From Eubacterium sp. (lineage in GTDB: Bacteria > Bacillota > Clostridia > Peptostreptococcales > Anaerovoracaceae), in assembly GCA_017533915.1 (NCBI GenBank), contig JAFWHX010000013.1, positions 1-64,000 of the forward strand: DNA of 64,000 nucleotides, read 5' to 3'. Shown piece by piece: positions 1 to 64,000 of the stretch. Under the pieces are notes generated by a model. The model saw only the letters and a list, made by a program, of their open reading frames with translations. It was not told the origin of the DNA and did no database searches. The number at the start of each line of letters is the position of its first letter. Within the stretch, counting starts at the first letter, position 1. A program made the translations under genes and the position numbers.

Positions 1-25
1 GCATACATCATGTATGCCCTTTTTT
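1..25 (+). terminator. Rho-independent terminator of a gene left of the window
   Basis: A 6-bp stem (GCATAC/GTATGC, 5-nt loop) is followed by CC and six T on the plus strand. It fits the end of a rightward transcript that starts outside the window. Read leftward, the same hairpin could instead belong to the leader of the transcript started at 125-153. Confidence 0.5.
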
Positions 26-124
26 CTTGACTATCTTGTTTCCTGTCTATGGAATTTTCTAGGTTCTGTGCAGATCTCTCTGCATCAGGCTCTCGCCCGT
101 GTCCGCTCGTCGCGAACAGTTAAT

Positions 125-153
125 ATATTACCATCCCATCTGCACCTTGTCAA
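125..153 (-). promoter_or_regulatory. Strong leftward sigma-A-type promoter, possibly of an rRNA or tRNA operon
   Basis: On the minus strand TTGACA (148-153) and TAATAT (125-130) are 17 bp apart. No open reading frame follows in the roughly 120 bp left inside the window. The downstream sequence (about 25-75) contains a motif like ACCTAGAAAATTCCATAGA, which resembles leaders of clostridial rRNA operons. The RNA-operon reading is inference; the promoter itself is clear. Apart from this promoter and the terminator at 1-25, positions 1-288 hold nothing else I can name. Confidence 0.55.
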
Positions 154-288
154 CAACTTTTTTCAGTTTTTTTGAAGTTTTTTCTGCACTTTTTCTGTAC
201 GCGCTCAATCCGTTGAAAAACAGCGGTTTTACGGCAATTATTCAATATATTCTGACTATTCTTTCAGTACTGTTTACCGCATATAATA

Positions 289-846
289 TTATTCGGATGC
301 ACCGGCAGCAGGCTCCTTTTCTTTCTCGGGTATCGTGGTGATTTTGATCTCTGTCCCGTGCTCGCGGATGATACTCTCCAGATCATTAGTCTTAAGCGTC
401 ACGGTCGCGGTATTATCGTTCGGATGTATCGCGATAAGGCCCGGATCTTTATAGAAGTCTTCATCTATATAAAACCTCACACAGCAGTCCTTGTCATTCA
501 GCAGGCCGAACGGCGACACCATTCCCGGCACTACGCCGAAGAGTTCCTCAAGCTCTTCAGGAGAGCCGAACGTGAGGGAGCGTGACCCATGCTCGTCACG
601 GAACTTCTTCAGGTCCACTCTCTTGTCGCCCCGCACGGTCACAAGATAGAAATTCTTGTGCTTCTTCTCGCGCAAAAACAGGTTCTTGGCGTCGCACTCC
701 GGATAAGGGAACTCCACGTCGCAGACATCAGACATAGACCAGAGTGCCGGGTGGTCTGTGACCAGATGCCATATGTCGCGCCTGTCAAGCATATCGTATA
801 TCTCGTTTTTTCCTATCGTCTGTTCTTCCATATCTTCTGTCCCCAT
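289..846 (-). CDS. Prolyl-tRNA editing protein (YbaK/ProX-type aminoacyl-tRNA deacylase)
   Basis: A 185-residue cytosolic protein of the YbaK/ProRS-associated domain family, which hydrolyses mischarged tRNA (typically Ala-tRNA-Pro or Cys-tRNA-Pro). The single domain covers most of the protein: KHKNFYLVTVRGDKRVDLKK near residues 62-81 holds the conserved lysine region, and a glycine-rich loop VPGMVSPFGLLND lies near 106-118. The length matches stand-alone ProX/PrdX proteins. Two starts are possible: 846, or an ATG at 831 preceded by GGGGACAGAAGAT. The C-terminal 12 residues are low-complexity. It stands alone on the minus strand. Which misacylated tRNA is the substrate cannot be told from sequence. 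Confidence 0.85.
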   Translation of the reverse strand: MGTEDMEEQTIGKNEIYDMLDRRDIWHLVTDHPALWSMSDVCDVEFPYPECDAKNLFLREKKHKNFYLVTVRGDKRVDLKKFRDEHGSRSLTFGSPEELEELFGVVPGMVSPFGLLNDKDCCVRFYIDEDFYKDPGLIAIHPNDNTATVTLKTNDLESIIREHGTEIKITTIPEKEKEPAAGASE

Positions 847-940
847 ACGGATCTCTATTCATGTTTTCCGTGTTTCTACATTATTATATATATGCGAAGC
901 TGTCATGTCCACCATAATGATGTCCAATATATCCGATCAA

Positions 941-989
941 TTATAAAAGTCCCGGGGCTCCAGCCTGTTCGGACTGAAGACCCGGGACT
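941..989 (-). terminator. Rho-independent terminator after the surface-protein remnant
   Basis: A 9-bp GC-rich stem (AGTCCCGGG at 948-956 with CCCGGGACT at 981-989) is followed on the minus strand by TTTTATAA. It lies just after the stop of the remnant at 1018, so that gene was once a proper transcription unit. The rest of 847-1017 shows nothing recognisable. Confidence 0.7.
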
Positions 990-1017
990 AATCATCTTAA
1001 GATCATTACTGTCAGTT

Positions 1018-1320
1018 TTACCTGACTCTTATCTTACATGTGACCTTCTTCCATTTTGAAGCCTTGTACTTATCATTACCAGCTGCCTTCACTTTGATCT
1101 TTACCTTGTAGGTACCCTTCTTCAGGCCTTTCTTTATAGTGATCTTGCCGGTCTTCTTATTGATGCTGATTTTTCTGCTTCCTTTTACCTTGAGTGTGTT
1201 GGCTTTCTTCTCAAGCTTATCTATTTTCTCATTCCTCGTTTTAAGGCATGTCATGCAGGTAAATGTCCTGATGCCGGTTTTTGTAGTCGTCGGCTCCCTC
1301 GTCACTATGCCCGCTGGCAA
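1018..1320 (-). pseudogene. C-terminal remnant of a repetitive surface/cell-wall protein
   Basis: The 100 codons encode one TTTKTGIRTFTCMTC module (the cysteine-pair motif seen in many clostridial surface proteins) followed by a basic beta-strand-rich segment with LKVKGSRKISINKK and VKIKVKAAGNDKYKAS, typical of the last repeat of large secreted Ig-like proteins. There is no signal peptide, no good start (only TTG at 1320) and no ribosome binding site. Upstream to about 1400 another frame encodes VVKAATETEGGKDE, again resembling this protein class, so a frameshift and loss of the N-terminal part are likely. It keeps a good terminator at 941-989. An independent small protein is possible but less likely. 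Confidence 0.6.
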
Positions 1321-1539
1321 AGAAAATAGTATCGCCGCGGTCGATCTCGTCCTTGCCTCCTTCAGTTTCAGTTGCAGCTTTTACAACTTTCCTTACTGAT
1401 CTGTGATGTGTATATCATCATTTTATTAAAGAATATAAAAATAACTTTAAATAGTTATTAAAAGCCGCAATTAAAATGCTACATTAGAATAGTAACATCT
1501 GATCATAGCCGGGTCAATGCATAGCCAGAATGTTTTCTG

Positions 1540-1568
1540 TTGACAGAGCGGTTCGATGATGGTATTAT
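1540..1568 (+). promoter_or_regulatory. Promoter of the polar amino acid ABC operon
   Basis: TTGACA (1540-1545) and TATTAT (1563-1568) are 17 bp apart, about 50 bp before the ATG at 1622, which is preceded by the ribosome binding site AAAGGATG. No riboswitch or operator is evident between 1400 and 1540. Confidence 0.8.
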
Positions 1569-1621
1569 GCATATATATGAATTTTTTTGCATAAGTAGTA
1601 ACAATAAATACGAAAGGATGA

Positions 1622-2446
1622 ATGAAAATGAAAAAGACGATTTCTTTGATGTTGGCTCTGGCTCTCTGTGTATGTATGGTCTTCAGTCTGGCGGCGTGCG
1701 GCGGCTCTGGATCAGGTGAAGCCGAAGAAGGCGGAGAGGCTGTATCTGAGAACTATGTGGTTTTGATGAACCCTGACTTCCCGCCATTTGATACGACTGA
1801 TGCGGAATCAGGAGAACTCGCGGGATTTGATGTGGATATGGTCAATGCTATCGCTGAGGATCAGGGATTCACGGTAGAATGGAAGTCAATGGAGTTCGAT
1901 TCTCTTATCCCTGCGCTTGAGGCAGGCAACGGCGATATCGTTGCTTCTGGCATGAACGGCGACGTACCGGAGCGTCAGGAGAAGGTCGACTTCACAGATC
2001 CGTACTATAAGAGTGGACTTGTCGTCATGGTAAAAGCCGACAACAACACGATCAACAGTGAAGAAGATCTTACAGCTGATATGAGAGTTGCGAGCCAGTC
2101 AGGAACTACAGGCGCTGACGAGGTCAACAGACTTAAGGACGAGGGACTCATCAAAGAAGCAGTTATCCTTAAAGGTTTTGATGAATGCGTACTGCAGCTG
2201 CAGAACGGCGACTCTGACGCGGTCATCATCGATGAGCCTGTAGCAAAGGGATATATGAAGATGAAGGAAGGCGAGTTCAAGGCTGTTGGAGAGACGATCA
2301 ATGCTGAGCGTTATGCAATGGCAGTAGCAAAAGGCAACACTGAGCTGCAGGATAAGCTGAACGCCGGCCTGAAGAACATAATCGACAGTGGAAAGTTCGC
2401 TGAGATCTGCGAGAAGTGGGAGATCGCGAACATGTACGAAGAATAA
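1622..2446 (+). CDS. Polar amino acid ABC transporter, substrate-binding lipoprotein
   Basis: A 274-residue extracytoplasmic solute-binding protein of family 3 that delivers an amino acid to the permease encoded next. Residues 1-25 form a lipoprotein signal peptide ending in the lipobox LAAC, followed by a glycine/serine/glutamate linker. The mature part opens with VVLMNPDFPPFD and GFDVDMVNAIAEDQGF, the family signature, and ends with FAEICEKWEI. The order binding protein, permease, ATPase is complete in one operon behind a consensus promoter. The substrate is not certain; glutamine, histidine, arginine or cystine importers all look like this. Confidence 0.93.
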   Translation: MKMKKTISLMLALALCVCMVFSLAACGGSGSGEAEEGGEAVSENYVVLMNPDFPPFDTTDAESGELAGFDVDMVNAIAEDQGFTVEWKSMEFDSLIPALEAGNGDIVASGMNGDVPERQEKVDFTDPYYKSGLVVMVKADNNTINSEEDLTADMRVASQSGTTGADEVNRLKDEGLIKEAVILKGFDECVLQLQNGDSDAVIIDEPVAKGYMKMKEGEFKAVGETINAERYAMAVAKGNTELQDKLNAGLKNIIDSGKFAEICEKWEIANMYEE

Positions 2447-2481
2447 TATATCTCATAAGGCAGTTATAGTATCTATTCCGG

Positions 2482-2501
2482 CGCCGGCATAACTGCCGGC
2501 G
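2482..2501 (+). promoter_or_regulatory. GC-rich intercistronic hairpin between binding protein and permease genes
   Basis: CGCCGGC (2482-2488) and GCCGGCG (2495-2501) form a perfect 7-bp stem with a 6-nt loop and no T-run after it. Such hairpins often protect the upstream part of the message so that the binding protein is made in excess. That role is inferred from position. Confidence 0.55.
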
Positions 2502-2531
2502 TCAGATTATTAAGAAGACAGGATTTATATA

Positions 2532-3299
2532 ATGAGTATATGGTTTGGTTTCACAACAGCTATGAAAGGCGCGCCGTACACTATCGGCGTGAGCTTTTTC
2601 GCTGTTATCATCGGTCTCCTCCTCGGATTCGTACTGGCTATGATGCGCATGTCCAGGATCTGGCCTTTCCGCATCATTTCCGGTATTTATATCGATATCA
2701 TAAGAGGAACGCCTATGGTCGTTCAGGCTCTTATTTTCGCATACGGCGTCCCTCAGCTTCTGCAGAAAAGCGGCGTACCGTTCAGATGGCCTGAGCTTCT
2801 GGTACCATGTATGCTCGTCTGCGGCATGAACAGCGCGGCGTACATGGCTGAGATCATCAGAGGCGGTCTCCAGGCTGTGGAAAAAGGACAGATGGAGGCT
2901 GCGATGTCTCTTGGAATGAAACATTCACAGGCAATGAGACTTGTCATAATCCCTCAGGCATTCAGGATCATCCTGCCGTCTCTCGGGAATGAGTTCGTCA
3001 CTATGATCAAAGAGACAGCTGTACTTTCATACGCCGGCACAGTGGAGATCCTGAGGCGCGCAGCACTTCTCTCGGCAGCTACGTTCGAGACCTTTGTCGC
3101 ATACATCGGCGCGGCGCTCGCCTATATGGTATTCACGATCCCTCTGTCAAAGCTGGTGCTCTACATGGAGAAAAAGCTCTCCGGCAAAGGTGTCAAAGCC
3201 AAAGCGGAGGATACTTCATCAATGATCGAAGCTGAAGAGCTGGAAAAAGATCAGGAACTACTGGCCGACCAGACAGCGGCGAACCGCGAAGGCAGATAG
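2532..3299 (+). CDS. Polar amino acid ABC transporter, permease (HisM/GlnP type)
   Basis: A 255-residue membrane protein with about five hydrophobic segments, first near residues 17-38. The segment [28 protein letters not shown] (around 120-147) is the EAA loop that contacts the ATPase. IRGTPMVVQ near residue 58 is also typical of the His/Glu/Gln/Arg permease family. The C-terminal 40 residues are charged and glutamate-rich and extend past the usual end of the family. The ATPase gene starts 10 bp downstream, so the two are co-translated or nearly so. Confidence 0.93.
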
Positions 3300-3309
3300 G
3301 AGGCACAGC

Positions 3310-4029
3310 ATGATAGAGATCAAGAACCTTAAAAAATCATTCGGCTCCCTGCAGGTGCTGAAAGGAATAGACCAGACTGTAGAAGATAAAGAGGTGCTTT
3401 GCGTGATCGGACCGTCAGGCGGCGGAAAGTCGACATTCCTCAGATGCCTGAACAGGCTTGAGACTCCTGACAGTGGCGAGATAAAGCTGGACGGCACAGA
3501 GATCACAGATGATAACATAATCCAGATAAGAGAGAAGATGGGAATGGTGTTCCAGAACTTCAATCTTTTTAAAAACATGACAGTTCTGGGAAACATCACA
3601 TCAGCTCCTATACATGTCAAGCACATCTCCAAAGAAGAAGCCGAGAAGAAGGCGATGGAGCTTCTTAAGCTCGTCGGCCTTGCTGATAAGGCAAACGACA
3701 GACCTGACTCACTTTCCGGAGGGCAGCAGCAGAGAGTCGCGATCGCAAGAGCTCTTGCGATGGATCCAGAGATAATGCTCTTCGATGAGCCCACTTCGGC
3801 TCTCGACCCTGAGATGGTCGGCGAGGTGCTCGATGTTATGAGAAAACTCGCAAACGAAGGTATGACTATGATCGTCGTCACACATGAGATGGGATTCGCC
3901 AGAGAAGTATCAGATAAAGTGATATTCATCGATGGCGGTGTAATAGTGGAACAGGGAACGCCGGAAGAGATCTTCGGTGCTCCGAAGAAGGAAAGGACAA
4001 AGGAGTTCCTGGGAAGCGTTCTTCACTAA
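3310..4029 (+). CDS. Polar amino acid ABC transporter, ATP-binding protein (GlnQ/HisP type)
   Basis: A 239-residue cytoplasmic ATPase that powers the importer. Visible motifs are the Walker A loop GPSGGGKST (residues about 35-43), Q-loop MVFQNFNLF, signature [15 protein letters not shown], Walker [15 protein letters not shown] and the switch histidine in VVTHEMGF. The length and order are those of the GlnQ/ArtP/HisP family. It ends the operon; 14 bp after the stop begins the hairpin element at 4044-4197. Confidence 0.95.
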
Positions 4030-4043
4030 TTATTCAGTAATCA

Positions 4044-4197
4044 AAAATACAGCATATATAATACTGTATCGGGCACGGCTCTCGCCTAGTTCCGGCTTAA
4101 CGCAGTGGTACTAACCTCATGCATCGCCTTGTGGCTCGCATTCGCTAAGTACCAGCTGCCGGAAATGCCCTCTCCGGTATTATATATGCTGTATTTT
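4044..4197. repeat. 154-nt nested inverted-repeat element (MITE-like or structured RNA)
   Basis: A perfect 21-bp inverted repeat closes the element (4044-4064 with 4177-4197, AT-rich, containing AGCATATATAAT). Nested inside in the right order are GGGCA (4071-4075) with TGCCC (4166-4170), TTCCGGC (4090-4096) with GCCGGAA (4158-4164), TGGTACT (4106-4112) with AGTACCA (4148-4154), ATGC (4119-4122) with GCAT (4138-4141), and a tip GCC-TTGT-GGC (4126-4135). It fills the gap between two convergent genes and has no coding capacity. It may end both transcripts, be a miniature mobile element, or be a stable RNA; no clear target-site duplication is visible. Confidence 0.65.
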
Positions 4198-4210
4198 ATA
4201 TATTATACAA

Positions 4211-6652
4211 TTAGATGTAGATACGAACTGAAGGAACTCCTGTGTGCTCAAGCTTCGATACAGCAGCTTTGAAGAGCCTGAGCTGTTCTTCTTCATCAGC
4301 GTACTCCGGCCGTATGATCACCTGTGATGAGAAGTCTCGGCGCTTTATCAGGAATTTTCTTCCAAGCGGATCCATGAGCATGCTCCCGTCCGGTTCGTGC
4401 TCGAGGACCATCAGCGGATATGACCCCGAATCTTTATCTGCGTGCTCAAGACTGTACTGGTATCCTGTCACGCCGAGTTCTGCCAGTGCCTTTGGTGTCT
4501 CACTGTTAAATACGTTCAACCCGTAGTCAGCAAAGACTTTCATTCCCCTCTTTACGAGCGGAGTGATCCAGTCCAGATTGCCCACATAGCACCCTGTCTG
4601 CTCTACTACAGCCTGTACAGCCTCAAAGTTGTTTTTCAGGAACGAATCTTCCCGGCCCTTGCATACAGCTGAGATATATGGCTTGAATTTCACCCTTGTG
4701 AGTTTCTGCGCATTCCGTATTACATCTACCAGCGGTATTACCGCCGTTATGCTTACATTTTTCTCCGAAAGCAGTTTTGCTGTCTCTTCGCCTGCCCTGA
4801 ACCCGGCAAAATCATTCCAGTCCAGAAAATACAGTTCTATAGTCCCCAGCTTGTCTGGCGCAGCAGAAGCTTTCTGCTCTTCAAGCTCATCCCTTGACTG
4901 CCAGAACTCATCTTCTCCGCTGCTTTTTTCAGCCGTTGAGCTTCCGGATCCATGATCTTCTTTATTATTCCCGTCCTCGGTCAAGCTTCCTTTTGCGGCC
5001 TGTTCCAGCTCTTTCTGACTGAATGTCACGGTCCTTCCGTCATGATTCTCATCCATGGCGACGTAACTGCCGTCCTGACGGGCTTTCTCCTTATAATACA
5101 GCGACGGTTCACGGCGGATCACAGCCAGAAGCTTTGTCTCCAACGCGGAAAGCGCGGCGCGGCGCATGTCATTTATCTCCGATACTTTCATCGAAAGATC
5201 GCGTACATCTTTCTGGATCTGTATATCTATGATCTCAAACGGTGTACCGCCTGTCTTATGAAGCGCTTTTTCGAACCTTTCTGCAGTACCCTCTGTCTCC
5301 AGCTTTTCAGGAAGTGCGCGGACGCTCTCTGCCGATACTCCGTCATATGTCTCTACAGTCAGGATCAAAGTCTCTCCGTCTGTTCTCATCTCTGCCCTGA
5401 GCGGAAGCCTGCGCTTCCCGACGCTCTCAAAATCGAGACTCTGGAATGATTTCCTTGCCTCTTTCAGCTGCGCCTTCGAAGAAGTCCTGTATACAGCATC
5501 GCCCTCGGAGACTTCACCCCTGAAATCTCCTATTATCATCGTGCCGTCTTCGTTCTGCTTAATATATGTGACTATGTTGCTGAGTGTCTCTTTCCCGCGG
5601 ATCTCTATTCCGTCCCCTACTGCTATTGCGCGTCCCAGCTTAACGATCACCTGATGGTCGTTTTTGCCGCGTCTTACGACAGTGCCTACCCTTATGCCGC
5701 TGTTCTTCGGAATATCGCCTGACATGAGCTCACGGCCTGACTTGCCTTCCAGATAGCCTTTACATGAGCCCCCTCTGCTGAATATCTGAGTAAGAGCTTC
5801 TCTGTCTTCTCTTGAGACTGTGTAGTATCCATTCTCATAGTATTTATCGATATACTTCCTGTAGATACTCGTAACTACAGCGACATATTCAGGCGACTTC
5901 AGCCTTCCTTCTATCTTAAGTGATGCGACTCCGGCATCGATCATGCTTCCGAGGTCGTCGATAAGGCAAAGATCCTTAGGGCTCAGCGGATAGCTCGGCA
6001 CGCCGGCAGTTACGGCGGTTCCCTCTGCCGTAAGTGTATTGTATCTCAGGCGGCACGCCTGAGCGCAGCAGCCTCTGTTGCCACTCCGGCCGCCATTATA
6101 CCTGCTGAGCTGGCACTGGCCGGAGTAGCAGATGCACAGCGCGCCGTGGCAGAAGGCTTCGACTTCTGCCCCTGCGCCGTTGGCGCAGGCCGCGCGGAGC
6201 TCAGAAAGGCTGAGCTCCCGCGCGGGCACGACGCGGGAATATCCAAGACCTGCCGCAGTCGAGACTGCGACAGGACCAACTGCAGTCGCCTGAGTGGAAA
6301 GATGCATCTCCAGATCCGGGACCCTCTCATGAATAAGATGACCGAGACCAAGATCCTGAATAATAACAGCATCGACCCCGGCTTCATACAGAAATTCAGC
6401 GTAATCAGCACCTTCTTCAAGCTCGCTGTCAGAGACGAGAGTATTCATCGCCACGTAGACTTTAACGCCGCGAAGGTGTGCATACTGCACGGCCTTTGTG
6501 ATCTCCTCGTCAGTCAGTCCCTCGGCAGCCTGCCTTGCGTTCAGGAACCGACCGCCAGTATATACCGCGTCCGCTCCATTCTCCACAGCCGCGAAGAACT
6601 GCGCCTTGCTGCCCGCCGGAGCGAGCAGCTCAACCTTTTTCCCATCTTTCAT
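4211..6652 (-). CDS. U32 family peptidase with DUF3656/collagenase-like domain (RlhA-type)
   Basis: An 813-residue cytosolic protein starting at the ATG at 6652 (MKDGKKVELLAPAGS); the GTG at 6685 directly abuts the carB stop and lacks a binding site. The U32 core fills about the first 330 residues and contains the family signature EAFCHGALCICYSGQCQLS near residue 170, followed by further cysteines (NRGCCAQACRLRYNT). A second domain follows, then a polar low-complexity insert (about 545-600) rich in E, D, S and G, and a conserved C-terminal part. Members such as RlhA and TrhP are now known as RNA hydroxylation factors rather than collagenases; which RNA is modified here is unknown. It is the last gene of the carAB operon. 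Confidence 0.85.
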   Translation of the reverse strand: MKDGKKVELLAPAGSKAQFFAAVENGADAVYTGGRFLNARQAAEGLTDEEITKAVQYAHLRGVKVYVAMNTLVSDSELEEGADYAEFLYEAGVDAVIIQDLGLGHLIHERVPDLEMHLSTQATAVGPVAVSTAAGLGYSRVVPARELSLSELRAACANGAGAEVEAFCHGALCICYSGQCQLSRYNGGRSGNRGCCAQACRLRYNTLTAEGTAVTAGVPSYPLSPKDLCLIDDLGSMIDAGVASLKIEGRLKSPEYVAVVTSIYRKYIDKYYENGYYTVSREDREALTQIFSRGGSCKGYLEGKSGRELMSGDIPKNSGIRVGTVVRRGKNDHQVIVKLGRAIAVGDGIEIRGKETLSNIVTYIKQNEDGTMIIGDFRGEVSEGDAVYRTSSKAQLKEARKSFQSLDFESVGKRRLPLRAEMRTDGETLILTVETYDGVSAESVRALPEKLETEGTAERFEKALHKTGGTPFEIIDIQIQKDVRDLSMKVSEINDMRRAALSALETKLLAVIRREPSLYYKEKARQDGSYVAMDENHDGRTVTFSQKELEQAAKGSLTEDGNNKEDHGSGSSTAEKSSGEDEFWQSRDELEEQKASAAPDKLGTIELYFLDWNDFAGFRAGEETAKLLSEKNVSITAVIPLVDVIRNAQKLTRVKFKPYISAVCKGREDSFLKNNFEAVQAVVEQTGCYVGNLDWITPLVKRGMKVFADYGLNVFNSETPKALAELGVTGYQYSLEHADKDSGSYPLMVLEHEPDGSMLMDPLGRKFLIKRRDFSSQVIIRPEYADEEEQLRLFKAAVSKLEHTGVPSVRIYI

Positions 6653-6685
6653 ATCAATACCCTGATCCCTTGATTTATGCCGCAC

Positions 6686-9600
6686 TTACAGTGGCCTGTA
6701 CTCCAGCTTCTGTCCTTTCTTCTTCTTCTCTACCGCGATCGCGAATATCCTTGCGGTATCCATGCATGTGAGAACAGGAAGGTTCCGCTCTATCGCTGCT
6801 CTTCGGAGCGGGAATGTAGCCGCCTGTATCTTGTTGATCGCCTTTGGCGTATTGATGAGGATCTGGATATCCTCCCCGATACGAGGCTTTACGTCATCGT
6901 AATCCATCACTTCGCAGTCGATACCGTGCGACGACAGGAACTCGCATGTCCCGTCAGATCCGTAGATCTTGAATCCGAGATCTGCGTACTTCTTAAGTAT
7001 CGCAGCGCCTTCATCGTTTTTATCATGCTCGCGCAGGCTGCAGAACAGCGATCCCGAAGTCGGGATCTTCCCGCCTGCCGCGATGAATCCTTTATATATA
7101 GCTGTGTCCAGATCTGGATCGATACCGAGGACTTCACCGGTCGACTTCATCTCCGGACCTACAGCAACATCCACATCGGTCAGCTTCGCATCTGAGAAGA
7201 CAGGGACTTTGATGGCAAAGTAGTCCATCTTCTTGTACAGCCCTGTGCCCCACTCCATGTCGCGGAGCTTCTTTCCTGTCATGACCGCGACGGCGATCTT
7301 CACCATCGGCACCTTCGTGACTTTGCTCAGGATAGGAACAGTCCTGGACGCGCGCGGATTTACTTCTATAACGTAGATCTTATTGCCGTCCCACGCATAC
7401 TGGACGTTCACAAGACCCACGATATGTAGAGCCTTCACGATCTTCTTCGTGTCAGCGACCAGCTCGTCTATGACTTCAGGTGGAAGGTCGTACGGCGGAA
7501 GGCTCGTGCAGCTGTCTCCTGAGTGCACGCCTGTACGCTCGAAGTGCTCCATTATTCCCGGGATAAGGACATCGTCTCCGTCAGCTATCGCGTCGACATC
7601 CATCTCCTTGCCCTCGACATACTGGTCGATCAGCACAGGATGTTCATGTGAAAGGCTCACGGCCTCCTCCAGATACTGCGTGAGCTCATCGTTGTTATAT
7701 ACGACCTGCATAGCGCGGCCGCCGATGACGAACGAAGGACGTACGACGAGCGGATATCCCAGTCTCGCGACTGTCTCGAATGCTTCTTCTCTGGTCCTTA
7801 CCGCGCGGCCCTTAGGCGTTGCTATGTCGAGTATGTCAAGAAGGTCGTCAAATTTCTCACGGTCCTCTGCGAGGTCTATGTATTTGTTCTGAGTGCCGAA
7901 GATCTTTATGCTCCTCTCGGCAAGAGACTCCGCAAGGTTGAGCGACGTCTGCCCTCCGAACTGAAGTATCACTCCCTCCGGATGTTCCTGCTTGATGACG
8001 TTCATAACGTCGTCCATGTGAAGCGGCTCGAAGTAGAGCTTGTCGGAAGTATCAAAGTCTGTACTGACTGTTTCCGGATTGTTGTTTATGATTATCGACT
8101 CATAGCCTGCTTCACGCAGAGCCCACACGCCCTGCACGCAGCAGTAGTCGAATTCTATTCCCTGGCCAATCCTGATCGGGCCTGAGCCGATGACCAGGAT
8201 CTTCTCATGATCTGACTTCCTGCTCTCATTCTCCCCGCCGTAACTTGAGTAGTAGTAAGGCGTCAGAGCCTCAAACTCTCCGGCGCAGGTATCTACGACT
8301 TTATACACAGGATAGATATCGTGGTATACACGGATATCCTGCAGGACTTCTCTGCTTATCCCGGTAAGCGCGAGGATCTGTGAGTCCAGGAATCCTCTCG
8401 ACTCCGCCTCTCTGATGAGGTCAGCTGTGACTTCCTCAGTCTTGAGCCTCTCCTCCAGCTCGATTATACCGTATATCTTGTTCAGGAACCATCTGTCTAT
8501 CTTTGTCTTTTCAAAGATATCCTCGACTCCAGCGATACGACGCTTCATGATCTCGGCGATAACGAAGATCCTTTCGTCGTCCTGATCCAGAAGCTTCTTC
8601 ATGAGCTGTTCGTTGGACATCGCGGCTATCGAAGGCACTTCAAGTCCTTCGCAGTTTATCTCAAGCGAGTCTGTCGCCTTCAGCAGAGCGCTCTCGAAGT
8701 TCCTGTCGATCGCCATTATCTCGCCGGTCGCCTTCATCTGTGTGCCGAGCCGTCTGGACGCTGTCCTGAATTTGTCGAACGGCCACTTCGGGATCTTTAC
8801 GACACAGTAGTCAAGCGCAGGCTCGAAGCAAGCACTCGATCCCTCTGTCACGTAGTTCTTGAGCTCGTCCAGCGTATAGCCTATCGCTATCTTTGCCGCG
8901 ATCTTCGCGATCGGGTATCCAGCTGCTTTAGACGCCAGTGCAGAAGACCTGCTGACTCGCGGATTCACCTCTATTACTATGTATTCGTCCCTGTCAGGAT
9001 CCATAGCGAACTGCACGTTGCAGCCGCCCTCTATATTCAGCGCTCGTATTATCTTGAGCGCTGAATCTCTAAGCATCTGGTACTGCGTATCGTTCAGCGT
9101 CTGTGTCGGCGCTACTACGATACTGTCTCCCGTGTGTATCCCGGCAGGATCCAGATTCTCCATCGAGCAGATGATGATGCAGTTATCCTTTGAGTCGCGG
9201 ATCACCTCCATCTCGATCTCTTTCCATCCTGCCACGGATTTCTCCACGAGCACCTGGCCTATCGCGCTCTTCTCGATACCCATCTTCACGTGCTCGGCAA
9301 GCTCTTCGTCCGTGCTCGCAAATCCGCCGCCAGTTCCTCCTAGCGTGTACGCCGGACGTATGATCACAGGATATCCCGCCTGATCCACGAATTCCTTCGC
9401 CTCTTCAAGCGATGTCGCGATGCAGCTTCCCGGGATAGGCTCCCCTATCTCCTGCATGAGCTCCTTGAACGCCTCGCGGTCCTCCGCCTTGTGGATGCTG
9501 TCTTTGTTGACGCCGAGGAGCTTGACTCCATATTTCTGGAAGACGCCCTTCGCGTCGAGCTCCATGCCGAGGTTTAGTCCTGTCTGCCCGCCGAATCCCG

Positions 9601-9862
9601 CGAGCACGCCGTCTGGTCTCTCGATCTCGATTATCTTCGTAACAGCCTCTTCCGTCAAAGGCTCCATGTAGACTTTGTCGGCAATGCCGTAGTCTGTCAT
9701 GATCGTAGCAGGGTTGCTGTTGATCAGTACCGTCTCGATACCCTCTTCAGATATCGCCTTGCATGCCTGCGTCCCCGCGTAGTCGAACTCGGCAGCCTGT
9801 CCTATAACGATCGGGCCTGACCCGATTATCATTACCTTCTTGAGTGTGAAGTCCCTTGCCAT
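6686..9862 (-). CDS. carB: Carbamoyl-phosphate synthase, large subunit
   Basis: A 1058-residue enzyme that makes carbamoyl phosphate from bicarbonate, ammonia (channelled from CarA) and ATP. It shows the internal duplication of the family: [28 protein letters not shown] near the N-terminus and [24 protein letters not shown] near residue 550, each starting an ATP-grasp half with [14 protein letters not shown]-type loops, plus the C-terminal MGS-like regulatory domain (about 930-1058). The start overlaps the carA stop as TAATG. Together with the divergent argG this suggests carbamoyl phosphate for arginine as well as pyrimidine synthesis. Confidence 0.98.
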   Translation of the reverse strand: [1058 protein letters not shown]

Positions 9863-10962
9863 TACAGTCTGCCTCCTTTCATGAGATCGATGAATTTATC
9901 GAAGAGGTAGCCTGTGTCGTGCGGTCCCGGATTTGACTCCGGATGGAACTGCACCGAGAACACCGGCTTGCTTATATGTTCCATTCCCTCGACTGTACCG
10001 TCGTTCAGGTTGAGATGAGTAACGTCAAGTCCGTGGAGCACCACACTGTCCGCCGCGACCGCGTATCCGTGGTTCTGCGACGTGATGTAGCTCCGGCCTG
10101 TCTTCTTATCAAAGACTCCGTGGTTGCAGCCTCGGTGTCCGTACTTCAGCTTGTATGTCCTGCCGCCCTGTGACAGCGCTATTATCTGATGTCCCATACA
10201 TATACCGAAGATCGGCATCTGCTTAGGGCCGTAATTACTGTTCGTGATGAGTTTCTCGACTATCAGGATCTCTTCTTCCGCAGCCTCCGGGTCTCCCGGC
10301 CCGTTCGATACGAACACTCCGTCCGGCTTCATCGCCAAAATGGTCTTTGCCTTGGTGCCGTACGGGAATATCGTAAGATCGCACCCTCTCGCGTTCAGCT
10401 CCCTAAGGATGCTTCTCTTAATCCCGAGATCCAGCACCGCCACTTTATATTTATGCTCTGCCGCAGGCATCTCTGTCACTTCTTTTACGCCTGCGTCTTT
10501 CATCTGATCTCCCCTCAGCTCGGTCCCCTCACAGAGTTTCTTCAGCTCATCCATCGTAAGCTCTTCTGTAGAGATCACACACTTCTGGTTTCCTGTATTC
10601 CTGATCTTTCTTGTTATCTCTCTCGTATCTACATCATATACGCCCGGCACTCCCATCTCACGGAGCCAGGCATCTATGTTCTTCTCACACTTCCAGTTGG
10701 ACGGCCTAAAGCATACATCTTTCGCGACCACTCCGAACGCGAATATGTGATCTGACTCATAGTCCGTCTCGTTTATTCCGTAATTTCCTACGAGAGGATA
10801 CGTCATCGTAAGTATCTGCTCGCTGTATGACGGGTCTGTCAGCGTCTTCTGATACCCGGTCATTGCAGTGTTGAATACGAGCTCACCGACTCTCGTCGCC
10901 TCAGCCCCGAATCCTTTCCCTTTGTATACAGTTCCATCTTCTAGATACAGGATCCCTCGCAT
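9862..10962 (-). CDS. carA: Carbamoyl-phosphate synthase, small (glutamine amidotransferase) subunit
   Basis: A 366-residue subunit that releases ammonia from glutamine for CarB. The N-terminal CPSase domain begins GILYLEDGTVYKGKGFGAE; the class I amidotransferase domain follows from about residue 175 with the nucleophile in FGICMGHQ and the histidine/glutamate pair in VQFHPESNPGP. The start ATG has the binding site AAAGGAG 8 bp upstream. Promoter and a probable ArgR site lie just upstream; carB and the U32 gene follow in the same operon. Confidence 0.98.
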   Translation of the reverse strand: MRGILYLEDGTVYKGKGFGAEATRVGELVFNTAMTGYQKTLTDPSYSEQILTMTYPLVGNYGINETDYESDHIFAFGVVAKDVCFRPSNWKCEKNIDAWLREMGVPGVYDVDTREITRKIRNTGNQKCVISTEELTMDELKKLCEGTELRGDQMKDAGVKEVTEMPAAEHKYKVAVLDLGIKRSILRELNARGCDLTIFPYGTKAKTILAMKPDGVFVSNGPGDPEAAEEEILIVEKLITNSNYGPKQMPIFGICMGHQIIALSQGGRTYKLKYGHRGCNHGVFDKKTGRSYITSQNHGYAVAADSVVLHGLDVTHLNLNDGTVEGMEHISKPVFSVQFHPESNPGPHDTGYLFDKFIDLMKGGRL

Positions 10963-11002
10963 CTGTTACTCCTTTTTCTACATATATAACCAGTCTGGAA
11001 TC

Positions 11003-11031
11003 AGTATACTCTATAATTCATAATTATTCAA
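11003..11031 (-). promoter_or_regulatory. carA promoter with an ArgR-like A/T-rich site in the spacer
   Basis: On the minus strand TTGAAT (11026-11031) and TATACT (11003-11008) are 17 bp apart. The spacer and -35 region carry TGAATAATTATGAATTAT, with two TGAAT half-site-like words as found in arginine repressor boxes. Control by ArgR/AhrC is inferred from sequence and from the divergent argG. Confidence 0.6.
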
Positions 11032-11041
11032 CAAGAATCCC

Positions 11042-11070
11042 TTGATTTTGCCCAATATTTGTGATATATT
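11042..11070 (+). promoter_or_regulatory. argG promoter
   Basis: TTGATT (11042-11047) and TATATT (11065-11070) are 17 bp apart, about 60 bp before the argG start. It is back to back with the carA promoter, leaving only about 10 bp between the two -35 boxes. Confidence 0.75.
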
Positions 11071-11088
11071 ACTTTCATGAGCGTTATT

Positions 11089-11106
11089 TATTCATTTTTA
11101 TAAATA
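11089..11106 (+). promoter_or_regulatory. Probable arginine repressor (ArgR/AhrC) box in the argG leader
   Basis: The 18-bp near-palindrome TATTCATTTTTATAAATA reads on the other strand as TATTTATAAAAATGAATA, close to the Bacillus AhrC consensus (CATGAATAAAAATKCAAK). It sits about 12-30 nt after the expected transcription start, where a bound repressor would block elongation. No argR gene is in the window. Confidence 0.5.
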
Positions 11107-11132
11107 ATAATACAACTTTTACGGAGGATGAA

Positions 11133-12401
11133 ATGGCAAAAGAAAAAATCGTTCTGGCCTATTCTGGAGGCCTTGATACATCGGTCATCGTGAAATGGCT
11201 TATCGAGCAGTATGACGCAGAAGTCATCGCAGTATGCATGAACGCCGGACAGCGTGAAGATTTTGATGCGGTAGAGAAGAAGGCTCTCGCGACAGGTGCG
11301 AGCAAAGCCATCACCTGCGATATCAGAGAAGAGTTCATAACAGACTTCATCTATCCAACGATCAAAGCCGACGCGATCTACGAAGGAGACTATCTTCTCG
11401 GAACAGCAATGGCGAGGCCGCCTATGGGCAGAAAGCTCGTAGAGATAGCCGAACAGGAAGGCGCGTTCACGATCTGCCACGGCTGCACAGGAAAAGGAAA
11501 CGACCAGGTCAGATTTGAATCTGCGATAAAGTCACTGAACCCTGCGATCAAGATAATTGCTCCCTGGAGGATCTGGGACTTCAAGTCAAGAGAAGACCTT
11601 ATCGAATATGCGCATAAGAACGAAATTCCTATCGCACAGTCGACAGAGAAGATCTATTCAAGAGACGAGAACATCTGGCACATCAGCCATGAAGGCGGAA
11701 ACCTAGAGAACCCATGGAACGAACATAAACCTGACATCCATGTATTATCTATGGAGCCTGAAGAGGCGCCAGACGAACCGACATACGTCGACATCGACTT
11801 CGAAAAAGGAATACCTGTCGCGATCGACGGTGAGAAGCTTGATCCGATCAGCCTGCTGACTAAACTGAACGAGCTCGGCGCTGCCAACGCGATCGGAACT
11901 ATAGATATCGTAGAAGACCGTCTTGTCGGAATGAAATCCAGAGGCGTATACGAGACACCGGGTGGAACCATCCTCTACACCGCTCATCGCGATCTGGAAA
12001 AGCTAATCCTTGACAGAGACACCATGTCATATAAAGCGCTCGTAGCTCAGAAGTTCTCCGAGATCCTCTATGATGGCCAGTGGTTCACACCGCTCCGTGA
12101 GGCTATCAGCGCGTTCGTTGATTCAACACAGGAGCAGGTGACAGGAACAGTAAGGATGAAGCTGTATAAGGGAACAGCATGGCCTGTAGCAAGCAAGTCG
12201 CCTTACACACTGTACAACGAAGAGTTCGCGACATTCAGCGAGGACGAAGTATATAATCAGGAAGACGCAGAGGGTTTCATCAACCTCTTCAGCCTGCCTA
12301 TGAAGATCCGCGCGATCCAGAAGCAGACAAGAGAAGGCGTGCCGGAGGCACAGAAGGCTCTTGGAAAGAAGACCATAAAGGGCGGCGAATTCATAGAATA
12401 A
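11133..12401 (+). CDS. argG: Argininosuccinate synthase
   Basis: A 422-residue cytosolic enzyme that joins citrulline and aspartate with ATP cleavage, the penultimate step to arginine. The start at 11133 (MAKEKIVLAYSGGLDTS) is preceded by GGAGGATGAA; a longer frame reaching to 11061 would run through the promoter and repressor site. The ATP pyrophosphatase loop is AYSGGLDTS; further family motifs are GCTGKGNDQVRFE and YETPGGTILYTAHRDLE. The partner argH lies 14 kb away at 26.6-28.0 kb rather than next to it. Confidence 0.97.
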   Translation: MAKEKIVLAYSGGLDTSVIVKWLIEQYDAEVIAVCMNAGQREDFDAVEKKALATGASKAITCDIREEFITDFIYPTIKADAIYEGDYLLGTAMARPPMGRKLVEIAEQEGAFTICHGCTGKGNDQVRFESAIKSLNPAIKIIAPWRIWDFKSREDLIEYAHKNEIPIAQSTEKIYSRDENIWHISHEGGNLENPWNEHKPDIHVLSMEPEEAPDEPTYVDIDFEKGIPVAIDGEKLDPISLLTKLNELGAANAIGTIDIVEDRLVGMKSRGVYETPGGTILYTAHRDLEKLILDRDTMSYKALVAQKFSEILYDGQWFTPLREAISAFVDSTQEQVTGTVRMKLYKGTAWPVASKSPYTLYNEEFATFSEDEVYNQEDAEGFINLFSLPMKIRAIQKQTREGVPEAQKALGKKTIKGGEFIE

Positions 12402-12459
12402 CCTGTCCCATCTGCTATAACAGCAAACCATTACAAACCTTAAAATATACAACAACCGA

Positions 12460-12490
12460 AAAGCAGAGGCTGAAAGGCCTCTGCTTTTTA
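12460..12490. terminator. Bidirectional terminator between argG and the M18 aminopeptidase gene
   Basis: An 11-bp stem (12460-12470 with 12477-12487) flanked by A and T runs suits both convergent genes. Confidence 0.8.
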
Positions 12491-12513
12491 TCATGAGTTT
12501 TTATCTATACGAC

Positions 12514-13989
12514 TTACAGCCTGTCTGCATCCTTCAGGAACACCTTGTATCCGCGGCATGCCTCATATACGTCGGCTTTGCTCGTAGCTTCCCATGGTGA
12601 ATGCATGCTGAGCACCGCGACTCCCGCGTCGATGACATTCATACCGTAAAGTGCGAGTATGTACGCTATCGTCCCGCCGCCTCCGACGTCAACTTTTCCG
12701 AGCTCCGCGAACTGATATGAGATGTCGCCCTTATCGAATATATTTCTGAGAAGAGCTATGTACTCAGCGTTCGCGTCGTTAGACTCATACTTTCCGCCGG
12801 ATCCTGTGAACTTGCTGAACACAGGACCTCTTCCGAGGAATGATGTGTTCTTCTTCTCAAAGCTTGACGGATAGAGCGGATCGAATCCAGCGTTCACGTC
12901 CGATGAAAGCATGTTGGAGTTCGCCAGGCAGCGTCTCAGCGCAAGCGACTCATCAATACCGCCGCAGCATTCTTCTCCTTCAGCAGCCTTGCCTTTTCTG
13001 TAAAGAGAAATGATCTCGGCGACTGTATCCTCGAAGAATCTCGACTGCATCCCGGTAGCGCCGACGCTCCCGATCTCCTCTTTATCGACAAGTATGCAGC
13101 ACGCTGTTCTCTTGACCTTCTCTACCTCAAGCATAGCCTGATATGAAGTGTAGGCGCATACCCTGTCGTCCTGTCCGTATGACAGGATCATGCTTCTGTC
13201 GAATCCGGCTTCTCTCGCGCGTCCAGCTGGAACAACTTCAAGCTCTGCTGATATGAAGTCTTCCTCCTCTACTCCATACTTGTCCTTCAGGAGCTTGAGC
13301 GCGAACTTTTTGACCAGATCCTTGGCTTCAGCTTTTTCTTTGCTGTCTCCTTTACCTTCTGCATCTTCTCCTTCGCCGATCTTGAGCGGCCTGTTGCCGA
13401 TGCAGAGATCCAGCGCCTCACCTTCTACTATATGTCTTCCAGTCTTTTTCATCTGCTCATCGGCGAGATGGATCAGGATATCAGAAATGAAGAATACCGG
13501 ATCTGCCGGATCCTCACCTATCGCGATCTTTACTTTACTTCCATCTTTCTTTACGAATACACCGTGAAGAGCGAGAGGAATAGTAACATACAGGTATTTC
13601 TTGATCCCGCCGTAATAATGTGTGTCCAGATATGCGAGGTCGCTGTCCTCGTAGAGCGGATTCTGCTTTACATCCATTCTCGGTGAGTCTATATGTGCTC
13701 CGAGGATATTCATGCCCTGGCACAGCGGATCATCTCCGATATTAAACATGAGGACTGACTTCCCCATGTTTACTCTGTATACCTTGTCCCCTGCCTTAAG
13801 CGCTTCACCGCTTCCGATCAGATCGTCGAGCTTTCTGTAGCCTGCCGCTTCAGCGTCGCTTACTACTTTCTCCGTACACTCGCGCTCCGTCTTGCAGCCG
13901 CTCAGAAAATCGATATAGCCTGCATTGAGCTTTTCCAGCTCTTCAAGCTGTTCATCAGTGTATTTGTTCCAGATAGATTTGTTTTCCAT
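12514..13989 (-). CDS. M18 family zinc aminopeptidase
   Basis: A 491-residue cytosolic metallopeptidase of the M18 family (aspartyl aminopeptidase/aminopeptidase I), which removes N-terminal residues from peptides. Metal- and active-site motifs include ILGAHIDSPRMD (around 95-105), DKEEIGSVGATGMQS (around 300) and the C-terminal VLSMHSPWEATSKADVYEA. A lysine/glutamate-rich insert lies near residues 205-225, so it belongs to the longer clostridial group. It is followed by an end-to-end terminator with argG and sits 17 bp after the phosphatase gene, so the two may share a message. Confidence 0.92.
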   Translation of the reverse strand: MENKSIWNKYTDEQLEELEKLNAGYIDFLSGCKTERECTEKVVSDAEAAGYRKLDDLIGSGEALKAGDKVYRVNMGKSVLMFNIGDDPLCQGMNILGAHIDSPRMDVKQNPLYEDSDLAYLDTHYYGGIKKYLYVTIPLALHGVFVKKDGSKVKIAIGEDPADPVFFISDILIHLADEQMKKTGRHIVEGEALDLCIGNRPLKIGEGEDAEGKGDSKEKAEAKDLVKKFALKLLKDKYGVEEEDFISAELEVVPAGRAREAGFDRSMILSYGQDDRVCAYTSYQAMLEVEKVKRTACCILVDKEEIGSVGATGMQSRFFEDTVAEIISLYRKGKAAEGEECCGGIDESLALRRCLANSNMLSSDVNAGFDPLYPSSFEKKNTSFLGRGPVFSKFTGSGGKYESNDANAEYIALLRNIFDKGDISYQFAELGKVDVGGGGTIAYILALYGMNVIDAGVAVLSMHSPWEATSKADVYEACRGYKVFLKDADRL

Positions 13990-14006
13990 ATGCCCTCCTT
14001 ATGTCT

Positions 14007-16178
14007 CTATTTTATGCTCTTCCTTATAGTAAGGCAGTTCATGCCGTCTTTGTATTCGTACTTCACACTGTTCATGGTCTTCTTTACAAGAAGGATCCCG
14101 AGCCCGCCGATACTGCGCTGGGCAGCCGGCAGCGTGATGTCCGGGTCTTCCTGAGCCATCGGGTCGTAATGGACTCCTTTGTCGATAAATGTAAGCGACA
14201 CCTCGTCCAGGCTGTCATTGACAGTCATGATGACGCGCGCGTCTCCGCCCTCCTCGCCATATGCGTATTTCGCTATATTGCTGAAGATCTCATCTATCGC
14301 GATGTTTATCTGCATCTGAGCTTTCATGGAAGACTCCAGCTTCTCAAGTTCAGCGTCGACCATATCGGTGACTACTGTCACATTAGGTATCTCCGCTCTC
14401 TTCACGACATCAAATAGTACTTTGTCCATTTTCTCACCAGCTCCCTTAAAGTTTCCTTCCTGTCCGGTGTACTTCACGCATACCATCGTCAGATCATCGA
14501 ATTGTTCTGCTTCTCCCACAAAAGCATCGATATCGTTTATGACGGCTTTTATGATCTCTTCAGGCGTGCCGTCCGCGGTGCTGTTGACTGATCTTGCAAG
14601 GCGGTCCATTCCGAACAAAACCTTATTGCTGTCAGTCGCCTCCGGCGCTCCGTCAGTATATAGAAACAACTTTGATCCCGGCTCCAGCTCGATCTGATAA
14701 TCTTTATATTCAAGACCGTCTATTCCCCCGAGCACAAAGCCGTGTTTATCCTTCAGCACCTCAAACGGTCCGCCCGGCTTCCGTATCAGCGGATACTCGT
14801 GGCCAGCGTTTGAAGCAGTTATAACGCCTGTCTTAAGGTCCAGTATACCAGCCCAGACTGTAACGAACATCTCCTCGTGATTGCTCGTGCACAGTTGTGA
14901 GTTCACATTCGTAAGAGCCTCGGCAGCTCCCGCTCCGCCCATGAGCGCGGTCTTGAGCATGCTCTTCGTCACCATCATGAACAACGCAGCCGGTATGCCC
15001 TTCCCTGATACGTCAGCGATCACTATGCCCAGTCTGTCATCATCGATAAGGAAGTAGTCGTAGAAGTCGCCTCCGACTTCCTTGGCAGGATCCATCACGG
15101 CGTATATATCAAAATCACTCCTGTCAGGGAAAGCAGGGAAACTGCCCGGAAGCATATCGCTCTGTATGCGGCTCGCAAGCTGAAGCTCTGTGACGACACG
15201 TTCTTTATCCGCAGTGATCGCGGCAAGATCCCGCTCATAATCGTCCAGCTCGCTCTCCATGCTTCCCATGGTGCTGCACAGGCTCTCTATCTCATCATCA
15301 GTACCTATGTTAAGAGAAGCAAAATGATTTCCATTGTCGACATGGTCCTGCTTATCCTGCACATATTCTTTCGCGGCGGTCTTGATCTTATTTATCGGAT
15401 CTATAACTGCCTTTTCCATGCGGCGCACTATGATGATGCTGAGAAGCGCCATCACCAGAATAAGAGCTATCGTGAAGTTCAGCAGGAACCACAGCGCTTT
15501 TCTGAAGATGCTCTCCGTTTTTATATCAGCCAGTATGAAAGCCTTTCCATCACCAATATAGCCGCTTATCGGGACACCGCTGGTGAACATGTAGCCGTAT
15601 TTCTCAGTATTGCCGAAATCGTAGAGCTCGCTCTCACCGTCCCAGTCAAGGAAACTATTCAGTTCTCTGTCCTCGAGCTTCTCCCAGTGCCCTGTCGGGC
15701 AGTAGGTATTCTCATCTGCGTCTGTATCTGCAATATATATCATGGCGTGAGTTCTTCTGTCATACACTGCCATATATATATAGTCCGCGACTCCGGTATC
15801 TCTGAAGTCCATGAGGACAGCTCTAAGGGTTCTGTATGCGCCGCTCTTTTCTATATCAGCAAATTTCTCGTAGTACTCTTTCGTGCCGTCCTGCGCCCGC
15901 TCCTCTTCTGTCATGCCGTAGTATACTTTCATGACCTGCGCTGCCAGCTCCTGCGCGTTCACATTTCTGTTTACTATCTTCCTTGCGCTTACAGCCAGAT
16001 TAAAGGCCGTATGGATCTGGTTTATCGACAATTCATACACATAAGCGGACATCGAAACAACAAGAAGCACGATACCGAGCAGAACACAGCCCAGTCGGAC
16101 AGCCCTCGATATCCTGCGGGAAAGAGAATGCCTGCCTTTCCTCGATATTGGCAACTGGTTTTCAGACTGCTCAGACAT
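14007..16178 (-). CDS. Membrane-bound SpoIIE/PP2C-type phosphatase with C-terminal anti-sigma-factor kinase domain
   Basis: A 723-residue signalling protein. Segments in order: cytoplasmic N-terminus, membrane helix (about 30-50), extracytoplasmic sensor domain (about 50-225), second helix (about 228-250), HAMP linker (RRMEKAVIDPINKI onward), coiled coil, PP2C/SpoIIE phosphatase (about 355-560) with the metal motif VGGDFYDYF and ADVSGKGIPAALFM, and an RsbW/SpoIIAB-like ATPase domain (about 590-723) with the N-box IDEIFSNIAKYAYGE and FIDKGVHYDP. Such proteins act on anti-anti-sigma (STAS) partners; none is encoded nearby. Carrying phosphatase and opposing kinase on one chain is its notable trait. 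Confidence 0.9.
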   Translation of the reverse strand: MSEQSENQLPISRKGRHSLSRRISRAVRLGCVLLGIVLLVVSMSAYVYELSINQIHTAFNLAVSARKIVNRNVNAQELAAQVMKVYYGMTEEERAQDGTKEYYEKFADIEKSGAYRTLRAVLMDFRDTGVADYIYMAVYDRRTHAMIYIADTDADENTYCPTGHWEKLEDRELNSFLDWDGESELYDFGNTEKYGYMFTSGVPISGYIGDGKAFILADIKTESIFRKALWFLLNFTIALILVMALLSIIIVRRMEKAVIDPINKIKTAAKEYVQDKQDHVDNGNHFASLNIGTDDEIESLCSTMGSMESELDDYERDLAAITADKERVVTELQLASRIQSDMLPGSFPAFPDRSDFDIYAVMDPAKEVGGDFYDYFLIDDDRLGIVIADVSGKGIPAALFMMVTKSMLKTALMGGAGAAEALTNVNSQLCTSNHEEMFVTVWAGILDLKTGVITASNAGHEYPLIRKPGGPFEVLKDKHGFVLGGIDGLEYKDYQIELEPGSKLFLYTDGAPEATDSNKVLFGMDRLARSVNSTADGTPEEIIKAVINDIDAFVGEAEQFDDLTMVCVKYTGQEGNFKGAGEKMDKVLFDVVKRAEIPNVTVVTDMVDAELEKLESSMKAQMQINIAIDEIFSNIAKYAYGEEGGDARVIMTVNDSLDEVSLTFIDKGVHYDPMAQEDPDITLPAAQRSIGGLGILLVKKTMNSVKYEYKDGMNCLTIRKSIK

Positions 16179-16363
16179 TATACGCAGACTCCGTTATCTT
16201 TCTTTAAACTGCTTTATCGTCAAGATAAGATCTTTCCCGAATTGCTTCTCTGTTTTCACGTACATAATTATACCATCAAATACTACAGTCATAAAGACCG
16301 TTTTACGGCGTTAGACCATCTGTAACTGCACACTGCACTAAAGCGCCAGATGACATCTGTATA

Positions 16364-16756
16364 TCAGAATTCTTCACTGATATCAAGCGACGTTATATCG
16401 CCGATCGGTATCCTTGTCTGCTCATTAAAGCCATGCAGGTCATTTCCCGCATCATCCGCCTCGACAGTAATTACCTGTGATACACTGTCGATACCGGTAA
16501 CTGTCCCTGTTATCAATACCATATCGCCGATCTCTCTGCCGGAATCGGATCCTTTTTCGTCTCTGAAATATCTCACAGCAACATGATCCCCGGCTTTCAT
16601 ACGAGCCAGAGTTTCATTTATATATTCTGCCACCTCATCAGAGAGCTCCTTTCTGCTTATCAGGCCCATCTTATGCTCCTGTATCTTGAGCGCCTCACGG
16701 AGTCCCGCCACAGCGTCGAACGGAAGGAACTGCTTGGCTCTCTGTGAAGGCGGCAT
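16364..16756 (-). CDS. YolD-like family protein
   Basis: A 130-residue protein starting at ATG 16756, with AAGGAG 9 nt upstream; the longer frame would overlap the polymerase gene. The sequence MPPSQRAKQFLPFDAVAGLREAL is the YolD-like N-terminal motif, followed by a small beta-barrel-like domain (GDMVLITGTVTGIDS). YolD proteins are encoded next to UvrX-type Y-family polymerases in Bacillus and are thought to be their partners; the same pairing is seen here, 13 bp after the polymerase stop. The biochemical role is not established. Confidence 0.85.
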   Translation of the reverse strand: MPPSQRAKQFLPFDAVAGLREALKIQEHKMGLISRKELSDEVAEYINETLARMKAGDHVAVRYFRDEKGSDSGREIGDMVLITGTVTGIDSVSQVITVEADDAGNDLHGFNEQTRIPIGDITSLDISEEF

Positions 16757-16769
16757 ATGCGCGTGCTCC

Positions 16770-18047
16770 TTATTCCTTGTGCCCACTCTTATGTCCTCCG
16801 ATCTGCATGTTCCTCTCAAGCTGCGTCGCACAGTCCTGAAGGTCAGCGCTCTTGAAGATGGCGTTCTTCCCGAACTTCTTCTTTATATCCACCATCGTAT
16901 TCTCTATTCTGCTGTCTGTCTCCTGCTCGTCCTGACCTGAGCTGTCGAAGAATGATATCTGTCTCTCTCCTGTATTCGGGATCACATTATTGCAGTAGAC
17001 GAAGAACCTTCTGATCGGACAGCTCCTGTCGACTATATCGTCGTACTTGTCAAGCACCGCTTTTATGAGCATGCTCGCCGAGTCTGTAGGCGCCATGACT
17101 GATGCCGTGCCTGACGAGAGCGGCATATGAAGTGAATTGGAATACCCGACGACTATCGTTACAGATTCTGTGAGCAGTTTCTTTGCCACCATATCGAGCA
17201 CGAGCTGTTCTGTCATCTCCTGTATGACCACGCGGCCTTCTTCAAATGAATAGTCGCGCATGAGGACCTGCCCCTGCGTAAGCGACTTCGTCTCTGATCT
17301 ATATGCTTTGATGTCTGCCATGGTCGTTGATTCGCGGCCCCAGGCATGATCTATCAGAAGCTCTGCGTCGATCCCGAACTTACGGTACAGAACGTCCTCA
17401 TCAAACATCGCTATCTGCCTCATCGTATACACCCCAAGCTGAGCAAGCGTTCTTGCCGTTCCCGGACCGATACGCCAGAAATCTGTGAGCGGCTGATGAT
17501 CCCAGAGCTTTTCACGATAAGACTGTTCATCGAGCACTCCGATAAAGTCCGGCGCATGCTTGGAAATGATATCCAGCGCGATCTTCGTAACATAAAGATT
17601 CGTGCCGACACCTGCAGTCGCGCGTATGCCGACCTCATCCCAGATAAGGCCCATGAACCACTCAGCCATCTGCTTAGGAGTCTTCTTATATTTATGCAGA
17701 TACGGTGTCACGTCTATGAACGATTCATCGATGGAATAGACATGAATATCTTCCGGAGCTATGTATCTAAGGTATATCCCATAGATCTCCGCGGCGTAGT
17801 CTATGTATTTCTGCATCCGCGGCACAGCCATGATATATTTGATCGATTTGGGGATCTCAAAGACTCTGCAGCGGTTCCGCACGCCCAGGGCTTTCATGGA
17901 AGGCGACACAGCAAGACATATCGTCTTGTCGCTTCTCTCGGGATCTGCCACGACAAGATTTGTGGACATCGGGTCGAGGCCGCGCTCGGCACATTCCACA
18001 GAAGCATAGAATGATTTCAGATCGATGCAGATATAATGACGTTCCAT
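16770..18047 (-). CDS. SOS-regulated Y-family DNA polymerase (UvrX/UmuC type)
   Basis: A 425-residue translesion polymerase. The N-terminus MERHYICIDLKSFYASVECAE carries the first catalytic aspartate, and YSIDESFIDVT near residue 105 carries the D-E pair; a helix-hairpin-helix region (WRIGPGTARTLAQLGV) and a little-finger domain follow, and the tail ISFFDS resembles a beta-clamp binding peptide. The start is placed at 18047 because a LexA box and promoter occupy 18054-18083, inside any longer frame. No ribosome binding site is present: the -10 box ends 6 nt before the ATG, so the message is probably leaderless. A YolD gene follows. Confidence 0.9.
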   Translation of the reverse strand: MERHYICIDLKSFYASVECAERGLDPMSTNLVVADPERSDKTICLAVSPSMKALGVRNRCRVFEIPKSIKYIMAVPRMQKYIDYAAEIYGIYLRYIAPEDIHVYSIDESFIDVTPYLHKYKKTPKQMAEWFMGLIWDEVGIRATAGVGTNLYVTKIALDIISKHAPDFIGVLDEQSYREKLWDHQPLTDFWRIGPGTARTLAQLGVYTMRQIAMFDEDVLYRKFGIDAELLIDHAWGRESTTMADIKAYRSETKSLTQGQVLMRDYSFEEGRVVIQEMTEQLVLDMVAKKLLTESVTIVVGYSNSLHMPLSSGTASVMAPTDSASMLIKAVLDKYDDIVDRSCPIRRFFVYCNNVIPNTGERQISFFDSSGQDEQETDSRIENTMVDIKKKFGKNAIFKSADLQDCATQLERNMQIGGHKSGHKE

Positions 18048-18053
18048 ACAGAT

Positions 18054-18083
18054 ATCATACCACATGAGAACATCCGTTTGCAA
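18054..18083 (-). promoter_or_regulatory. Promoter and LexA (SOS) box of the Y-family polymerase gene
   Basis: On the minus strand TTGCAA (18078-18083) and TATGAT (18054-18059) are 18 bp apart. The plus-strand word GAACATCCGTTT (18068-18079) matches the Gram-positive SOS box GAAC-N4-GTTY and overlaps the -35 box and spacer, so bound LexA would shut the promoter. The lexA gene, with the same kind of box, is 3 kb away. Confidence 0.75.
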
Positions 18084-18176
18084 CATCGTATGACAGGTTC
18101 TGCCAGATGGATATTCTGCCCTGTTACTGTTGATTTTGATCTATCTGTGATAAAATAGTCTCAACAGGAGATATTT

Positions 18177-19538
18177 ATGAGTATCACAAAGATAATATCC
18201 AAAAAACTGAACAAAGAACACGAACACTTCAAGTATGAGCCTATTGGAAATGACACAAAGCAGGCCTCAGATGAAGGACCGATGAAGCTCCCACCTCAGG
18301 CGCCGTCCGGAAGCGGCGCTTTCCCTTCGATAAAGGCGCATCCTTCACATTCTGCAGTGCAGAACGGCAGCAATGAAAAAAGAAAAGATCCTATCAGAGA
18401 AGCTGATGAAAGGGCTGGAAATCTTTTTGATTATGTCAACTGGCGCGGCGACATACCGATGTCAGTAGATCCTTTCAACGAAGTCGACAACCTGCTTCTG
18501 TCTGCTCTCGTATATTCTCCGTTCGGAGGCCTGATACCGGAAAATGGATCTATCTCTTTGTATTCTCTGAACATCGCGTTCTGGAACAAATATACCATCG
18601 GTGATATCATAGCTGTCAACCCGGCGCTAAAATATGCGCCGCGCCTTCTGAAGAAGATATCTGAGTCGAGACGATTCAGGAACGTGCGGGCATGCTCGTT
18701 CACAGAAGAGCTCAATGCCATAGACCAGTGCCAGTTCGCCGCCATGACGTTCATGCTTGAAGACGGCACATGCTATGCAGCTTTCCGCGGGACTGACGAT
18801 ACGATCATCGGCTGGCGGGAAGACCTCAACTTAAGCTATATGGCTATGACACGCGGACAGGAATATGCTGTGGCATATATGGACCGCGTATTTGCCGGAT
18901 CCAGCCAGTTCATACGTATCGGAGGTCATTCTAAAGGCGGCAACCTTGCAGTGTATGCCGGGATGTACTGCCTGCCCGAGATACAGGAGAGGATACGCGA
19001 GATATACTCTAATGACGGTCCCGGGTTCAACCGTAAGATCACTAGCTCAGACGAATACTGGCGCATACTCCCGAAGATCGTAAAATACATTCCTGAGGAT
19101 TCAATAGTAGGCATTCTTCTGGATTCAGGTACTGAGCCGGTCATAGTGAAAAGCAGCAGCTCCGGGATCTCACAGCACAGTCCTTACACCTGGGTGGTAC
19201 GGAGGAACAGGATACTCCGCGCAGAGAAGCGCTCAGGCATGAGCAAGTTCGTAGATAAGACCATGGACGACTGGATCGACAAGCTCGATCCTGACAGCAG
19301 GCGCGTATTCATCGAAGTCCTCTTCAAAGCAATAGAGTCATCCGGCGCAAGGACCATAAGCGAATTCACAGAAGACCCGGTGAGATCATACAAGGCCTTC
19401 TACAAGTCGATGAAAGAGATCCCGCGCGAGCAGCGGGCGACACTTCTTCTCGTTCTGTCCAAGCTAGCAGAGAGCGGAAAGAACCAGATCGTCTCAGGAC
19501 TTTCAAATTACCTTTCAGGCCTTATGCGGAATTCATAA
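18177..19538 (+). CDS. DUF2974 (Mbeg1-like) alpha/beta-hydrolase protein
   Basis: A 453-residue protein with a variable, proline- and serine-rich N-terminus (1-80) and a DUF2974 domain from FDYVNWRGDIPMSVDPFNEVD (about 83) onward. The segment IRIGGHSKGGNLAVYAGM near residue 250 contains the lipase-like nucleophile elbow GHSKGG; ATFRGTDD-type sequence (YAAFRGTDDTIIGWRED, near 200) is also shared with class 3 lipases. The family is widespread in Clostridia and Lactobacillales, and its substrate is unknown. No signal peptide is evident. AGGAG lies 8 nt before the ATG. It is a single-gene unit ending at the terminator at 19560. Confidence 0.8.
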   Translation: MSITKIISKKLNKEHEHFKYEPIGNDTKQASDEGPMKLPPQAPSGSGAFPSIKAHPSHSAVQNGSNEKRKDPIREADERAGNLFDYVNWRGDIPMSVDPFNEVDNLLLSALVYSPFGGLIPENGSISLYSLNIAFWNKYTIGDIIAVNPALKYAPRLLKKISESRRFRNVRACSFTEELNAIDQCQFAAMTFMLEDGTCYAAFRGTDDTIIGWREDLNLSYMAMTRGQEYAVAYMDRVFAGSSQFIRIGGHSKGGNLAVYAGMYCLPEIQERIREIYSNDGPGFNRKITSSDEYWRILPKIVKYIPEDSIVGILLDSGTEPVIVKSSSSGISQHSPYTWVVRRNRILRAEKRSGMSKFVDKTMDDWIDKLDPDSRRVFIEVLFKAIESSGARTISEFTEDPVRSYKAFYKSMKEIPREQRATLLLVLSKLAESGKNQIVSGLSNYLSGLMRNS

Positions 19539-19559
19539 AACAAACTTTCGAACATGTTA

Positions 19560-19592
19560 AAAGCGCCCGGCGGATGATCCGCCGGGCGCTTT
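19560..19592. terminator. Bidirectional terminator between the DUF2974 gene and rplT
   Basis: A 15-bp perfect stem (AAAGCGCCCGGCGGA with its complement, loop TGA) ending in TTTAT. It lies between convergent genes and can serve both. Confidence 0.85.
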
Positions 19593-19618
19593 ATCGTACC
19601 AATCAGATTTTGATCAGG

Positions 19619-19975
19619 CTATGCAAGTGCTGCCTTTGCCTTCTCGCAGAGTGCTGTGAAGCCCTGAGCGTCGTAGATAGCGACTTCTGAGAGCATCTTT
19701 CTGTTGATCTCCACACCAGCCTTCTTCAATCCTGCCATCAGGCGGCTGTAGCTGATATCGTTCATTCTGGCTGCAGCGTTGATGCGCGCGATCCAGAGTC
19801 TTCTGTATTCTCTCTTCTTGTTCTTCCTGCCTGCGAAAGAATAAGCCATCGCTCTCTTTACTGCAGGAGAAGCGGTTCTGTAGTTCTTGCGTCTCTGGCC
19901 AAAGTATCCCTTAGCCTGCTTTAAAATCTTCCTATGTCTTTTATGAGCGTTAACACCCTTTTTAACTCTTGCCAT
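19619..19975 (-). CDS. rplT: 50S ribosomal protein L20
   Basis: The 118-residue protein matches L20 across its whole length ([49 protein letters not shown]). It binds 23S rRNA early in 50S assembly and in Firmicutes represses its own operon by binding the infC leader RNA. It is last in infC-rpmI-rplT, 22 bp after rpmI, with AGGAGG before its start. Confidence 0.99.
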
Positions 19976-19997
19976 TTTTCTTACCTCCTAACTCCTG

Positions 19998-20198
19998 CTA
20001 CTTAGCCATTGATCTGAGCATTCTCTTCTGATCCGCACTTGTGAGGATCGTGGACTTACGCAGACCTCTTTTTCTCTTTGCAGTCTTTGAAGTAAGCTTA
20101 TGACTCTTATATGCCTTATGTCTCTGGATCTTTCCTGATCCTGTCAGATGCAATCTCTTGCAGGCGCCCCTATGGGACTTCATCTTGTTGTTGGCCAT
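19998..20198 (-). CDS. rpmI: 50S ribosomal protein L35
   Basis: The 66-residue basic protein is L35 (HRGACKRLHLTGSGKIQRHKAYKSH, then KRKRGLRKSTIL). AGGAGG lies 8 nt before the ATG. It is the middle gene of infC-rpmI-rplT. Confidence 0.99.
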   Translation of the reverse strand: MANNKMKSHRGACKRLHLTGSGKIQRHKAYKSHKLTSKTAKRKRGLRKSTILTSADQKRMLRSMAK

Positions 20199-20255
20199 TT
20201 TGATCTCCTCCTTTGGTCTTTCAATGCATTCTTTTCTGTCATTTCCGGAATACCA

Positions 20256-20810
20256 CTATTCCTGAGGTTCCTGCGGCTTCTTCGGCTTCTTTTCAGGGCC
20301 GGCCTTCTTCGGCGTCAGGAACATGGTGAGGCTTCTCCCCTCGAAAGCAGGTTTCTTATCGACCGTGCTTACTTCGCTGCATTCCTCGGCAAAGGCGTCC
20401 ATGACTGCCCTTCCCTTGTCAACGTAGTCGCGCTCACGGCCGCGGAATCTCAGACTGACTTTTACTTTGTCACCCTCAGCGAGAAACTTGCTTGCTGTCT
20501 TGGCCTTCACATGAATGTCGTGCTCCTCGATGAATGTGCTCAGTCTGATCTCCTTGATCTGCACTGTTTTCTGTTTTTTCTTTGCTTCTTTTTCACGCTT
20601 CTGGATCTCATACCGGTATTTCCCGAAGTCAAGGATCTTAGCTACCGGCGGATTAGCGTTAGGTGAGATCTCCACAAGGTCAAGGCCCTTCTGGTCAGCA
20701 AGCTTGAGCGCATCATCCAGAGACATAATCCCGACCATGGTCCCCTGGTCGTCGATCACTCTGAGTTCTTCTGCTCTGATCTCATCGTTTATTCTGGTTT
20801 CCTTACTAAT
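20256..20810 (-). CDS. infC: Translation initiation factor IF-3, with an AUU start codon
   Basis: A 184-residue factor that binds the 30S subunit and controls initiator tRNA selection. The true start is the ATT at 20810 (then SKETRINDEIRAEELRVID), with GGAGG 8 nt upstream; the frame stays open further back, but that part is the regulatory leader with a terminator. AUU is the classic infC start, by which IF-3 represses its own translation. The N-domain, the linker (KREKEAKKKQKTVQIKEIRL) and the C-domain are complete; the last 20 residues are proline/lysine-rich. Confidence 0.95.
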   Translation of the reverse strand: MSKETRINDEIRAEELRVIDDQGTMVGIMSLDDALKLADQKGLDLVEISPNANPPVAKILDFGKYRYEIQKREKEAKKKQKTVQIKEIRLSTFIEEHDIHVKAKTASKFLAEGDKVKVSLRFRGRERDYVDKGRAVMDAFAEECSEVSTVDKKPAFEGRSLTMFLTPKKAGPEKKPKKPQEPQE

Positions 20811-20825
20811 TTCAGTTACCTCCGT

Positions 20826-20857
20826 AAAAATAAAAAACAGATACTTCCAAAAGTATC
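20826..20857 (-). terminator. Attenuator (intrinsic terminator) in the infC leader
   Basis: Read on the minus strand, GATACTT and AAGTATC form a 7-bp stem with a TTGG loop, followed by TGTTTTTTATTTTT, ending just before the GGAGG of infC. This is a complete terminator upstream of the first gene, as expected for an L20-controlled leader. Confidence 0.8.
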
Positions 20858-21010
20858 CGCTCCATATATCATCAGCAGCCTGCGCGCTCTCCGACCAAAG
20901 CCTGAACGGCATATCTTCAGAACGATCATCATACTGCTGTGATCCACATATGATACCCTGCAAACTTTCGTCATACAAGGTGAGAAGCGGATTACTTCTA
21001 CTTTGTTACT
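20858..21010 (-). promoter_or_regulatory. L20-type ribosomal protein leader RNA upstream of infC
   Basis: About 150 nt of leader lie between the promoter (21016-21044) and the attenuator (20826-20857). The segment with AATCCGCTTCTCACCTTG and TTGCAGGGTATCAT resembles known infC leaders of Firmicutes, in which L20 binding favours the terminator. Assignment is by position, the presence of the attenuator and this likeness; I did not fold the whole RNA. Confidence 0.6.
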
Positions 21011-21015
21011 CGATT

Positions 21016-21044
21016 AATATACCATATTGATAAAAACAATGCAA
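21016..21044 (-). promoter_or_regulatory. Promoter of infC-rpmI-rplT
   Basis: On the minus strand TTGCAT (21039-21044) and TATATT (21016-21021) are 17 bp apart. It lies about 200 bp upstream of infC and is divergent from the lexA promoter. Confidence 0.75.
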
Positions 21045-21082
21045 GCACTTTTTCATGATGAAAAAACTTATTATTTTTAAAA

Positions 21083-21120
21083 GAACAAATGTTTACATAT
21101 CCTTTTGGGCGTGATATAAT
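21083..21120 (+). promoter_or_regulatory. lexA promoter with LexA (SOS) box
   Basis: GAACAAATGTTT (21083-21094) matches GAAC-N4-GTTY and overlaps the -35 box TTTACA (21092-21097); TATAAT follows at 21115-21120 after 17 bp. LexA should therefore repress its own gene. Confidence 0.85.
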
Positions 21121-21182
21121 GGATTCCGGTAAGGGACTGGAGTACAGATATCAATTATCATTTCATACAGGAGATTTGTATT

Positions 21183-21884
21183 ATGGCGGTAAATTCCGGA
21201 AAGAAGAGATCCAAGGATCCATCTGACGAGCTCAAGCCGAGGGAGCAGAAGATACTTGCATATATAAGTGAAGAGATCAGATCGACAGGTTATCCTCCTA
21301 CAGTCAGGGAGATATGCTCAGCCGTAGGTATCAAATCCACATCCACTGCTCATAAAGACATAGCTCAGCTCGTGAAGAAAGGATATATAAAGAAACAGGA
21401 TGCCAAGACCAGAACTCTCGTCCTCGCTCATGACGATGAGAAAGTGAAGGAAGAGCAGCCTGAGCAGCGCATAGTTTCTGCTAATCTCCGCGAGCAGGAG
21501 GCAGTTATAGATGTCCCTGTGGTCGGACGCGTGGCAGCAGGAATGCCGATCACCGCTGAAGAGAATATCGAGAGCACATTTCCTGTGCCTAAGCAGTACG
21601 CATCAGACAACTGCTTCATGCTCAGAGTAAAAGGCGAATCGATGATCAACGCAGGGATAATGGACGGCGATCTCATTCTGGTGCAGAGCCAGAACACGGC
21701 TGAGAATGGAGACATCGTAGTTGCCACGATAGATGGATTTGAATATGAAGCAACTGTAAAGACCTTTTATAAAGAGAAGGATCACATCAGGCTCCAGCCT
21801 GAAAACGACACCATGTCACCTATCCTTGTCAAGGACTGTCAGGTCCAGGGCAAGGTGAAAGGTGTATTCAGATATTTCAGCTGA
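21183..21884 (+). CDS. lexA: SOS repressor LexA
   Basis: A 233-residue repressor that cleaves itself when RecA is activated. The N-terminal winged helix spans about residues 15-80 (REQKILAYISEEIRSTGYPPTVREI), the cleavage site is the Ala-Gly of VAAGMP near residue 120, and the protease part has the serine in VKGESMINAGIMDGD and the lysine in EATVKTF. A 30-residue glutamate-rich linker joins the halves, and the N-terminus carries a short basic extension. AGGAG lies 9 nt before the ATG. Its box type matches that before the Y-family polymerase gene. Confidence 0.97.
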   Translation: MAVNSGKKRSKDPSDELKPREQKILAYISEEIRSTGYPPTVREICSAVGIKSTSTAHKDIAQLVKKGYIKKQDAKTRTLVLAHDDEKVKEEQPEQRIVSANLREQEAVIDVPVVGRVAAGMPITAEENIESTFPVPKQYASDNCFMLRVKGESMINAGIMDGDLILVQSQNTAENGDIVVATIDGFEYEATVKTFYKEKDHIRLQPENDTMSPILVKDCQVQGKVKGVFRYFS

Positions 21885-21959
21885 TACGGGCACATCATAC
21901 ATCTAGTGCTTTTACTAGCAGAAATCATCAGGAATACACTATTATTTGTTCTATATTCC

Positions 21960-21988
21960 TTGACATGAGCGCCTAAAAATTATATCAT
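21960..21988 (+). promoter_or_regulatory. Promoter of the uracil permease gene
   Basis: TTGACA (21960-21965) and TATCAT (21983-21988) are 17 bp apart. Transcription would start near 21995, directly at the long hairpin at 21997-22032. Confidence 0.7.
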
Positions 21989-21996
21989 TATTTAGA

Positions 21997-22032
21997 TAAA
22001 AAAATACCCGACGATGTTCGGGCATTTTTTTA
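21997..22032. terminator. Extended terminator-like hairpin at the 5' end of the uracil permease message
   Basis: CCCGA (22007-22011) and TCGGG (22018-22022) are flanked by T-A7-T and A-T7-A, so the stem extends almost without break through the A/T runs. It may end the lexA message, or act as an attenuator or stabilising cap of the permease message whose promoter lies immediately upstream. No PyrR-binding motif was seen. Confidence 0.65.
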
Positions 22033-22106
22033 GGGGAAAACGCGATATCATGCGAGGGATTAGAGCATGTAACTTGTTCTTTTTGTTCAGAGAAAAGGAG
22101 TAATCA

Positions 22107-23417
22107 ATGAACAACAACACCCTCAATGATGAAGCGGTCTATGATGCCACCACACTTGGCTATCCAAAGATGCTCGTCTTAGGACTCCAGCACACGTTCG
22201 CGATGTTCGGAGCCACCGTATTAGTTCCACTTCTGACAGGACTCGATGTTTCCACCACACTGCTCTTTGCAGGACTTGGCACATTGCTGTTCCACTTAGT
22301 AACAAAAGGCAAGGTCCCTGCGTTCCTCGGATCATCGTTTGCCTTCCTCGGCGGATATGCCGCTGTCGCACCACTTATCGACGGAAAACCGAATACAGAG
22401 ATGCTGCCGTACGCAGCCGGCGGAGTTTTCTGCGCAGGCCTGCTGTATGTAGTCCTCGCTGCATTCATCAAGTTCTACGGATCCGAAAAGGTAATGCATT
22501 TCTTCCCGCCTGTAGTAACAGGGCCTATCATCATCGCGATCGGCCTGAATCTGGCTCCAAGCGCGATCAACAACTGCAAAGCAGACTGGCGTGTAGCTCT
22601 CGTCGCTATCGTAGTAACGATCGTATTCAATATCTGGGGCAAGGGAATGCTGAAGATAATCCCTATCGTTCTGGGTGTCGTTTCATCATATATCGTCGCG
22701 GTACTGCTCGGCGACGTAACGCTTACTGAATTCGGGAGCAAAGCCATCGTGGCTCTTCCTCCTATCACGCTGATGAAATTCGACGCAAGCGCGATCATCA
22801 CGATCATGCCTATCGCTCTTGCAACAATGATGGAGCACATCGGAGACATCAACGCTATCGGAGCTACTACAGGACATAACTATATAAAGGATCCTGGCCT
22901 TCACAGGACTCTCCTTGGAGACGGTCTTGCAACTGCTCTCGCTTCAGCATTCGGCGGACCTGCGAACACGACATACGGTGAGAACACAGGCGTCCTTGCG
23001 CTGACGAAGATCTACGATCCAAAAGTCATCGAGATCGCAGCCTGCTTTGCCATCCTGCTCTCATTCGTTCCTAAGGTAGGCTATCTTATCGAATCGGTAC
23101 CTGCCGCGACCATTGGAGGCATCTCACTCATACTCTACGGAATGATCTCCGCTGTAGGTATCAGGAACATGGTTGAGAACCACGTTGATTTCTCCAGATC
23201 CAGAAATACTATCATAGCTGCTCTCATCCTGGTGCTTGCACTCGGCCTTGGCGACGGACTCTCATTTACAATAGCAGGAACGACGATCACTCTTTCCGCT
23301 CTTGCTACAGCTTCCATCGTAGGAATCCTCGCAAATGCTATCCTTCCTGGAAATGAATATGTATTCAAGGAAGATACTGAAGACGAGAAAGATAAATTCC
23401 AGACTTACGAAGTATAA
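22107..23417 (+). CDS. Uracil permease (nucleobase:cation symporter NCS2, UraA type)
   Basis: A 436-residue membrane transporter with about 12-14 hydrophobic segments that imports uracil with protons. LGLQHTFAMFGATVLVP (residues about 25-41) and GKVPAFLGSSFAFLGG (about 72-87) are close to E. coli UraA, and the carrier signature region FGGPANTTYGENTGVLALTKIYDPKV (about 288-313) carries the substrate-binding glutamate. The C-terminal 20 residues are charged. AAAGGAG precedes the ATG. The ACT-domain gene follows after 18 bp. Xanthine specificity is less likely given the UraA-like motifs. Confidence 0.92.
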   Translation: MNNNTLNDEAVYDATTLGYPKMLVLGLQHTFAMFGATVLVPLLTGLDVSTTLLFAGLGTLLFHLVTKGKVPAFLGSSFAFLGGYAAVAPLIDGKPNTEMLPYAAGGVFCAGLLYVVLAAFIKFYGSEKVMHFFPPVVTGPIIIAIGLNLAPSAINNCKADWRVALVAIVVTIVFNIWGKGMLKIIPIVLGVVSSYIVAVLLGDVTLTEFGSKAIVALPPITLMKFDASAIITIMPIALATMMEHIGDINAIGATTGHNYIKDPGLHRTLLGDGLATALASAFGGPANTTYGENTGVLALTKIYDPKVIEIAACFAILLSFVPKVGYLIESVPAATIGGISLILYGMISAVGIRNMVENHVDFSRSRNTIIAALILVLALGLGDGLSFTIAGTTITLSALATASIVGILANAILPGNEYVFKEDTEDEKDKFQTYEV

Positions 23418-23435
23418 AACAAACGAGGTTTTGAT

Positions 23436-23711
23436 ATGCATGACACACAGAAAGCTGTCGTCACGGTAGTAGGTAACGACCACACAGGTATCATCGCAAA
23501 AGTAACGGGCGTCTGCTTCGACTGTAATGCCAACGTAACAGATCTGTCGCAGTCAGTACTCGACGGTATATTCTGCATGGCGCTCATCATCGATATCACT
23601 GAATCAAACAGCGCGATAGACGAGATCGAGAAAAAGATACAGAATGCGGTACCCGGCATGACTGTCCACGTGATGCACGAGAAGATCTTCGACTCTATGC
23701 ACAGGATCTAG
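23436..23711 (+). CDS. ACT domain protein (UPF0237)
   Basis: A 91-residue stand-alone ACT domain ([28 protein letters not shown]), a small-molecule-binding regulatory fold. It is almost always encoded beside UPF0210 proteins, as here, 13 bp upstream. The ligand is unknown. The pairing suggests it senses an amino acid for the partner, but that is inference. Confidence 0.9.
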
Positions 23712-23724
23712 GCGGAGGCACGAT

Positions 23725-25083
23725 ATGGTAAATCTTGAAGACATAATGGAGACCGTCAATATGATCCAGGAAGAAAACCTGGACATTAGAACGATCACCA
23801 TGGGGATCTCCCTGATCGACTGTGCCGACTCCGATATCGAGGCATCATGCCGCAAGGTATATGACAAGATATATTACAGAGCAAAGGATCTTGTAAAGAC
23901 AGGCGAGGCTATAGAACGCAAATACGGCATTCCTATCGTGAACAAAAGGATCTCTGTGACCCCGATATCGCTCCTTGCCGGCGTATCCGGAGGCGATCCT
24001 GTAGAATATGCGAAGGTTCTTGATAAAGCAGCAAAGGACGTAGGCGTAAACTTCATCGGAGGTTATTCTGCTCTGGTCCAGAAGGGATTCAGTGCCGGTG
24101 ACCGTGAGCTGATAAACTCGATCCCTGAGGCACTTTCGGAGACCGACCTGGTCTGCTCTTCTGTGAATATAGGTTCTACCAAGGCAGGCATCAACATGGA
24201 TGCCGTAAGCCTTATGGGCGAGAAGATAATCAGGACTTCCGAGCTCACGAAGGACGATCAGTGCATAGGCAATGCCAAGCTCGTCGTCTTCTGCAACGCG
24301 GTCGAAGACAATCCGTTCATGGCCGGCGCGTTCCATGGCATAGGCGAAGCTGATACAGTTATCAGCGCCGGTGTTTCGGGACCTGGCGTAGTACGGTCTG
24401 TCCTTGAAAAGATGCCTGATGACGCTCCGATGAACGTGATCGCAGAAGCAATAAAAAAGACAGCATTCAAGATCACGCGTATGGGCCAGCTCGTAGGAGC
24501 AGAAGCAGCCAGGATGCTGAACGTCGATTTCGGCATCATCGACCTGTCGCTTGCCCCGACTCCTGCGATCGGAGATTCTGTTGCTCATATAATAGAAGAG
24601 ATCGGTCTTGAGAAATGTGGAGCTCCCGGTACTACCGCGGCACTCGCGATGCTGAATGATGCCGTAAAGAAAGGCGGCGTTATGGCTTCATCGAGCGTAG
24701 GTGGCCTGTCTGGAGCATTCATTCCTGTTACAGAAGACTCAGGCATGGTAGATGCTGTAAAAAGCGGCCACCTGTCAATAGAAAAACTGGAGGCGATGAC
24801 AGCAGTCTGCTCAGTCGGACTTGACATGATAATCGTTCCCGGCGATACGAGCGCCGAGACTATCTCAGGCATAATCGCGGATGAAGCTGCTATCGGCATG
24901 GTCAACTCCAAGACCACAGCTGTAAGAGTCATTCCTGCGATCGGAAAGAAAGTAGGCGAAGAGCTCGATTTCGGCGGACTCCTTGGAAAGGGACCTGTTA
25001 TGGAGGTACGCAAAGGCTCATCACTTAAGATGATAAGGAGAGGCGGCAGGATACCTGCCCCGCTGCAGAGTCTTAAAAACTGA
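23725..25083 (+). CDS. UPF0210 (PFL) family protein
   Basis: A 452-residue cytosolic protein of the UPF0210/DUF711 family, structurally related to the PFL/ribonucleotide reductase-like barrel but without a proven activity. Conserved stretches are [16 protein letters not shown]-like near residue 20, [18 protein letters not shown] near 75, [16 protein letters not shown] near 150 and [22 protein letters not shown] near 372. Length and end ([13 protein letters not shown]) fit the family. It is the last gene of a run after the permease and the ACT gene and is followed by a strong terminator. Confidence 0.92.
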
Positions 25084-25120
25084 TAAATATACTAAACTTT
25101 GGGGGTACTTACATATATTA

Positions 25121-25150
25121 AAACGCGGCGTTTCATTCGCCGCGTTTTTT
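25121..25150. terminator. Bidirectional terminator between the UPF0210 gene and fumC
   Basis: A 10-bp perfect stem (AAACGCGGCG at 25121-25130 with CGCCGCGTTT at 25138-25147) ending in a T run, between convergent genes. Confidence 0.85.
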
Positions 25151-25213
25151 CATATCTGCCAGACTATTCACCGGCAGCTGTTCACCGCCGTATTAGTATT
25201 TATATAACAGAGT

Positions 25214-26578
25214 CTACACCATATTCTCCGGAACCACCCAGGCATCGAACTCTTCCTCGGTCACCATCCCTGATCTGACTGCCGCCTCGCGCAGAGTGGT
25301 CCCGTTCTCATGTGCCTTCTTTGCTATCGCTGCCGCATTCTCATATCCTATATGCGGTGAGAGCGCAGTTACCAGCATCAGCGAGTTCTCCAGATTCTTC
25401 CTGATCACATCTTCATTCGGCTCGATACCGGCTGCCAGATTAACGCGGAAAGAGTTCATCGATTCTGCAAGAAGCTCGGCAGATTCAAGAAATGTATCTA
25501 TGAGAACCGGGGCATATACGTTAAGCTCGTAATTCCCCTGTGACGCTGCTATACCGATCGTGACATCATTTCCCATCACACGTGCGGCCACCATGGTCAC
25601 TGCTTCACACTGTGTAGGATTTACTTTGCCGGGCATTATTGAGCTTCCCGGTTCGTTGGCCGGTATCTTCAGCTCTCCTATACCGCATCTCGGCCCGCTT
25701 GCCAGCATACGTATATCATTTGCTATCTTCATAAGATCAGCCGCAAGAGATTTCATTGCGCCGTGGCAGAAGGTCATGGCGTCACGCGACGATAAAGCAT
25801 GGAATTTATTCTCTGCCGTCAGAAACTCGATCCCGGTAAGCCTTGATATTTCCTCAGCAGCCTTGACATCAAAGCCATCAGGGCAATTCAGGCCGGTTCC
25901 GACAGCCGTGCCCCCTATGGCAAGCTCACGCAGATATTCTGAGGAATCATTGATCATCTCTATATCGTGATCCAGCATAGATCTCCATCCGCTTATCTCC
26001 TGGCCGAGCGTAAGAGGTGTGGCATCCTGAAGATGTGTCCTTCCGATCTTCACCACATCAGAATACTTTTCCTCAAGCCTCAGAAACTCATCTCTCAGCT
26101 GCTCGGCCGCAGGAAAAGTCTGCTGTGCAAGAGTCATAACAGCTGCGATATTCATCGCTGTCGGGAAAGTGTCATTAGAGCTCTGTGACATATTCACGTG
26201 ATCATTAGGATGAAGGAGCTTTCGTCCTGCGAGCTCATTCCCCTTGTTTGCTATCACCTCATTCATATTCATATTTGTCTGAGTACCGCTTCCTGTCTGA
26301 TAAACAACAAGAGGGAACTCTTCCATGAGGCCGCCTGACATGATCTCCCCGGCAACTCTTCTGATGATCTCAGCACGCTCACTGTCTAATACGCCCAGAC
26401 TCTCATTCGCTGAAGCTGCTGCATTTTTCAGGATCGCCATAGCCTGGATCACCTGTGTGCGCATTTTCCGGCCTATTCTGAAATTTCTGCGGCTTCTCTC
26501 TGTCTGCGCGCCCCAGTACTTATCAGCGGGGACTTCGATCTCTCCCATAGAATCATGTTCTGTACGTGTATCAGCCAT
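25214..26578 (-). CDS. fumC: Class II fumarate hydratase
   Basis: A 454-residue iron-independent enzyme interconverting fumarate and malate. Motifs: [17 protein letters not shown] (about 97-113), [41 protein letters not shown] and the superfamily signature [15 protein letters not shown] (about 315-329). The motif set favours fumarase over aspartase. GGAGAAACATT precedes the ATG. It starts 13 bp after argH and is co-transcribed with it, so the fumarate released by ArgH can be hydrated directly. Confidence 0.95.
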
Positions 26579-26591
26579 AATGTTTCTCCAT

Positions 26592-27974
26592 TTATAATAA
26601 TGTGTTCATCCAGTCGCGGCCTGCTTTGATCTGGCGCTCCACTTCATGCGGAGCTGTGCCTCCGAATGAATCACGGCTGTCTACGCAGGCACGGATGCTG
26701 ACATCTCCCAGCATCTCTCTGTTTATCCGGCTGTCGATCGCTGAGAGATCCTCATCAGTGAGATCCTCGAACTGGCAGCCTTTTTCTTCACAGCACTGCA
26801 CCATTCTTCCTACTATATTATGAGCCTCCCTGAACGGTATGCCTGATGAGGCCATGTGCTCAGCAATATCCGTCGCATTCAGGAATCCTTCCTTCAGCCG
26901 CGGCTCTATCTTATCCATCCTGAACTCTGTGTTCTCGAGCATCCTGGCAAAAATCGCGACGCTCGCCTTCCACGTGTCTACCGCATCGAAAAGGCCCTCT
27001 TTATCCTCCTGAAAGTCTTTATTATATGCAAGCGGCGTTCCTTTCATCACTGTGAGAAGCTGCATGAGATCGCCATATACTCGTCCACATTTCCCCCTGA
27101 GCAGCTCTGCCATGTCAGGGTTCTTCTTCTGCGGCATTATACTGCTTCCCGTACAGAAGCTGTCGTCAAGCTCTATGTAGCTGAACTCAGAGCTGTTCCA
27201 CCATACGAACTCCTCAGCCCACCTAGATGTATGCATCATGGAAATTGAAGCATCTGACAGAAATTCTATCATATAGTCACGATCTGAGACCGAATCCATC
27301 GCATTTTCTGTAGGTGCGCTGAACCCAAGCTGCTCAGCTGTCATATGTCTGTCTGTATCGAATGTCGTCCCGGCAAGTGCACATGCTCCCAGAGGGCAGA
27401 GATCCATCCTGCTCAGAGTGTCCTCAAGGCGCTCGATATCGCGCCTGAACATCTGGAAATAAGCCATGAAGATAAATCCTATCGTTACAGGCTGGGCGTG
27501 CTGTATATGCGTGAAGCCGACTGTAAGGGCGTCCTTGTACTTCTCTGCCTTTGCAAGTATCACCTCTTCCAGCTCAGTAAGCTCAGAGATCATGTTCCTG
27601 ATCTCTTTTTTAAGGTACAGTCTTGCGTCTACCTGGCACTGATCATTCCTGCTTCTCGCAGTGTGAAGCTTCTTGCCTACATCTCCGACTTCTTCGATCA
27701 GCCTTGATTCTATCCCCATATGGATATCTTCATCCTCAACGTTGAACGTGATGCTGCCATCCGCGATGCCGGCTCTGATCTTCTCAAGTCCCGCTATTAT
27801 CGTCTCAGCTTCCTCATCAGTCACGATCCCCTGCTTCGCAAGCATCGACACATGTGCTATGCTGCCGTCGATATCCTCATTGTACATTCTCTGGTCAAAA
27901 CCTATGGACGCATTAAATTCCTTGACCATGCTGTCCATATCCTTTTTGAACCTTCCACTCCAGAGTGCTCCCAT
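26592..27974 (-). CDS. argH: Argininosuccinate lyase
   Basis: A 460-residue cytosolic enzyme that splits argininosuccinate into arginine and fumarate. It begins [20 protein letters not shown] and has the family motifs [15 protein letters not shown] (about 112-126), [14 protein letters not shown] and the signature [20 protein letters not shown] (about 278-297). GGAGGCGCGTA precedes the ATG. The usual neighbour argG is elsewhere in the window (11.1 kb); here the partner is fumC, a paralogue from the same superfamily. Confidence 0.97.
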
Positions 27975-28174
27975 TACGCGCCTCCATTTGGTTTACATAA
28001 TACCAGCCAAAAATTATTAACAAATATGAAGTTTTCAGCCGATGAGATTTTGATATTGTATGAAAAAACCGTTTAATACCCAATATGTCGTTGTTCTCAG
28101 GCTCTTTATTTTGATGGTAGCAAAAAACAGGCTCCATTTCAAGCATAACCTCGATGTCAACACATTTTCACACG

Positions 28175-28203
28175 TTGAACACAATTCAGGGGTCTGCTAC
28201 AAT
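28175..28203 (+). promoter_or_regulatory. Promoter of the GH25 lysozyme gene
   Basis: TTGAAC (28175-28180) and TACAAT (28198-28203) are 17 bp apart, 40 bp before the TTG start at 28243. It lies downstream of the first in-frame ATG at 28060, which rules that start out. Confidence 0.75.
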
Positions 28204-28242
28204 AAAAATGGTATTTTGGGAATTAGAGAAAGGGGTTTTATT

Positions 28243-30183
28243 TTGGTATCTTTTATCAGGAGGAATCTTCTGCGGATATCAGTGATGGTCCTTGCCATCG
28301 CGATATCTTCTTCGTGTGCATTCGCATCTACTACCAAGGTCAACAACAAGAAATACACGCATCCGTCATTCTACAAGACTTCACTTTACAAGCTGTTCCA
28401 TGGTGTCGACGTGTCTTACTGGCAGCATGAGATCAACTGGGAGAAGTCCAAGGCTGACGGCATCGATTTTGCGATCATGAGATGCGGGTATACGGCGCTC
28501 AACAAGTTCTCGCTCCATCAGGACAGCACATTTCTTACAAACTATAAAAAGGCTACTGCTGCCGGCGTAAGCGTCGGCATCTATTACTATGCCTGCGCCA
28601 CGACGACGAAAGAAGCAAAGAAAGAAGCGAACTACGTTGTCTCGATACTGAAGAACAACAATATCAACAATCAGCTTCCTGTCGTAATGGACTACGAGAT
28701 CGATTCGGGTCGCGCAAACACAAAATACAAAAACATCGTAAAGAATAAAGGCAAATCATCTGCGCGGAAGACATTCACAAAGAATGCGGTGATATTCATG
28801 AACACGATCCGCGCGGCTGGATATGAGCCTATGTTCTATTCATACCGCGTGATGATCGACCCGAAATTCTCATCCAACTACAGATTCAACATGAAGGACA
28901 TCAACGGCAGCAGTCAGTACAGATTCTGGCTTGCTCAATATTCCACGAGCATCAGCTACACCGGCAACATGGAGATCTGGCAGTTCACATCCACCGGCCG
29001 TGTAAACGGCATGAGCGGAAACATCGACAGGAACTTCTGGTATTATCCGCTGGAAGGTACCAAAACCGAAGAAGGAACAAAATCGATAAGAAAATGCACA
29101 GTGACATTAAGCAGCACTGAATATAAATATGACGGCAAAGCCAAGCGCCCGAAAGTCACCGTAAAGTATGGCAGCGACTCTCTTGAAGATGGCAAGGACT
29201 ACGCCGTGTCATATATGAACAACATCAAGAAAGGGACCTCTACCGTGCTCGTACACGGCAAAGGCGATTACTCCAACGAAACATACAGCACTTTCAAGAT
29301 CGGCGATAAAGCTGACACGACTAACAAGACGACGGTGCTTGATCCTTCTGCTCTCACGCCTCACGACATCAAGACAGTGAAAGCTTCGGTCGACGCAAAG
29401 AAGAACACTGTGGACGTAAGCTGGAGTAAATCGAAGAACGCAAACAAATATCAGGTAGCATACAAGATCGATTCCGCTGAAAAGTGGACAAAGAAGACTG
29501 TAAGTGACAATTCCTACACATTCTCAGATCTTGAGCCTGGCAGCATACTTGAAGTAAAGGTCAGAGGAAGGAATACAGAGAGCGAGGAGACACTGAGCGG
29601 AGCGTACTCAGATACGAAGTACTGCTATATCGGAAGTACAGACAACACATGTGAAATCGGCGAAGATCTCAAGGTCACCGTAAGCTGGAAGAAAGCAGAA
29701 GACGACCGCGGCAAGTTCAGCTACAAAGTAAGCATCACGCCGGAGAACGGCAAGACAAAGAACTACACCGTAGAAGGCGACCATAAGACGAAGACGCTGA
29801 AGGCCAACACTACATACAGCATCAAAGTCACGCCATCCCTTATCATAGGCAAGAAGACATATACAGGCGATGCCGGTGAAACGACTACGGTATTTACTGG
29901 TGTTACCGAGATAAAGAGCAAGAAAGCTGTCGAAGGCGGTTTCAAGCTGACCTGGAACAAGATCGAAGGAGAAGGCAAACCAAGATATAAGATACTGGTA
30001 GCCGACAACAAGAAAATGAAGGACGCTCAGTACATGACAAAGAAGCAGTCAGTCACAAGCGTAACTATCAAGAATCTGAAGAACAAGCAGAAATATTACG
30101 TAGCGATCAAGCCATATATTAAAGTAGACGGAGAACCTGTCTACGGCAATATGACAAAGGTGGTCGGGATAACCACCAAATAA
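28243..30183 (+). CDS. Secreted GH25 family lysozyme with C-terminal Ig/fibronectin-like domains
   Basis: A 646-residue exported muramidase. The start is a TTG at 28243 preceded by GAAAGGGG; it gives a normal signal peptide (FIRRNLLRISVMVLAIAIS, cleavage after CAFA). The GH25 catalytic barrel runs from about residue 45 to 275: GVDVSYWQHEINWEKSKADG with the catalytic aspartate, VVMDYEID with D and E, and MEIWQFTSTG. Then come an Ig/MBG-like domain (CTVTLSSTEYKYDGKAKRPKV), and three fibronectin type III-like domains (about 385-646). It lacks sortase and S-layer anchors. Autolysin or peptidoglycan turnover is likely; a phage origin is not suggested by the neighbours. Confidence 0.9.
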   Translation: MVSFIRRNLLRISVMVLAIAISSSCAFASTTKVNNKKYTHPSFYKTSLYKLFHGVDVSYWQHEINWEKSKADGIDFAIMRCGYTALNKFSLHQDSTFLTNYKKATAAGVSVGIYYYACATTTKEAKKEANYVVSILKNNNINNQLPVVMDYEIDSGRANTKYKNIVKNKGKSSARKTFTKNAVIFMNTIRAAGYEPMFYSYRVMIDPKFSSNYRFNMKDINGSSQYRFWLAQYSTSISYTGNMEIWQFTSTGRVNGMSGNIDRNFWYYPLEGTKTEEGTKSIRKCTVTLSSTEYKYDGKAKRPKVTVKYGSDSLEDGKDYAVSYMNNIKKGTSTVLVHGKGDYSNETYSTFKIGDKADTTNKTTVLDPSALTPHDIKTVKASVDAKKNTVDVSWSKSKNANKYQVAYKIDSAEKWTKKTVSDNSYTFSDLEPGSILEVKVRGRNTESEETLSGAYSDTKYCYIGSTDNTCEIGEDLKVTVSWKKAEDDRGKFSYKVSITPENGKTKNYTVEGDHKTKTLKANTTYSIKVTPSLIIGKKTYTGDAGETTTVFTGVTEIKSKKAVEGGFKLTWNKIEGEGKPRYKILVADNKKMKDAQYMTKKQSVTSVTIKNLKNKQKYYVAIKPYIKVDGEPVYGNMTKVVGITTK

Positions 30184-30216
30184 AATCGAAATCTGACACC
30201 AATATAAAATCCCAAA

Positions 30217-30261
30217 ACAGAAAAGCGGAGCATCCCTGACATCGGGGCTCCGCTTTTCTGT
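30217..30261. terminator. Terminator after the GH25 lysozyme gene
   Basis: A 15-bp perfect stem (30217-30231 with 30247-30261) rich in A before and T inside its arms, with an inner CCC/GGG pair in the loop. It also faces the convergent tcdA transcript. Confidence 0.8.
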
Positions 30262-30282
30262 GGCTGTAACAGCCGCATTACT

Positions 30283-30402
30283 GTTCTGGATTCAGAACGA
30301 CAATATAGCCATTCTCGTTCATGTTCTGGAATCAAAACGATAATATAGCCATTCACATTGCAGTTCTGGAATCAAAACGATAATACAGCCATTACAGGCA
30401 CA
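30283..30402. repeat. Tandem repeat, three copies of 40 bp, overlapping the tcdA stop codon
   Basis: Units at 30283-30322, 30323-30362 and 30363-30402. In each, about 31 bp are conserved (GTTCTGGAATCAAAACGATA and on through ATAGCCATT) and about 9 bp vary. The first copy opens with the palindrome GTTCTG-GATT-CAGAAC. The third copy contains the tcdA stop codon (30392-30394) and its last codons. Confidence 0.85.
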
Positions 30403-31105
30403 ATAGATCATGTACTACTTCTGATGCGAGCAGCAGTCCTGCAGCTGGCGGTACGAATGCGATGGAGCCCGGGGCATGGCGGCTCTCCTGAGCTCCGCTG
30501 CCCTGCACTACTGTACTGAGAGGCTCTTCTTTGGAATAAACGACCTTTACGTGTTTTATACCGCGCGCCCTGAGCTCCCGGCGCATGACTTTTGCCAGCG
30601 GGTCCATCTCGGTCTTGCTGATATCTGAGACCTGGAACTGTGACGGGTCAGTTTTGTTGCCGGCACCCATTGCGCTTATCACTGGTACTCCGCACTTTAT
30701 ACACCTTTCAATGAGCTCCAGTTTTGCTTTGACTGTATCTATCGCGTCGACCACATAGTCATAGTCTTCGAATGCAAATTCATCTGCTGTATCAGGAAGG
30801 AAAAACAGCCTCTTCTCTATGATGTGCGCGTTCGGCGAGATATCGCGAAGCCTCTCTGCCATGACTTCTGTCTTCGGCCTTCCGACTGTAGAATGCAGCG
30901 CGATCAGCTGACGGTTTATGTTGGTCACGTCGACTTCATCGTTATCAACTATCGTAAGCGTGCCGACACCTGCCCGTATCAGAGCCTCGGCGCAGTATCC
31001 TCCTACGCCGCCTATCCCGAACAGTGCGACATGAGCGTTCTTAAGCTTATCCAGCGCCTCATCTCCAAGCATCAGCTCTGTACGCTGCTGCCATTCTTCT
31101 GACAT
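30392..31105 (-). CDS. tcdA: tRNA threonylcarbamoyladenosine dehydratase (TcdA/ThiF family)
   Basis: A 237-residue E1-like enzyme that cyclises t6A37 of tRNA to ct6A using ATP. The start is ATG 31105 (MSEEWQQRTELMLGDEALDKL) with AAGGAGAG upstream. The Rossmann-type nucleotide loop is ALFGIGGVGGYCAEALIRAGVG (about 31-52), followed by IVDNDEVDVTNINRQ and DAIDTVKAKLELI. It lacks the C-terminal helix-rich extension of E. coli TcdA. It follows dnaJ in orientation but has its own start signals and lies beyond neither operon's terminator. Other ThiF-like activities are possible but the length and motifs favour TcdA. Confidence 0.88.
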   Translation of the reverse strand: MSEEWQQRTELMLGDEALDKLKNAHVALFGIGGVGGYCAEALIRAGVGTLTIVDNDEVDVTNINRQLIALHSTVGRPKTEVMAERLRDISPNAHIIEKRLFFLPDTADEFAFEDYDYVVDAIDTVKAKLELIERCIKCGVPVISAMGAGNKTDPSQFQVSDISKTEMDPLAKVMRRELRARGIKHVKVVYSKEEPLSTVVQGSGAQESRHAPGSIAFVPPAAGLLLASEVVHDLLCL

Positions 31106-31177
31106 ATCATCTCTCCTTATACTCTGATCAATATCGATCCTGATATCTATTATACACGTCTGGCACTCCGACTGCAT

Positions 31178-31204
31178 GAAAAAAGCCTGCCGTAACGGCA
31201 GGCT
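31178..31204 (-). terminator. Terminator after dnaJ
   Basis: On the minus strand a 9-bp stem (AGCCTGCCG/CGGCAGGCT, loop TTA) is followed by TTTTTTCAT. It begins 16 bp after the dnaJ stop and closes the chaperone operon. Confidence 0.88.
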
Positions 31205-31219
31205 CAAACATTTCATGAT

Positions 31220-32377
31220 CTATGAGAAGAAGTCTTTCAGTTTATCTGCCCAGCTTGATTTCTTTTTATAGCAGTCCGTGCCGACTTTTTCACCCATTTC
31301 TTTAATGATCTTCTTCTGCTCGGAATTAAGTCTGGTTGGGACTTCCAGTGTCACTTTCACGTACAGGTCGCCCATCCTTCCTGTGCGGACGTCCGTCACA
31401 CCTTTGCCTCTGAGCCTGAAGACTGTGCCCGGCTGTGTCCCCGCCGGCACCTTATATGAGACCTTGCCGTCGAGAGTCGGCACCGTTATCTCATCTCCAA
31501 GAGCAGCCTGCGTGAACGAGATAGGAATGTCAAGATACAGATCGCTTCCCTCTCTGTCGAACAGCTTGTGTTGGGCTACAGCGAGCACAACAAACAGATC
31601 TCCGTTCGGCCCGCCGTTTCTTCCCGGCTCGCCCTGTCCTCTGATCGGGAGCACTGTTCCCTCATCGACACCCGCAGGTATCTTGACCTCTATCTTGATG
31701 TTCTTCATTACCTGGCCGGATCCATGGCAGTCAGGACACGGTGTGTCGATCACAAATCCGGTTCCGTTACAGTCAGGACAAGTGCTTGCTGTCTGCATCT
31801 GGCCGAACAAAGTATTTCTTACAGTCTGGACCTGACCTGTGCCTCCGCATTTCGGGCATGAGCGCTTCTGCGTACCCGGGGCAGCTCCGCTCCCCTGGCA
31901 TTTCTCACACTTCACATACTTTCTGACATCGATAGTCTTGGTCGTACCGAATGCAGCCTCTTCAAATGTGATCTTCAGGCTGTGCTGAATGTCGCGTCCT
32001 TTTGACGGCGCGTTTCTGCGCCTTGTTGCTCCGCCGCCGAATCCGCCTCCGAAGAAGTCTCCGAAGATATCGCCCAGATCTACGCCATCAAAACCACCGG
32101 TCGACCACGTACTGTAGCCGCCCTGGCCTGCGCCTGCCTGCGCGCTCGGATCAACTCCGGCAAAGCCGAACATGTCGTACTTCTTCTTCATCTCTGGATC
32201 GGAAAGCACGCTGTAAGCCTCATTGATCTCTTTGAACTTTTCCTCAGCCTCTTTGTTACCCTGGTTTCTGTCAGGATGATATTTGAGGGCCATCTTTCTG
32301 AAAGCCTTCTTGATCTCCTCATCGCTGGCGCCCTTCTGGATACCGAGCACTTCGTAATAATCCCTTTTGTCTGCCAT
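31220..32377 (-). CDS. dnaJ: Chaperone protein DnaJ
   Basis: A 385-residue co-chaperone that delivers unfolded proteins to DnaK and triggers its ATPase. Order: J-domain with the HPD motif (KYHPDRNQG, about 32-40), glycine/phenylalanine-rich region (about 75-115), four zinc-binding repeats [24 protein letters not shown] and CPDCHGSG (about 155-225), then the substrate-binding C-terminal domain. It is last in hrcA-grpE-dnaK-dnaJ. Confidence 0.98.
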
Positions 32378-32471
32378 TTTCTGTCACCTAGTATATAACC
32401 CAAGACGCACCGGGGCATTTTCTGCCCCGATGCATCATTATTACCGCTCAGAGCCTGCGCTCTGTCTTCAA

Positions 32472-34322
32472 TTATTTGTCGTCGTCTACTACTTTATAAT
32501 CTGCGTCTACGACATTGTCATCACCTGAGCCGCTCTGCGGACCGGCCTGGGCTCCGCCCATATCAGGTCCCGGCTGTCCCTGTGCCTGAGCCTGTGAATA
32601 GATCTTGGATGCTACAGCATTGAACTTCTCTGTAAGAGCATCTGTCTTGGCTTTGATGTCGTCCGGGTTGTTGGCTTCCAGAGCCTTTTTCAGATCCTCC
32701 TTTGCATCCTCGATGCCCTGCTTCTCTTCTGGGCTGATCTTGCCGTCGATATCTTTCAAAGTCTTCTCTGTCTCATATACCAGAGTCTCTGCCTTGTTGC
32801 GCTCTTCGATGCTCTCTTTCTTCTTCTTGTCTTCAGCTGCGTACTGTTCAGCTTCCTTGACCTTCTGATTGATCTCATCCTCTGTCAGATTTGTCGAAGA
32901 AGTGATCGTGATAGCCTGCTCTTTACCTGTTCCAAGATCCTTTGCGCTTACGTTCACGATACCATTTGCATCGATGTCGAATGTGACTTCGATCTGTGGT
33001 ACTCCACGTGGAGCTGGAGCGATGCCCGTGAGCTGGAACTGGCCGAGCGTGATATTATCTGCAGCCATCTCTCTTTCACCCTGCATTACGTGTACGTCTA
33101 CAGCGGTCTGGTTGTCAGCGGCTGTTGAGAAGATCTGGCTCTTCTTTGTCGGGATAGTCGTATTTCTCTCGATCAGCTTTGTAGCTACTCCGCCGAGTGT
33201 CTCGATTGAAAGTGACAGCGGCGTTACGTCGAGCAGAAGTACGTCGTTTACTTCACCGGTAAGAACTCCTGCCTGTATTGCAGCTCCAACAGCTACGCAC
33301 TCATCAGGATTGATGCCCTTGAACGGCTCTTTGCCTGTCTCTTTCTTTACGGCTTCCTGAACAGCAGGGATCCTTGTTGATCCGCCTACGAGAATGACCT
33401 TTGAAAGATCACTGTTCGTTACGCCTGCATCCGCCATAGCCTTCTTGAGAGGCCCGATCGTTCTGTTGACGAGCTCTTCTGTCAGCTGGTCGAACTTTGC
33501 TCTCGTGAGGTCTGTGTCCAGATGCAGCGGACCGTCAGCGGTCACTGTGATGAACGGCAGATTGATATTCGTCGTCTGCGCACTGGACAGCTCTTTCTTA
33601 GCCTTTTCAGCAGCTTCCTTAAGTCTCTGGAGCGCCATCTTGTCGTTCCTGAGATCAACGCCATGCTCCTGTGCAAAGTTGTCAGCAAGCCAGTTCATGA
33701 TTACATTATCAAAGTCATCGCCGCCGAGGTGTGTGTCGCCGTTAGTTGCGAGTACTTCGAATACTCCGTCTCCGAGCTCCAGCACGGATACATCGAATGT
33801 GCCTCCGCCCAGGTCGTATACCAGGATCTTCTGAGATCCCTCTTCTTTATCAAGTCCATAAGCAAGAGATGCTGCTGTAGGCTCATTGATGATCCTCTTT
33901 ACATCAAGGCCTGCGATCTTTCCGGCATCCTTTGTAGCCTGCTTCTGTGAATCAGAGAAGTAAGCCGGAACTGTGATGACTGCCTCAGTTACTTTGCTTC
34001 CAAGATAGCTCTCCGCATCATCCTTCAGCTTGGTCAGGATCATTGCTGAGATATCCTGTGGCGTGTATTTCTTGCCGTCGATCTCAACTGTGTAATCCTC
34101 GCCCATATGTCTTTTGATCGATGTGATCGTTCTCTCCGGGTTGGTCACAGCCTGTCTCTTGGCTGTCTCACCTACGAGTCTCTCGCCGCCCTTTGTGAAT
34201 CCGACTACAGACGGTGTTGTTCTGTTTCCTTCTGCGTTGGCGATAACTGTAGGCTCACCGCCTTCCAGAACAGCAACGCAGCTATTGGTCGTTCCTAAGT
34301 CTATTCCTATTACCTTTGACAT
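32472..34322 (-). CDS. dnaK: Chaperone protein DnaK (Hsp70)
   Basis: A 616-residue ATP-dependent chaperone. The nucleotide-binding domain starts [15 protein letters not shown] and includes [17 protein letters not shown] and [13 protein letters not shown]; the substrate-binding domain begins near residue 370 ([16 protein letters not shown]); the tail ends in a low-complexity glutamine/glycine stretch and [13 protein letters not shown]. The length lacks the Gram-negative insert, as expected of Firmicutes. AGGAGG precedes the start. Regulation is by HrcA at the CIRCE element upstream of hrcA. Confidence 0.99.
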
Positions 34323-34458
34323 ATCTATTTCCTCCTATATGTATATATTACTTGTTTTCTTTTATTAACTTTTGTTTTCTCTTATTTCCGCGGCTCCCTC
34401 CGCGGATCTTATGATCGTTTTATCATCTATATACAGCGGTTCATCGCCGCAGTATCAC

Positions 34459-35073
34459 TTATTCATTCACCTTCACCATCGAAGGCCTTATCACCTTGCC
34501 GTTGAGCTTGTATCCTTTCTGCAGAACTTCTGTCACCTTTCCGCTGTCAAAATCAGGATTGCTGTCAGTCAGCACAGCGTGATGAAAGTTCGGATCAAAG
34601 TCATGACCTACTGCTTCTATCTCCTCAAGTCCCGAATTTTTCAGGATGTCCGTGAGCTGCTTGAATATCATCTGCATGCCTTCCGCATATGCCTGATCCT
34701 GACAATCGCTTCCAAGCGCACGCTCAAAATTATCTATCACCTGAAGCAGGTCTGTCATGATCTTCTCGTTTGCAAAAGAGTAGACATCAGCCTTTTCCTT
34801 CTCTGTACGCTTCCTGAAATTCTGGAAATCAGCCATCAGGCGGGTATACTTCTCATTCCATGCCTCATCCTCTTCAGAATCGGTCTTGCTGCCGTTGCCG
34901 CCCTCAGCTCCTGCTTCCTGACCTTCTTTGTCTTCGGCATCCTTTTCCTGCTTTCCATCCTCTGCTGTGTCTGCAGGATCAGCATCCTCAGGCTCTGCTT
35001 CAGAACCGATATCCTCGATCTCTATCTCGGATGTATTCTGCTCTTCCGGCTTCTTTTCTTTTTTCTTAGCCAT
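34459..35073 (-). CDS. grpE: Nucleotide exchange factor GrpE
   Basis: A 204-residue factor that releases ADP from DnaK. The ATG at 35073 (MAKKKEKKPEEQ) has AGGAGGAG just upstream and overlaps the end of hrcA by 8 bp. The first 90 residues are acidic, low-complexity; the coiled-coil and head follow (YTRLMADFQNFRKRTEKEK, then LLQVIDNFERALG, ending IRPSMVKVNE). The acidic tail is longer than usual. Confidence 0.95.
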   Translation of the reverse strand: MAKKKEKKPEEQNTSEIEIEDIGSEAEPEDADPADTAEDGKQEKDAEDKEGQEAGAEGGNGSKTDSEEDEAWNEKYTRLMADFQNFRKRTEKEKADVYSFANEKIMTDLLQVIDNFERALGSDCQDQAYAEGMQMIFKQLTDILKNSGLEEIEAVGHDFDPNFHHAVLTDSNPDFDSGKVTEVLQKGYKLNGKVIRPSMVKVNE

Positions 35074-36130
35074 CTTCTCCTCCTGGATTGCCATCATCTT
35101 CTATATTCTTCATATCGAACGTATCACTCAGATTATCTGTAAGATACTTTACTATTGAAGTGATCTCTCCATATCTCATTCTCGTCGGACCTATGACTCC
35201 GATCTTTCCAACATATCTTCCGTCCACATGATATGTCGCTGTTATAAGCGAGCAGTCTGACAGATCTTCATCTGCATTCTCCTCACCTATAGTTACCATC
35301 ATGCCGTCCGCACGGTCCATGATCTTTCTTGTGAGCTTCTCCTTCTGATCGAACAGTGATATGAAGCTCTTTGCTCTTGAAAGGTCGCCGAACTCCGGGA
35401 GATCGAATATATTGCTCAGTCCGTCCATATACAGATGAACATCCAGCATGTCCTCAAGAGTCTTCATGAAGTTAGGCATCACGCTCTCAGCGAGCTTGTT
35501 CATTGCGGTAAGATCTGTCTTGAAATCATCGATTATGCTGTTCTTCAGAACATCTGTAAGCGTCCTGCCTCTGTAATCATAAGTTATATTCTTTGCAAGG
35601 ACCTGAAGCTGCTCTTCCGTATAAGGATCTTCGAGCACCAGCCTTGTATTCTGCGCTTTCCCCGAATCTGTTACGATCATCAGGATAACCTGATGCTCAT
35701 CAACAGGAAGAAGATTCACGAATTTAATGACTTCCTCCTCCTTGCTCGGAGTAATAGCGAATGATGCCAGATTGGTGATCTCCGACAAAAGCTCAGCAGC
35801 ACGCTCAATGGTCTTATCGAACTCTGCGATATCAGCTTTAAGAGTATCACGGATGATCATCTTATCCTCATTTGAGATCTCCACCTCATCCATCATACTG
35901 TTGACGTACAGCCTGTATGCCTTGTCAGAAGGCACTCTGCCTGCAGAGGTATGAGGATGTGTAAGGTATCCCATCTCCTCGAGGTCGCTCATCTCGTTCC
36001 TGATCGTCGCAGGGCTCATCGCCATGTCGAACTGCTTAGAAAGAGTCCTGGAGCCGACAGGTTCAGCAGTACGCACATAATTGCTTATGATGGCCTGCAG
36101 GATCTTCAGTTTTCTTTCAGTTAATTCCAT
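35066..36130 (-). CDS. hrcA: Heat-inducible transcription repressor HrcA
   Basis: A 354-residue repressor of class I heat-shock genes that binds CIRCE. The start at ATG 36130 (MELTERKLKILQAIISNYV) follows TAAGGT; a longer frame to 36181 would run into the CIRCE element itself. The winged helix (about 1-85, with EPVGSRTLSKQFDMAMSPATIRNEMSDLEEMGY) and the central/C-terminal domain with the ITATYHVDGRYVGKIGVIGPTRMRY stretch are complete. It is the first gene of the chaperone operon. Confidence 0.97.
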   Translation of the reverse strand: MELTERKLKILQAIISNYVRTAEPVGSRTLSKQFDMAMSPATIRNEMSDLEEMGYLTHPHTSAGRVPSDKAYRLYVNSMMDEVEISNEDKMIIRDTLKADIAEFDKTIERAAELLSEITNLASFAITPSKEEEVIKFVNLLPVDEHQVILMIVTDSGKAQNTRLVLEDPYTEEQLQVLAKNITYDYRGRTLTDVLKNSIIDDFKTDLTAMNKLAESVMPNFMKTLEDMLDVHLYMDGLSNIFDLPEFGDLSRAKSFISLFDQKEKLTRKIMDRADGMMVTIGEENADEDLSDCSLITATYHVDGRYVGKIGVIGPTRMRYGEITSIVKYLTDNLSDTFDMKNIEDDGNPGGEDG

Positions 36131-36170
36131 ATCTGTTACCTTATAGAATCTCCAATTTCTTTCTTGCTTG

Positions 36171-36197
36171 TTAGCACTCACTATGTCCGAGTGCTAA
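36171..36197 (-). promoter_or_regulatory. CIRCE operator (HrcA binding site)
   Basis: TTAGCACTC (36171-36179), nine bases, GAGTGCTAA (36189-36197): a perfect match to the CIRCE consensus. It lies between the promoter and the hrcA start, so HrcA represses the entire hrcA-grpE-dnaK-dnaJ operon. Confidence 0.98.
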
Positions 36198-36207
36198 CTC
36201 TATATAT

Positions 36208-36236
36208 AATGTACTCCTAAACCACACGCGTGTCAA
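36208..36236 (-). promoter_or_regulatory. Promoter of the hrcA-grpE-dnaK-dnaJ operon
   Basis: On the minus strand TTGACA (36231-36236) and TACATT (36208-36213) are 17 bp apart; TATATA a few bases on could also serve as -10. The CIRCE element follows 10 bp downstream of the -10 box. Confidence 0.8.
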
Positions 36237-36341
36237 CACTTTTTGATGCTATTTTAATGCTGATTAAGTGAAAATCTGGTGAAGAGCTTTGATGATATTC
36301 TTGCTCATTTATCTGCAGAACTGCCCCTGAAGGCTTATCCT

Positions 36342-36904
36342 GTCTACAGAATGATCAAAATCGTGCAAAATGGTATCCTTTTCGCGTCTTTTTTCACTCT
36401 GTAGACGGAATCGTGGGTTTTCTGGCTGTTTTCGTCTACAGAATGATCAAAATCATGCAAACTGGTATCCTTTTCGCGTCTTTTTTGCTTTTTGTAGACG
36501 GAATCATGGGTTTCATGGCTGTTTCTGTCTACAGAATGAGTAAAATCATGCAAAATGGTATCCTTTTCGTTAGTTTTCCGTTTTCTGTAGACGGAATCAA
36601 TGCTTTTCTGGCCATTTCTGTCTACAGAATGAGTAAAATCATGCAAAGTGATATCATTTTCGTTAGTTTTCTGCTTTCTGTAGACGGAATCATTTGTTTT
36701 CCAGTCGTTTCCGTCTACAGAATGTGTAAAAACGTGCAAAGTGATATCATTTTCGTTAGTTTTCTGCTTTCTGTAGACGGAATCAATGGTTTTCTGGCTA
36801 TTTCTGTCTACAGAATGAGTAAAAATATGCAAAATGATATCATTTTCGTTAGTTTCCTGCTTTCTGTAGACGGAATCAATGCTTTCCCGGCCATTTCTGT
36901 CTAC
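36342..36904. repeat. Tandem repeat array, six units of 93 bp, with internal inverted repeats
   Basis: GTCTACAGA recurs at 36342, 36434, 36527, 36620, 36713 and 36806, with a partial copy at 36899; the period is 93 bp (92 for the first unit). Within each unit GTCTACAGA is matched about 47 bp later by its reverse complement TCTGTAGAC or a near copy. Because 93 is a multiple of 3, long frames stay open on both strands (191 codons minus, 171 plus), but neither has a plausible ribosome binding site and one breaks in the 92-bp unit, so I treat the array as non-coding. Between hrcA (36130) and the next gene (37027) there is otherwise only the CIRCE/promoter region and about 100 bp leader. Confidence 0.9.
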
Positions 36905-37026
36905 GAGCAGCCTGATCATATTGAATGACTGACTGCAGATTACCTTAAAGTAAAAGTTATACCATATGCTGTGTGTTTGTGGTAAAATATGTTACAGGGG
37001 TATGATGTCAGCAGGCAGGGTGCATT

Positions 37027-37395
37027 ATGTCAAACACTAAGAACAATAAAAAGAAAGATAACTCTCACGACGAGTTTGAAGAACGCATAATGAATGTCGA
37101 CGTACAGTATGAGGACATACCTGTCGACAAGAAAGATCCTGTGATCATGAAATCCAGGGCGATCCAGCAGGCCCATACCATGGCTATGGCTGGCATCATC
37201 ACATCTATAGTCCCTATCATCGGACTTATACTGGGTATCCTTTCCTTCCTCAAGCTGAAAGGTCTTGGACAGATCCCGTATGATCTGAGAATGCGCTATG
37301 CATCAGCCAAAGCTCTCTCTAAAGGCGCCATTGCCGCAAGCATTGTGATGATGGTCATAATGGGCGTGGTGCTTTCGACAGGCATGATAAAGTGA
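37027..37395 (+). CDS. Small two-helix membrane protein of unknown function
   Basis: A 122-residue protein not assigned to a family. Residues 1-50 are charged and cytoplasmic-looking; two hydrophobic helices lie near 55-76 (AMAGIITSIVPIIGLILGILSF) and 99-118 (GAIAASIVMMVIMGVVLSTG). The layout resembles DUF4190-type proteins, but this is a loose likeness. GGGTG precedes the ATG, and TAAAAT at 36983-36988 is a possible -10 box. A strong terminator follows, so it is a single-gene unit set between two repeat arrays. Confidence 0.7.
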   Translation: MSNTKNNKKKDNSHDEFEERIMNVDVQYEDIPVDKKDPVIMKSRAIQQAHTMAMAGIITSIVPIIGLILGILSFLKLKGLGQIPYDLRMRYASAKALSKGAIAASIVMMVIMGVVLSTGMIK

Positions 37396-37420
37396 CGGCG
37401 TCATCAAAATCTATACGTAA

Positions 37421-37447
37421 AAACAGCGCTCGAAGCGCTGTTTTTTT
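37421..37447 (+). terminator. Terminator after the small membrane protein gene
   Basis: A 10-bp perfect stem (AAACAGCGCT at 37421-37430 with AGCGCTGTTT at 37434-37443, loop CGA) is followed by a T run. The A run before it lets it work from the other side too. Confidence 0.9.
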
Positions 37448-37459
37448 GCAAAGTTGTCA

Positions 37460-37583
37460 ATAGTGACGATTCTTTTTGACATCTATTTACATAGTGACGA
37501 TTCTCTTCGACATCTATTGACATCGGGACGGCTCTTTTTGACATCTATTTATATATGGACGGCTCTTTTTGACAGCTATTTAT
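37460..37583. repeat. Tandem repeat, four copies of 31 bp
   Basis: Units start at 37460, 37491, 37522 and 37553 and share GACGATTCTTTTTGACATCT or close variants (GACGGCTC in copies 3 and 4). The array starts 13 bp after the terminator and ends about 55 bp before the stop of the zinc-ribbon gene. Confidence 0.85.
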
Positions 37584-37639
37584 GTCAAATTTTATCCAGC
37601 TTCCTGCAGTCCCGGCTTGAAGTACTTTGATCTTCTTCA

Positions 37640-38308
37640 CTACATCATTCTGCTCAGCCCCGGCCATCTTACTTCAGTAAGCTCATCTGTTTCGGGACTC
37701 ACTCTTGCAGAGCTTACGTCGACCTCTGGCTCATTTCTGGTTTCCCTTGTCTTAAGGCTCTCCTTAAACTCATTGTACTCTTTGACATACTGTTCGTATT
37801 CCTCAAGACGCCTTGGGTATGATTCTTTATCCTCTTTGTCCGTCAGTCCGTTAGCCCACTTTCCGACAAGTCCTCCGATCACTGCGCATACTGCAGCCGA
37901 TACTGCCATCCAGACAGCGCTGTTAGTGAATACCATTATAAACAATCCGAGAAGCATGCCCACTATTCCGCAGCCTACAGCAAAGGCTATAATGGAAGTC
38001 ACATGACCGCCGCTTATCTCTTTTGGCTTGACGGGTTCCAGCATGTTCTCCCAGGATTGGTGCGCGCCACAGTACGGGCAGCAGTGATGCGATCCTCCAT
38101 TTGAGAAGTTGAGCTTTTTCCAGTCTCGCTCGCTGACAAGGTTCTCCAGGCCTTTTTTAGCGTTCATCGCATCTACGGAATCTGCAATGTTATTCAATGT
38201 ATTTCCAAGGAGCGATGAATTGTTATCCATTACATGACGTGCTATGACCCCATCGATACGTTCCCCGCATTCTTCACAGGTCGTATGATAGTTCATCAAA
38301 ACATACAT
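37640..38308 (-). CDS. Membrane protein with N-terminal zinc ribbon, unknown function
   Basis: A 222-residue protein starting at ATG 38308 (MYVLMNYHTTCEECGERIDG) with GGAGGTAGGAAT upstream. Two cysteine pairs, CEEC (near residue 12) and CPYC (near 78), suggest a zinc ribbon, though they are some 60 residues apart. Two membrane helices lie at about 103-125 and 130-150. The C-terminal third is charged and probably coiled (RRLEEYEQYVKEYNEFKESLKTRE). No family was recognised. The gene sits between two tandem-repeat arrays; the upstream one (38321-38480) abuts its ribosome binding site. Confidence 0.75.
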   Translation of the reverse strand: MYVLMNYHTTCEECGERIDGVIARHVMDNNSSLLGNTLNNIADSVDAMNAKKGLENLVSERDWKKLNFSNGGSHHCCPYCGAHQSWENMLEPVKPKEISGGHVTSIIAFAVGCGIVGMLLGLFIMVFTNSAVWMAVSAAVCAVIGGLVGKWANGLTDKEDKESYPRRLEEYEQYVKEYNEFKESLKTRETRNEPEVDVSSARVSPETDELTEVRWPGLSRMM

Positions 38309-38320
38309 ATTCCTACCTCC

Positions 38321-38480
38321 ATCCTTGCACAAACAGCACCAACATCCTATTTGTCATATCATCCTTGCACAAACAGCGCCAGCGTCCTGTTTGTTATATC
38401 ATCCTTACACAAACAGCACCAACATCCTGTTTGTCATATCATCCTTACACAAACAGCGACAGTATCTTATTTGATATATC
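38321..38480. repeat. Tandem repeat, four copies of 40 bp, overlapping the hemW 3' end
   Basis: Units at 38321-38360, 38361-38400, 38401-38440 and 38441-38480 share ATCCTTGCACAAACAGC and end in CATATC or close variants. Each carries CAAACAG and, in most copies, CTGTTTG, so each can form a hairpin. The fourth unit is the last 11 codons and stop of hemW (stop 38445-38447); on the minus strand the other units still resemble that coding end (D-[IM]-[ST]-N-[KR]-x-L-x-L-F-V). The array looks like repeated duplication of the gene's end. Confidence 0.9.
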
Positions 38481-39665
38481 AAAACCCTTCTCTGTCACTG
38501 TCAGTCTGCCGTTTTCTTCGATGATATCTCCATCCGCAGCAAATTCCTTCAGCTCATCCTGCGCGTCCGGAAAAATCTCCCATACAGACTTTCCAAATCT
38601 GGATCTGAAGTCAGCTTCACTGATCCCTTCCGTCAGCCTGAGCCCCGTTATCATGTAATCTGCCGCATTGTCGAATCCGCTGTTCACATGATCTTCCAGA
38701 AGCTCACTTTCCGGAAATCCCTGATCAGCAAAATCTCTATACCCAGCGCCGGGATTCGTTTTTCTCACACCATCCATGAATGAACTGGCGGAAGCTCCTA
38801 TTCCGAGATAATCGCAGAAAGTCCAGTACTTCATATTGTGCCTGCATTCTTTACCCGGAAGAGCCGCATTTGAGATCTCATACTGTCTGTATCCACTTTC
38901 ACGCAGCGTCTGTATCGCCGAGTGATACATCCACCTGTCTTCTTCATCCGTCACAGGCACCATGTCACCCATCTTGTAGTCTTTATAGAATCGTGTACCT
39001 TCTTCGATCTGAAGGCTGTAGAACGACACGTGCTCAGGGAGCATGCTCGCAAGCTCATCTATCGTGTCTGCCCATGTTTTTGTTGTCTGCCCCGGCACTC
39101 CAAAGATGAGATCCATGCTCACATTATCGAATCCGGCTGTTCGTGAATCATCAAAAGCCCGTCTGGCGTCGTCTGCTGAATGTATCCTCCCGAGCGTCCT
39201 GAGCACTCCGTCATCAAAGGACTGCACCCCGAGCGACAGCCTGTTCACACCGGCCTGCCTGTACGATCTCAGTCGTTCTACACCCGAGTAGTTCCCTGCT
39301 TTCTCAGCGCCGAATGCAACAACATATGATTCACTCTCATGGTCTCCGGCGATCGTCCCCGGATTCGCTTCCATTGAAATCTCACAGTCATCCGAAACAT
39401 CATATAAAGATGAGATCTCATCGATCATCTCACTTATCAGTCCAGGCTCTGCAAGAGACGGTGTGCCTCCTCCGAAGTATATGGAATCAACGAGATGTGA
39501 GCCCTCGTCTTCTTTTCTCCGGAACTCCAGCTCCTTCCTGAGGATCTTGAAATACTCGTAGATCTCTTCCCGTCCGTCATTTCCGCATGCATTTGAATAG
39601 AACCCGCAGTATGGGCATCTTCTCACGCAGAATGGTATATGGATGTAGATCCCTAGTGGTTTCAT
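38445..39665 (-). CDS. hemW: HemW-type radical SAM heme chaperone (coproporphyrinogen oxidase-like)
   Basis: A 406-residue radical SAM protein. The iron-sulfur motif is [10 protein letters not shown] (residues about 12-21), followed by [12 protein letters not shown] and the SAM-binding and HemN-like C-terminal domain ([20 protein letters not shown]). HemW proteins bind heme and hand it to respiratory enzymes; they are no longer regarded as coproporphyrinogen dehydrogenases. Its start overlaps the lepA stop by 4 bp. The C-terminus lies within the tandem-repeat array at 38321-38480. Confidence 0.93.
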
Positions 39666-41482
39666 GATTTGTTGTCATCGTATTTAAGGACAGCCGTAAA
39701 CGCCTCCTGCGGAACATCGACTTTTCCGAAGCTTCTCATGCGCTTTTTGCCTTCCTTCTGCTTTTCCAGAAGTTTCTTTTTACGTGAGATGTCGCCGCCG
39801 TAGCATTTTGCTATAACATCTTTTCTGTAAGCTTTGACGGTCTCACGGGCTATCACCTTCTGGCCTACAGCTGCCTGGATCGGCACCTCGAACTGGTGCA
39901 TCGGGATTATCTCCTTGAGCTTCTCGCAGACGAAGCGGCCGCGCGTATATGCTTCGGACTCATGGACTATCATGGAGAATGCGTCCACGAGTTCTTTGTT
40001 CAGAAGGACATCCAGCTTGACAAGCTTGGATTCACGATAGCAGAGGAATTCGTAATCGATCGATCCATAGCCTTTGGTCTTTGATTTCAGAGCGTCAAAG
40101 AAATCGTATATCACTTCATTCAGCGGAAGCTCGTAGTGAAGCGTGACACGTTCTGGAGTTATGTATTCCATTGAAAGCATGGTGCCCCTTCTGTTCTGGC
40201 ACAGATCCATGATAGATCCGACATAGTCTTTCGGGATCATGATGTCAGCTTTTACTATAGGCTCCTCTATGTGTGATATCTCTGACGGGTCCGGAAGATC
40301 CGACGGGTTCTGTATGAACTGTTCCGTTCCGTCAGATCTCACTACTTTATAGAGCACGCTCGGCGATGTCGTTACTACCGCAAGGTCGAACTCGCGCTCC
40401 AGCCTCTCGACTATGATCTCCATATGGAGCAGCCCAAGGAAGCCGCAGCGAAAACCAAATCCGAGCGCAGTCGAAGTCTCCGGCTCGAACCTGAATGCCG
40501 CGTCATTTACCTGCAGCTTTTCCAGCGCGTCTTTTACAGGCTCGTACTTTTCCCCTTCCGCAGGATAGATCCCGCAATAAACCATTGACTGAACCTTTTT
40601 GTAGCCCGGGAGCGGTCTTTCCGTAGGGTGTTCGGCGTTAGTGACCGTATCGCCTACGCGGGCGTCCGCGACTCTTTTGATCGCGGCACAGATATATCCG
40701 ACGTCACCGGCGCGAAGATACTTTGTCGGTACATGCCCAGGCGCCATCACGCCTACTTCCGTGACTTCATAAGCTTTACCCGATGCCATCAGCTTCATCG
40801 TATCGCCGACTTTCACCGATCCGTCAAAGACTCGCACGAAGATCACAACGCCCTTGTAGTTGTCGTACTTAGAATCAAAGATCAAAGCCTTCAGCGGCTT
40901 GTCTGTATCACCTGAAGGCGCAGGGATAGTATGGACTATCGCTTCCAGAAGATCAGTGATGCCTGTGCCCTCTTTTGCTGATATGAGCGGGGCGTCTTCG
41001 GCGTCAAGGCCTATCATCTCTTCTATCTCCTGCTTCGTCTCGTCAGGACGCGCGCTTGCAAGATCCATCTTGTTCAGGCACGGCAGGATCTCCAGATCTT
41101 CGTCCAGGGCAAGGTAGACGTTTCCCATCGTCTGGGCTTCCACGCCCTGCGTGGCATCTACAACGAGCACTGCGCCTTCGCACGCGGCAAGGCTCCTGGA
41201 CACCTCATAATTAAAGTCGACATGTCCCGGTGTATCGATAAGGTTAAAGATATATTCATTGCCATCCTGTGACTTGTAGACGAGCCTCGTCGTCTGCAGC
41301 TTGATCGTGATGCCGCGTTCACGCTCCAGGTCCATGTTATCCAGGAACTGCTCCTTCATATCTCTGTGCGCGACAAGGCCGGTGTTCTCGATCAGCCTGT
41401 CTGCCAGCGTGGATTTTCCATGGTCTATATGTGCTATTATACTGAAATTTCTTATATATTTCTGATATTCGTTGTCGTCCAT
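39662..41482 (-). CDS. lepA: Elongation factor 4 (LepA)
   Basis: A 606-residue translational GTPase that acts on stalled or initiating ribosomes. GTPase motifs: [16 protein letters not shown] (about 14-29), [19 protein letters not shown]. Domains II-III and the LepA-specific C-terminal domain ([23 protein letters not shown] near 570) are intact. It heads the lepA-hemW pair, which in many Firmicutes directly precedes hrcA; here two small genes and three repeat arrays separate hemW from hrcA. Confidence 0.98.
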
Positions 41483-41777
41483 TTATCGTCCCTGTCAGCT
41501 GTGATATCACAGAGCTCAACTGTCCGCTGCGGAACAGTATCCTGCTCTGTTTAAATTAATACTACTGCATTGTCTTATCATATTTATAATACTGTTTTAT
41601 TTTATCATATTCTTATTCGCTTTGAAAATATAAGTGATATAATAGATTTACTGAGCGCTGCCCATAACAGCCTGAAATAGACGGCGCTGATCAACTCAAT
41701 ACCGGTCTCATGGAGCACGGATTGTCGACGGGTCCATGCTCACATGTGATCATCTATTTCTGAAACAGAGGTATATT
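41483..41777. other. Divergent intergenic region with inverted repeats upstream of the basic HNH-repeat protein
   Basis: About 295 bp between lepA and the gene at 41778. It is A/T-rich near lepA. TATAAT at 41637-41642 is a probable -10 box for the rightward gene. The roughly 115-nt leader after it holds AGCGCTG/CGGCGCT (41655-41690) and GAGCA/TGCTC (41713-41741) inverted repeats, so it may fold, but I recognise no known riboswitch. Confidence 0.45.
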
Positions 41778-42167
41778 ATGAAAGCCGAAAAAACTTCTGA
41801 TCAGACTCATTTGACACGGGAAGAAGCAATAGCCGCTTTACAGAAGCTGGCTTCTGATCTGGGCCATAATCCAAAAAAGAGCGAGCTGCCGCCTGATCTT
41901 CACAACCAGATAAGGTCGCTTTTCGGGAAGTGGTGTTATGCCCAGGAGGCAGCGGGTCTTGTAGTCCCATCTGAAAGAGTTCAGGAAAAGAGAAGAAAAC
42001 GCGAGGAGCATAAAGCAAGGGTAGCTGAGCGGCAGAAGCAGCGCGAGCAGGAAAAGGAAAAGGACAGGCATAAACATAAGCAGCGCGGCCAGGCGAAGCG
42101 CCAGCAAAAAGATAACGATAAAAACACAAGGAACAAAATCACTTCCTACCATCCTCCTGAAGACTGA
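41778..42167 (+). CDS. Small basic protein with a homing-endonuclease-associated (HNH_repeat-like) motif
   Basis: A 129-residue protein starting at ATG 41778 with AGAGG 7 nt upstream. Residues 13-62 (REEAIAALQKLASDLGHNPKKSEL through FGKWCYAQEAAGLVVPS) resemble the repeat that accompanies HNH homing endonucleases and that binds DNA as a small helical module. The rest (about 65-129) is a highly charged lysine/arginine/glutamine-rich helix. There is no nuclease domain. A nucleic-acid-binding role is inferred. It lies between lepA and rpsT with its own long leader. Confidence 0.6.
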   Translation: MKAEKTSDQTHLTREEAIAALQKLASDLGHNPKKSELPPDLHNQIRSLFGKWCYAQEAAGLVVPSERVQEKRRKREEHKARVAERQKQREQEKEKDRHKHKQRGQAKRQQKDNDKNTRNKITSYHPPED

Positions 42168-42240
42168 TCATTTTCATGAAGATATCGATCCCGATGATCA
42201 TATGAAGAATGAAGTATGATGTAAATACTTCTGTTTTTGC

Positions 42241-42269
42241 TTGCAATGACAATTATGCTGTTGTATACT
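42241..42269 (+). promoter_or_regulatory. rpsT promoter
   Basis: TTGCAA (42241-42246) and TATACT (42264-42269) are 17 bp apart, 56 bp before the rpsT start. Confidence 0.75.
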
Positions 42270-42325
42270 GTTACTTGCGAATTTCATTAATATTGCTTAT
42301 TTTGAAAGAATGTGGGGTGAAAAAC

Positions 42326-42598
42326 ATGGCAAATATCAAATCCGCAAAAAAGAGAATCAAAGTTACAGAAAAGAAAACTGCTATCAACAGACGTATCAAA
42401 GATGAGCTGAAGAGCATCATCAAGTCATACAACAAGGCGTTAGCAGCAGATGACCTCGTTGGGGCTGAGGAGCTCAGAGCAAGGGCTGAGAAGAAATTCA
42501 TGCAGGCCGCTGCTCATCACACGATCTCCAGGCAGGCTGCCAGCCACAAGGTGTCACAGGTAACCAAAAAACTCAACGCTGCGAAGGCAGCAAAATAA
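42326..42598 (+). CDS. rpsT: 30S ribosomal protein S20
   Basis: A 90-residue protein that binds 16S rRNA. The start is ATG 42326 (MANIKSAKKRIKVTEKKTA) with GGGGTG upstream; a longer frame would cover the promoter. The typical end with HTISRQAASHKVSQVTKKLN is present. It is a single-gene unit with its own promoter and terminator, close to lepA as in many Firmicutes. Confidence 0.98.
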   Translation: MANIKSAKKRIKVTEKKTAINRRIKDELKSIIKSYNKALAADDLVGAEELRARAEKKFMQAAAHHTISRQAASHKVSQVTKKLNAAKAAK

Positions 42599-42652
42599 GC
42601 TCACCCGTCCCCACACACGTGCATACGCTTAATGCACAAGATCGAAAGAGCG

Positions 42653-42687
42653 AAAAACCACGGAATGTGTCTCCCGTGGTTTTTTTA
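42653..42687. terminator. Terminator after rpsT
   Basis: An 8-bp stem (AACCACGG/CCGTGGTT) with A run before and T7 after; it can also stop the convergent deoD transcript. Confidence 0.85.
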
Positions 42688-42766
42688 TTTCTTATATCGG
42701 ATTTCGATCGTGGACATGCACGATCCAGAGCTCCATATAGCTCCTACAGCTTAATCGCTATAATTG

Positions 42767-43477
42767 CTACAGCTTTATCGCTGTTTCCAGAGCCAGCTTC
42801 ATCATATTGTCTTCACCGCTCTCACGGTCTTCGTTACTCGCCCTTTCACCTGTAACGAAATGATCTGTTATCGTAAGGACTGCAAGCGCGTTCTTCCTGT
42901 GATACGCGGCGTTCATATAAAGCGCCGCCGTCTCCATCTCTACAGCGAGTACGTTCAGCCTCGCCCATCTTCTCCACCATTCATCTCCTAACTCATAGAA
43001 AAGATCTCCGGAAACTATATTCCCGGCAGTGAAGTCGATGCCAAGTTCGTTCCCGGCTTCCTGCATCTTCAGAAGTATATCATAGCTGCAGGACGGCGAA
43101 TACGTTCCCGGTACTTTGAATACGTGCTGATAGTTGGAGTCAGTAGATGCCGCGAGTCCGACGACGAGATCTCCGATCTTGATATTCTCATGGAACGATC
43201 CGGCTGTACCTATCCTTATCACGTTGTCTACATCAAAGTCATTGAACAGCTCCCACGAATAGATACCCATCGAGGGCATTCCCATGCCGCTTCCCTGGAT
43301 CGACAGGAGCTTGCCCTTATATGTTCCGGTGAATCCGTACATGTTCCTTATGGAACTGTACATCTGAACGTCTTCCAGGTAATGTTCGGCAATGTACTTA
43401 GCCCTGAGCGGATCGCCCGGCATAAGCACAGTCTTCGCTACAGGTGCCTTGTTATCGATCGCAATATGTAAAGCCAT
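42767..43477 (-). CDS. deoD: Purine-nucleoside phosphorylase (hexameric, DeoD type)
   Basis: A 236-residue enzyme that splits purine nucleosides with phosphate for base salvage. It begins HIAIDNKAPVAKTVLMPGDPLRAKYIAE, with the phosphate loop GDPLRAK, GSGMGMPSMGIYSWELF near 62 and EMETAALYMNAA near 180, all typical of the bacterial family I hexamer. GGAGG precedes the ATG. It is transcribed alone or from within the roughly 100-bp gap after the ABC genes. Confidence 0.96.
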   Translation of the reverse strand: MALHIAIDNKAPVAKTVLMPGDPLRAKYIAEHYLEDVQMYSSIRNMYGFTGTYKGKLLSIQGSGMGMPSMGIYSWELFNDFDVDNVIRIGTAGSFHENIKIGDLVVGLAASTDSNYQHVFKVPGTYSPSCSYDILLKMQEAGNELGIDFTAGNIVSGDLFYELGDEWWRRWARLNVLAVEMETAALYMNAAYHRKNALAVLTITDHFVTGERASNEDRESGEDNMMKLALETAIKL

Positions 43478-43576
43478 ATCTCCTCCTTATTTTCCGGTCA
43501 TACAATTCTCACTATTATTATATATGTCTTTACACCCTTTTTCTATATCAAATCACCTCCAGACGAAACTCTGACA

Positions 43577-44275
43577 CTACCACTCTAGCTCCATAACTGA
43601 CTTGCGATGTGTGTTTTGATCATTCCTGACGATCATGCCGTCCTTCACGCGGATCACTCGGTCTGCCATCTCTGCAAGAGCCTCGTTGTGTGTGACCATT
43701 ATGACAGTCGTGCTGTATTTCCGGTTTACATCGTCCAGGAGCTGAAGAATGTCTTTTGATGTATGATAATCAAGTGCGCCTGTCGGTTCGTCGCAGAGCA
43801 GTATATCAGGGTTCTTTACCACTGCACGTCCGATCGCGGTGCGCTGCTGCTGCCCTCCGGAAAGCTGGCTGGGAAGCTTATCTTTATGTTCCTCCATACC
43901 TAGTACATCGAGCATTTCATCCACGTTGAGCGGGTCCTTGCTCAGATACGCGCCGACTTCTATATTCTCCCTTACAGTAAGGTTGCTGATAAGATTATAC
44001 GACTGGAATACATATCCAAGATGACGCCGCCTGTAATCGGTCAGCTTTTTTTCACCGAAGCTCTCCAGCTCGTCTCCGTTGATGGTAAGCACGCCGGAAT
44101 CTGCATCTTCTATCCCTCCGATAATATTCAGAAGTGTTGATTTCCCTGAACCGGATGGGCCAAGTATAACTGTGAATGAGCCTTTTTCCACTCCGAAGCT
44201 GACGCCTCTCAACGCATAAGTCCTGTTCTCTTCTTCTCCGAATGCCTTTTTTATATCTTTAAGCTCCAGATACAT
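43577..44275 (-). CDS. ABC transporter ATP-binding protein (MacB/LolD type)
   Basis: A 232-residue ATPase partnered with the FtsX-type permease encoded just upstream (3-bp gap). Motifs: Walker [10 protein letters not shown], signature [16 protein letters not shown], Walker [12 protein letters not shown] and switch histidine [10 protein letters not shown]. This subfamily powers mechanotransmission or export of lipids and peptides, often giving resistance to antimicrobial peptides, rather than import. Confidence 0.93.
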
Positions 44276-44278
44276 TTT

Positions 44279-46735
44279 CTATTCCATTCCTTTCAGCACT
44301 TCTCCCATCGGTACTTTCCTTATATGCCTCATCTGAAGCACATGTATGAGCAGATAGCTTGCCATGCCGATCACGACCGTCTTGATATACACAGATGGAG
44401 CGATGTAGTATGTCAGCCATCCCGTAAAGAAATTCATCATTATCCTGAAGACGCCCGCAAATGCAAGATACCCAACAGGAAGGCAGATCAGCAGTGATGC
44501 GAACACGACCACTGTCGTCACCCTGTTATATATCGACGAGATCTCTCTGTCACTATAGCCGAGGATCTTTACCATCGCTATGCTTTTCGCATTCTTTTCT
44601 ATCAGTACTTTTGACAGAAGATATATCACTATGATGAATATGATCACCCCGAAAACCGAAAAGAGCTCGAATATCCCGCCCATCGAGCTGTCCAGCTGCT
44701 TGCTTATCGTCGCGTAATCTTCTTTAGTTATGACCGTAGAGATCTTGCTCTCCGGTATCTCATCCAGCTTGCGGCCTGACAGGTAACCTGCATATTCTCC
44801 TCTTTCCCTGTCAAATTTTCTGTTGAATTCTGACAGCCCCATGAATATGCAGAGCTGTGCTTCATACGGATACACGGCTGCAACTTTAAGATGATGCCGC
44901 TCTTTTTTATACTCTTCTTTTACCGCCACCCTGCTGCCGGGCTTCAGCCTGTACTTGGCCGCATAGGCGGATGAGACTACGATCTCATCTTTGTTCTCCG
45001 GTACATCCAGATCAGCGAGGTACTCCGAGTCGTGCTTTATGCCATATACTGTTATCTCTTCGCCCCGCCTGTCGTCGTTTTTCACTGTCGCTATCTGATA
45101 CTTTTCCGGAGCTCCTGCCGGATCGTCCTGTGTATCTGTTCCGCTCCCGCCGGCGATCTCAAATGGTTCTTTAAGGATATACTGATATTCAGCCATCCCT
45201 GAATCCATGATCAGCCCTTCATAGTGCTGAAGCAGAGGATACATCCCGAGGCAGAACAGCATGATGATCACGCTGAAAAGGATGCCGACAAACATTACTA
45301 TATATGAAGGTATATTCTGAATAAGCACCCTCAGACGGAAACGTGTGATAAAGCTTTCTGACCTCAGCCGTACAGCATGTGAGCTTCCACTGCTCCTGAG
45401 ATCTCCTCTCAGAAACTGAAGAGGCGTGAGCATTAGCTCCTTGGATATAACGAGCAGGACGACCAGAAAGATAATGATGAGCGGGATGACCGTTGTATCA
45501 CGAAAAGCGTTGATGCTCCACTTTGTCTTATACGGAAGCAGCGAGTAGCTCCCAAGATACATATCAGCACAAAGCCACTTCATGAAAGTGTATCCTATGA
45601 CATTTCCCGCGAGTGCCGCAGCCAGCGTGAGCAGCATCGGAAGAGTAATATAATGTCTGAGCATCTCGCCTCTGCTGTATCCGGACGCTCTGAGTGTTCC
45701 GATAGCTTTCGCCTCTTTTTCTATGGTGCTCTTTACCGTGATGCCGAACACAAATGCCATGATAACGATCACTATATACAGCAGAGTGACCATCATAACG
45801 CGGTCCTTGCCCATGTCATCTCCCGCAAACTTTATAGCCTGATTCCCTGATCTGACGACGATGTCCTTTATTTCGTTCCTCGCCTTGAATACTGCGTCCA
45901 TCACATGCGAGCTGTCGCCTGATATGTCTTCTTCATCTCTTATGGCGGCTATCTCTGCATCAAGATCTTTAAGCCACGCAGAGATCATACTGCCCGGATC
46001 AGGATCTACCATCATCTCGTCCATCGCGGCATCCACAAGAGCATCCATCACGTCTTCCTCCTGATAGTGACGCTCTTCACTGTCCATGGTGCGATCGTTA
46101 TTTGTCCATGCATAACAATAATGCAGATTGCTGTCTCTTATCCTGTCAAAGCCTTCACGGCTTACTACAGCTACAGTGAAATCCGTCGCGTCAAACATCG
46201 TATCGCCGTTGTTCCTGAAAAGCGCACTGTAGTCTGAAAGCGCGACCGAGCCTGTTATGACATATTCAGCTCCTGCCACTACTATCCTGTCGCCGATCTT
46301 AAGTCCATTATTCTTAAGATACAGCCTGTCCAGGGCGATCTCATCACTCTTCTCAGGCTCACGTCCGTCCCAGTAATCAGTCAGGTTCACATCCTTTCTC
46401 TTTTTAAACAGCCGGATGACATCACCTTCAGCTTCTGTCCCGTCCCTAGACTCCTGTATCGTCTCTTCTTTATAAAACAGCGGCCATACTTCCACACCTC
46501 TCTCTCTAACCTTGGACAGCATCTCTTCCGATGCTTCATCTTCCAGGACAAAGTGCCCGTCTTCCACATTGAATTCATCAAAGCTGGTATCGTATCTCTC
46601 CTTCAAGCTCTCATCTCCGACGATGAACCCTGAGATAAACCCGATCATCGCCGTAAGGAACATAAAAAGCGCGATATACTTTCCGATATCGTGCTTCAGC
46701 TCTCTCGGTATTCTTTTTCTCATCGGGTCACGCAT
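44279..46735 (-). CDS. FtsX-type ABC transporter permease
   Basis: An 818-residue membrane protein of the FtsX/MacB superfamily. A first helix (about 15-37) leads to a large extracytoplasmic domain (about 40-320), three helices (about 320-430), a further helix near 470 with a second outer domain, and three C-terminal helices (about 670-815). The ATG at 46735 has TGAGG 7 nt upstream; GTG at 46747 is less likely. It is the first gene of a two-gene operon under a palindromic operator. Substrate unknown; peptide or lipid extrusion is typical. Confidence 0.88.
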   Translation of the reverse strand: MRDPMRKRIPRELKHDIGKYIALFMFLTAMIGFISGFIVGDESLKERYDTSFDEFNVEDGHFVLEDEASEEMLSKVRERGVEVWPLFYKEETIQESRDGTEAEGDVIRLFKKRKDVNLTDYWDGREPEKSDEIALDRLYLKNNGLKIGDRIVVAGAEYVITGSVALSDYSALFRNNGDTMFDATDFTVAVVSREGFDRIRDSNLHYCYAWTNNDRTMDSEERHYQEEDVMDALVDAAMDEMMVDPDPGSMISAWLKDLDAEIAAIRDEEDISGDSSHVMDAVFKARNEIKDIVVRSGNQAIKFAGDDMGKDRVMMVTLLYIVIVIMAFVFGITVKSTIEKEAKAIGTLRASGYSRGEMLRHYITLPMLLTLAAALAGNVIGYTFMKWLCADMYLGSYSLLPYKTKWSINAFRDTTVIPLIIIFLVVLLVISKELMLTPLQFLRGDLRSSGSSHAVRLRSESFITRFRLRVLIQNIPSYIVMFVGILFSVIIMLFCLGMYPLLQHYEGLIMDSGMAEYQYILKEPFEIAGGSGTDTQDDPAGAPEKYQIATVKNDDRRGEEITVYGIKHDSEYLADLDVPENKDEIVVSSAYAAKYRLKPGSRVAVKEEYKKERHHLKVAAVYPYEAQLCIFMGLSEFNRKFDRERGEYAGYLSGRKLDEIPESKISTVITKEDYATISKQLDSSMGGIFELFSVFGVIIFIIVIYLLSKVLIEKNAKSIAMVKILGYSDREISSIYNRVTTVVVFASLLICLPVGYLAFAGVFRIMMNFFTGWLTYYIAPSVYIKTVVIGMASYLLIHVLQMRHIRKVPMGEVLKGME

Positions 46736-46753
46736 TACCAGCCTCACAAAAGT

Positions 46754-46773
46754 TAGTTAGTACAAACTAACTA
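46754..46773 (-). promoter_or_regulatory. Perfect palindromic operator (8+4+8 bp) at the ABC exporter promoter
   Basis: TAGTTAGT (46754-46761) and ACTAACTA (46766-46773) are perfect inverted repeats with a 4-bp spacer, covering the expected start of transcription just after the -10 box. This layout and sequence suit a TetR-family repressor. No such regulator is encoded in the window, so it acts from elsewhere. Confidence 0.75.
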
Positions 46774-46774
46774 T

Positions 46775-46802
46775 ATTATAGTATCTTTCTCCTGTTTTTC
46801 AA
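46775..46802 (-). promoter_or_regulatory. Promoter of the FtsX-type ABC exporter operon
   Basis: On the minus strand TTGAAA (46797-46802) and TATAAT (46775-46780) are 16 bp apart, followed at once by the palindromic operator. Confidence 0.75.
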
Positions 46803-46822
46803 GTGGTTACATCAGCTGAAGC

Positions 46823-46852
46823 AAAAAAAAGGATCCGGCGTAAGCCGGATCC
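46823..46852 (-). terminator. Terminator of the branched-chain amino acid transport operon
   Basis: On the minus strand a 9-bp stem (GGATCCGGC/GCCGGATCC, loop TTAC) is followed by eight T. It lies about 35 bp after the livF stop. Confidence 0.9.
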
Positions 46853-46887
46853 GGTCTTCTGTTTAAGCTGATACACGCTGCCGCGTA

Positions 46888-47598
46888 TTATTCTCCCAGA
46901 TATGCTTTCCTTACGCTGTCGTTGTTCATCAGCTCTCTGGCGTCTCCTGACAGCGTAACATTTCCTGTTTCGATAACGTATGCTCTGTCTGCGATCGAGA
47001 GCGCCATTCTCGCGTTCTGCTCTACCAGCAGGATCGTCGTTCCTGCTTCATGCAGATTGTGGATGATCTCAAATATCTCTTCTACCAGTACCGGAGCAAG
47101 ACCCATCGACGGCTCGTCGAGCATCATCAGCTTCGGCTGGCTCATCAGAGCTCTTCCCATAGCGAGCATCTGCAGCTCTCCGCCTGAGAGAGTGCCTGCC
47201 ACCTGCTTATATCTTTCCTTAAGACGCGGGAAATGTTCGTATACTTTCTCCAGGCTTTCCTCGACAGTATTCGCAGGCGCCGTGAAGGCTCCCATCTCCA
47301 GGTTCTCCTTTACGGTCATCTGCATGAATATCCGGCGTCCCTCAGGTACCTGCGAAAGACCCATCTTCACGATCTTGTGCGCAGGGACTTTTGTTATATC
47401 CTGCCCCTGGAACTCGATCGATCCGGTCTTCGGCCTCATGATCCCCGAGATGGTCTTTAATGTGGTGGACTTACCGGCTCCATTAGCTCCGATCAAAGTC
47501 ACTATCTCGCCTTCATCTACGTCAAGGGAAATGCCTTTGATGGCATGTATGGCTCCATAATATACATTGATGTTTTCTACTTTCAGAAGTTTCGCCAT
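46888..47598 (-). CDS. livF: Branched-chain amino acid ABC transporter, ATP-binding protein LivF
   Basis: A 236-residue ATPase. Motifs: GANGAGKST (about 38-46), signature LSGGELQMLAMGRAL, Walker B LMMLDEPSMGLAP and the switch histidine replaced by the LLVEQNARMAL pattern usual in LivF. It is last of the five-gene operon; its ATG overlaps the livG stop (TAATG). Confidence 0.95.
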   Translation of the reverse strand: MAKLLKVENINVYYGAIHAIKGISLDVDEGEIVTLIGANGAGKSTTLKTISGIMRPKTGSIEFQGQDITKVPAHKIVKMGLSQVPEGRRIFMQMTVKENLEMGAFTAPANTVEESLEKVYEHFPRLKERYKQVAGTLSGGELQMLAMGRALMSQPKLMMLDEPSMGLAPVLVEEIFEIIHNLHEAGTTILLVEQNARMALSIADRAYVIETGNVTLSGDARELMNNDSVRKAYLGE

Positions 47599-48488
47599 TA
47601 TTCGTTCTCCTTCTGCTTGCCGAGATAAGCCTCGATCACTGCGGGATCGTTCTGGATCTCTGCCGGCTTGCCTTTTGCAATGATCCTTCCGAAGTTGAGT
47701 ACTGCGATGTCTTCACATACATTCATCACGAGGTTCATGTCGTGCTCTATCAGGACGATCGCAATACCAAACATGTCTCTGATCTTCCTTATGTTGTTCA
47801 TGAGCTCGGTCGTTTCACTCGGGTTCATACCGGCTGCCGGCTCATCCAGGAGGAGCACCTTCGGGCCTGTAGCAAGAGCACGTACGATCTCAACACGTCG
47901 CTGAGCTCCGTAAGGAAGAGACCCCGCCTGCTCATCTATCATATCTTCCATATCGAATATGGACAGAAGCTTGAGTGCGTATTCTCTGGCAAATTTCTCC
48001 TGTTTCCAGTACTTTGGCCCGCGGATGACCGCGCTGAACAGACTGTAGTCCAGCCCCTCATGTATAGCGGTCACGACGTTCTCACCCACTGTCAGCTTGT
48101 CGAACAGCCTGATATTCTGAAATGTCCTGGCTATTCCCATCCTGCTTATCTGCACAGTGTTCATGCCCGACGTATCTTTGCCGTCAAACATGAACGAGCC
48201 TCTCGTAGGCTGATATACCTTAGTTAGAAGGTTGAACAAAGTCGTCTTTCCGGCGCCGTTAGGTCCGATTATACCGGCGATCTCTGTAGGTCCGACAGTA
48301 AGGCTGAAATCGTCAAGTGCTGTCAGCTCACCAAAGTCGATGCCGAGACCTTTCATCTCAAGCACCGGGATCCTCGGCTTATCTCTGTCAGGGATAACGA
48401 CCTTATCAACAGTCGGCATGGATGCGTCATATTTCTCACGAGCGTCATAGATGACTTCATCTTCTACGATCTTTTCGTCTACACTCAT
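47598..48488 (-). CDS. livG: Branched-chain amino acid ABC transporter, ATP-binding protein LivG
   Basis: A 296-residue ATPase. Motifs: GPNGAGKTTLFNLLT (near 74), LPYGAQRRVEIVRAL signature, VLLLDEPAAGMNPSE Walker B and IVLIEHDMNLVM. It is about 40 residues longer than usual LivG because of an acidic N-terminal extension (1-43, with VIYDAREKYDAS) before the normal beginning VLEMKGLGIDFG. The ATG has GGAAGGGGG upstream and overlaps livM as ATGA, so the long form is probably real. Confidence 0.94.
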   Translation of the reverse strand: MSVDEKIVEDEVIYDAREKYDASMPTVDKVVIPDRDKPRIPVLEMKGLGIDFGELTALDDFSLTVGPTEIAGIIGPNGAGKTTLFNLLTKVYQPTRGSFMFDGKDTSGMNTVQISRMGIARTFQNIRLFDKLTVGENVVTAIHEGLDYSLFSAVIRGPKYWKQEKFAREYALKLLSIFDMEDMIDEQAGSLPYGAQRRVEIVRALATGPKVLLLDEPAAGMNPSETTELMNNIRKIRDMFGIAIVLIEHDMNLVMNVCEDIAVLNFGRIIAKGKPAEIQNDPAVIEAYLGKQKENE

Positions 48489-49582
48489 TCTGACGCACCC
48501 CCTTCCGTTGCTGGTCCATGTGGTGTTTTCCTGAATACCGCCTTGATCTTATCCGCAATCATTCCCTTATATGTCTTCAGCGTTGGATTATACGTGAAGA
48601 TCATAACAAGGATCAGAACGATAGCATATACGAGCATACGGTAATCTGAGAACTGCCTCAGAGCTTCCGGCAGCACCGTGAGCACTGTCGCTGATATCAC
48701 AGATCCCCAGATGTTCCCTATACCGCCGAGTACGACGAATACCAGGATGAGCACTGATGTATTGAAATTGAATTTGATAGGGAGCAGCGACGAGAAATTG
48801 AGGCCGAACAAAGCGCCGCCCATTCCTGCAAGTACGGCAGATACGGTAAATGCCATGAGTTTGTACTGCATGACGTTCAAGCCGATAGACTCTGCAGCGA
48901 TCCTGTTGTCCCTGCAGGCCATTATCGCCCTTCCCTGTCTTGAATTCATTATATTCTGCACTATGAACAAAGTTAAAAGCACAAGTATCACGCCCGACAG
49001 GAACGTGGATATGCGCTGCACGCCTACAGCGCCCATAGGTCCGTTCAGCATGATCCTTGCATCTTCCTCCAGCTCCATGTCTCCATGTGTCGACACATGG
49101 ATGCCGTTCGAGTCTTTGGCGACATAGATCACGTTCATCAGGTTTTTGATTATCTCTCCAAACGCGAGAGTTACGATCGCAAGATAGTCGCCGCGCAGTC
49201 TGAGCACAGGAACTCCGATAAGGATCCCTGCTATTCCTGCTACGATGCCTCCTGCGATTATCCCGGAAGTGAGCCTTACAGGATCTGACTCCACCATGCC
49301 TTCCAGAAGATCAGCAGTGAGGATCCCGGAGAACGCTCCTACTGACATGAATCCTGCATGTCCGATGGAAAGCTCACCAGATATTCCCACGACCAGGTTC
49401 AGTGATACTGCCATCACAATGTAGGCACATATAGGAACGAGCTGGCCCTGAAGTGAGCTGGACATCATTCCTGTGCTGCTCATGAAAGTTGCAGCCAGAA
49501 AACCCGCGATCACGATACCATATGATATCGCGGAGTTCTTTGTGTACGGCGAGAGCTTTTTCATAGTAAATTTCTTCTCCAT
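48485..49582 (-). CDS. livM: Branched-chain amino acid ABC transporter, permease LivM
   Basis: A 365-residue membrane protein with about nine hydrophobic segments. The conserved GISGELSIGHAGFMSVGAFSG (about 65-85) and the later LAIVTLAFGEIIKNLMNVIY (about 140-160) are LivM signatures. The ATG at 49582 has AGGTGAG directly upstream; the GTG at 49591 is the same region without space for a binding site. It starts 9 bp after the livH stop. Confidence 0.94.
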   Translation of the reverse strand: MEKKFTMKKLSPYTKNSAISYGIVIAGFLAATFMSSTGMMSSSLQGQLVPICAYIVMAVSLNLVVGISGELSIGHAGFMSVGAFSGILTADLLEGMVESDPVRLTSGIIAGGIVAGIAGILIGVPVLRLRGDYLAIVTLAFGEIIKNLMNVIYVAKDSNGIHVSTHGDMELEEDARIMLNGPMGAVGVQRISTFLSGVILVLLTLFIVQNIMNSRQGRAIMACRDNRIAAESIGLNVMQYKLMAFTVSAVLAGMGGALFGLNFSSLLPIKFNFNTSVLILVFVVLGGIGNIWGSVISATVLTVLPEALRQFSDYRMLVYAIVLILVMIFTYNPTLKTYKGMIADKIKAVFRKTPHGPATEGGASE

Positions 49583-49591
49583 ATCTCTCAC

Positions 49592-50494
49592 CTACACTTT
49601 CTCTGGCTGGATCTTGCCCAGCAGTCCGGACGGCTTTACGAGAAGCACGATGATAAGTACACCAAATACGATCGCGTCAGAAAGCTCTGACGAGATGTAC
49701 GCTCTTCCCATGATCTCGATCACACCAAGCAGGATGCCTCCAAGCATAGCGCCCGGTATCGATCCGATACCGCCGAACACAGCAGCCGTGAAGGCTTTGA
49801 TGCCTGGCATGGCGCCGGTCGTTGGCATGAGTGCAGGGTATGATGAGCAGAGGAGCACGCCTGCTATAGCGGCAAGCGCGGAACCGATCGCGAACGTCAT
49901 CGAGATCGTCTGGTTCACGTTTATGCCCATCAGCCTTGCTGCGTCGTTGTCTTCCGATACAGCGCGCATCGCCTTGCCCATTTTTGATCGGGTTATGAAA
50001 AATGTGAGGCATATCATTATTACGATATTCGCAAGAAGCGTCACGATCGATTCAGCCGTGATAGTCAGCTGTCCGTCAAACAGCTTGAGCCCAGGCATTC
50101 CGTTTACGACCGATGTGAACACCTTCGGAGCGCTTCCCCAAATGAGGAGCGCGCTGTTCTGAAGGAAATATGATACGCCTATGGCGGTGATCAGGACCGC
50201 CAGAGAGCCTGTCCCGCGAAGCGGCCTGTATGCCAGCCCTTCGATCATAATGCCCATGCATGTGCATACGCAGATCGCGATAATGAGGCCGACTACAGGA
50301 GGGAGATGAAGATACGCAGTCGAGCAGAACGAGATATACGCTCCGACCATGATGACATCTCCGTGAGCGAAGTTCAGCATCCTCGCAATACCATACACCA
50401 TGGTATAGCCAAGAGCGATGATCGCATATACGCTCCCCAGGGAAAGCCCGTTTACTAAATTAGATAAAAAAACCATAATTGAGTCTCTAACCAT
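49592..50494 (-). CDS. livH: Branched-chain amino acid ABC transporter, permease LivH
   Basis: A 300-residue membrane protein with about eight helices. LGSVYAIIALGYTMVYGIARMLNFAHGDVIMVGAYI near the N-terminus and AFTAAVFGGIGSIPGAMLGGILLG near residue 235 are family signatures. Neither 50494 nor the internal ATG at 50476 has a good ribosome binding site; a GC-rich hairpin (50502-50520) ends 7 nt before the first. Translation may depend on coupling or on the hairpin. Confidence 0.93.
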   Translation of the reverse strand: MVRDSIMVFLSNLVNGLSLGSVYAIIALGYTMVYGIARMLNFAHGDVIMVGAYISFCSTAYLHLPPVVGLIIAICVCTCMGIMIEGLAYRPLRGTGSLAVLITAIGVSYFLQNSALLIWGSAPKVFTSVVNGMPGLKLFDGQLTITAESIVTLLANIVIMICLTFFITRSKMGKAMRAVSEDNDAARLMGINVNQTISMTFAIGSALAAIAGVLLCSSYPALMPTTGAMPGIKAFTAAVFGGIGSIPGAMLGGILLGVIEIMGRAYISSELSDAIVFGVLIIVLLVKPSGLLGKIQPEKV

Positions 50495-50501
50495 AGTGAG
50501 A

Positions 50502-50520
50502 CGCCGCTTAAAAAGCGGCG
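50502..50520 (-). promoter_or_regulatory. Intercistronic hairpin between the binding protein gene and livH
   Basis: CGCCGCTT and AAGCGGCG form an 8-bp stem with a TTT loop on the minus strand, 7 nt before the livH ATG, with no T run. It probably shields the upstream message, as in the other ABC operon at 2482-2501. Confidence 0.6.
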
Positions 50521-50619
50521 CCTCCTTACATAAATTTCTGCTGTAATATCTGGTCCCTGCGCCTTCAGCCGCAGAACATATCCTGCGGGAGAAGCGCTGT
50601 ATTGCTTTATTGTCTCAGA

Positions 50620-51810
50620 TTACTGAACGTCTACGTATTTACCATCCTCGATGATGCAGACTGCAGGCTCTTTGTTGACTTCGCCCTTGTCATTCCATGT
50701 CATTCCGGAACCGGTAAGTCCGTCATATGAGAAGCCTCCTGTGACCTGTCCGATCATTGCCTCGCAGATAGCAGCCGCATCCTGGTCAGCTGTAAGTCCA
50801 GCTTCCTTGAATGCATTGTAAAGTACGTAGATGCCGTCATATCCGTCAGCTGCGAACTGGTTAGGAACTTCACCAAACTTCTCCTGATACTTCTCTACGA
50901 AGCTCTTTACATTCTCTTCCTCAGACCATGGGTTGATAGGTGTCTGCAGATATACTCCCTCAGCAAGACTTGTATCGAATCCTTCCATATCGAGGATACC
51001 GTCCATACCGTCTACTCCGAAGAATGTGGTGTCATATCCCATATCCTTAGCCTGCTTCAGAATGACTGATGCCGGTGTATAGTAGATCGGGAGAAGGATC
51101 AGGTCAGCTCCTGCGGACTTGCAGTTCGTCAGCTGTGCGCTGAAGTCTGCGTTGGTGTCGTCAGGATATGTCTCTGCTGCAACGATCTCCATGCCCTTGC
51201 TCTCGAGCTCTTTCTTGAATGCGTTATAGATACCTGTTGAATAAGCATCAGAGTTGTTATAGATAACTCCTACTTTCTTGTCGCTGAAATCCTTCACGAT
51301 GTTGTCTGCAGCCTTGATTCCCTGGTTAGGGTCTGTGAAGCAGATCTGGAAAGCATTATCTTTTCCTGCTGTTACGTCTGCTGAAGAAGCGGACGGTGTC
51401 ATCAGGAATACTCTGTCTGAATTTGCTTCAGCCGATACTGTGATGCAGGATCCTGTCGTAACAGAACCCATGAGCATCTGGAGTCCCCAGTCTTTCAGGC
51501 TGTTGTAAGCGTTGACGCTCTTCTCTCCGTCAGCCTCATCGTCTTCCATCTTGAACTCGATCTGGAAGTCGCTCTCAGAAGCGTTGATCTCTTCAACTGC
51601 GAGCTCAGCACCCTGCTTTACGGACATTCCGTAAATGGCAGCCGGTCCTGTCAGAGGACCAGTCGATCCGATCTTGAGTACAGCTGCTGCATCGCCGCCT
51701 TCGCCTTCACTTTCACCGCCGCCGTTACTTCCGCCGCCGCATGCTGTGAACGTAAATACCATGAGAGCAGCAAGAAGCATTACCAATAATTTCCTGCTTA
51801 AATTCTTCAT
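50620..51810 (-). CDS. Branched-chain amino acid ABC transporter, substrate-binding lipoprotein
   Basis: A 396-residue periplasmic-binding-protein-like type I receptor (LivJ type). The signal peptide RKLLVMLLAALMVFTFTAC ends at the lipobox FTAC, followed by a glycine/glutamate-rich tether. The mature protein begins VLKIGSTGPLTGPAAIYGMSVKQGAELAVEEIN and has VGVIYNNSDAYSTGIYNAFKKELE near 178, both typical. It is the first gene of the operon; its own promoter lies within 51811-51925 but no clear consensus was found. Leucine, isoleucine and valine are likely substrates; other amino acids or amides are possible. Confidence 0.94.
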   Translation of the reverse strand: MKNLSRKLLVMLLAALMVFTFTACGGGSNGGGESEGEGGDAAAVLKIGSTGPLTGPAAIYGMSVKQGAELAVEEINASESDFQIEFKMEDDEADGEKSVNAYNSLKDWGLQMLMGSVTTGSCITVSAEANSDRVFLMTPSASSADVTAGKDNAFQICFTDPNQGIKAADNIVKDFSDKKVGVIYNNSDAYSTGIYNAFKKELESKGMEIVAAETYPDDTNADFSAQLTNCKSAGADLILLPIYYTPASVILKQAKDMGYDTTFFGVDGMDGILDMEGFDTSLAEGVYLQTPINPWSEEENVKSFVEKYQEKFGEVPNQFAADGYDGIYVLYNAFKEAGLTADQDAAAICEAMIGQVTGGFSYDGLTGSGMTWNDKGEVNKEPAVCIIEDGKYVDVQ

Positions 51811-51925
51811 CTTTTTCTACCTCCATTTATAACCGATTCTCACATCCGGAGAAACATTAACATTATCTATAATAACGATTCGATCTATAGTGACCGCATC
51901 CGGATGTACACGTAGTAATAATAAC
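51811..51925 (-). promoter_or_regulatory. Upstream region of the branched-chain transport operon with direct repeats
   Basis: The word CATCCGGA occurs at 51843-51850 and 51897-51904, and ATCTATA twice between them (51866-51872, 51882-51888 approximately). The spacing would suit a dimeric regulator, but no family can be named. GGAGG lies 8 nt before the ATG. Confidence 0.35.
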
Positions 51926-51958
51926 AAAAAAATGGCATAGGTTCAATACCTACGCCAT
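51926..51958 (-). terminator. Terminator after nadE
   Basis: A 10-bp stem with one mismatch (51932-51941 with 51949-51958) is followed on the minus strand by TTTTTTT. It separates nadE from the branched-chain transport operon. Confidence 0.8.
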
Positions 51959-52037
51959 ATTTCAGCCATTAAAAAAACATTTTTCCATACAATTAATATG
52001 CTGCGTACGCTGCGCCGGATCTATCAATACCGTCCGG

Positions 52038-52808
52038 TCATGCTTTTACCGGGCCTTCATGCTCGTATGCCGGCATCATGGAAAGCTTGAACAGGTTGAT
52101 CCTGTGCAGCCTGTCGATCTTTTCCTTGTCGTCCTGATCATCGATCACACCCGTCCTTATGTACCTGTCGAGAGTGTCGTAGGTAAATCCCAGCTTTTCC
52201 TCATCGCTCATTCCGGACAGACCGTCATCCGGCACTTTGTTCACAAGCACATCCGGAAGTCCGAGAGCTGTGCCTATCGCTTTTACTTCCTGCACTGTGA
52301 ATCTCGAAAGAGGCGAGAAATCGCCTGCGGTATCGCCATATCTGGTCGAATAGCCCACCCAGTCCTCAGAAAGATTACAGGTGTTGGCCACTCTGCCGTT
52401 CAGAGACTGAGAGACCGCATATACTGTCGACATCCTGAGCCTCGGAGCGAGATTGATCCTCGTCTGCTCGCTTATCTCACAAGGCAGCACTCTGTCCAGC
52501 TCATTCATCGTCGCATTGTAGCTTCCTGATATATCTACGGTATATCCCCTGATCCCAAGTGTCTCTATCAGAAGATCCGCGAGCGGCTTATCGCGCTGCT
52601 CGCCATTAGGCATCATCACGCCGATCACACGGTCTTTTCCAAGCGCCTTGACACAAAGCGCAGCTGTTACGGAACTGTCTTTCCCGCCGCTTACCGCTAC
52701 CACGGCATTGCAGCCTTTTCCATTTTCCTCAAAGAAATCCCTTATCCACTGAGCTGCTTTTTCCGCACTCTCAGCCGGATCAAAATCCTCATCAAAAAAT
52801 CTGCTCAT
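52038..52808 (-). CDS. nadE: NH3-dependent NAD+ synthetase
   Basis: A 256-residue enzyme that amidates deamido-NAD with ammonia and ATP. The start is ATG 52808 (MSRFFDEDFDPAESAEK) with GGAGGAATGAA upstream. The N-type ATP pyrophosphatase loop is VVAVSGGKDSSVTAALCVKAL (about 37-57); NLSEDWVGYSTRYGDTAGDFSPL near 146 is a NadE signature. There is no glutaminase domain, so ammonia is used directly. Confidence 0.95.
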   Translation of the reverse strand: MSRFFDEDFDPAESAEKAAQWIRDFFEENGKGCNAVVAVSGGKDSSVTAALCVKALGKDRVIGVMMPNGEQRDKPLADLLIETLGIRGYTVDISGSYNATMNELDRVLPCEISEQTRINLAPRLRMSTVYAVSQSLNGRVANTCNLSEDWVGYSTRYGDTAGDFSPLSRFTVQEVKAIGTALGLPDVLVNKVPDDGLSGMSDEEKLGFTYDTLDRYIRTGVIDDQDDKEKIDRLHRINLFKLSMMPAYEHEGPVKA

Positions 52809-52880
52809 TTCATTCCTCCATATCTGATGCAATAATAGCATAAACCGTTGATATTCTCAACCATACAGCCTTTGAAATGA

Positions 52881-52909
52881 TTGACAGTAAAAAGAAAAAA
52901 GGTTACTAT
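52881..52909 (+). promoter_or_regulatory. Promoter of the AIM24-proBA run
   Basis: TTGACA (52881-52886) and TACTAT (52904-52909) are 17 bp apart, about 55 bp before the AIM24 start, divergent from nadE. Confidence 0.75.
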
Positions 52910-52963
52910 GAAACCAGTATAATAATATATTTGGGTATGTCGTCTATGACAGAAAGGGTAATT

Positions 52964-53635
52964 ATGGATTACAAGATAATCGGAGAGTCGCTGCCAGTCC
53001 TGATATGCGATGTCGCGGCTGGAGAGGCTGTTATAACAGAAGGCGGAGCAATGAGCTGGATGACTCCGAACATGAAGATGGAAACAACTTCTGACGGTGG
53101 TGTAGGAAAAGCAATCGGAAGACTGTTCAGCGGCGAGTCTCTTTTCCTTAACAAATACACCGCAGAGAACGGCCAGGGACAGATCGCTTTCGCCACAGCA
53201 TACCCAGGCTCCATAAAGGTGTTTGATGTCGGAGAGAAGCCGATGATCATTCAGAAACGCGCATTCCTTGCAAGCGAATCTACAGTTCACCTTTCAGTCT
53301 TCTTCCAGAAGAAAGTCGGCGCCGGACTCTTCGGCGGTGAAGGATTCATCATGCAGAAGCTTGAAGGAGCTGGGAAAGCATTCGTCGAGATCGATGGAAC
53401 TGCTGTTGAATATGAACTCGAAGCAGGACAGAAACTTATCGCAAGCACCGGCTATCTTGCTGCTATGGATGCGACATGTTCCATGGACATCCAGACTGTA
53501 CCAGGAATGAAGAACATGCTGCTCGGCGGCGAGGGATTCTTCAATACTGTCATCACAGGTCCGGGCAAAGTCATACTTCAGTCTATGCCTCTGTCACAGC
53601 TTCAGGCTGTACTCGCACCTGTCGCCGGTAAATAA
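52964..53635 (+). CDS. AIM24 family protein
   Basis: A 223-residue protein of the AIM24/TIGR00266 family, a beta-rich fold with no membrane helix, found widely in bacteria and related to a yeast mitochondrial inner-membrane protein. MDYKIIGESLPVLICDVAAGEAVITEGGAMSWM and the glycine-rich GGVGKAIGRLFSGESLFLNKY are typical, as are VGAGLFGGEGFIMQKLEG and the end VILQSMPLSQL. The start at 52964 follows GAAAGGG; the longer frame would overlap the promoter. Function unknown. It lies 31 bp before proB. Confidence 0.88.
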   Translation: MDYKIIGESLPVLICDVAAGEAVITEGGAMSWMTPNMKMETTSDGGVGKAIGRLFSGESLFLNKYTAENGQGQIAFATAYPGSIKVFDVGEKPMIIQKRAFLASESTVHLSVFFQKKVGAGLFGGEGFIMQKLEGAGKAFVEIDGTAVEYELEAGQKLIASTGYLAAMDATCSMDIQTVPGMKNMLLGGEGFFNTVITGPGKVILQSMPLSQLQAVLAPVAGK

Positions 53636-53666
53636 ACCATATAACAGTTTTATACAGGATGATCCA

Positions 53667-54518
53667 TTGATTAATACAAGACAAGAAATAAAAAAGGCGG
53701 GACGTGTCGTCATCAAAGTCGGCACGTCCACTATTACACATGAGAACGGCATGCTCGACCTGAGGAGGCTGTCCGGTCTTTCACGTGTGATATGCGACCT
53801 TGTGAATTCAGGCAAACAAATAATACTCGTTTCATCCGGAGCGATCGGAGTAGGCCTCGGTAAGCTTGGCCTCGACCCGTCGCGTCCGGACGATATAAGC
53901 AAGAGGCAGGCTCTCGCGTCCATAGGACAATGTGAGCTCATGTTCATATACGACAAGCTTTTCGGAGAGTATAATCATATCGTCTCTCAGGTGCTGCTGA
54001 CATCTGACGTGTTTGACAACGAGCTGATGCGCACCAATGCGCAGAACACATTCTCCCAGCTGCTGAGCCTCGGCATCATACCTATAGTGAATGAGAATGA
54101 TACTGTAGCTACCGATGAACTCGAGGGCGCAAATATCGGCGACAATGACACACTTTCGGCATATGTCGCCAAGCTGACGGGTTCCGATATTCTGATACTC
54201 ATAACAGATACAGACGGCCTGTACAGCAGCGATCCTTCCAGACGCCCTGCAGACCGACCCGCTGACGGCGATCAAAGCCAGGCTGAGCCATATATCATAC
54301 ATGAAGTAGATGAGATCACACCTGACATAATAAAACTCGCCGGAGAACCTCAAAGCAGCTTCGGCACAGGCGGGATGGCGACTAAGATCACAGCTGCAAA
54401 AATAGCAGGTGACGCAGGGATCCCGTGCGCGATCGTATCAGGACATGATCCTAACAATCTGTACAGGCTGATCGACGGGGATGAGATCGGAACATTCTTC
54501 TGCCGCAAAGCCAAATGA
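53667..54518 (+). CDS. proB: Glutamate 5-kinase
   Basis: A 283-residue enzyme phosphorylating glutamate, the first step of proline synthesis. The start codon is TTG with AGGATG upstream. Motifs: VVIKVGTSTIT (about 13-23), VSSGAIGVGLGKLGL, IPIVNENDTVATDE, and FGTGGMATKITAAKIAGDAGI. The C-terminal PUA domain of the E. coli enzyme is missing, as in the short form of many clostridia. proA follows 24 bp downstream. Confidence 0.96.
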   Translation: MINTRQEIKKAGRVVIKVGTSTITHENGMLDLRRLSGLSRVICDLVNSGKQIILVSSGAIGVGLGKLGLDPSRPDDISKRQALASIGQCELMFIYDKLFGEYNHIVSQVLLTSDVFDNELMRTNAQNTFSQLLSLGIIPIVNENDTVATDELEGANIGDNDTLSAYVAKLTGSDILILITDTDGLYSSDPSRRPADRPADGDQSQAEPYIIHEVDEITPDIIKLAGEPQSSFGTGGMATKITAAKIAGDAGIPCAIVSGHDPNNLYRLIDGDEIGTFFCRKAK

Positions 54519-54542
54519 TAAAGGATATAAGGACATTTTAAA

Positions 54543-55820
54543 ATGACTGTTATAGAAGAGATGGGGCTTCGCGCGAAAAACGCCGCGAAGATCCTCCGGA
54601 CAGCTGATCCGGAAATGAAGACAAAAGCGCTGAATATGATGGCTGACGACCTCTCCAAACATCAGAACGAGATCCTTTCTGCAAACGCAGAAGATCTCAG
54701 GGAGGCCGAAAGCAACGGTATGGCAAAAGCGATGATGGACCGCCTCCTTCTAACGCCGGAACGCATCGAAGGTATGGCTTCCGCATTGAGAGATGTCGCA
54801 GCATGGCCTGATCCTGTCGGAAAGATCCAGGAGGACTATACGCGTCCGAACGGTCTCAGGATCAAGAAGATCAGTATACCGCTGGGAGTCATAGGGATCA
54901 TATTCGAATCCAGGCCTAATGTTACGAGCGACTGCGCCGGTCTCTGTATCAGAGCCGGGAATTGCGTGATACTGCGCGGAGGCCATGAAGCTTTCAGATC
55001 TAACAATGCCATAACTGAGATCATGAGATCTGCTCTTGCCGGCGCAGGTCTTCCTGAAGACTGCGTGCAGTTGGTAAAGGATCTGTCACATGAATCAGCA
55101 CACGAGCTCATGTGTCTTTCTGACTACATCGATGTGCTCATCCCGAGAGGAAGCTCAAGGCTCATAAACAGAGTACTTGATGAGTCCAAAGTTCCGGTTA
55201 TCCAGACTGGAGCCGGAAACTGCCACGTGTATATAGATAAGGACGCCGATCCTGAGATGGCAGTATCGATCACAGTGAACGCCAAGACAGACAGACCGTC
55301 CGTCTGCAACGCAGCCGAGACGCTTCTGGTCCATAAAGATATCGCTGAAGAAGTCCTTCCGAAGATAGCAGATGCTCTTACTGACAGGAATGTGGAGCTG
55401 AGATGCGACGAGCATGCTCACTCCATCCTTGCTGACGCAGGACTGTGCTCAGGATCAAAACAGGCTTTGATAAAAGATGCTTCTGAAGCCGACTGGGCGA
55501 CAGAGTACGATGACCTCATCATGGCAGTACGGATTGTGCCGTCGCTTGACGCCGCGGTCGACCACATCGATAAGTGGTCTACTCATCACAGTGAAGCCAT
55601 CGTAACTGAAAATGCAGAGTCTGCCGAGAAATTCCTGGCTGAAGTCGATTCATCCGCAGTCTACTGGAACGCATCCACAAGATTCACAGACGGCGGAGAG
55701 ATGGGACTTGGCGCTGAGATAGGCATATCCACGCAGAAGCTTCATGCAAGAGGGCCTATGGGAGTAGATCAGCTCGTGACATACAAATTCAGCCTGACCG
55801 GAAACGGACAGGTGAGATAG
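54543..55820 (+). CDS. proA: Gamma-glutamyl phosphate reductase
   Basis: A 425-residue NADPH-dependent enzyme reducing glutamyl phosphate to the semialdehyde. It belongs to the aldehyde dehydrogenase superfamily; the catalytic cysteine is in DRPSVCNAAETLLVH (near residue 258), with IPLGVIGIIFESRPNVTSD near 115 and VQTGAGNCHVYID-type sequence near 222. It forms an operon with proB; proC is not in the window. Confidence 0.97.
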   Translation: MTVIEEMGLRAKNAAKILRTADPEMKTKALNMMADDLSKHQNEILSANAEDLREAESNGMAKAMMDRLLLTPERIEGMASALRDVAAWPDPVGKIQEDYTRPNGLRIKKISIPLGVIGIIFESRPNVTSDCAGLCIRAGNCVILRGGHEAFRSNNAITEIMRSALAGAGLPEDCVQLVKDLSHESAHELMCLSDYIDVLIPRGSSRLINRVLDESKVPVIQTGAGNCHVYIDKDADPEMAVSITVNAKTDRPSVCNAAETLLVHKDIAEEVLPKIADALTDRNVELRCDEHAHSILADAGLCSGSKQALIKDASEADWATEYDDLIMAVRIVPSLDAAVDHIDKWSTHHSEAIVTENAESAEKFLAEVDSSAVYWNASTRFTDGGEMGLGAEIGISTQKLHARGPMGVDQLVTYKFSLTGNGQVR

Positions 55821-55836
55821 CTTTATCAAATGATAC

Positions 55837-55873
55837 AAAATCGGCGCCCTGCAGCACAGGACGCCGGTTTTTA
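55837..55873. terminator. Terminator between proA and the TrpB2 gene
   Basis: CGGCGCCCTG pairs with CAGGACGCCG with one mismatch, flanked by A and T runs; it serves both convergent genes. Confidence 0.8.
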
Positions 55874-55908
55874 TATCTTTTCTGTTATCAAGTCAGATCA
55901 GGATACGT

Positions 55909-57291
55909 TCAGATCTCATTTCCAGGGAACTGTGGAACTGTGGCAAGTCCCTTTGCGATGTCTTCATCTGTCGGGATCTCGTCAGTCATCTCTCCATCAT
56001 TGAACTTCTGATATGCGGTCATATCGAAGTATCCTGTTCCTGTGAGGCCGAATACTATGTTCTTCGCCTGCCCTGTCTCTCTGCACTTCACTGCTTCGTC
56101 GATGGCGGCTCTGATGGCGTGGCTCGATTCAGGTGCTGGCAGGATACCTTCGCATCTTGCGAATTCTTCAGCAGCTTCGAATACTTCGCTCTGTTCTGCT
56201 GTTCTTACTCTCATGAAGCCCTCATCGTAGAGCTCGGAGAGGATGCTGCTCATGCCGTGATATCTGAGTCCTCCGGCGTGGTTAGGCGATGGGATAAATC
56301 CATTGCCAAGTGTGTACATTTTAGCAAGTGGTGTGACTTCTCCGGTGTCGCAGAAGTCGTATACGTATTTCCCTCTTGTGAAGCTCGGGCATGATGCCGG
56401 CTCGACTCCAAGGAAGTCGTAGTCTGCTTCTCCGCGGAGCTTTTCGCCCATGAACGGAGCGATGAGTCCGCCGAAGTTCGATCCGCCTCCGCAGCAGCCG
56501 ATGATCAGATCAGGCTTGACGCCGTATTTATCGAGAGCTGTCTTTACTTCCTGTCCGATTATACTCTGGTGGAGCAGTACCTGATTGAGCACACTTCCGA
56601 GAACATATCTATATCCTTCTGTTTTTGTTGCGACTTCCACAGCCTCAGAAATTGCGCAGCCGAGGCTTCCGTTCGTTCCCGGGAACTCCTCAAGGATCTT
56701 CCTGCCGATCTCTGTCGTGTCTGACGGGGACGGTGTTACTGAAGCCCCATAAGTTCTCATTACTTCACGTCTGTATATTTTCTGCTCATATGATACCTTT
56801 ACCATGAACACCTTCAGGTCGAGCCCGAAATATGAACATGCCATGGAAAGGGCGGTACCCCACTGGCCTGCTCCGGTCTCAGTTGTGACTCCTTTCAGAC
56901 CCTGCTGCTTGGCATAGTAGGCCTGAGCAATGGCGGAGTTCAGCTTGTGGCTTCCGCTTGTATTATTGCCTTCGAATTTGTAGTAGATGTGTGCAGGCGT
57001 TCCGAGTCTGTCTTCGAGGCAGTACGCTCTTACGAGAGGTGATGGCCTGTACATCTTGTAGAAATCTCTGATGGCTTTAGGAATATGGATCAGCCTGTCT
57101 GTATTGTTCAGCTCCTGCTGTACGAGCTCTTTACAGAAGATAGGCTCCATTTCCTCTGCAGTCAGAGGCTGCAGTGTCCCCGGATTCAGCAGCGGCGCCG
57201 GCTTTATCGGCATGTCTGCTCTGACATTGTAATAATTCTCCGGGATCTCTTCCTCACTGAGGTAGATCTTGTAAGGGATCGTGTTTGACAT
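55909..57291 (-). CDS. TrpB2-like pyridoxal-phosphate enzyme (tryptophan synthase beta, orphan type)
   Basis: A 460-residue PLP enzyme of the long TrpB2 group. The start is ATG 57291 (MSNTIPYKIYLSEEEIPENYYN) with AAAGGAG upstream. The PLP lysine is in NNTSGSHKLNSAIAQAYYAK (about 96-115), followed by GVTTETGAGQWGTALSMAC and the phosphate loop IIGCCGGGSNFGG (near 250). TrpB2 proteins join indole and serine to tryptophan and often occur without TrpA. No other trp gene is present, and a tryptophan-type T-box precedes it, which together suggest indole salvage. Another PLP activity on an aromatic substrate cannot be excluded. Confidence 0.9.
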   Translation of the reverse strand: MSNTIPYKIYLSEEEIPENYYNVRADMPIKPAPLLNPGTLQPLTAEEMEPIFCKELVQQELNNTDRLIHIPKAIRDFYKMYRPSPLVRAYCLEDRLGTPAHIYYKFEGNNTSGSHKLNSAIAQAYYAKQQGLKGVTTETGAGQWGTALSMACSYFGLDLKVFMVKVSYEQKIYRREVMRTYGASVTPSPSDTTEIGRKILEEFPGTNGSLGCAISEAVEVATKTEGYRYVLGSVLNQVLLHQSIIGQEVKTALDKYGVKPDLIIGCCGGGSNFGGLIAPFMGEKLRGEADYDFLGVEPASCPSFTRGKYVYDFCDTGEVTPLAKMYTLGNGFIPSPNHAGGLRYHGMSSILSELYDEGFMRVRTAEQSEVFEAAEEFARCEGILPAPESSHAIRAAIDEAVKCRETGQAKNIVFGLTGTGYFDMTAYQKFNDGEMTDEIPTDEDIAKGLATVPQFPGNEI

Positions 57292-57352
57292 TTTGTTTTC
57301 TCCTTTCGGTTTCATCACATCAGGGGCTTTCCTTCTGCCTTGAACAGGCATC

Positions 57353-57580
57353 AAAAAAGCTCCCGTCCTTTGATGCTGGGACAGGAGCGTATCAGCTCTT
57401 GCGGTGCCACCCGGCTTGACATCATAAAGATGCCCGCTTACGCGCGTACCACTGGACGCGCTAGGAGTGCCTCAGAAGGCCAATTCAGTCCCCTTCTTCC
57501 ATACCGCTTTCCATCACCCGCGGCTCTCTGTCAAGTAGTTTAAGGAACCTACTTCCACTTCGTCATCGGCTTTGTGGTTA
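57353..57580 (-). promoter_or_regulatory. T-box riboswitch, tryptophan specifier, upstream of the TrpB2 gene
   Basis: Reading the minus strand: stem I elements (GATGACGAAGTGGAAGTAGG region, 57550-57570), AGAGAG at 57524-57529, specifier loop GAAT-TGG-CC with UGG at 57480-57482, the T-box sequence GGGTGGCACCGC at 57401-57412, and a terminator with 10-bp arms (57379-57388 and 57359-57368) followed by six T (57353-57358). UGG is the tryptophan codon, so uncharged tRNA-Trp should allow read-through. The specifier is placed by its GAAY neighbour, not by full folding. Confidence 0.92.
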
Positions 57581-57585
57581 GTATG

Positions 57586-57615
57586 ATATTAACATGCAGA
57601 TAAGATATATGTCAA
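57586..57615 (-). promoter_or_regulatory. Promoter of the T-box/TrpB2 transcript
   Basis: On the minus strand TTGACA (57610-57615) is followed 18 bp later by TAATAT (57586-57591), just before the T-box. The rest of 57616-57728 holds nothing recognisable; no obvious terminator for the metA-lysC gene was found there. Confidence 0.7.
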
Positions 57616-57728
57616 GAAAATTTTCAACGTGATAAAGCACTAAATTGTACAGAAATTGTATTAGCACATCCTATAACATTATAGTGTTTCCTCTGTTTCC
57701 TTATAGCTGCACGTACCATTCACATTTT

Positions 57729-60005
57729 TTATTTAGTGGTAAATTCTGAATATATCGCTCTTATCGCCGCCACATATCCGCTCTCATCTATTCCGATCAG
57801 CATGCTTATGCGCTCTGCGCCCTGGTCGATCATCTTCACGTTTATTCCGGCATTTGCCAGCGCCTCAAGCACTCGCACTCCGATGCCAGGCGTGCTCTTC
57901 ATCTTGCGGCCGATGACCGCTATGAGCGCAAGACCTTTCTCGACTTTGACAGAAGTGGCGCCGGTCTCTTTCTTGATCTCGTCAACGACTGCTCTGGCAT
58001 GACCTTCAAGCTCGCTCTGCTTAACGAATATATTCATCGAGTCTATTCCCGCGAGCGTATGCACTGCATTTATGCCGTTGTCAGCAAGCACGTTCATCAC
58101 AGCAGCTCTGAGGTCTATATTCTCATTCAGCCTCGGTTTCTCTACGATGATGCTTGCGTATCCCGGCTTTCCGGCCATTCCGCTTATATCGAGTATGCCG
58201 CTGTAATAGTCGGCATTCTTGACTATCATAGTGCCTTTCTCATCAGGCGACATTGTTGATCTGATGTGGATCGGGACACCGACCTCGCGGACCGGTGTTA
58301 CCGCGTCCTCATGTACGACCTCGGCGCCCATGAGTGAGAGCTCCCTTATCTCTTCATAGGAGACGACAGGAACGACCAGCGGATCTTTTACGACCTTCGG
58401 GTCTGCCATCATAAATCCCGGAACGTCAGTCCAGTTCTCATAAACATCGGCTCCGCAGGCGGCTGCGACGACAGCGCCGCTTATATCTGATCCTCCGCGC
58501 GGGAAAGTGACCTCCAGTCCATACGGGTTCATTCCATAGAATCCCGGGATCACAGCATGTTCATGCTTCTTCAGTTCCTCGCTCAACTTTTCATATGTCT
58601 TTTCTTTATCGAATTCTGCGTATTCATTAAAGCAGATCACCTGTGCAGCATCGATAAAATCATATCCCAGATATGCTGTAAGTATCCTGGCATTCAGATA
58701 CTCACCTCTTGACACAAGGTAATCCCTGTTGTGAGTCCCGACGTATCTTCCTTTTATCGCTTTGAACTCGCCTTCCAGATCCATATCGACGCCAAGTCCG
58801 TCTGCGATATCCTGGAATCTGTCGCGCACCTTCTTAAGTGCCCTGTCCAGCGCCCTGAGATCCTTGCTGCTCTCATATTTCTCATGAGCGTCGATCAGGA
58901 TATCGGTTATCTTCTTTTCCCGCGTGCTGAGCTTGCCCGGTGCAGATGCGACAACGTAGTTAAGTGCCTTGTCGGCTTTGATGATGTCAGCTGCCTGCCT
59001 GATCCTCTCAGCATCCGCAAGCGATGTCCCGCCGAATTTCGCAACTTTTGACTGTGCGTGTATCTCTTCAGCTGGCGTAAGGTCTTCTTCGCTGATCCTG
59101 CTTATGTCATATGGCGTGGACTGGTATACGAAATAGTTCAGCCAGTTGGAATACAGCAGATTGGCGCATGACCTCCACCTTACGACCGGCGGCCTGGTGT
59201 CGTCGTCGTCAGGGAAATAGTTATCTGGTACATGTGGATGGATCCCGGCTTTCTTATCACGTTCATACTCCTTCTGGAGCGTGTCGGCGTCGTATTCCGA
59301 GTGCCCGGTGATGAATATCTGGCGGTATTTCTCGGACTTTATGGCAAAGACTCCGGCTTTGTCGGAGCTTGCGATTATCTTCAGGTCCGGCACGGCTTCG
59401 ATGTCCTCCCTGAGTACTGTGGTGTTCCTTGAGTGCGGCACATAGAACTCATCATCAAAACCTCTGAAAAGCATTCCGCGGTTGTAATCGAGATGGTGCA
59501 GGAATACGCCTGAAAGTTTCTCCGGAAGCGGACGCTTTTTTATGCCATAGTGATAGTACAGGCCTGCCTGCGCGCCCCAGCAGATATGGAACGTAGAGTG
59601 GACATGTGTCTTGGTCCATTCCATGATCTCACAGAGCTCGTCCCAGTATTCCACTTCCTCGAACTCCATCTGCTCAACAGGTGCGCCGGTTATTATCATG
59701 CCGTCATAATAATTACCTTTCACGTCGTCGAAAGTCTTATAGAACGCAAGCATATGCTCTTCTGCTGTAACATGCGACTTATGCGTGCTCGTCTGGAGCA
59801 GATCGAGCTCGACCTGAAGCGGCGTGTTGCCGAGAAGCCTCGTGAGCTGTGTTTCTGTGTCTATCTTGGTCGGCATCAGATTAAGTATAAGGATCTGAAG
59901 CGGCCTTATATCCTGAGTCATGGCGCGGGTGTCCGTCATTACGAACACATTCTCATTTGTCAGCGTCTCCACTGCAGGAAGATCGTTAGGTACTTTTATC
60001 GGCAT
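57729..60005 (-). CDS. Homoserine O-acetyltransferase (MetA) fused to aspartate kinase
   Basis: One open frame of 758 codons. Residues 1-305 are a full MetA: catalytic Cys142 in [10 protein letters not shown], His235 and Glu237 in ITGHSEYD, and Glu111 in GAPVEQ, the residue that marks acetyl- rather than succinyl-CoA use. A short linker (about 306-318) leads to a full aspartate kinase (about 320-758): [49 protein letters not shown], and two C-terminal ACT domains with the [18 protein letters not shown] pattern. The chain thus carries the first step of the aspartate pathway and the committed step of its methionine branch. AAAGGGG lies upstream; the 154-bp leader shows two TATAAT-like boxes but no SAM riboswitch. 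No frameshift or stop separates the halves. Confidence 0.93.
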
Positions 60006-60171
60006 TTATCGATTCCCCTTTACATACACATATTATAGACAATTATACCATAATCTGCATAATTATAAAACGCGTTTTTCAGTTCCTTTCCATTGTCTGT
60101 TGCTATTGCCCGCCGCTGTGCATATAATCAAATCAGAAGGTATCCATTGCACATGATACATGGGAGGCAAA

Positions 60172-60651
60172 ATGGGAAACAGTATTGTTAAAAAGCTTGT
60201 CCTGATCCTGGCGCTGGCTCTGTCTGTCTCATCGTTCATGTGCGCATGCGGCGGAAACGGGAAAGACAGCAGCAGTACCGAACCGGAAGAGCCTGTACAG
60301 GAGATAACTCTGGAACAATACTTTGAGGAACACCCTGATGAGCTGCAGGGCTTAAAAGACGACATACAGAATGACAATGAAATGCGCGAATCGCTTAAGC
60401 ACATGGACTTTGACATATATGCCAAAGAGAATACTTTCTGTTTCGAGTACAAGTTCAAAGATACCTTCACAGGAGATGTTTCAGATAAGCTGAAAAAGAC
60501 TCTGAAGGGATCGCTCAGAAAAATGAAAAAAGAACAGACCGCGAGGATCGCTCCTCTCGAGAAGGCGTACGGCATAGACGGTATAGTGATCCATACTTCA
60601 TACCTGAACGGCGATGGAACTGTTCTGGCCGAAAGAAATTACAGCAAGTGA
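60172..60651 (+). CDS. Small secreted lipoprotein, DUF4854-like
   Basis: A 159-residue protein starting at ATG 60172 with GGGAGG upstream. A lipoprotein signal (KKLVLILALALSVSSFMCAC) ends with cysteines in a lipobox-like MCAC, followed by a serine/glutamate linker and a roughly 110-residue domain beginning ITLEQYFEEHPDELQGLKDDI, which resembles DUF4854 proteins of Clostridia. Function unknown; it probably sits on the outer face of the membrane. It is a single gene with a strong terminator. Confidence 0.75.
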   Translation: MGNSIVKKLVLILALALSVSSFMCACGGNGKDSSSTEPEEPVQEITLEQYFEEHPDELQGLKDDIQNDNEMRESLKHMDFDIYAKENTFCFEYKFKDTFTGDVSDKLKKTLKGSLRKMKKEQTARIAPLEKAYGIDGIVIHTSYLNGDGTVLAERNYSK

Positions 60652-60665
60652 TCCAGCCGATACAG

Positions 60666-60705
60666 AAAAAGCCATCCTGCAGATATCATACAGGATGGCT
60701 TTTTT
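60666..60705. terminator. Terminator between the lipoprotein gene and sbcC
   Basis: A perfect stem (AAAAGCCATCCTG with CAGGATGGCTTTT, 11-nt loop) ending in T6, between convergent genes. Confidence 0.9.
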
Positions 60706-60728
60706 AGTTTACATTATGGCTGGAGACT

Positions 60729-63482
60729 TCATTGCAGCACTATTTTCGCATGGCTCCCTTCGGTTCGTGTCTGCGATATCACGATCTTTTTGTCTATCCT
60801 CTGCTTAAGTTCTTCTACATGTGAGATTATCCCGACGAGCCTGTCGTCCTCCGAAAGCTCCATCAAAGCCTTTACTGCTGCTGAGAGAGCGTCTTCAGAA
60901 AGTGTACCGAATCCTTCGTCGACGAACATAGTATCCAGCCTGATCCCGCCGGATGCTTCGCGTATCTCTTCAGAAAGCCCAAGCGCAAGTGAAAGACTGG
61001 CCATGAACGACTCCCCTCCGGAAAGTGTGTTCACGCTTCTCTCCGTTCCGTTGTGATGGTCGATGACGTTCAGATCAAGCCCGCTCTGGTGTGATTTCCC
61101 GAACCCGCTCTTCTTCCTGACGAGCTCATATCTCATCTCAGACATTCTGGAGAGCCTTCTGTTCGCATGACGGAGTATCCTGTCAAGATATGCCGTCTGT
61201 ACGAATGTCTCCAGCATTATCCTCGTGTGTCCGGTCAGATCTCCCGCAGCCGTATCCGCCAGATCTTTGACATATTCGTATTCTTCAGCTGTGCCGGTCC
61301 ACCTGGAAGCACATTCCATATACGCTCCGGCTTCACGTTCATTGGATCTGATACGTGATTCTATTTCATTTCTCTTCTTCTGAGCTTTCTCTGCCGATTC
61401 TGCAAGATCACTCAGCCTCAGCTCCATCTTATCGAATTCATCACGGTCAAAATCCTTTGTCTGCTCTTCAGCAGCGCTTATCTGTCCTTTAAGCTCGTCT
61501 GTCTTTTCCTTAAGCGTGCGTTCTTTTTCTTCAGCATCTTTTAAAGCCTTTTCAGAATACGAAAGCTTTTTCCTGTACTCTTCAATTGTTTCCTCTGCTT
61601 CTGCTCTGCTGCCGAACTCGAGCTGACTCTCAGCTTCCTTATAGTTGCTCAGTGCAGCTTCACATTTCTCGTTCTTGACTTTCATGTCCTGTTCTGCACT
61701 GCTCAGCTCTTCGGACGTTATTTCTTTCTCTGGTGTGAGCTCTTTCTGCTCTTTTCTGAGGCTGTCTCTTCTCTCTTTATCCTCTTCGGCATTATTGAGA
61801 TCTTCATCTGCTTTATCCAGCGCTTCTCTGTACTTCTTTGCCGGATCATCACCTGCATCCTCAAGTTCAGGCATCTTCTGGAGATATTTCTGCACCTCCT
61901 CTTCTACGGCATGCAGCAGTGCAGCTGTCTTCTCGGATTCACCAGCTTTCTTTTTCAGCTCTCCGCTTATCTTATTCCATTCTTCCCTGGCACTTTCAAC
62001 TTCTTCCTCAGTCGGAGCATCCATATTTCTCTTCGCGATCTCAGGATGCACCAGCGATCCGCATACCGGGCATTTTTCACCTTCCTTAAGCACCATTTCA
62101 GCAAGAAATCCAGCCCTGTCATCAAGCATAGCTCTGTTCATGCGGACAAATCTTTCTCCTGCAAGCGACTCTTTTTCCCTTGCTCTGGCGTAATCATCAG
62201 CAGCATCCGAAGCCGCCTTTGAAAGATCTGTTTCTTTCAGTTTTGCCGCTGCATAATCTTCAGCTATAGAACAGGCTCCCTGGGCTTTTGCTTTCTCCTC
62301 AGACAACCTTATGATCTTTTCTTCTATCCCTTCATATTTCCCGATCTTTGCTTCGATGTCTGCGATCCTGGCTAAGATCTCTTCCATTTTTGTCTTCTTC
62401 TCAGAAAACAGAGTCTCTGCTTCGCTGTATGATATTTTAAGATCGTCGACCGCTTTTTTCTTGAGGTCAAGCTCATCATATCTGTCCAGATCGCTGGACA
62501 GAATCGTTATCTTCTCACGAAGCTCTTTTCTCTCGCTTTCACGAGCTTTCTCTGCAGCGAGTTCATTTTCTGCAGCTTCTTTTTTTTCTGAAAACTCCTT
62601 CAGATCATCCCTGTATCCAAGAAGCTTCTCTGAGATGATCTTCAGATTCCTGCCCTCCCCGGCTTTTCTGTTAAGGTCATCATACTGAGTCTGAATCTCT
62701 TTCGCAGCTTCATCAGCATCAGCCAGAAGCTTACGGTCATGTTCAGCCAGATCACTGAATAGCTGTACGATCTCTGTTTCCGGAGCATTTCCTGCCTTTG
62801 CGGCGTCCAGGCGCTCAGCTGCCACACTGTCGGGCGCTGCTTCACACGAGCGCAAATGCGTATCCATCTCCGTTTTTATGCGTTCACATTCATCTCTCAG
62901 CTCTGCTGCCATTCGTTTCAGCTTGAATGAAAGCGTCTCATAGTTTTCTGTCTTGAACAGCTTTCTGAAGATAGCCTGACGCTCTTTTGTATCCGCCTGA
63001 AGCACCTTCTCGAACTCGCCCTGCGCTATCATGGCGATGCCGGAGAACTGATCCGCCGTAAGACCGATTATTTCGTTCAGCTTATCATTTACGTCAGTAT
63101 GCTTTGTGAGATACAGGCCGTTTCCGTCAGTAAGCTCAGCAGATCCGGCATTCCTGGTAGTGCCGCTTCCCTTCTTCTTATCTCTCAGGTAATCAGGACT
63201 TCTCCTTACAGTGTATCTCTTCCCTGCATAATCAAATACCAGCTCCACAAATGTCTCTGTTCCAGGATCCGCGTATGTCGAGCGCATCTCTGACGCAGTT
63301 CTCTTTCCTGCGCTGGTCACTCCGTAGAGAGCAAACATTATTGCATCGAACAGGGTGGATTTTCCTGCTCCGGTATCCCCGGTAATAAGGTAAAGACCTC
63401 TATCACCGAGTTTTTCCATATCAAGGACTTCCTTCCCGGCATATGGCCCGAAGGCTGAAACTGTCAGTTTAATCGGTCTCAT
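60729..63482 (-). CDS. sbcC: SbcC-type ATP-dependent exonuclease subunit (Rad50-like)
   Basis: A 917-residue SMC-like ATPase working with SbcD to cut hairpin and blocked DNA ends. The N-terminal Walker A is LITGDTGAGKSTLFDAIMFALYG (about 33-55); long coiled coils flank the zinc hook CPVC (in GEKCPVCGSLVHPEIAKR, near 462); the C-terminal half has LSGGESFMASLSLALGLSEEI and DTMFVDEGFGTLSEDALSAAV. Its start overlaps sbcD by 14 bp. Confidence 0.95.
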   Translation of the reverse strand: MRPIKLTVSAFGPYAGKEVLDMEKLGDRGLYLITGDTGAGKSTLFDAIMFALYGVTSAGKRTASEMRSTYADPGTETFVELVFDYAGKRYTVRRSPDYLRDKKKGSGTTRNAGSAELTDGNGLYLTKHTDVNDKLNEIIGLTADQFSGIAMIAQGEFEKVLQADTKERQAIFRKLFKTENYETLSFKLKRMAAELRDECERIKTEMDTHLRSCEAAPDSVAAERLDAAKAGNAPETEIVQLFSDLAEHDRKLLADADEAAKEIQTQYDDLNRKAGEGRNLKIISEKLLGYRDDLKEFSEKKEAAENELAAEKARESERKELREKITILSSDLDRYDELDLKKKAVDDLKISYSEAETLFSEKKTKMEEILARIADIEAKIGKYEGIEEKIIRLSEEKAKAQGACSIAEDYAAAKLKETDLSKAASDAADDYARAREKESLAGERFVRMNRAMLDDRAGFLAEMVLKEGEKCPVCGSLVHPEIAKRNMDAPTEEEVESAREEWNKISGELKKKAGESEKTAALLHAVEEEVQKYLQKMPELEDAGDDPAKKYREALDKADEDLNNAEEDKERRDSLRKEQKELTPEKEITSEELSSAEQDMKVKNEKCEAALSNYKEAESQLEFGSRAEAEETIEEYRKKLSYSEKALKDAEEKERTLKEKTDELKGQISAAEEQTKDFDRDEFDKMELRLSDLAESAEKAQKKRNEIESRIRSNEREAGAYMECASRWTGTAEEYEYVKDLADTAAGDLTGHTRIMLETFVQTAYLDRILRHANRRLSRMSEMRYELVRKKSGFGKSHQSGLDLNVIDHHNGTERSVNTLSGGESFMASLSLALGLSEEIREASGGIRLDTMFVDEGFGTLSEDALSAAVKALMELSEDDRLVGIISHVEELKQRIDKKIVISQTRTEGSHAKIVLQ

Positions 63483-64000
63483 CCTGCGCCTCCTGTCCTT
63501 CCCATATCTGCTTTATAAGCTTATCCACCACGTTTTTCTGATACTCATTCATCTCTTTGCCGCCGTGCTGATCCCCATACAGCGCGACAAACATCTCTTC
63601 CGGAGTGCCCTCTGCCCTTATCTCATCGACTGACACATCTTCTGACTGCTCGCGCATATATTCATACTCCAGCATCATTACACATCCATAGGCTTTCTGC
63701 AGTCTTGCCATTGCATCCATTATTCCGGTATCATCTGTCAGGATGATCTTGATATAATCGTTTTTACAGCTCTCTATCAGGCCTTTGTCGTTTATGAGAT
63801 CGTCAAATGAGCCTTTGATAGTTCTCAGCTCATGCAGAGGCATCAGGCTGATCGTATCCACGCTGATGAAGCCTTTTTCTTTGAGGTCTATCACTGTCAC
63901 TGATTTCTGTATCGTATCTGATTCAGAAAACGAATATGCGAGCGGACTGCCTGAATATCTGATGACAGTACCCGATCCAGGTGCAGGAGATATGGTCTGA
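63469..64000 (-). CDS. sbcD: SbcD-type exonuclease subunit (Mre11-like), 5' part outside the window
   Basis: The frame stays open from the stop at 63469 to the window edge (177 codons visible). The visible part is the C-terminal region: VIRYSGSPLAYSFSES followed by SVTVIDLKEKG and the capping domain (PLHELRTIKGSFDDLI), typical of SbcD. The catalytic phosphodiesterase domain lies off the right end. It precedes sbcC and overlaps it by 14 bp. Confidence 0.92.
   Translation of the reverse strand, partial: QTISPAPGSGTVIRYSGSPLAYSFSESDTIQKSVTVIDLKEKGFISVDTISLMPLHELRTIKGSFDDLINDKGLIESCKNDYIKIILTDDTGIMDAMARLQKAYGCVMMLEYEYMREQSEDVSVDEIRAEGTPEEMFVALYGDQHGGKEMNEYQKNVVDKLIKQIWEGQEAQDETD

Follow-up and report, generated by a model that had tools for sequence, protein, structure and literature searches.

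A conserved fusion of the acetyltransferase MetA with aspartate kinase in Anaerovoracaceae, a possible methionine-linked kinase isozyme

The analyzed window, a stretch of 64,000 nucleotides from Eubacterium sp. (Anaerovoracaceae), encodes a protein in which MetA is joined in frame to an aspartate kinase (AK) with an ACT region, and this MetA-AK fusion is real and conserved. Our favored reading, which we hold tentatively and at slightly less than even confidence, is that the fused kinase would be a methionine-linked AK isozyme outside the (probably lysine) feedback of the free AK and in 1:1 ratio with MetA, both predicted active sites being functional. One chain would thus carry the entry enzyme of the aspartate family, as a second, methionine-branch isozyme of AK, together with the homoserine O-acetyltransferase that commits homoserine to methionine. 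By escaping the feedback that acts on the free AK, the fused kinase would keep flux running via Asd and Hom to methionine during inhibition or repression of the free AK, with MetA drawing homoserine into the methionine branch. AK and MetA are separated by Asd and Hom, MetA standing three steps after AK. Since two reactions separate the two enzymes, the link would mainly provide their fixed 1:1 supply, and substrate channeling between pathway neighbors was rejected.

We infer both activities and the escape from feedback from sequence features, and we assume that the free AK is sensitive to lysine. The methionine role of the fusion is suggested largely by analogy with the gene neighbors and methionine-responsive leaders of a second, short class of MetA-AK fusions, described below; fusions of the window type are referred to as long. 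Counted in support of the favored reading are the conservation of the fusion, intact catalytic residues, the loss of ACT residues typical of free AKs, and purifying selection, as well as a separate AK, a homoserine dehydrogenase, and metY-type and MetH-like genes in the window genome. Counted against it are the partial match of the free AKs to the LysC lysine site, the location of the free AK after metK and a SAM riboswitch, the presence of metY beside only 1 of 13 long fusions (locus L222), the lack of any methionine-responsive leader found before long fusions, and the fast change of the fused AK. The coordinates of all features are collected in Table 1.

Table 1. Coordinates of the MetA-AK fusion gene, its parts, and related loci (window positions unless a locus is named).
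Feature	Position	Strand	Remarks
MetA-AK fusion gene	57729..60005	-	758 codons and stop; ATG start; no internal stop
MetA (HTS) domain, residues 1-299	59109..60005	-	Pfam HTS and NCBIfam MetA_acetyl
MetA residue E111	59673-59675	-	in fusion gene
MetA residue C142	59580-59582	-	in fusion gene
MetA residue H235	59301-59303	-	in fusion gene
MetA residue E237	59295-59297	-	in fusion gene
Junction, residues 300-319	59049..59108	-	spacing of NWLNY to KFGG motifs
AK catalytic domain, residues 320-600	58206..59048	-	Pfam AA_kinase; K323, S354, T367, E435, R503, D507
ACT region, residues 601-758	57732..58205	-	Pfam ACT_9/ACT_7; many free-AK residues changed
Ribosome-binding-site-like AAAGGGG, 5' of fusion ATG	60015..60021	-	read from sequence
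Promoter-like site TTTATA-16-TATAAT	60042..60069	-	TG before second hexamer; consensus match only
TrpB-like gene	55909-57354	-
T-box leader	57374-57575	-	directly before TrpB-like gene
Small gene	60160-60651
Weak RefA9 sRNA match	60633-60702	+	Rfam
SAM riboswitch - metK - free AK, window genome	L197:6090-8990	-
Altered long-fusion locus	L022:533-2814	-
Altered long-fusion locus	L023:1480-3966	+
Leader - metY - MetA-AK - hom - asd	L230:3069-8479	-	short class
Leader - metY - MetA-AK - hom - asd	L232:3400-8650	+	short class
Leader - metY - MetA-AK - hom - asd	L305:2917-8182	-	short class
SAM riboswitch - metA - AK - hom	L234:3116-6983	-	family f4, unfused
SAM riboswitch - metA - AK - hom	L235:4557-8408	+	family f4, unfused

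A preliminary description of this gene, made from the sequence, had recognized a complete acetyl-type MetA and a full AK with ACT domains on one chain, and both parts were recovered by profile searches over an uninterrupted frame. The Pfam family HTS matches residues 2-299 of the fusion protein along its entire profile (positions 1-298 of 298; 462 bits, cut-off 27), and the NCBIfam model MetA_acetyl (NF047918) scores 490.6 bits, above its cut-off of 460.5. Residues E111, C142, H235, and E237 lie at the positions that had been named for them; we take Cys142, His235, and Glu237 to be catalytic and Glu111 to mark the use of acetyl-CoA. Among 46 long fusions, 19 short fusions, and 81 separate MetAs, no variation was seen at K47, E111, C142, W143, K163, S192, R193, H235, E237, and R249. 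The closest solved structures, PDB 2h2w, 2ghr, and 2vdj, were matched over the full length of the MetA part and are presumably MetA of Thermotoga maritima and Bacillus cereus; unlike the fusion protein, they are not joined to AK.

The AK and ACT part of the fusion protein spans residues 320-757, with Pfam matches to AA_kinase (residues 320-583; 119.8 bits, cut-off 24.9), ACT_9 (695-755), and ACT_7 (688-737). The general model asp_kinases (TIGR00657) is passed with 262.6 bits against a cut-off of 208.7. For the nearest AK equivalog model, PRK09034, the fusion scores 431.7, which is 2.3 bits under the cut-off of 434, and the free AK scores 545.2. The homoserine dehydrogenase domain PF00742 was absent from the Pfam scan of the fusion protein, which therefore differs in architecture from ThrA and MetL. 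The NCBIfam matches of the protein include models for AK/homoserine dehydrogenase and AK/diaminopimelate decarboxylase fusions, and none for a MetA/AK fusion was seen among the 25 of 27 matches listed.

The unbroken frame had been raised in the preliminary description as a point to check against sequencing error. Of 296 genomes drawn from the family, 58, in 13 genus codes, carry a full-length, unbroken long fusion, and the 44 other long-fusion proteins compared are 54-92% identical to the window protein. An assembly or sequencing artifact, or a chance join, is thereby ruled out for practical purposes; no point was found in favor of an artifact, and we give that explanation next to no weight. 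The residue counts given here refer to 46 distinct long-fusion sequences from 46 of the 58 genomes, excluding the altered loci L022 and L023; the sequence of L067 is identical to that of G565, for which it stands, and was thus not counted as a further case.

Within the genus of the window, the long fusion is intact in 14 of 17 genomes. MetA is separate in one exception (G011); altered copies were observed in G008, as two overlapping frames, and in G012, as a frame of 829 codons in which the AK aligns in two pieces. Outside the genus, irregular copies occur in G587 (821 codons, AK partly aligned) and G462 (one stop within the match), and G616 has a partial copy. Among the matches listed, many other genomes of the family have MetA and AK at different places, and among the score-sorted matches listed for a draw of 398 genomes from the phylum the long form was seen only in G000 and G014, the two genomes of the window genus included in that draw.

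The gene content of the window genome provides most of the remaining steps of the proposed route. The fusion is the sole HTS-type MetA found by the genome search, and the best match to MetX scored 18.9 bits against a cut-off of 500, which was likewise reached in none of 14 control genomes, so that this result carries little weight. One homoserine dehydrogenase (Hom), a separate frame of 335 aa, was found, and two strong metY-type matches and one MetH-like gene were identified. Besides the fusion, the search found one further AK, the free AK of 438 aa at C7.

The catalytic residues of the fused kinase are intact. The equivalents of K8, S39, T45, E119, R198, and D202 (E. coli LysC numbering), which we take to be the AK active-site residues, show no change in any of the 46 long fusions and are kept in all 81 free AKs, save for S39 (80/81). 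Between the window and G005, the dN/dS ratio is 0.016 for MetA, 0.062 for the kinase domain, and 0.025 for the ACT region, all rough values given dS above 1; for the kinase it lies between 0.048 and 0.14 in those four of the five close pairs in which dS is unsaturated. In all five close pairs, dN is lower for ACT than for the kinase. As judged from these substitution patterns, both halves of the fusion are under purifying selection.

Sequence change is nevertheless faster in the fused AK than in its free counterpart from the same genomes. Mean identity, taken over 78 pairs from 13 genomes (G006 was omitted, its free AK belonging to another clade), is 80% for MetA, 55% for the fused kinase, and 41% for the fused ACT region, compared with 70% for the kinase and 62% for the ACT region of the free AK. 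The fused copy is the faster-changing one in 76 of the 78 pairs for the kinase and in 67 for ACT, and kinase columns conserved at 95% or more number 89 of 281 in free AKs and 66 of 281 in the fused set. Such a difference could mean relaxed constraint, and it fits, together with the split, altered, or absent fusion in 3 of the 17 genus genomes, the explanation that the AK half is dead or decaying and persists as a dimerization or regulatory appendage. We consider this very unlikely, since the catalytic residues are identical in 46 of 46 sequences and the kinase dN/dS is low in four of five close pairs; furthermore, the short class keeps the kinase while lacking the ACT region.

Fused and free AKs also differ in the ACT region, in which 38 of 153 columns are conserved at 95% or more among free AKs and 9 of 153 among the fused ones. 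G323, F324, D340, and their neighbors are, on our assumption, the lysine-site residues of ACT1 in E. coli LysC. At the G323 position, G is found in 77/81 free and 5/46 fused AKs; at F324, F is found in 75/81 and 5/46, respectively; and at D340, E is found in 80/81 and 5/46. The window fusion has D631, L632, and V648 at these three positions and thus departs from the lysine site. The free AKs themselves agree with it in part (G323, F324, and partly M318 and T344) and differ from it at other positions, for example S345 (mostly G) and E346 (mostly I). The closest solved AK by sequence, PDB 3tvi (361.7 bits over residues 7-442 of the AK part), presumably the aspartokinase of Clostridium acetobutylicum, has no MetA and, unlike the fusion, keeps the G-F and F-E-H-x-P-S-G-V-D positions. 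Judging from these alignments, the fused AK no longer has the site conserved in free AKs.

The long fusions also have ACT preferences of their own, namely R633 (41/46), N649 (30/46), L651 (33/46), and H728 (37/46), and such partial preferences would fit a new effector site. From the sequence comparisons, the fused ACT region seems to be preserved inside each lineage while diverging from one lineage to the next, a pattern that would also be compatible with a functional site for a changing effector. G000 and G005, a close pair, share for instance 94.7% ACT identity in the fused copy and 88.8% in the free one. These observations lend some weight to a different reading, in which ACT senses a new effector (methionine, SAM, or another compound) and governs both the kinase and, by way of the short junction, MetA. 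Pfam ACT models still recognize this region in the window gene, amino-acid-changing differences are fewer in ACT than in the kinase for each of the five close pairs, the junction length is nearly fixed, and, with no leader found for long fusions, control could lie in the protein. We nonetheless regard this reading as unlikely, though deserving consideration: short fusions lack the ACT region altogether, the fused ACT is the least alike part at wider distances, and few of its columns are conserved. The earlier suggestion that the ACT domains could control both activities is not supported in the form in which it had been put, given that the short class ends before ACT and that the long ACT has lost many residues nearly invariant in free AKs; purifying selection on the ACT region was counted as keeping it alive, and putative allosteric control of MetA by ACT is possible.

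The setting of the free AK complicates the favored reading. The free AK of the window genome lies 153 nt downstream of metK and behind a SAM riboswitch. Of 31 family loci, 21 have metK on the same strand and within 300 nt upstream of the free AK; two of the other ten hold too little upstream DNA to tell. Of 18 free-AK loci searched with a SAM model, 13 have a riboswitch before metK; the window-genome locus L197, one of the 13, had itself helped to build the model, and one of the 18 loci comes from family f10. Between metK and the free AK of the window genome, no terminator-like site and one promoter-like site were found. If the two genes form one transcript, SAM would lower the free AK, and the metK linkage and riboswitch indicate that the free AK is more than a lysine isozyme.

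The fused AK could therefore also be the kinase that stays on at high SAM. Taken further, it would be a constitutive housekeeping AK for lysine and threonine when SAM shuts the metK-AK unit, with the MetA link serving expression. The SAM riboswitch ahead of metK and the free AK, the missing terminator-like site behind metK, and the promoter-like site about 30 nt ahead of a fusion with no leader found are in keeping with this explanation. We hold it to be distinctly unlikely: the promoter-like site between metK and the free AK means that the latter need not depend on the riboswitch, and in the short class the kinase linked to methionine is itself placed behind a methionine-responsive leader.

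No SAM riboswitch was found ahead of the window fusion, in agreement with the preliminary description; neither Rfam nor SAM and methionine T-box models built in this work detected a SAM riboswitch or T-box there. Rfam searches ahead of the fusion found no leader in 11 long-fusion loci at the gathering score and none in 13 at E 0.01. Eight riboswitches went into the SAM model, which gave no match in 55 long-fusion loci, as against the 13 of 18 free-AK loci above. The methionine T-box model, which recovered both held-out control loci (L306 and L307), gave only weak matches in 56 long-fusion sources, all to T-boxes before TrpB-like genes. These sets of loci overlap and represent, by our count, 46 genomes. 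On the basis of these searches, a hidden riboswitch or T-box before the long fusion was rejected.

The promoter-like site ahead of the window fusion is one of five found on either strand of the region 59900-60200, where 1.2 would be expected; transcription from it would give a leader of about 30 nt, leaving no room for a riboswitch or T-box of these kinds. A shared upstream DNA motif was also sought and was not convincing: the top 7-mers in 43 regions are promoter-like, with a count of 10, where 20 shuffles reached 8 at most.

Short fusions, with frames of 593-630 codons and an AK that ends after the catalytic domain, total 19 in four families: six in families f2 and f10, 12 in the 61 genomes of family f42, and one in G913 of family f119. 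No ACT match was found by Pfam in either of the two short fusions scanned (P0001 and the L303 protein). The spacing between the NWLNY and KFGG motifs is 19 residues in all 19 short fusions, and 31 (34 sequences), 33 (11), or 32 (1) residues in the 46 long ones, making the short-class junction 12-14 residues shorter. The window gene lies outside the short class, having ACT, the long-type junction, and no leader found.

The neighborhoods of short fusions, in which genes were identified through representatives of their clusters, point to methionine synthesis. The metY gene is located directly 5' of the fusion in 14 of 19 loci, and asd is found downstream in five, together with hom in L230, L232, and L305 and alone in L301 and L303. 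The gene order is metY - MetA-AK - asd in L303 and metY - MetA-AK - hom - asd in L230, the latter covering the path from aspartate to homocysteine; the hom product of L230 is 330 aa long and has no ACT match. According to Rfam, the 19 leaders comprise 16 T-boxes, five of them below the gathering score with E <1e-14, and two SAM riboswitches; the nineteenth fusion, L304, has no leader match, its contig ending about 290 nt ahead of the fusion. The specifier, read at what we take to be its place within the T-box leader, is AUG (methionine) in 16 of 16 T-boxes. Since a methionine T-box or SAM riboswitch precedes 18 of 19 short fusions, the class is, by leader prediction, under methionine or SAM control. 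Behind such a leader, the short fusion frequently has MetY and in some cases Hom and Asd as companions; in its fullest form, this would be a self-contained aspartate-to-homocysteine operon.

Unfused associations of the two genes were also observed. In G053 (family f7), metA adjoins an ACT-less AK. In two genomes of family f4 (G815 and G780), a SAM riboswitch is followed by metA, then by an AK of another class, and then by hom, constituting a third link of metA with AK.

The fusion probably arose more than once. Both AK kinase-domain trees unite the long fusions (support 97) and place the short fusions together with the neighbor gene of G053 (support 99 and 100). The nearest kin of the long-class AKs differ by tree, being Lachnospiraceae AKs (support 97) in one and unresolved in the other. 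The MetA trees likewise unite the long fusions (support 97 and 100), which lie there among unfused MetAs from their own family and from others. A single clade of long and short fusions is rejected by the MetA tree (p 3e-10; thinned, 44 rows) and is not rejected by the AK tree (p 0.43; thinned, 64 rows). At least two joins are thus favored by the MetA tree and the junction lengths, while the AK tree permits a common AK ancestor and does not decide on a single origin of both classes. A single clade of the short fusions by themselves is likewise rejected by the MetA tree (p 2e-4; thinned, 44 rows), so that this class may itself mix fusions, splits, or exchanges.

The groups for these clade tests were chosen after the first trees had been seen, and all trees are thinned and quick. 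The first AK tree held 85 of 135 sequences, with 33 of 40 free AKs (loci L097-L146), 16 of 46 long fusions, and the fragment L022 omitted. The second included 16 of the 46 long fusions and five of those 40 free AKs, with four long-branch free AKs omitted, and the MetA trees, likewise thinned, contained 93 and 72 MetAs.

The two classes can be combined in a broader proposal of at least two fusions with opposite control, the short one having an RNA leader and no ACT, and the long one having no leader and an ACT region rebuilt for a non-lysine effector; this is possible, and we put it forward with some doubt. An ACT-less kinase with RNA control set against an ACT-containing one without an RNA leader would make the exchange of protein for RNA feedback directly testable.

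No MetA-AK fusion was found in the titles and abstract openings returned by searches of open-access papers, in agreement with the preliminary description, which had known of none. AK fusions have been described with homoserine dehydrogenase in E. coli and with diaminopimelate decarboxylase in Xylella fastidiosa (PMC555942, in the part of the text available). The fusion resembles E. coli ThrA and MetL in combining AK and another aspartate-family enzyme in a single polypeptide; its partner, however, is MetA, acting three steps later, instead of homoserine dehydrogenase, and its AK is C-terminal, whereas that of ThrA is N-terminal (PMC555942, same part). E. coli similarly has separate AK isozymes for different end products, its AK II being repressed by methionine (PMC10464499, available excerpt). 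The X. fastidiosa protein likewise joins AK to a branch enzyme that is not its pathway neighbor, although it serves the lysine branch and has another partner (PMC555942, as above). MetA-AK can be viewed as a new partner pair within the known branch-specific AK fusions; those covered by the accessible text of PMC555942 serve the threonine or lysine branch, and MetA-AK would add methionine as a third. Two classes with apparently separate origins would suggest that fusion of AK to a branch enzyme is a recurrent route to branch-specific isozymes. A natural ACT-less AK fused to MetA would also be of practical interest for methionine production.

In Clostridioides difficile, a metY-metA operon is located behind a SAM-I riboswitch (PMC11477304, available portion), an order and control resembling those of some short fusions. 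That portion of the account mentions no AK fusion and treats metK as stand-alone (PMC11477304), whereas AK follows metK in many genomes of the family of the window.

Two further RNA matches were observed around the window fusion. Between the fusion and the next gene, directly before that TrpB-like gene and pointing towards it, there is a T-box leader (68.9 bits, E 4.7e-14, under the Rfam gathering score of 93) with the specifier UGG (Trp), by reading of the sequence. On the other side, a weak Rfam match to the RefA9 sRNA (35.8 bits, gathering score 49) ends in a hairpin that may be the terminator of the small gene 60160-60651.
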